Positions 1 to 19,623 of a stretch of 19,623 nt of DNA are shown here, in pieces. The stretch is taken from positions 1 through 19,623 of the forward strand of contig JAGODU010000071.1 in assembly GCA_017998095.1 (NCBI GenBank), in the 5' to 3' direction. Positions within the stretch are counted from its first letter, which is position 1. Each line of letters starts with the position of its first letter. The stretch comes from Prolixibacteraceae bacterium. Lineage in GTDB: Bacteria; Bacteroidota; Bacteroidia; Bacteroidales; Prolixibacteraceae. The position numbers were made by a program, and so were the translations under genes. Under the pieces are notes generated by a model. The model was given only the letters and a program-made list of their open reading frames with translations, ran no database searches and was not told the origin of the DNA.

Positions 1-74
1 CCTGCAATCTCTGTCGCTTTTAAAGGCTTTCCGGCATTCTTTAATACTTCCAGTACTTTTTCTTTATTATTCAT
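1..74 (-). CDS. Small winged-helix-like regulatory protein (N-terminal fragment)
   Basis: The reading frame starts with ATG at 74 and runs off the left edge, so only about 24 residues are visible, beginning MNNKEKVLEVLKNAGKPLKA followed by TEIA. A lysine-rich helix, an AGKPLKATEIA turn and the start of a second helix resemble the opening of small helix-turn-helix proteins of the type found in Bacteroidota and methanogens, which bind DNA or pack as winged-helix domains. The start lies 12 nt after the superoxide dismutase stop on the same strand, so the two are probably co-transcribed. The family guess rests on the N-terminus only; the gene itself is well supported by the open frame and its position. 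Confidence 0.6.
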   Translation of the reverse strand, partial: MNNKEKVLEVLKNAGKPLKATEIA

Positions 75-86
75 AACTTTATATTT

Positions 87-674
87 TTAAATAGACCCTA
101 AATATCTGTTAGAGATTGTTTGCCAATCAAGTATCTTCCAAAAATCTTCCACATAAGCCGGTCTCAGATTTTGTTTGTCCAGATAATAAGCATGTTCCCA
201 AACATCACATGTCATAATTGGTTTCATTCCTGCTGTCATAGGGTTGCCGGCATTCTGAGTCTGTACAATCTCAAGTTTTCCTTCTTTATTAACTACCAGC
301 CACGACCAGCCAGATCCAAATAAAGTAACTGAGGATTTTGCAAACTGCTCTTTAAAAGATTCAAACGTACCAAAGGCATTTTCAATAGCTTCCATCAACT
401 TTCCTTTTGGTTCTCTGCAGCCATCTTTGGAAAATTGATTAAAATAGAAAGTGTGGTTCCATACCTGAGCTCCATTATTGAAAATACCACCTGTTGATTT
501 CATTACAATCTCTTCCAATGTGGAATTTTCAAATTCAGTTCCAATAATCAGATTATTGAGGTTATTCACGTATGCCTGATGATGTTTTCCATAATGAAAC
601 TCCAGCGTACGTCTGCTTATAACAGGCTCTAAATCATCAAGCCCATAATTTAACTTTGGTAATTCGAAACTCAT
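87..674 (-). CDS. sodB: Superoxide dismutase, Fe/Mn family (iron-type or cambialistic)
   Basis: This enzyme converts superoxide to oxygen and hydrogen peroxide in the cytoplasm. The 195-residue length is normal for the family and the start FELPKL is typical. All metal ligands are present: His27 (in HYGKHH), His74 (in QVWNH), Asp157 and His161 (in DVWEHAYY). Tyr35, the usual gateway tyrosine, and the GSGWSWLV stretch are also there. Gln70 sits in the AQVWNH segment as in iron enzymes, and the NAGNP segment at 141-145 lacks the Gln of manganese enzymes. The iron type is therefore favoured, but Bacteroidota relatives can accept either metal. One oddity is FYF at 76-78, where many relatives have FYW near the active site. 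The next gene downstream starts 12 nt after the stop. I see no clear promoter match upstream. Confidence 0.96.
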   Translation of the reverse strand: MSFELPKLNYGLDDLEPVISRRTLEFHYGKHHQAYVNNLNNLIIGTEFENSTLEEIVMKSTGGIFNNGAQVWNHTFYFNQFSKDGCREPKGKLMEAIENAFGTFESFKEQFAKSSVTLFGSGWSWLVVNKEGKLEIVQTQNAGNPMTAGMKPIMTCDVWEHAYYLDKQNLRPAYVEDFWKILDWQTISNRYLGSI

Positions 675-897
675 AATTTTATTTTTTTATTTAATTCCTA
701 ATATATAAATTCTTCCTCTTATTTTTTATAACGATAAATCATATTTATTGTTTGTATGAAAAAAATAAGTTGTATACTTTTTCTAATGAAATAAAATTAC
801 AGCGTATACTTTATCCGTTGAAAATTAAAAAAACTTTGTGCCATTTTCATGGTATGACAAGTCCATTTTTTTAACCTGTCTGATAGTGACCTCACCC

Positions 898-978
898 GTA
901 CCTCATTCGTACCTTATTCGACTGAAATACCAAAAAAGAAATACCATTATAGTAAGAATGTCGAATGGGGTACGAATG
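898..978. repeat. 19-nt inverted repeat with an adjoining tandem 11-mer
   Basis: The arm at 904-922 (CATTCGTACCTTATTCGAC) is the reverse complement of 960-978 except for two central bases, with a 37-nt spacer. The left arm overlaps a tandem pair GTACCTCATTC (898-908) and GTACCTTATTC (909-919). The arms are too well matched for chance in AT-rich spacer DNA. It could be a transcribed hairpin, a regulator-binding palindrome or the remains of a small mobile element. No function can be assigned from sequence alone. Confidence 0.6.
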
Positions 979-1053
979 TTGTAGCTTTAAAAAAGGTCAG
1001 ATTTTTAGTACATATAATCTGCAACTCATATTCATAAATATTGATTAATTTTT

Positions 1054-1085
1054 AAAGGAGAGAAAATATGCTGTTGCCGGTATAG
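1054..1085 (+). other. Shine-Dalgarno-led micro-ORF (MLLPV)
   Basis: A strong AAAGGAG (1054-1060) sits 7 nt before an ATG (1068-1070), which opens a frame of only five codons, MLLPV, ending at TAG (1083-1085). Such a strong ribosome site is unusual here, because the other genes in the window mostly lack one. It could be a leader peptide, a gene start left after decay, or chance. It lies 20 nt before the large hairpin. Confidence 0.2.
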
Positions 1086-1105
1086 GAACTATTACTAAAT
1101 ATATA

Positions 1106-1188
1106 GGGGAAAAAGAAAATCGGATGTAAACCCCATGCAGTATTTGTCTGCATGGTGTTTCATCCTCTTTCCTGTTTTCCCCTTTTTT
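1106..1188 (+). terminator. Long imperfect hairpin followed by six T residues
   Basis: Left arm 1106-1140 pairs with right arm 1148-1182 around a 7-nt loop (TATTTGT). The inner stem CCATGCAG/CTGCATGG is perfect and the outer stem GGGGAAAA/TTTTCCCC closes the structure, with a few mismatches and a one-base offset between. TTTTTT follows at 1183-1188. This is the layout of a plus-strand intrinsic terminator, yet no recognised plus-strand gene precedes it within the window. It may end a small RNA or a short leader transcript. Confidence 0.45.
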
Positions 1189-1210
1189 AAATAAACCCCA
1201 AAAGCACTTT

Positions 1211-1231
1211 AAAAAACCTTAATTATAAGGT
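1211..1231 (-). terminator. Intrinsic terminator overlapping the small ORF stop
   Basis: Read on the minus strand, ACCTTA (1231-1226), a 4-nt loop and TAAGGT (1221-1216) form a 6-bp stem directly followed by a T-run (1216-1211). The loop contains the stop codon of the small minus-strand ORF. The stem is short and AT-rich, so this is a plausible but weak terminator. Its position supports that ORF being a real transcription unit. Confidence 0.4.
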
Positions 1232-1405
1232 GTCAAACTTTCCTTCTTTTTCGCCGGTAATCTTTTTATCTATATACACTTTTTTGCTTGTTTCAACTTT
1301 CTCTATCTTTTTATTAAATTCTTTCATTGCTTCAATTACTTCCTGATTCCTTGCAACAATTTCCTTGACTTCTGAATCATTAAGTAACATTTTTTTTGAT
1401 CTCAT
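1223..1405 (-). CDS. Small charged hypothetical protein
   Basis: I do not recognise this gene. Starting from the ATG at 1405 it encodes 60 residues; a second ATG at 1390 would give 55, beginning MLLNDSEVKEIV. The protein is lysine/glutamate-rich and mostly helical-looking in its first 35 residues, with a short polar tail. No signal peptide or membrane segment is seen. Support comes from the open frame, the terminator-like hairpin at its stop and the lack of a competing gene. The upstream gap to the response regulator stop is about 150 nt, so it may have its own promoter, though I see no clear one. Confidence 0.38.
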   Translation of the reverse strand: MRSKKMLLNDSEVKEIVARNQEVIEAMKEFNKKIEKVETSKKVYIDKKITGEKEGKFDTL

Positions 1406-1553
1406 ATATGCAATGAAAAATAATTTATACACACAAAGTAATGATATAACAAAGCAAAAACCTAATAAACTATCTTTACATTATCACAACAGTCATCTAT
1501 ACTTTATCTATACAAAAATTGTATGAATAAATGCTTTAAATGAAAACCAATAA

Positions 1554-2765
1554 TTAAATTTTCATGAGAAAGTCAACAAGATTTTCCTCCGGACTAAGGT
1601 TTAATTTCTTTCTTAACCTATAGCGGGCCATATCTACACTTTGTGAATTCTGGAAAGTCAAAGCAGCAATATCCTTTGAAGAAAGATTTAACCTCAGTAA
1701 TGCACATAACTTCTTTTCACCGGGAGTGAGTTCAGGATTTCGGGAATTCAGGCCATCATAGAATGATTCAAATACATTTTCAAATCGTGATTCAAATTCT
1801 TTCCATACATTTATCCCTGAGCTGATATTAAACTGGCTTATAATACTTTTTAACAATACAGCTCCCTCAGGAGAAGTGTGCTCATATACTTTTTCAAGTT
1901 CACCAATAAGGTTATTGTTCATTTCACTAATCTGAATCAAACGTAAAGCACTTGAGGTCAACTCTCTTTTTTTACTTTCCATCAAGTCATTATGAGCCTT
2001 CTTCAATTCAGATATTTCAGTCATGATAACTAAAATACCCTTTAAATTTCCTTCAGAATCGCTATATGAAGTTTTAGAAACTACATAATCTTTTTGCTCT
2101 TTGCCTAATTTACATTCATAAATAATATCTTTTCGATTATTGATTATGGTCATATCAGAATTGAAATACTGATTTCTTTCAGATTCATTAAAATAGCGGT
2201 AAATAAGAGTGCCGTCAATATGCTGGTCTTCCAGATCAAGCAGCTTTAAAAAATGAAAATTATAGCCTGAAATAATGCCGTCAATTGTATAATAGACCAA
2301 AGGTTGGGGAACACTTCCAATTAATGTTTCTATAAACTTGTTTTTATTTTCTATAATCTGATACTTTTCTTTTATTTCTTTCATTGACATTGAAAGGGAT
2401 AATAAAGAACGTATCCTGGCATTCAATTCAATACGGTCAAAAGGTTTCCTTATGAAATCACTTGCTCCTTCATTCATTGCTCTCTGCAAATTATCAGGAG
2501 AAGTCATAACCCCGGTTATCATTATAACAGGAATTTCCTTAGTTGATTCTTTACTTTTTAAAATCTTCAGAGCTTCAAATCCATCAAGATTAGGCATGTT
2601 CCAGTCTAACAGAATTAAATCGGGGATCTCATCCTCAGATATTCTAACTGCACCAAGACCGTCTTCTGCCTGAATTACTGTGAAACCTGAGGATTTCAAT
2701 ATTTCAGTATATAGCATAAGATTTAACGGTTCATCATCTACTATTAATACTCTGGAATTAGTCAT
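1554..2765 (-). CDS. Response regulator with REC, PAS and LuxR-type DNA-binding domains
   Basis: A cytoplasmic signal-output protein of 403 residues. The receiver domain (about 1-125) has the acidic pair Asp10/Asp11, phospho-acceptor Asp54 in LLDWNMP, switch Thr84 and Lys107 in RKPF. A PAS-like domain follows (about 140-255), then a helical linker (255-295). The C-terminus (345-403) begins ELTPGEKKLCALLRLNLSS and includes the ARYRLRKKLNL recognition region, a LuxR-type helix-turn-helix in the form common in Bacteroidota. It is transcribed away from the hybrid-sensor kinase gene at 2813, with 47 nt between start codons, which makes that kinase its likely partner. A PAS domain between REC and DNA-binding domain is less usual and could let the regulator sense a small ligand directly. 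Start ATG at 2763-2765. Confidence 0.9.
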   Translation of the reverse strand: MTNSRVLIVDDEPLNLMLYTEILKSSGFTVIQAEDGLGAVRISEDEIPDLILLDWNMPNLDGFEALKILKSKESTKEIPVIMITGVMTSPDNLQRAMNEGASDFIRKPFDRIELNARIRSLLSLSMSMKEIKEKYQIIENKNKFIETLIGSVPQPLVYYTIDGIISGYNFHFLKLLDLEDQHIDGTLIYRYFNESERNQYFNSDMTIINNRKDIIYECKLGKEQKDYVVSKTSYSDSEGNLKGILVIMTEISELKKAHNDLMESKKRELTSSALRLIQISEMNNNLIGELEKVYEHTSPEGAVLLKSIISQFNISSGINVWKEFESRFENVFESFYDGLNSRNPELTPGEKKLCALLRLNLSSKDIAALTFQNSQSVDMARYRLRKKLNLSPEENLVDFLMKI

Positions 2766-2812
2766 TATAATCTCTTTTTCGTAATTTGCATCCTAAGTTA
2801 TTAATGATTTCA

Positions 2813-5533
2813 ATGAAAAGATTTTTACTCTTATCCTTTTTATTTATTACACCATTTTTATGTTTTGCTGTTAACGATACCCTTATATTATCCGGAACTA
2901 TAAACAGCGAAGATCTTTTCAGGTATGTCAATTATTTTGAAACTGAATCAAGAGATATTTCCATTGAGGATATTTCCAGATTAAATTTCAAAGACATAAA
3001 GCAAAGAAAGAACTCAAATACAATAAACTTTGGAACAAGTAAAAATGTTTATTGGTTCAAATTTAACTTAAAAAACATATCAAATATTGAAGAATGGATA
3101 TTAAGTATTGACTATCCTACATTAAATGATGTAATAATATATGTATTGGATGAAGAAAATAAAACAGATACAATTTGCTATTCAGGGATAAATAATAAAA
3201 CTGACAACAAATTTTTAGATAATTACACTATATATCACAATATCAAGCTAAAAAAGGATAAGACATATTCAATATATTTAAAAATTGAAACCAATTCATT
3301 TATAATAGTTCCGATAGCAATTTCTACTTTACATGATTATCTGGAGAAAGATAAATCAACAAACAGAATGGTATTCCTGCTATATGGTCTTATTGTTGCA
3401 ATAATGATTTTGAATTTCACATTCTTTGTTTTAACGAGGGAAATAAACTATTTATTACTTGGTTTATTCCTGCTATCATTACTTATTAATTCGTTTTATT
3501 TATTTGGCTATGGCATTGAAATTTCTCCAAATCTGAGCCCTTACATGAAAACTGCCATGCGGCAAATTATGTTCAGTATTTCTTCAATAATTTTTCTGGT
3601 ATTTACTATCAACTACCTTGATCTGAGGAATTTCAAGCCGATATTTAACACTTATAGGTTTCTAATTTTATTCTGTCTGATTTTAATTGTAGTAGTTGTA
3701 TTTAAAATAATTCCTTTATCAGTCATTTCTAAAATTGCTCCACTATTACTATTTACCGGAACTATTATTTGCTTTGCTTTTGGTGTCTTTTCTTTCAAGA
3801 TGAAGCACAAAACTTCATTCTATTATCTGATTTCGTTTAGCACATTTCTAATATCAATATCAATTTATACACTTGTATTATTCGATCTTATTGCCTTCAA
3901 TTTCTTCACACTGCATATTGTCATGTTTGCTGGTGCTTCTTATGGAATAATCTTAACAATAGGGCTAGTTGAAAAAATCACTGCAATTAAGGCTGAAAAA
4001 GACAGATCAGTTTATCTTGAAAAAATAAATATTAAGCTTAAAAAAGAAATTATAGAAAGGAAAAAGATAGAATCGGCACTAAGAGAAAGTGAAGAAAAAT
4101 TCAGGTTGTTCTTTAATTTAATTCCTTTGCCCGTAATGGTAGCCGATTATGAAAAAATCATTATAGAAGATGGAAATTTCAAGCTGTTTGAAATTACAGG
4201 ATTAAACAAAGAAGAATGTATCGGACTCGATTTGAATGAATTGATTTTCTTTAATGAAAATGAAAAAAAATCTTTTACTAAATCATTATTCAGTAATAAT
4301 ATCATATCCGGTGAAGAGTATATATTCAAACTTAAAAACAATAAAATAATTACATGTCTTGTTTATGCGCAGATAATTGAATTGCATAGTGAGAAAAAAT
4401 TATTAGCAATAGTTTCTGATATTACTCAGTTTAAGAAAAATCAGCAGGAGATAAAAAAACTTTCTTTGGCTATAGATCAAAGTGCGAATTCTATAATTAT
4501 TACTAATCCAAAAGGAATTATAGAATATGTAAATAATAGTTTTGTTAAAACATCCGGATATACATCAACTGAAGTTATTGGAAAAAAGCCGTCAATTCTG
4601 AATAGCGGTTATCATCCTGATGAGTTTTTTAAAACTCTTTGGGACACAATTCTCAATGGAGAAACATGGTCAGGTGAATTATATAATCGTAAAAAGAACG
4701 GTGAATATTTCTGGGAGATGTCTACAATTTCGCCGATTAAAGATGACAACGATCAAATTACTCATTTTGTTGCTATTAAAGAAAACATAACAGAAAAGAA
4801 AAGTCAGCATGACAAACTTGTGGACTCAGAAAAAAGGCTTAAAGAATTGAATGCCACCAAAGACCTTTTCTTTTCAATTATCGCCCATGATTTGATGAAT
4901 CCACTGAATGCTTTGCTGGGTTTTTCCGGACTCTTAAATGAGTCTTTACGTTCCCAAAAATATGAAGCAGCACAAAACTATTCTGAAATAACCGATCAGA
5001 CAGGCAGGAGAATTTTTGAACTGCTTCAGAATCTTTTAATATGGTCCAAAACTCAAAGTGGGAAACTGATTTTCAATCCAATATTTATCAGCTTTGAAGA
5101 GCTTCTTCTTACGTTTGTCGATTTAATGAAAAACATCGCTGCAAATAAAAACATCACTATAAACTATAAAATAAACACCAAAAATAATATCTTCCTTGAC
5201 CCCAACATGATAAGCACGGTACTTCGTAATCTTATTTCCAATGCTATTAAATTTTCAGATAAGGATAGTAAAATAGAGGTAAAAATTGATGAAAAGAATG
5301 ATTACTTTGAATTTATAGTTGAAGATTACGGTTGTGGAATTGATCAGCAGCAAATAAATGATCTTTTTAATTCGGATGAAAACAAGACAGTAACAAGCGG
5401 AATGATAAATGATATAGGGAAAGGCCTTGGATTAATAATTTGCCGCGATTTTATTTCAATACACACCGGCAAAATATGGGGGGAAAGTAAAAACGGAAAA
5501 GGAAGTATTTTCCATTTTACCATCCCCAAATAA
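2813..5533 (+). CDS. 7TM-DISM sensor histidine kinase with two PAS domains
   Basis: An inner-membrane sensor kinase of 906 residues from the ATG at 2813, which places a signal peptide (MKRFLLLSFLF, cut near residue 19) at the N-terminus; an upstream in-frame TTG at 2786 is a poorer start. Domains in order: periplasmic 7TMR-DISMED2-like sensor (about 20-175), seven hydrophobic segments (about 186-385), a coiled-coil helix (388-428), PAS1 (about 424-540), PAS2 (about 550-665), HisKA with His692 in IAHDLMNP, and an HATPase with the N-box RNLISNA, DYGCG and GKGLGL motifs. DISM receptors are thought to bind carbohydrate-like or other small ligands. No receiver domain is attached, so the phosphate must go to a separate protein, most simply the divergent REC-PAS-LuxR regulator. 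The stop codon is one base from that of the convergent nucleoside kinase gene. Confidence 0.93.
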   Translation: MKRFLLLSFLFITPFLCFAVNDTLILSGTINSEDLFRYVNYFETESRDISIEDISRLNFKDIKQRKNSNTINFGTSKNVYWFKFNLKNISNIEEWILSIDYPTLNDVIIYVLDEENKTDTICYSGINNKTDNKFLDNYTIYHNIKLKKDKTYSIYLKIETNSFIIVPIAISTLHDYLEKDKSTNRMVFLLYGLIVAIMILNFTFFVLTREINYLLLGLFLLSLLINSFYLFGYGIEISPNLSPYMKTAMRQIMFSISSIIFLVFTINYLDLRNFKPIFNTYRFLILFCLILIVVVVFKIIPLSVISKIAPLLLFTGTIICFAFGVFSFKMKHKTSFYYLISFSTFLISISIYTLVLFDLIAFNFFTLHIVMFAGASYGIILTIGLVEKITAIKAEKDRSVYLEKINIKLKKEIIERKKIESALRESEEKFRLFFNLIPLPVMVADYEKIIIEDGNFKLFEITGLNKEECIGLDLNELIFFNENEKKSFTKSLFSNNIISGEEYIFKLKNNKIITCLVYAQIIELHSEKKLLAIVSDITQFKKNQQEIKKLSLAIDQSANSIIITNPKGIIEYVNNSFVKTSGYTSTEVIGKKPSILNSGYHPDEFFKTLWDTILNGETWSGELYNRKKNGEYFWEMSTISPIKDDNDQITHFVAIKENITEKKSQHDKLVDSEKRLKELNATKDLFFSIIAHDLMNPLNALLGFSGLLNESLRSQKYEAAQNYSEITDQTGRRIFELLQNLLIWSKTQSGKLIFNPIFISFEELLLTFVDLMKNIAANKNITINYKINTKNNIFLDPNMISTVLRNLISNAIKFSDKDSKIEVKIDEKNDYFEFIVEDYGCGIDQQQINDLFNSDENKTVTSGMINDIGKGLGLIICRDFISIHTGKIWGESKNGKGSIFHFTIPK

Positions 5534-5534
5534 T

Positions 5535-7199
5535 TTAATAATTAAAGCTACTCCCTCCAAGGAACTCTCTTACAAGTGATGTTGGAGGAATCTCTGAACC
5601 ATCGATATCTTTAAAATAGCTTAATAATTTCATTACCCTTAATGATTCCGCAAATTCAGATTGATTTTCAGGAACTGATTTTAATAAAGGTTCGGCATAT
5701 TTCTTCAAAACACCCAACTCATATAATGTAGCTGTGTTAAACATTATATCGGCATTTTCCTGATGAGGGAAAATATTCAGTTCTTCACCCCTTCTTACGC
5801 TTGGCCATCTCTTTATTGTATCAAGAGCGGGTATTCCCCTGTACTGACTATCTCTGATCATTCTTCTTATCAGCCTGTTATCAGTTGGAGAAATAGGATT
5901 ATGGTTATCAATAGATATTGAAGTCAATGCAGATATAAAAATCTTATAAGTAAGAGAAGAATCAATATGGGGCAATAAGTCAGGATTTAAACCATGTATT
6001 CCTTCAATTATCAAAACCTGATTATCTTCCAGCTTAATGAAAGTGCCATCGTAGGAACGGCTTCCTGATGTAAAACTGAATTTTGGTAATTCTACTTCTT
6101 TTCCATCAAGCATTTGATTTAACTGCTCATTAAAGAAATCTATATCGATAGCATTCAAAGCTTCAAAATCGAGATTGCCATGTTCATCACGCGGGGTATG
6201 TTCCCTGTCAACAAAATAATTATCCAATGAAATCATTTTGGATGTAATACCGCATACTGCAAGCTGAACAGCCAATCTTTTTGTAAAAGTGGTTTTCCCC
6301 GAAGATGATGGTCCGGCAATCAATACCAGCTTAACTTTAGGTTTTCTTTCTGAAATAAGTGTAGCAATATTGGCTATCTTTTTTTCGTGCAGAGCTTCTG
6401 AAATTTTAATTACCTCGCCTGCCATTCCTCTCTTTACAAAAGAATTTAATCTGCCTACATCATTTACTCCAAGTATTTCAGCCCATTCCTTATGATCCTG
6501 AAATATTTCAAATAACTTATCTTCCCTGACAAAGCTCCTTAATTGTGAAAAGCTTTCATTGCTCGGCAACCTTAATAGCATTCCGTCATCAAACTTAACC
6601 AGGTCAAACTTTCTTAAATAAGATGTAGATGGGAGTAAATGACCATGAAAATAATTGGCATATTCTTTCAGGTAGTAAATATTTGCATAAAGCAATCCTG
6701 AATCTTCATACAGCCTTATCTTATCCTGCAGGTTATTTGCTTCATATTCCTTTAGAATTTTTTCAAGTTGTTTCTCTTGTCTAATAAATGGTAAATCATC
6801 CTCTACCAATTCTTCCATTCTTTCCTTTATCTTTTCGATATACGTTTTGTATAGCTTACCTTCAAGCCCTTCAAGTTCACAATAAAAGCCTCTGGAAATA
6901 GTATGGTCGATTTTCAGACTAAACTCAGGATATAATTCTTTTACTGCAACATATAACAAAAAGAATAAGGACCTTGTATACATCCTCTTTCCATCTCTGT
7001 TGGAATAATCAATAAACCTTATATTCTTAGGCTTTACAATGCTAAATGACAATTCCCTGACCTTATTGTTGACCAAGGCCCCGCATATAGGAGAATCAGT
7101 TTTTATATTCATATCCTCAGCAATTTCCATCAGGGTAATTCCTAAAGGATACTCTTTATAAACATTATTGTTTTCGCAAAATATCTCTATTGCAATCAT
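5535..7199 (-). CDS. TGS/SAD-fused uridine kinase-like nucleoside kinase
   Basis: A 554-residue cytoplasmic protein. The N-terminus (1-65) resembles a TGS domain; residues about 70-220 resemble the second additional domain of threonyl-tRNA synthetase (IDHTISRGFYCELEG at 97-111) but lack a clear HxxxH metal motif. The C-terminal part (about 285-500) is a phosphoribulokinase/uridine kinase-type P-loop kinase, with GPSSSGKT at 296-303, LDNYFVDRE at 325-333 and IIEGIHGL at 397-404. The expected reaction is ATP-dependent phosphorylation of a nucleoside such as uridine; the true substrate cannot be read from sequence. Such fusions are widespread in Bacteroidota and Clostridia. It lies 13 nt after uvrA on the same strand and probably shares its transcript. 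The TGS/SAD part may act as a regulatory or RNA-sensing module. Confidence 0.88.
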   Translation of the reverse strand: MIAIEIFCENNNVYKEYPLGITLMEIAEDMNIKTDSPICGALVNNKVRELSFSIVKPKNIRFIDYSNRDGKRMYTRSLFFLLYVAVKELYPEFSLKIDHTISRGFYCELEGLEGKLYKTYIEKIKERMEELVEDDLPFIRQEKQLEKILKEYEANNLQDKIRLYEDSGLLYANIYYLKEYANYFHGHLLPSTSYLRKFDLVKFDDGMLLRLPSNESFSQLRSFVREDKLFEIFQDHKEWAEILGVNDVGRLNSFVKRGMAGEVIKISEALHEKKIANIATLISERKPKVKLVLIAGPSSSGKTTFTKRLAVQLAVCGITSKMISLDNYFVDREHTPRDEHGNLDFEALNAIDIDFFNEQLNQMLDGKEVELPKFSFTSGSRSYDGTFIKLEDNQVLIIEGIHGLNPDLLPHIDSSLTYKIFISALTSISIDNHNPISPTDNRLIRRMIRDSQYRGIPALDTIKRWPSVRRGEELNIFPHQENADIMFNTATLYELGVLKKYAEPLLKSVPENQSEFAESLRVMKLLSYFKDIDGSEIPPTSLVREFLGGSSFNY

Positions 7200-7212
7200 A
7201 TCTGTATGTTTT

Positions 7213-10062
7213 TTATTTTTTACTTAATTCTTCCTTAAGAAATTTGCCCGTTATTGAATTTTTATTCTCAACTATTTCTTCCGGAGTGCCTGTTGCCACT
7301 ACTCTTCCTCCGTTTCTTCCTCCTTCAGGACCAATATCTATAATGTAATCAGCAACTTTAATGACATCCATATTGTGCTCAATAACAATTACAGTGTTGC
7401 CCCTGTCAACCAGTCTGTTTAAAACTTCAAGCAAGACTCTGATATCTTCAAAATGTAAGCCTGTTGTTGGTTCATCAAGGATATATATTGTTTTACCGGT
7501 TTCCTTTTTTGATAATTCAGTTGCCAGCTTGACTCTTTGTGCTTCGCCACCTGATATAGTCGTAGATGACTGCCCTAATGTAAGATAACCTAAACCTACT
7601 TCCTGAAGTGCTTTTAACTTATGCAGGATCTTTGGATAGCTTTCAAAGAACTCAACAGCCTGGCTAATTGTCATGTCAAGGACATCACTTATTGATTTAC
7701 CACGGTATCTCACTTCCAGTGTTTCTCTGTTATAACGTTTTCCGTTGCATTTATTGCAATGCACATATACATCGGGAAGGAAATTCATTTCGATAAGTTT
7801 CATTCCTCCACCCTGGCATTCCTCGCAACGTCCACCCTTTACATTAAAAGAAAACCTTCCGGGCTTATATCCTCTGATCTTTGATTCTGGTAAAAGTGTA
7901 AAAAGATCCCTGATATCAGAAAACACACCGGTATATGTAACAGGATTTGATCTTGGTGTTCTCCCTATTGGTGACTGATCAACCTGAACTACCTTATCGA
8001 TATGTTCAAGTCCTTCAATAGTTTTGTAAGGTAGGGGATCAAGCAGGGAATTATAAAAGTGCTGGCTTAATACTGGCTGAAGAGTTTCATTTACTAAAGT
8101 TGATTTACCGCTGCCTGAAACTCCTGTTACACAAATAAATTTGCCTAAAGGAAATTCAGCATCTACCTCTTTAAGGTTGTTTCCTGTGCATCCTGTTATT
8201 TTAATTGCTTTCCCGTTTCCTTTTCTTCGTTTTAAAGGAATTTCAATTTTCTTTTCTCCCTTTAAATATTTAGAAGTCAGTGAGTCACCGTTGAGAATTA
8301 AATCGGGAGTTCCTGCTTCCATTATTTTGCCTCCGTGAATACCTGCATAAGGCCCAATATCAATTAAATAATCAGCTTTCAGCATCATATCCTTGTCATG
8401 CTCGACAACAATAACAGAATTGCCCGTATCTCTTAGCTGTTCCAGTGAATTGATAAGCCTGAGGTTATCCCTGTGATGTAACCCAATACTTGGTTCATCA
8501 AGGATATAAAGCACATTTACCAGTTGAGAGCCGATTTGTGTTGCTAATCTTATTCTTTGTGATTCACCTCCTGATAAGGTTTTTGCTGCACGGTCAAGTG
8601 CCAGGTATTCAAGACCTACATCTATCATAAACCCTAACCTGTCGCGCATTTCTTTTATTATTTCACTAGCAATTAATTTTTGCCTGTCTGATAGTTTGAA
8701 TTCAAGTCCCTGAAGCCATTCACCAAGTTGAATCAAATCAAGTGCTGAAACCTCAGAAATGTTATATCCGTCAATCTTAAACCATAAGGACTCTTTCTTA
8801 AGCCTTTGCCCGTTACATGCGGGACAAACAGTTTCCTTGACATACTGATTTGCCCATTTCTGTGCTTTCTGTGAAGTTGACTCTTCCTGTTGACTTTCAA
8901 TATATTTAACTATCCCCTCGTAAGTCATGAAATAGTTTATGTTTTCACCAAGGGGAGAATTCTTAATTTGTATTCTTTCACCTGTTCCAAATAATATTTT
9001 ATCAAGCGCTTCTTCTGGTATCTCAGAAAGAGGAGTTTTCAGATCAAATCCAAATGACTCAGCTATAGATTCTATTTGCCAGAATACCATTGAATTTCTG
9101 TAAGGTCCTAACGGAGTGATTCCTCCTTTAAATATTGATAACGACTTATCAGGAATAATCTTATCCATATCAAGCTGGGGGATCATTCCCAGTCCGTTAC
9201 ACTTAGGGCAGGCACCCTGAGGCGAATTAAAAGAAAAGTTATGAGGAGCAGGCTCATTATATGATATTCCGGTAGTAGGGCACATCAGGTGGCGGCTGAA
9301 ATACTTACAAACGCCTGTTTCATTATCCAGTATCATAATTATCCCCTGCCCGTGCTTCATGCCTGCCTGCACAGATTCTCTAAGCCTTTTATCTGAAGAA
9401 TCATCAGCAACCAGCTTATCAACTACAATTTCAATAAAGTGATTTTTATATCTGTCAAGCTTTAATCCATGAGTAATCTCTTTTATTTCTCCATCAATCC
9501 TGGCATAAATGAAACCTTTCTTCCGTATTTGCTCGAAGAGCTCCCTGTAATGACCTTTCCTCCCTTTAACCAAAGGAGCAAGTATTACGATTTTTTTCCC
9601 TTTAAAATCTTCTCTTATTAAATCAAGTATTTTTTGCTCGGAATACTTAACCATCTTTTCACCTGTATTGTACGAATATGCTTCACCTATTCTTGCAAAA
9701 AGAAGTCTTAGAAAATCATATATTTCTGTAACAGTTCCTACTGTTGATCTTGGATTCTTATTTGTTGTTTTTTGTTCTATAGATATTACCGGACTTAACC
9801 CTGAAATTTCATCCACATCGGGACGCTCAAGGTTGCCAAGGAATGAACGGGCGTAAGCTGAGAATGTTTCTATATACCTGCGCTGCCCTTCTGCATAAAT
9901 AGTATCAAATGCCAGAGAAGATTTCCCACTTCCGCTTAATCCTGTAATTACCGTAAATTTATTCCGGGGTATGTCCACGTTTACATTATGAAGATTGTTA
10001 ACCCTGGCACCCCTGACTCTGATTACTTCCTGATCAGTATCTTCTTTTAAATTTTCTGACAT
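7213..10062 (-). CDS. uvrA: Excinuclease ABC subunit A (UvrA)
   Basis: The damage-recognition ATPase of nucleotide excision repair; it loads UvrB on distorted DNA. The 949-residue length matches the family. It has two ABC ATPase units: Walker A GLSGSGKS (41-48) with signature LSGGE (496-500) and ILDEPSIGLHH, and Walker A GVSGSGKS (647-654) with signature ISGGE (836-840) and ILDEPTTGLH. Zinc-binding cysteines are seen at CPKCNG (285-290), CPACNG (413-418) and the C746/C749/C769/C772 module, which contributes to damaged-DNA binding. The start ATG at 10060-10062 gives MSENLKEDTD. It follows the lytic transglycosylase by 35 nt and precedes the nucleoside kinase by 13 nt. UvrB and UvrC are not in the window, and no SOS box was recognised. 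Confidence 0.99.
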   Translation of the reverse strand: MSENLKEDTDQEVIRVRGARVNNLHNVNVDIPRNKFTVITGLSGSGKSSLAFDTIYAEGQRRYIETFSAYARSFLGNLERPDVDEISGLSPVISIEQKTTNKNPRSTVGTVTEIYDFLRLLFARIGEAYSYNTGEKMVKYSEQKILDLIREDFKGKKIVILAPLVKGRKGHYRELFEQIRKKGFIYARIDGEIKEITHGLKLDRYKNHFIEIVVDKLVADDSSDKRLRESVQAGMKHGQGIIMILDNETGVCKYFSRHLMCPTTGISYNEPAPHNFSFNSPQGACPKCNGLGMIPQLDMDKIIPDKSLSIFKGGITPLGPYRNSMVFWQIESIAESFGFDLKTPLSEIPEEALDKILFGTGERIQIKNSPLGENINYFMTYEGIVKYIESQQEESTSQKAQKWANQYVKETVCPACNGQRLKKESLWFKIDGYNISEVSALDLIQLGEWLQGLEFKLSDRQKLIASEIIKEMRDRLGFMIDVGLEYLALDRAAKTLSGGESQRIRLATQIGSQLVNVLYILDEPSIGLHHRDNLRLINSLEQLRDTGNSVIVVEHDKDMMLKADYLIDIGPYAGIHGGKIMEAGTPDLILNGDSLTSKYLKGEKKIEIPLKRRKGNGKAIKITGCTGNNLKEVDAEFPLGKFICVTGVSGSGKSTLVNETLQPVLSQHFYNSLLDPLPYKTIEGLEHIDKVVQVDQSPIGRTPRSNPVTYTGVFSDIRDLFTLLPESKIRGYKPGRFSFNVKGGRCEECQGGGMKLIEMNFLPDVYVHCNKCNGKRYNRETLEVRYRGKSISDVLDMTISQAVEFFESYPKILHKLKALQEVGLGYLTLGQSSTTISGGEAQRVKLATELSKKETGKTIYILDEPTTGLHFEDIRVLLEVLNRLVDRGNTVIVIEHNMDVIKVADYIIDIGPEGGRNGGRVVATGTPEEIVENKNSITGKFLKEELSKK

Positions 10063-10097
10063 TGAATATGCGTAGAATTTTGTAATTAATAAATATA

Positions 10098-11003
10098 CTA
10101 TTTTTCAGGCATCTTAATCAAATAGCTCTTTTTGCTTTCATTTTTCAATGAAGTACTCCTTAGCCATGGATTCAGAATCTTCAACATTTTGTAGTTTGTC
10201 CCCTTCCCTTTTGCAAAAGCGGCCAAATCAGGTATCCCCTCTTTTACTTCTACATTTTTGAACTTTATTTCGGGGTAAACTTCACTATCCTTTACAAAAA
10301 ATCCATATTTCTCCGGAGACTCAATTATATATTTTAAGGCAAGTATCCTGAACACATAACGGTTTGTTTCTTCTGAAAATAACAAGTTGTAATAATTATT
10401 CTCCTTTTGACTTTGAATCTGCTGAGAGACACTGCTGTTACCTGTATTATATGAAGCAGCAACAAGTGTCCAGTTACCATAAACAGAATGTGATTTTTTC
10501 AGATAAAGACATGCAGCTTCAGTTGCTTTTTCAATGTTGTATCTTTCATCAACATCATCTGATATTTCAAGACCGTTTTCTTTTGCTGCTGATTTCATGA
10601 ATTGCCATATACCTGCTGCCCCTGAAGGAGAAACCGCTTTAGGGTCAAAACCGCTTTCTGCCAAGGCTAGATATTTAAAATCTTCAGGTATATTGTTTTT
10701 CTTTAAAATGGGTTCTATTATTTTAAAATACCTTTTGGTGAGTTTCAAATATCTTATCGTTTGCGAATGGAAAAAGCTGTTTACTGTTATTTCTCTGTCC
10801 AGCCTTTCAAAAATATCATATTCCTCTATTGGAACTTTCTCTCCTGCAAAATTCACTTCTGCCGGAACAGGGGGAGGAACAATCTTTTGGAAGACTGATT
10901 TATTGTCCGTTGAAGAAGGATCCGCTGGACCGGTAAAAGCTATAGATATAGTGAATAATATTAGCAGAGATATAATTATCAGATATAAAGTCTTTTGTTT
11001 CAT
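10098..11003 (-). CDS. Lytic murein transglycosylase, MltD-like
   Basis: An exported enzyme that cleaves the MurNAc-GlcNAc bond of peptidoglycan to leave 1,6-anhydro ends. From the ATG at 11003 it has 301 residues with a hydrophobic export signal or anchor at about 5-23. The SLT domain (about 95-230) contains the catalytic Glu116 in LALAESGFDP, then GAAGIWQFM and AASYNTGNSSV, all classic family 1 motifs. The C-terminal 60 residues (NVEVKEGIPDLAAFAKGKGT onward) look like a LysM-type peptidoglycan-binding domain. A longer frame begins at a TTG at 11024, but the ATG gives a better signal peptide and lies downstream of a TACTTTTG element. It is the first gene of the apparent transglycosylase-uvrA-nucleoside kinase run. 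Confidence 0.92.
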   Translation of the reverse strand: MKQKTLYLIIISLLILFTISIAFTGPADPSSTDNKSVFQKIVPPPVPAEVNFAGEKVPIEEYDIFERLDREITVNSFFHSQTIRYLKLTKRYFKIIEPILKKNNIPEDFKYLALAESGFDPKAVSPSGAAGIWQFMKSAAKENGLEISDDVDERYNIEKATEAACLYLKKSHSVYGNWTLVAASYNTGNSSVSQQIQSQKENNYYNLLFSEETNRYVFRILALKYIIESPEKYGFFVKDSEVYPEIKFKNVEVKEGIPDLAAFAKGKGTNYKMLKILNPWLRSTSLKNESKKSYLIKMPEK

Positions 11004-11029
11004 TTCGTTTACATTTACATACAAATATG

Positions 11030-11037
11030 CAAAAGTA
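11030..11037 (-). promoter_or_regulatory. Possible -7 element for the transglycosylase-uvrA run
   Basis: On the minus strand TACTTTTG matches the Bacteroidota -7 consensus TAnnTTTG exactly and would start transcription about 20-25 nt before the ATG at 11003. No TTTG is found at the expected 19-21 nt upstream, so the match is only half supported. Confidence 0.3.
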
Positions 11038-11060
11038 ACAGTTTAAAAACTAAATAGATT

Positions 11061-11086
11061 GTAAAAATCAATTATCTGATTTTTAC
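11061..11086 (-). terminator. Perfect 10-bp hairpin after the anti-sigma gene
   Basis: GTAAAAATCA (11061-11070) and TGATTTTTAC (11077-11086) are perfect reverse complements around a 6-nt loop. The hairpin lies 30 nt past the stop of the anti-sigma-like gene on the minus strand and upstream of the transglycosylase. It probably ends the sigma operon, though the stem is AT-rich and only a loose T-rich stretch follows. Confidence 0.45.
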
Positions 11087-11116
11087 TTAAAACAAAGTTG
11101 AGATTAAATCAATTAA

Positions 11117-12520
11117 TCAGAAATTATAGGAAAGGCCTGTAAATACTCCAAACATATATGGTCTGGAATTTATTTCAGATATACTGCTGAGAGAGTTAAG
11201 CTGCATCTTTATTGTTGGCTCAAGTGAAAACCTCAGATTACGGGTAAATGAATAATTGAATCCCAATCCTAAACTGCTGCTGAATGTCAACGGATTTAAT
11301 CCTTCTATTTCTCCATTAGCAACAACTTCATCATTATTGGAAATCTTAACATCATTTACAACAAGAAAGTTTGTATTTATGCCGCCTAAAACGTGTATTC
11401 CAAATTTGCTGTCAATAATCTTATACTTAACTAACAAAGGCACTTCAACATATCCGGCATCCTGATTCAATTCATATGGTCTTATTACTTCAGGAGATAA
11501 ACTGTTCATGTTCCCGGTTGTCTTAATTTGAGTTCCTTCCTGCATAGATACATTGGCTACCCCAATTAATGTATTTAACTCAACCTGATTATCAACTTCC
11601 CCGGCTTTATTACCTCCGGCATATTTTTCATCAGACATAACTCCATATCTGTCATTAATCCAATTCTGACCAGTATATGAAACATTTACATCATGGGCAA
11701 CCTGTGATATCTCCCCATAATTAACTCCACTCTGAACAGTGAGCTTATTATCAATGGAATATGCTACTATTACTCCCCCGGTTACGTTGGTTAAATAGTT
11801 CATTGAGTAATTGTATAAGGCATGATCTTCTCCATTATAATCATTGAAAGATTTATCTGAACCATCAAATCTGTAGGCCGGAGAAGCCTGAACTCCCACT
11901 GCCCATTCCCCTTTTTTCTTTGTATTTGAATTCTCCTTCAAATTTCTCAGATTCATTTCAATTATCGACTTGTCTTCTTCAGATAAATAATGCGTATTCA
12001 TTGCAAGTAAAGTGTATTCTTCCTTTTTATTTGATTTTAGCTTTTCTTTCCTTGGAATTAAAAGTTTGTAAATGAAATTATTTTCTTCGGATACATTTGC
12101 ACTTGAAATTATTCCACTTTTATCCTCATATAAAACTTTTACTTTATCTGAACGATGAACAATAATATTATCCTTCTTATTTGTCCTTTTTTCTTCAACA
12201 ATATAATCTGCTAATGCTTCAGATTCTTTGGGCTTAGTTGATTCATTTGCTTTAACTGACTCAGGCTTACCTTCTACTCCGGCTTCTGAAGTATAATTTA
12301 CAACGCCATTATCTTTATTTGCAAAATACCATCCTCCTATAAATGCAAACAATAATGATGCAGCTGAAGATAAACCCAGGATTAAGAGTGTTCTTCTTCT
12401 CCTCTTTCCTGAATCCATTTCATTGATAATTCCATCCCATACTGAATCGGGAGGAACTACCTCATGATTATTTAGCTTATCCCTAAATAAATTATCAATA
12501 TTTCCATCATTACTATTCAT
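11117..12520 (-). CDS. Membrane-spanning anti-sigma-like protein with C-terminal beta-barrel domain
   Basis: A 467-residue protein in three parts. Residues 1-40 form a short cytoplasmic segment (LFRDKLNNHEVVPPDSVWDG) of the kind that precedes the membrane helix in Bacteroidota sigma-linked proteins. Residues 43-66 form one transmembrane helix flanked by KRRRR. Residues about 70-200 are a charged linker, and about 205-467 look like an outer-membrane beta-barrel domain with alternating hydrophobic strands, ending in GLSYNF with the terminal Phe typical of barrels. Its ATG overlaps the sigma factor stop by 8 nt, so the two are translationally coupled and it very likely controls that sigma factor. 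From memory, Bacteroides has proteins of this plan described as dual membrane-spanning anti-sigma factors. Whether this one spans both membranes is inference. Confidence 0.8.
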   Translation of the reverse strand: MNSNDGNIDNLFRDKLNNHEVVPPDSVWDGIINEMDSGKRRRRTLLILGLSSAASLLFAFIGGWYFANKDNGVVNYTSEAGVEGKPESVKANESTKPKESEALADYIVEEKRTNKKDNIIVHRSDKVKVLYEDKSGIISSANVSEENNFIYKLLIPRKEKLKSNKKEEYTLLAMNTHYLSEEDKSIIEMNLRNLKENSNTKKKGEWAVGVQASPAYRFDGSDKSFNDYNGEDHALYNYSMNYLTNVTGGVIVAYSIDNKLTVQSGVNYGEISQVAHDVNVSYTGQNWINDRYGVMSDEKYAGGNKAGEVDNQVELNTLIGVANVSMQEGTQIKTTGNMNSLSPEVIRPYELNQDAGYVEVPLLVKYKIIDSKFGIHVLGGINTNFLVVNDVKISNNDEVVANGEIEGLNPLTFSSSLGLGFNYSFTRNLRFSLEPTIKMQLNSLSSISEINSRPYMFGVFTGLSYNF

Positions 12521-13061
12521 ATACCTTCCCTATATATCCTAATTCTGTCACCTTATCCTGTAAAATTTTTCTTGCCCTTGCCAGATTCGACTTTGATGTC
12601 CCTTCTGCAATGCCAAGTATTTCTGAAATCTCTTTATGTGTATACCCGTCAATTGCATACATGTTGAAAACCAATCTGTACTGAGGAGGCAAATTCCTGA
12701 TGACTTCCAGCAACTGCCCTGCACTCATCTCATCTAATGAATCGTTTTCAACCCTTCTCGACTCATAGATGCTTATATCTTCAACAGTTTGCATCTTAAA
12801 ACGAGACCTGTATTTCTCAAACGAATTATTCACTACAATCCTTCTCATCCAGCCTTCAAAAGAACCTTTAAAAGAATACTGCCCAATTTTGTTGAATATC
12901 ATGATAAAACTTTCATGCAATACATCTTCTGCTTCAGTTACATCACGCGAATACCTGAGACATACTCCATATAATTTTGGAGCATATAATTTGTATAACC
13001 GGGTTTGAGCCTCTCGTTTCCCCGCTTTACAATCACTTATCAATTTCTCAAGGTCTTCCAA
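12513..13061 (-). CDS. ECF-type RNA polymerase sigma factor
   Basis: A 182-residue sigma-70 family protein of the extracytoplasmic function class. Region 2 (about 10-85) includes DVLHESFIMIFNKI and GSFEGWMRRIVVNN, for -10 recognition and core binding. Region 4 (about 120-172) includes LPPQYRLVFNMYAIDGYTH and the helix-turn-helix EISEILGIAEGTSKSNLARA, for -35 recognition. The start is a TTG at 13059-13061: an in-frame stop lies four codons upstream, no ATG occurs before region 2 is well under way, and AAAGG sits just before it. It overlaps the anti-sigma-like gene by 8 nt. Its likely role is envelope-responsive transcription released by that partner; the target promoters are unknown. Confidence 0.92.
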   Translation of the reverse strand: MEDLEKLISDCKAGKREAQTRLYKLYAPKLYGVCLRYSRDVTEAEDVLHESFIMIFNKIGQYSFKGSFEGWMRRIVVNNSFEKYRSRFKMQTVEDISIYESRRVENDSLDEMSAGQLLEVIRNLPPQYRLVFNMYAIDGYTHKEISEILGIAEGTSKSNLARARKILQDKVTELGYIGKVYE

Positions 13062-13089
13062 TTGCCTTTAAATATTTTGCAACAACTAT

Positions 13090-13111
13090 TTATCTTAATT
13101 AAAAGATAAAG
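13090..13111. repeat. AT-rich inverted repeat before the sigma gene
   Basis: TTTATCTT and AAGATAAA are perfect 8-nt arms around a 6-nt AATTAA loop. It lies in the 56-nt gap between the lipoprotein stop and the sigma factor TTG start. It could be a weak terminator for the lipoprotein transcript or a regulator site for the sigma gene. Confidence 0.3.
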
Positions 13112-13117
13112 TTAAAG

Positions 13118-13588
13118 CTATTCGTTTAATTCTGAAACATAAAATTCCTCTTTCATCCCCTCTTTAAAAAGAACTGTAGTTGTTCCCAAAATATTATAAT
13201 CTTTAATCATACAAAGAACGTATTCTCCTTTTTTCAAATTTCTCATGCCGGCTTCCACATCATATCTGCACATGCAACGACAATTACCCTGAACTTTTTC
13301 ATATTCACTGAAATATAATGTGTCATTGCTCAAACTGACATCTATTCCAATCCCTTCAGGCAAACAGCAATTATAACTTGCATCATAGTGAGTAATCATA
13401 TAATTGTTGTCAGTCAGAGATGTTATAATTACCAAATCAGTACTGTCTGTTAATCCTGTACTCTTTAATCCTTTACACCCCCGATACTCAGTTGATGCTA
13501 ATTCCATTTCATTTTTATTGATATCAAAAGAATCATCGCACCCGGAAAAAATCATAGCACTTATCAACACCAGATATATTCTTTTCAT
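13118..13588 (-). CDS. Cysteine-rich lipoprotein of unknown function
   Basis: A 156-residue protein with a lipoprotein signal peptide: MKRIYLVLISAMIFSGC, lipidated Cys17. Past the lipobox it carries Cys at CKGL, a CC pair in NCCLPEG and a CRCMC cluster, seven cysteines in all, enough for disulfides or metal binding. The stretch after the cluster, YDVEAGMRNLKKGEYVLCMI, resembles small Bacteroidota envelope lipoproteins that I recognise only loosely. It lies 56 nt upstream of the sigma factor on the same strand and divergent from the serpin operon (114 nt between starts). It might be part of the sigma unit as a sensor or target. The function is not assigned. Confidence 0.75.
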   Translation of the reverse strand: MKRIYLVLISAMIFSGCDDSFDINKNEMELASTEYRGCKGLKSTGLTDSTDLVIITSLTDNNYMITHYDASYNCCLPEGIGIDVSLSNDTLYFSEYEKVQGNCRCMCRYDVEAGMRNLKKGEYVLCMIKDYNILGTTTVLFKEGMKEEFYVSELNE

Positions 13589-13627
13589 TGTCGATTTTTT
13601 ACCAGAGATGATATATTAAAACAAATG

Positions 13628-13650
13628 GTTGCGTGGACGCAACTTTTTTT
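13628..13650 (+). terminator. Hairpin plus T-run in the serpin operon leader
   Basis: GTTGCG, loop TGGA and CGCAAC form a GC-rich 6-bp stem, followed at once by seven T residues (13644-13650). This is the form of a plus-strand intrinsic terminator, but it sits 53 nt before the first serpin start and after no plus-strand gene nearby. It could attenuate the operon, block read-through antisense to the divergent lipoprotein, or serve as an operator palindrome (TTGCGT/ACGCAA). Confidence 0.5.
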
Positions 13651-13702
13651 GCACATTGTACATCATGGAGAAAATAATAATTCAAAATAAAAATCAAATA
13701 CT

Positions 13703-14929
13703 ATGAAAAATAAACCTGTTTTATCAGCATTTGTAATCCTCTTTGCTTTTACTTCCTGCGACTGGATTAATCCTGAAAAGGAAATTGAAGATATTGTCCT
13801 GAATGACAAGTCAGCTCAAATTGTTGAAAGCAATAATTCATTTGGATTCAATTTGTTTGAAAAAGTATTATCATCTGAAGAAACTGATAAGAATATTATG
13901 ATTTCACCATTGAGTATAAGCCAGGCCCTTTCAATGGCTCTTAACGGTGCGAATGGCAATACCCTGACTCAAATGCAGGATATACTTGGTTTCAAAGACT
14001 TTTCAACGGGGGATATTAATTACAGCAATCAGCTTATTGTAAACTCTCTGGTTAACCATGATCCGAAAGTTAAATTGCAAGTTGCCAATTCCGTGTGGTA
14101 TCGTAACGATTTCACTCCCAAGACTGACTTCATAAGTGCAAATCAAACTTACTACAATGCTGAAGTAAGTCAGTATGATCCGGCTAAACCTGATGAAGCA
14201 AAGAATAACATGAATAATTGGGTTGAAGATAAAACCAATGGCAAGATTAAAGAAATAATTGATAATGTAACTCCTGATAATGTGCTGTTCCTTTTAAATG
14301 CAGTTTACTTTAAAGGCGTTTGGAAAACACAGTTTAAAAAATCAAATACAGAAAGCCTTCCCTTTACTTTGGATAACGGCAGTGAAATTAATGTTGAAAC
14401 TATGACCGGAAAAGTAAACCTTTCTTACTACAACGAAGAAAAGTTTTCAGTAATTAAACTCCCCTACGGACAAGGGAAATTCAACATGTTTATTTTCCTC
14501 CCTGAAGAAGGTTACACTACTAATGACATAGCATCGGAAGTCAAGATAACCAATTTCGCTTCCCTCAATAATTCTGTACCTTCAGAAAGAGAAATATGGC
14601 TTCCTAAATTTGAATTTGAATATAAAAATGAACTCAATAACGAACTCAGTGATTTGGGAATGACAAATGCCTTCAATTCCAGTGTCGCCGACTTCAGTAA
14701 TATTGCTGATATCAATCTTTATATTTCAAAGGTTAATCACAAAACTTACATCAAAACTGATGAAGAAGGAAGTGAAGCAGCAGCTGCAACTTCAGTTGAA
14801 GTCAGCTTTACTTCTGTTGGTCCGGATGGAATTATAATGATTAATCGTTCATTCCTCTTTGCAATCGTTGAAGATGATACTAATTCTATCCTCTTTATAG
14901 GAAAAGTATATGATCCTTCAAAGAAATAA
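13703..14929 (+). CDS. Serpin family protease inhibitor, lipoprotein (serpin 1)
   Basis: A 408-residue serpin with a lipoprotein signal peptide ending FTSC (lipidated Cys19), so it should be anchored in the envelope, probably on the outer membrane. The fold is complete: NIMISPLSISQALSMAL (64-80), NAVYFKGVWKTQF (199-211), the reactive-centre hinge EEGSEAAAAT (354-363) and the family signature NRSFLFAIVEDDTNSILFIG (381-400). The small-residue hinge is typical of inhibitory serpins, which trap a protease by inserting the cut loop. Counting from the hinge glycine as P15 puts P1-P1' at Thr370-Ser371, with Phe369 at P2. Miropin of Tannerella is a known lipoprotein serpin from this phylum. This is the first gene of a five-gene run that ends with a second serpin. 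Confidence 0.95.
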   Translation: MKNKPVLSAFVILFAFTSCDWINPEKEIEDIVLNDKSAQIVESNNSFGFNLFEKVLSSEETDKNIMISPLSISQALSMALNGANGNTLTQMQDILGFKDFSTGDINYSNQLIVNSLVNHDPKVKLQVANSVWYRNDFTPKTDFISANQTYYNAEVSQYDPAKPDEAKNNMNNWVEDKTNGKIKEIIDNVTPDNVLFLLNAVYFKGVWKTQFKKSNTESLPFTLDNGSEINVETMTGKVNLSYYNEEKFSVIKLPYGQGKFNMFIFLPEEGYTTNDIASEVKITNFASLNNSVPSEREIWLPKFEFEYKNELNNELSDLGMTNAFNSSVADFSNIADINLYISKVNHKTYIKTDEEGSEAAAATSVEVSFTSVGPDGIIMINRSFLFAIVEDDTNSILFIGKVYDPSKK

Positions 14930-14960
14930 TATTATTGAGACAGTATTCTAAAATTAATCT

Positions 14961-15485
14961 ATGGAATTCCGGAGAATCATATCGCCATTTGCTTTAATAC
15001 TGCTTTTCATTGCCTTTGCCGTAATTACTGCAATCGTATTTCTTCAGAAAGGTAGAAACACCAAATGGATATCACGCAAAATGAAACTGGGGGCAGCAAT
15101 TCTCACTATAACAGGCATTACTACCGGCTGCCCCCCTCAGGTTACCTGCTACGATCCTGTGCCAAGCAACTTCTTCCAGTTCGATCAGATTAACTATGAT
15201 GAAAACGCTATTATTGTTGATCTTCCAAAAGATACTGTTATAACAGGAAGGATTATTACTCCTGATTTTGACGCTTATTCTTTTGAAATCTCAACTACTG
15301 ACTCAGTTGTTGTTCAAACAGGCTATGTTATCCCTGAAGATGGAAAGCTTGACAGTGATGATGAAAAAATTAAAATCATTGTTGACAGTAAATTAATTGA
15401 AGGTGACTATTACTTAAATATATCCTCTGCTGAAGATGATTTTGAAAACTACGTTGTATGCCGTAATAATCTGAAAATAAAATGA
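14961..15485 (+). CDS. Membrane-anchored protein with CPPQVTCYDP segment, possible radical SAM substrate
   Basis: A 174-residue protein with a transmembrane helix at about 8-28, a basic stretch (KGRNTKWISRKMK), a second hydrophobic stretch at 42-56 ending TTGC57, and then CPPQVTCYDPVPSN. The remaining 105 residues are acidic and beta-rich, and only three Cys are present (57, 63, 167). I recognise this loosely as an uncharacterised Bacteroidota family with a TGC...CY motif. The ATG of the radical SAM gene lies in the stop codon (ATGA), so the two proteins are made together. The CPPQVTC segment is a candidate site for modification by that enzyme. TGC57 could instead be a lipobox, though a lipobox after an earlier helix would be unusual. 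It starts 31 nt after serpin 1. Confidence 0.78.
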   Translation: MEFRRIISPFALILLFIAFAVITAIVFLQKGRNTKWISRKMKLGAAILTITGITTGCPPQVTCYDPVPSNFFQFDQINYDENAIIVDLPKDTVITGRIITPDFDAYSFEISTTDSVVVQTGYVIPEDGKLDSDDEKIKIIVDSKLIEGDYYLNISSAEDDFENYVVCRNNLKIK

Positions 15486-16537
15486 TCAGCCTGCTCCGGA
15501 ATAATAAACCCAATATACAGTATGTGGTCTTCGAGGCAACTCAAAGATGTAACCTCAACTGCTCATATTGCTATAATCACTGGAAGGGAAATTTTAAAGA
15601 TCAAAAACTATCTCCGGAAAACTATAACCATCTGAAAAACACTATAAGTAAACTATTTAAATCAGCTAATATCAATCATATCACATTTTCAGGAGGAGAG
15701 CCTCTTTTAGTTGAAAGACTAAAAGAGCTCTCCCTTTTCTGCAGGTTCAAAAGGGCTTCTGTTTCAGTTATTACAAATGGAAATGCAGGTACTGAAGACG
15801 ATATTCAGCAATTATTGTCTATCGGAGTTAAACTTTTTGAACTCCCATTTCATTCTTTTTCTCCTGACATTCATGATGAAATGACCGGAGTAAAAGGGTC
15901 ATGGAGCAAGGCGAAAACCCGAATGACTTTTATCAGAGATGCCGGAGGAATGGTCGTCCCTGTTATTGTTATTACAAAATACAATTTTCAAACTATTGCC
16001 GACACTCTAAAATGCCTGAATGATATGGGGTTCAAACGTATTATGCTTAACCGGTATAACATTGGAGGAATAAATACTAATTCTCCATTAAACGTTCTGC
16101 CCTCAAAGGATGAATTAAACTTTGCCTTTTATCAGGCCTCTGAAACAGGAAAGAAACTTAATCTTGACCTTTCTTCTAATGTCTGCACTCCCCACTGCAT
16201 CCTAAACCCGTCAGACTATAAAAATATCCGGTTTTCAAATTGCTCTGCTGATATTAATAAAAGGCCTTTGACTATAACTGCTACCGGTGACTTAAGATTT
16301 TGTAATCATTCACCGGTTGTCTTAGGGAATATTTTCACTGACACAATTGAAAACATACTTGCCAAAGGTCAACAATCCAACGATTGCCTGACTATCCCTT
16401 CTTTCTGCAACAACTGCAACCTGTATGACAAATGCCTCGGCGGATGCAGGGCTGCTGCCCAACAGGCAGGTAAAACATTTCACGATGTTGACCCAATAAC
16501 AGAGTACATGAAACATGAATTCACCTGTTATACTTAG
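15482..16537 (+). CDS. Radical SAM/SPASM-domain peptide or protein maturase
   Basis: A 351-residue cytoplasmic iron-sulfur enzyme. The radical SAM cluster motif is CNLNCSYC (Cys23, 27, 30), followed by SGGEP (70-74) for SAM binding. The C-terminal SPASM domain is complete: Cys254, Gly269 and Cys274 (CX14GX4C), then Cys309, 312, 318 and 322 (CX2CX5CX3C) and Cys349. These normally bind two extra [4Fe-4S] clusters. Extra cysteines at 235, 239 and 302 are present. SPASM enzymes usually modify ribosomally made peptides or proteins, by thioether, C-C or formylglycine chemistry; the exact reaction cannot be read here. It overlaps the upstream membrane protein by ATGA, which makes that protein the first substrate candidate. 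The next gene starts 4 nt after its stop. Confidence 0.93.
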   Translation: MISLLRNNKPNIQYVVFEATQRCNLNCSYCYNHWKGNFKDQKLSPENYNHLKNTISKLFKSANINHITFSGGEPLLVERLKELSLFCRFKRASVSVITNGNAGTEDDIQQLLSIGVKLFELPFHSFSPDIHDEMTGVKGSWSKAKTRMTFIRDAGGMVVPVIVITKYNFQTIADTLKCLNDMGFKRIMLNRYNIGGINTNSPLNVLPSKDELNFAFYQASETGKKLNLDLSSNVCTPHCILNPSDYKNIRFSNCSADINKRPLTITATGDLRFCNHSPVVLGNIFTDTIENILAKGQQSNDCLTIPSFCNNCNLYDKCLGGCRAAAQQAGKTFHDVDPITEYMKHEFTCYT

Positions 16538-16541
16538 CAAT

Positions 16542-17363
16542 ATGAAAACCATGATTAAAACATGTATCTCTCTGTTTATCATCCTGAGCTTAGCTGGATG
16601 CGATAAAAATGATTCATTCCACGACCTTGTCTCCGGAAAATATATCTTCATTTTTAATGAAGTCAATGATACTATTTGTGCTAATTCATATGATAAAATC
16701 GGACTACTGATAAAAAGTATATCGCATGATGATGCATATTCCCCGGGTGAAAATGCTGAATTAAATTATACCTACAATTCCAATAACCTATTGGTTAAAA
16801 AAACAGGCTACATTCCGGGAATAATGTATATATCAAGCTATCAGGGAGCTATGGGCAAGGAAGTTAAGCTTATTTATGAATATGATGAGAACGACAGGCT
16901 TTCAAAGATCACTACCTTTTTCCATTATCCCGATTTCCCGGAAATTGATTATACTTCAATACAAACCTTTGAATACTTTGATGATAAAGTCATTGAATAC
17001 AATGGAAATACCCCGGAAGAAATAACCTTGAGAACAGAATATTTATTAAACGATAAAGGCAATATTCAAACAAAACTTTATTACTACAAATCAGAAGCTG
17101 ACAGCTTTATTTTAAACACCAAGGAAGAGTATACATACGACAACTATAAAACTCCTTTCCAGGCAGAGCCTACCCCTAAGTCAAAAAACAACGTCCTTAC
17201 TAATAAGATAACTTATTATCAAAGTGATGAACAAGGAATTTACTACCAATCATATACATCTGATTTTTCAAATGAATACGAATATAATATTAACGGATAC
17301 CCGGAGAAAATGATTATAACATATCCGAACTGGAATAAAGAAACAAGAATCTATAAATATTAA
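16542..17363 (+). CDS. YD-repeat-like lipoprotein
   Basis: A 273-residue lipoprotein from the ATG at 16542, whose signal peptide ends SLAGC (Cys20). An earlier in-frame ATG at 16515 would overlap the radical SAM gene by 23 nt and give a longer, less typical leader. The mature part is tyrosine-rich with spaced beta-hairpin-like repeats: YTYNSNNLLVKK (76-87), YEYDENDRLSKI (112-123), TEYLLNDKGNIQTK, EEYTYDN and NEYEYNINGYPEKM. These resemble YD/RHS-type or related Bacteroidota surface repeats, but no RHS core or toxin tail is present. It lies 4 nt after the radical SAM gene and 5 nt before serpin 2. The function is unknown; an envelope partner of the serpins is inference. Confidence 0.82.
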   Translation: MKTMIKTCISLFIILSLAGCDKNDSFHDLVSGKYIFIFNEVNDTICANSYDKIGLLIKSISHDDAYSPGENAELNYTYNSNNLLVKKTGYIPGIMYISSYQGAMGKEVKLIYEYDENDRLSKITTFFHYPDFPEIDYTSIQTFEYFDDKVIEYNGNTPEEITLRTEYLLNDKGNIQTKLYYYKSEADSFILNTKEEYTYDNYKTPFQAEPTPKSKNNVLTNKITYYQSDEQGIYYQSYTSDFSNEYEYNINGYPEKMIITYPNWNKETRIYKY

Positions 17364-17368
17364 ATACC

Positions 17369-18604
17369 ATGAAAATGAAAAACTTATCTGTCATACTCTT
17401 TGCAATTACCTTATTAATTGCCGTTTCTTGCAAGGAAAACGAAATCGATGATCCTAAGGTAATTGATGTCAATGAGAAATCAGAACTCCTCATCTTAGAA
17501 ACCAATGAGTTTGGTCTTGACATGTTTCGACTTATCAACAATTATGAAACGGATAACTTTACTATCTCCCCTCTAAGTGTTGCTCTTGCCCTTGCCATGA
17601 CTTACAACGGAGCTGAAGGCGAAACTAAGATTGCCATGGAAAAAGCAATGCGCCTTTGGGGCTTAACCACCGAAGAGATTAACGCAAGCTACCAAAGCCT
17701 TACCAAAGCGCTTCTTGAAGCTGATCCAAAGGTCACTCTTGAGATTGCCCAATCAATATGGTACAAGCAGAATTATAATGTTTTGAAGGGTTTTAAATCT
17801 GTAAATGAAACCTATTATGATGCGGAAGTCAAAGAACTTGATTTCAGTCGCCCCGATGCTAAAGATGTTATCAACAAATGGATTGAAGATAAAACTCATA
17901 ATAAGATAAAAGATATGATAAAGGAAGTTAATCCTTTACATGTCATGTTTCTTGTCAATGCAGTTTATTTCAATGGAGTATGGCAAAGTGAATTTAAAAA
18001 ATCAGATACTTTTAAGTCAGATTTCTATAAAGAAGATGGAACTAAACTTGAAGTTGACATGATGAAGAAAAAGGATACTGTCAATTATTTTTACAACGAC
18101 CAGTTTAAAGACCTTTTCACTGCTGTCGAATTACCCTATGGCAGAGGAAACTTCAATATGGTTATACTTCTACCCGGGGAAAATAAAACCTGCAATGATG
18201 TAATTGAGAAGATGACCCCTGATAACTGGCATATATGGATGGATAGCTTCAGAAATAAAGATGAAGTAAGTGTCTGGTTGCCAAAATTCAAAGATGAATA
18301 TAAAATTAAACTAAACGATGTACTTACAGAAATGGGAATGGGTATTGCCTTCAACGGTAAAGCTGACTTCAGTGGTATAAACGGAGAAGGGGGAATTTAT
18401 ATTGATTATGTCCAGCACAACACTTTCATAGATGTAAATGAAAAAGGAACCGAAGCTGCTGCAGCAACAGTGGTTGCTATAAAAGAAATGGCTGCTCTTC
18501 CGGAAAATGAATTCCATGTAAACAAACCTTTCATTTTTGCTATTACAGAGAAAGAAACAAATGCTATCCTCTTTATTGGAAAAATGAAAGAACCAAAATA
18601 TTAA
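17369..18604 (+). CDS. Serpin family protease inhibitor, lipoprotein (serpin 2)
   Basis: A 411-residue paralogue of serpin 1 with a lipoprotein signal ending IAVSC (Cys21). Core serpin elements are present: NFTISPLSVALALAMTYNGA (63-82), NAVYFNGVWQSEF (197-209), hinge EKGTEAAAAT (358-367) and the NKPFIFAITEKETNAILFIG region (385-404). The reactive loop differs from serpin 1: counting the hinge glycine as P15 puts P1-P1' at Met374-Ala375 in IKEMAAL, which would suit elastase-like or subtilisin-like targets. The two serpins share framework motifs but not the bait loop, the pattern expected after duplication and re-targeting. It is the last gene of the operon, and its stop overlaps the stop of the convergent dehydrogenase gene by two bases. 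An internal ATG two codons later is an alternative start. Confidence 0.95.
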   Translation: MKMKNLSVILFAITLLIAVSCKENEIDDPKVIDVNEKSELLILETNEFGLDMFRLINNYETDNFTISPLSVALALAMTYNGAEGETKIAMEKAMRLWGLTTEEINASYQSLTKALLEADPKVTLEIAQSIWYKQNYNVLKGFKSVNETYYDAEVKELDFSRPDAKDVINKWIEDKTHNKIKDMIKEVNPLHVMFLVNAVYFNGVWQSEFKKSDTFKSDFYKEDGTKLEVDMMKKKDTVNYFYNDQFKDLFTAVELPYGRGNFNMVILLPGENKTCNDVIEKMTPDNWHIWMDSFRNKDEVSVWLPKFKDEYKIKLNDVLTEMGMGIAFNGKADFSGINGEGGIYIDYVQHNTFIDVNEKGTEAAAATVVAIKEMAALPENEFHVNKPFIFAITEKETNAILFIGKMKEPKY

Positions 18605-19590
18605 ATTAAAGCCTCAGGATTAACGACATAGGGTATTGTTTTATATTTACAATACCCTATTATATTTTCTGCTGCCAGTATTGACATCTTCGCCCTTACT
18701 TCTTCAGTGCCCGAACCAATATGTGGCAGTACTGCAACGTTTTCCATTTCCAGTAAAGGATTATCAGATTTCATAGGTTCAGGATCAGTAACATCAAGTC
18801 CTGCACCCCAAATGTTATTATTATTTAAAGCCTCAATGAGATCTGTCTCATTATGTACTTGCCCTCTCGAAGTATTGATAAAAATGGCAGTCTCCTTCAT
18901 CTTTTCGAAAACCTCTTTATTAAAAATTCCTCTTGTTTCTTCGTTTAATGAACAATGAACTGATAATACATTGCTTTCTTTAAGAAGGTCTTCAAAGGAA
19001 ACCATTCGGGCACCTAACATCTGCTCGGCTAAATGATTACTTTTTCTGCTGCAATAAATAACCTTCATCCCGTATGCCCCCTTACACCTCATTGCCATTT
19101 CAAAGCCTATTCTTCCCATCCCGAATATCCCTAAAGTCTTTCCCTTTAGTTCTATACCAAGATGAGCAGATGGAGTAAAATATTTCCACTCTCCTCTTTG
19201 TATTGATTTATGATGCCAGAACATCTTCCTTGAAGTGGCTATCATCAAACCAAATGCTATATCAGCAGTTGCTTCACTTAATACATCAGGGGTATTGCCA
19301 ACAGGTATTTTCAATCTGGTTGCCTCAGAAATATCAATATTGTCGTACCCTACTCCAAATTGAGATATCATCTTTATATGACTACACTCATTCAGAAATT
19401 GCTTGTCAATTCTGTCGGTTAAAGTACAGAATAAAATATTGTGACTCTTTGATTTGCTTATAAGCTCTTCATGAGACATCGGGTAATCTTCCCCCCTTTC
19501 CGTAATTGTAAATCCTCCTGCTTTTAACAAGTCAATACCTGCAGCAGGAAAATTACGGGTAATCAATATTTTATAATCTTGTTCCTCCAT
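18601..19590 (-). CDS. D-isomer-specific 2-hydroxyacid dehydrogenase (glyoxylate/hydroxypyruvate reductase-like)
   Basis: An NAD(P)-dependent cytoplasmic oxidoreductase of 329 residues, the normal length. The nucleotide fold has GIFGMGRIG (154-162, the GxGxxG motif). Catalytic residues are Arg242 in NTSRGQV, Glu271 in DVTDPEP and His290 in LPHIGSGT, the Arg-Glu-His set of the family. The substrate-binding FGVGYDNID segment (78-86) is typical of the GhrB/glyoxylate reductase branch, which reduces glyoxylate or hydroxypyruvate; phosphoglycerate dehydrogenase is less likely because no C-terminal ACT domain is present. Start ATG at 19588-19590. It converges on serpin 2 with overlapping stop codons, and a possible upstream gene ends directly before its ATG. 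Confidence 0.92.
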   Translation of the reverse strand: MEEQDYKILITRNFPAAGIDLLKAGGFTITERGEDYPMSHEELISKSKSHNILFCTLTDRIDKQFLNECSHIKMISQFGVGYDNIDISEATRLKIPVGNTPDVLSEATADIAFGLMIATSRKMFWHHKSIQRGEWKYFTPSAHLGIELKGKTLGIFGMGRIGFEMAMRCKGAYGMKVIYCSRKSNHLAEQMLGARMVSFEDLLKESNVLSVHCSLNEETRGIFNKEVFEKMKETAIFINTSRGQVHNETDLIEALNNNNIWGAGLDVTDPEPMKSDNPLLEMENVAVLPHIGSGTEEVRAKMSILAAENIIGYCKYKTIPYVVNPEALI

Positions 19591-19623
19591 TTAAATATGA
19601 ATAGCTTCATTATAAGCAGCAGC
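19591..19623 (-). CDS. Possible C-terminal end of an upstream minus-strand gene
   Basis: Read on the minus strand from the right edge, the frame encodes AAAYNEAIHI and stops at TAA (19593-19591), directly before the dehydrogenase ATG. The zero-nt spacing fits an operon, but ten codons are too few to name a family and chance is possible. Confidence 0.3.
   Translation of the reverse strand, partial: AAAYNEAIHI

Follow-up and report, generated by a model that had tools for sequence, protein, structure and literature searches.

The window, that is, the whole 19,623-nucleotide stretch of Prolixibacteraceae DNA that was analysed, holds what we predict to be one unit driven by an ECF sigma factor, in which a core of serpin lipoproteins is joined by an optional cassette encoding a radical SAM/SPASM enzyme that, by our prediction, modifies a Cys-Tyr dipeptide of its partner protein, likely before export. 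We give this reading a probability of roughly 70%. It draws together direct observations of gene order, paired promoter-like sites, recurrence of the locus, separability of its modules and invariance of the Cys-Tyr.

Gene order and divergent promoter-like sites

Five genes run on the plus strand at 13703-18604 with inter-gene gaps of 31, -4, 4 and 5 nt, an arrangement that the original prediction had described and that the ORF and Pfam data confirmed. Absent from that prediction were the paired promoter-like sites and the divergent ECF sigma operon on the minus strand (11117-13588), both of which belong with the five-gene unit. The features, each with its basis in brackets, are:

11117..12520, minus strand, OMP467, outer-membrane β-barrel protein (PF13568, E 1.4e-8)
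12513..13061, minus strand, ECF-type sigma-70 factor (TIGR02937, 85.6 bits, cut-off 42.9; Sigma70_r2 and r4)
13118..13588, minus strand, lipo156, Cys-rich lipoprotein of 156 aa (ORF call; orthologues)
13607..13633, minus strand, predicted ECF promoter toward the sigma operon (CGCAAC-N17-CATC)
13638..13664, plus strand, predicted ECF promoter toward the serpin operon (CGCAAC-N17-CATC, 38 nt upstream of the serpin1 ATG)
13703..14929, plus strand, serpin1 lipoprotein (PF00079; reactive loop; tree)
14961..15485, plus strand, 174-aa partner protein, A (alignments; structure model)
15482..16537, plus strand, radical SAM/SPASM enzyme, predicted maturase of A (Pfam; Cys pattern; model; nearest folds)
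16542..17363, plus strand, YD-like lipoprotein (ORF call; orthologues in L001, L073 and L142-L144; RHS_repeat below cut-off)
17369..18604, plus strand, serpin2-type lipoprotein, P1 Met (PF00079; tree; reactive loop)

The YD-like lipoprotein was taken to start at the ATG at 16542, which yields the 4-nt gap given above, and an in-frame ATG further upstream at 16515 would overlap the enzyme gene; its match to Pfam RHS_repeat reaches 16 bits, below the cut-off of 22. The identical five-gene order was found again in two other loci, L001 and L073, with all five proteins 38-64% identical, and because of this recurrence the arrangement is more than chance. The L001 copy carries an additional paralogue of the 174-aa partner and the L073 copy two additional serpins. 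The core locus is present in six genomes (the window, L001, L073, L142, L143 and L144; 45-70% identity) and consists of the ECF sigma factor, the barrel protein and, mostly, the Cys-rich lipoprotein, with serpin1, the YD lipoprotein and the serpin2 type encoded divergently. The sigma factor is 63-67% identical among the window, L001 and L073. OMP467 has a cytoplasmic N-terminus, one transmembrane segment (by eye) and a C-terminal β-barrel (PF13568); its orthologues adjoin the ECF gene in L001, L073 and L142-L144, and it is possibly an anti-sigma or sensor partner of the ECF factor. Orthologues of lipo156 were found in L001, L142, L143 and L144 and no match in L073, while a relative lies elsewhere in genome G426 (L122), behind the same CGCAAC-type site pattern.

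Both promoter-like sites lie inside the 114-nt gap between the divergent operons. The pattern CGCAAC-N17-C[AG]TC occurs at two sites in the window against 0.01 expected, and two sites arose in 0 of 200 shuffles. Divergent sites face both operons in all six loci; 11 of the 12 match the pattern exactly and the twelfth, on the sigma side of L144, has an N16 spacer, while the serpin-side site is kept in 6/6 loci. Thirty other enzyme or partner stretches, 478,899 bases in total, contained 0 such sites. Over whole genomes, matches to the CATC pattern fall in coding DNA as well (8/13 in G001, 5/16 in G426), and in G426 its reversed form gives 7 matches against 16 for the forward form. The five genes likely stand behind an ECF-type promoter, with shared control of the serpins and the enzyme pair. 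An ECF-type motif whose -10 element is a CGT box has been reported in Flavobacterium psychrophilum (PMC9723704). As a separate observation, intergenic site matches in G001 and G426 seem often to lie ahead of lipoprotein-like ORFs, as judged by eye; two of these ORFs (L111, L119) look YD-like by eye, and the YD profile search did not detect either.

The radical SAM/SPASM enzyme and its Cys-Tyr partner

The enzyme, of 351 aa, matches PF04055 (E 2.1e-20) from residue 19 onward. An alignment of 42 sequences revealed the CX3CX2C motif (C23, C27 and C30) and eight further invariant Cys. The SPASM auxiliary-cluster pattern is C-X(9-15)-G-X4-C ... C-X2-C-X5-C-X3-C ... C; here C254, G269, C274, C309, C312, C318 and C322 are invariant, whereas its final Cys position is unconserved and the Pfam SPASM match, at 20 bits, falls just short of the cut-off of 21.5. 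The top Foldseek matches of the enzyme model (pLDDT 88.7) include SkfB, anSMEcpe and SuiB, which modify peptides or proteins. No NCBIfam cut-off was reached by the enzyme or the 174-aa protein among the matches listed (the best 25 of 93). A plasmid search with the enzyme returned 234 records, all below 60% identity, and the five listed are 23-27% identical. Metagenome sequences include relatives of the enzyme from the same clade (14 listed). A role in anti-phage defence was rejected: the enzyme scores 68.3 against the NCBIfam viperin model (cut-off 180), and viperin-model matches cover the radical SAM core only. PADLOC matched this core only and returned nothing for the seven other proteins tested.

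The 174-aa protein comprises, in order, an N-terminal hydrophobic helix, a second hydrophobic helix with a lipobox-like TTGC end (Cys57), the dipeptide Cys63-Tyr64 and an Ig-like β-sandwich. Its model has a mean pLDDT of 83.4 and contains 8 strands, with block means of 91-95 over residues 71-150. The best PDB matches of the C-terminal domain are mostly immunoglobulin-type domains with a best E of 1.6e-4, so that no function follows for it. Only Gly44, Cys63 and Tyr64 are invariant in an alignment of 33 relatives; hence the enzyme most likely modifies the Cys-Tyr of this protein before export. As to the modified protein that had been postulated for the operon, the 174-aa protein is supported as the likely enzyme target by its invariant Cys-Tyr and its pairing with the enzyme.

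This pairing was assessed in 22 evaluable full-length enzyme loci, made up of the window and 21 matches of the enzyme profile; L076 (contig end) and the weaker enzymes of L081-L084 and L088 were left out. The gene directly upstream of the enzyme encodes a small C[YH] protein in 22/22, with Cys-Tyr in 21 and Cys-His in one, L078 being the only locus with this replacement. Among 120 size-matched other frames, 19 contained C[YH] and 10 contained CY. The weaker relatives (n=5; E 1e-60 to 1e-74) had no C[YH] in the two upstream frames in L082, L083, L084 and L088, and L081 was not evaluable. A partner match was present in 15 of 393 genomes; in 13 of these the enzyme is complete, in one it is a fragment and in one it is absent, and nine of the 23 genomes of the order that hold the enzyme showed no match to the window's partner profile. 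Upstream runs yielded 42 candidate partners, the outermost of which may be chance inclusions because each run was extended until a frame lacked C[YH].

The domain behind the Cys-Tyr is exchanged between partner proteins: behind the motif (or Cys-His) lies an Ig-like domain in some, a TonB_C domain in others and hardly any further sequence in the rest. In the TonB_C test, all six proteins chosen as TonB-like by eye matched and two others matched no family. Leader comparison revealed a leader common to Ig-like, short and one TonB_C protein; the TonB_C leader of L077 is weakly homologous to the Ig-type leader, and those of L074, L075 and L080 have no detectable homology to it. The short partners, of 75-98 aa, carry little beyond the motif and form tandem arrays in L078 and L046. 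Residue i+2 from the Tyr or His offers no single acceptor (V 12, P 11, M 6, T 5, I 3 and others) over 44 sites, a set from which we omitted lipobox-type CH sites, an internal GCY in L001, the C-terminal sites of L038 and L047 (one each) and the outlying proteins of L038 (249 aa), L047 (147 aa) and L077 (191 aa).

Serpin core and cassette are separable modules

Pfam PF00079 matches serpin1 over residues 42-405 (362 bits, E 3.9e-108) and the serpin2 type over residues 45-409 (390 bits, E 1.9e-116), with a cut-off of 27 bits. In a tree of all 17 block serpins from the six loci and 20 other serpins, the six serpin1 rows form one clade (100/100) and the 11 serpin2-type rows another (100/99). The inhibitory hinge, P17-P9, is given as ExGTEAAAA-like in part of a serpin phylogeny (PMC8233489). 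It was found in 17/17 block serpins, with GSEAAAA as the serpin1 form, while the search pattern missed in 2/20 other serpins. From the hinge, the block serpins are predicted to be inhibitory and protease-trapping, as the reader of the bare sequence had proposed. The serpin1 bait is fixed, with Thr-Ser at P1-P1' in 6/6, and the serpin2 type is duplicated with a diversified bait (P1 Met, Phe, Tyr, Leu, Arg or Thr).

The cassette, comprising the 174-aa protein and the enzyme, is present in three of the six core loci; L142, L143 and L144 contain the same ECF/serpin/YD locus without the enzyme pair. Serpins lie near 3/22 full-length enzyme loci, and none occurs in the fetched stretch (3 to 20 kb) of the other 19. 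These enzyme loci without a serpin, together with the three serpin loci without the pair, led us to reject a reading of the pair as serpin-dependent. The cassette is commoner without serpins than with them in the genomes examined, which makes it a candidate new kind of protein modification plugged into a likely protease-defence operon. In G509, a serpin1 relative stands at the contig start and none of the block's genes follow. The locus is composed of two separable modules behind one predicted promoter. The original prediction of a single envelope-defence machine is thus partly supported: the data agree with one co-directional unit, here behind a conserved promoter-like site, and do not support mutual dependence of its parts, the enzyme pair lying mostly away from serpins, which is the outcome that the prediction itself had named as refuting it.

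Proposed mechanism, alternatives and known systems

In the mechanism we propose, an envelope signal would free the ECF factor, perhaps via the barrel protein, and the factor would drive transcription both of the operon that encodes it and of the serpin operon. Located outside the inner membrane, perhaps on the cell surface, the serpins would trap serine proteases; the bait would stay fixed in serpin1 and be duplicated and altered in the serpin2 type. In the cytosol, the enzyme would bind the hydrophobic leader of the 174-aa protein and a SAM-derived radical would alter Cys63 and/or Tyr64. The modified protein would then be exported and probably lipidated at Cys57, and the altered dipeptide would end six residues from the lipid anchor, ahead of the Ig-like domain. 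The cassette would use the serpin promoter yet serve a job of its own. More tentatively, an unnamed Bacteroidota radical SAM/SPASM family may crosslink Cys-Tyr (or Cys-His) just after the signal-leader in exported proteins, irrespective of whether an Ig-like domain, a TonB C-terminal domain or no domain comes next, providing a portable modified N-terminus that is here wired into an ECF-driven surface-serpin arsenal with one bait constant and others diversifying.

The shared operon order of the window, L001 and L073 and their common upstream promoter-like site would also suit an integrated envelope-defence machine, with the modified protein acting in physical contact with the serpins and the parts being interdependent, but the intact serpin/YD/ECF locus without the pair in 3/6 genomes and the 19/22 serpin-free enzyme stretches render this unlikely. 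The neighbourhood might alternatively reflect vertical synteny of a slowly rearranging locus, serpins and pair having no shared control: uvrA-like and transglycosylase-like neighbours are common to the window, L073, L142, L143 and L144, and a methyltransferase-like gene to L001, L073 and L142-L144 (all named by eye). The operon gaps of -4 to 31 nt, the shared promoter-like site and a pair that, at about 50% identity, stays in register with serpin1 on one side and YD on the other make such an origin improbable.

Two further alternatives concern the product. The short members and their tandem arrays would fit a RiPP, in which removal of the leader would leave a small modified Cys-Tyr peptide as the product and the Ig-like or TonB_C domain would be a mere carrier; we consider this doubtful given the confidently folded domain behind the motif in the window protein, and no recurring peptidase or exporter was seen by eye in the enzyme neighbourhoods listed. 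The enzyme could also be a Cys-to-formylglycine maturase resembling anaerobic sulfatase maturases and acting on Cys63 alone. anSMEcpe, which modifies a Cys of a protein, is among the nearest folds (TM up to 0.71), but the Tyr is as invariant as the Cys (33/33), with the His swap confined to L078, and formylglycine would not need a Tyr. No sulfatase was found among nine window proteins scanned, the best 25 of 93 NCBIfam matches include no model for an anaerobic sulfatase maturase, and we regard this chemistry as improbable.

Among the matches listed in the open-licence PMC literature (titles and abstract openings), none described a Cys-Tyr radical SAM lipoprotein family or an operon that combines serpins with a radical SAM enzyme, and PMC10352776 does not contain the words serpin, TonB or lipoprotein. 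The functions of bacterial serpins are called 'relatively enigmatic' in a passage of the serpin phylogeny (PMC8233489). The separable serpin core and modification cassette favoured here would place these serpins in a genetic context: a likely sigma-factor regulon in which one protease bait is fixed and several diversify, open to tests of its inducer and of the proteases stopped. It also brings to light a radical SAM family whose target site (Cys-Tyr/Cys-His) is clear and testable and is carried by several folds, the TonB C-terminal one included.

The enzyme shares its fold (Foldseek) and most of the auxiliary-cluster Cys pattern with the SkfB, anSMEcpe, SuiB and PqqE maturases, whereas the Foldseek alignments are 14-18% identical, its partner is a membrane protein of several domains that bears a Cys-Tyr motif and there is no room for an N-terminal recognition domain ahead of the radical SAM core. 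TIGR04133 (rSAM_w_lipo) also represents a radical SAM/SPASM enzyme, paired by its name with a lipoprotein and presumably set in Bacteroidota; however, the enzyme scores 60.7 bits against its cut-off of 425 and no NCBIfam cut-off is reached by the 174-aa protein among the matches listed. The triceptide enzymes YxdB, HaaB and YhhB likewise target Tyr or His and, according to parts of PMC11002830, join its ring to residue i+2. In contrast to these triceptide (3-CyFE) systems, residue i+2 is variable here, with no fixed acceptor, and the Cys at i-1 is invariant. The best match of serpin1 among solved serpins (5ncs, E 1.8e-74) is miropin, which we take to be the serpin of Tannerella forsythia; unlike miropin, the serpins described here are lipoproteins encoded in an operon that is predicted to be ECF-driven, and their baits are constant in one type and variable in the other.

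Serpin locus and its putative ECF control

The five plus-strand reading frames, separated by 31, -4, 4 and 5 nt, are arranged as described in the original prediction. Pfam searches assign both serpins to PF00079 over their full length and identify the third gene product as a radical SAM protein, with a SPASM match near threshold. Neither the 174-residue partner nor the enzyme reached an NCBIfam cut-off (for the enzyme, among the best 25 of 93 matches); TIGR04133, a lipoprotein-linked model, gave the enzyme 60.7 bits against a cut-off of 425. The unit exceeds the five genes first proposed, as a minus-strand Cys-rich lipoprotein, ECF sigma factor and barrel protein adjoin them.

11117-12520: barrel protein; PPxxxW-type cytoplasmic start and one transmembrane segment (by eye)
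13118-13588, minus strand: 156-residue Cys-rich lipoprotein, pattern CC...CxCxC
13703-18604, plus strand: serpin1, 174-residue partner, radical SAM/SPASM enzyme, YD-like lipoprotein, serpin2-type protein

The serpin genes belong to a conserved locus, present in six genomes (the window and loci L001, L073, L142, L143 and L144); their concatenated ECF, barrel, serpin1 and YD proteins are 45-70% identical. In five of the six, uvrA-like and transglycosylase-like genes are neighbours; the contig of L001 stops short of that point and has a methyltransferase-like gene in common with four of these five loci (all named by eye). In L073 the Cys-rich lipoprotein is missing, and the YD gene precedes serpin1 in L143 and L144.

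In a tree of 17 serpins from these loci and 20 others of the order, all six serpin1 proteins form one clade (support 100/100) and the 11 serpin2-type proteins, of which L073 has three and L142 four, form another (100/99). The inhibitory hinge is present in 17/17 locus serpins, and the top solved match is miropin. Counting from the P15 Gly, P1-P1' is Thr-Ser in every serpin1, while P1 of the serpin2-type copies is Met, Thr, Phe, Arg, Thr, Tyr, Thr, Arg, Thr, Leu and Leu. Serpins in general are widespread (162/393 genomes of the order), and 112/140 genomes of the family have some serpin1 match. Matches of 56-66% to the window serpin1 came from six family genomes (G001, G426, G425, G510, G514 and, partially, G509), versus at most 49% elsewhere among the matches listed. 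The G509 fragment lies at a contig start and no locus genes follow it.

The two operons are 114 nt apart, and the gap contains CGCAAC-N17-CATC twice, back to back, each site facing one operon (0.01 expected; no pair in 200 shuffles). With C[AG]TC allowed, both sites recur in the equivalent gaps of L001, L073, L142 and L143; L144 has an exact serpin-side site and a sigma-side site with a 16-nt spacer, giving 11 exact sites of 12. A scan of 30 other stretches carrying the enzyme or partner, 478,899 bases in all, gave no hit for this pattern. Genome-wide, the CATC form matched 13 times in G001 and 16 times in G426, versus 1 and 7 for the reversed pattern, with 8/13 and 5/16 of the matches in coding frames. 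We infer from these patterns that the ECF factor would autoregulate and control the serpin operon. The barrel protein, adjoining the ECF gene in 6/6 loci, is possibly a fused anti-sigma factor and outer-membrane sensor. Behind one intergenic G426 site lies L122, a relative of the Cys-rich lipoprotein (E 4.3e-12). Other genes that look lipoprotein-like by eye follow intergenic CATC-form sites in G001 and G426 (L111, L119, L112, L120, L130), possibly a wider regulon of surface lipoproteins.

The enzyme-partner pair as a separate module

The original prediction had joined the modified protein and both serpins in one envelope-defence system. Enzyme loci argue against this tie. A profile search at E <= 1e-60 found the enzyme in 23/393 genomes of the order, 3/140 of the family and 3/395 of the phylum sample, G001 being in all three; these and all other counts come from sampled genomes (1857 genome searches, counting repeats). 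Matches at E <= 1e-100 plus the window gave 23 loci, or 22 without L076 (contig end). Within the retrieved stretches (3 to 20 kb; about 1 kb each side for L031), a serpin accompanies three of the 22 (window, L001, L073), leaving 19 with none. Conversely, the serpin locus of L142, L143 and L144 lacks the pair, and the family profile search found no enzyme match in their genomes. The radical SAM pair is thus a module separate from the serpin locus. Because the L073 and L142 cores are 70% identical, the pair was gained or lost between them fairly recently. Together with 14 metagenome proteins of unseen gene context, the enzymes of the three serpin-linked loci belong to a single clade (100/100).

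The gene directly upstream of the enzyme encodes a small C[YH] protein in 22/22 loci, -26 to +83 nt away, with Cys-Tyr in 21 and Cys-His in L078. Among 120 size-matched other frames of those loci, spurious ones included, 10 contain CY and 19 C[YH]. Four of five weaker enzyme relatives have no C[YH] in the two upstream frames (the fifth cannot be judged), which weakens the reading of the partner as target. The window partner profile matched 15/393 genomes, 13 of which also have the full enzyme; G071 combines a partner match with an enzyme fragment, and G054 has no enzyme and matches only weakly (E 1.2e-4), within a 784-residue frame. Nine of the 23 enzyme genomes gave no match. The two genes sometimes lie on different contigs (L036, L046). 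At L046:9284-11316, short and long Cys-Tyr proteins are encoded in an array; its 20-kb stretch gave no match to the enzyme, which in that genome (G148) is on another contig, L039. In G071 the partner gene (L034) is on a different contig from L082:1175-1651, a fragment of an enzyme relative with several cluster cysteines replaced, which likely reflects decay.

Partner motif and enzyme chemistry

Only Gly44, Cys63 and Tyr64 are invariant in 33 relatives of the window partner, a conservation that points to a putative reaction site. In the sequence the motif comes after the second hydrophobic helix and is often preceded by a lipobox-like Cys; it is doubled in L040, L042, L043 and P0139 and repeated as C-terminal NTCYF/NTCYY in L038, L046 and L047. 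At L078:8402-9561, five tandem leader peptides of 75-81 residues, with TCH/SCH replacing TCY, directly precede the enzyme gene; they are a Cys-His branch of the partner family. L001:4815-5396 encodes a second, diverged 193-residue paralogue between serpin1 and the 176-residue partner. For P0008 and P0009, too, the contigs given have the same length of 7087 bases. Beyond the motif lies an Ig-like sandwich (predicted in the window model, mean pLDDT 83.4), a TonB_C domain (L074, L075, L077, L079, L080) or little else. TonB_C proteins with leader and Cys-Tyr precede the enzyme at L074:8894, L075:7677/8228/8782, L077:8027/8722, L079:4388 and L080:8769; the TonB_C test covered six of these eight. 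A profile restricted to Ig-type members matched the short L046 and L078 members (E 4.5e-4 to 1.4e-11) and the L079 leader (3.2e-7, residues 1-98, Cys-Tyr lying just beyond), matched L077 weakly and did not find L074, L075 or L080.

The predicted enzyme model (pLDDT 88.7) gave SkfB, anSMEcpe and SuiB as first distinct Foldseek matches, then viperins and PqqE, with ChlB further down. Beyond the CX3CX2C triad, eight further Cys are conserved in all 42 enzyme sequences and would be enough for auxiliary clusters. Triceptide enzymes, as described in PMC11002830, act on Tyr and His with the acceptor at i+2. In the partner proteins, by contrast, i+2 is variable but the Cys before the Tyr or His is constant, and this difference from triceptides favours a reaction that would use the Cys, such as a putative Cys-Tyr or Cys-His link.
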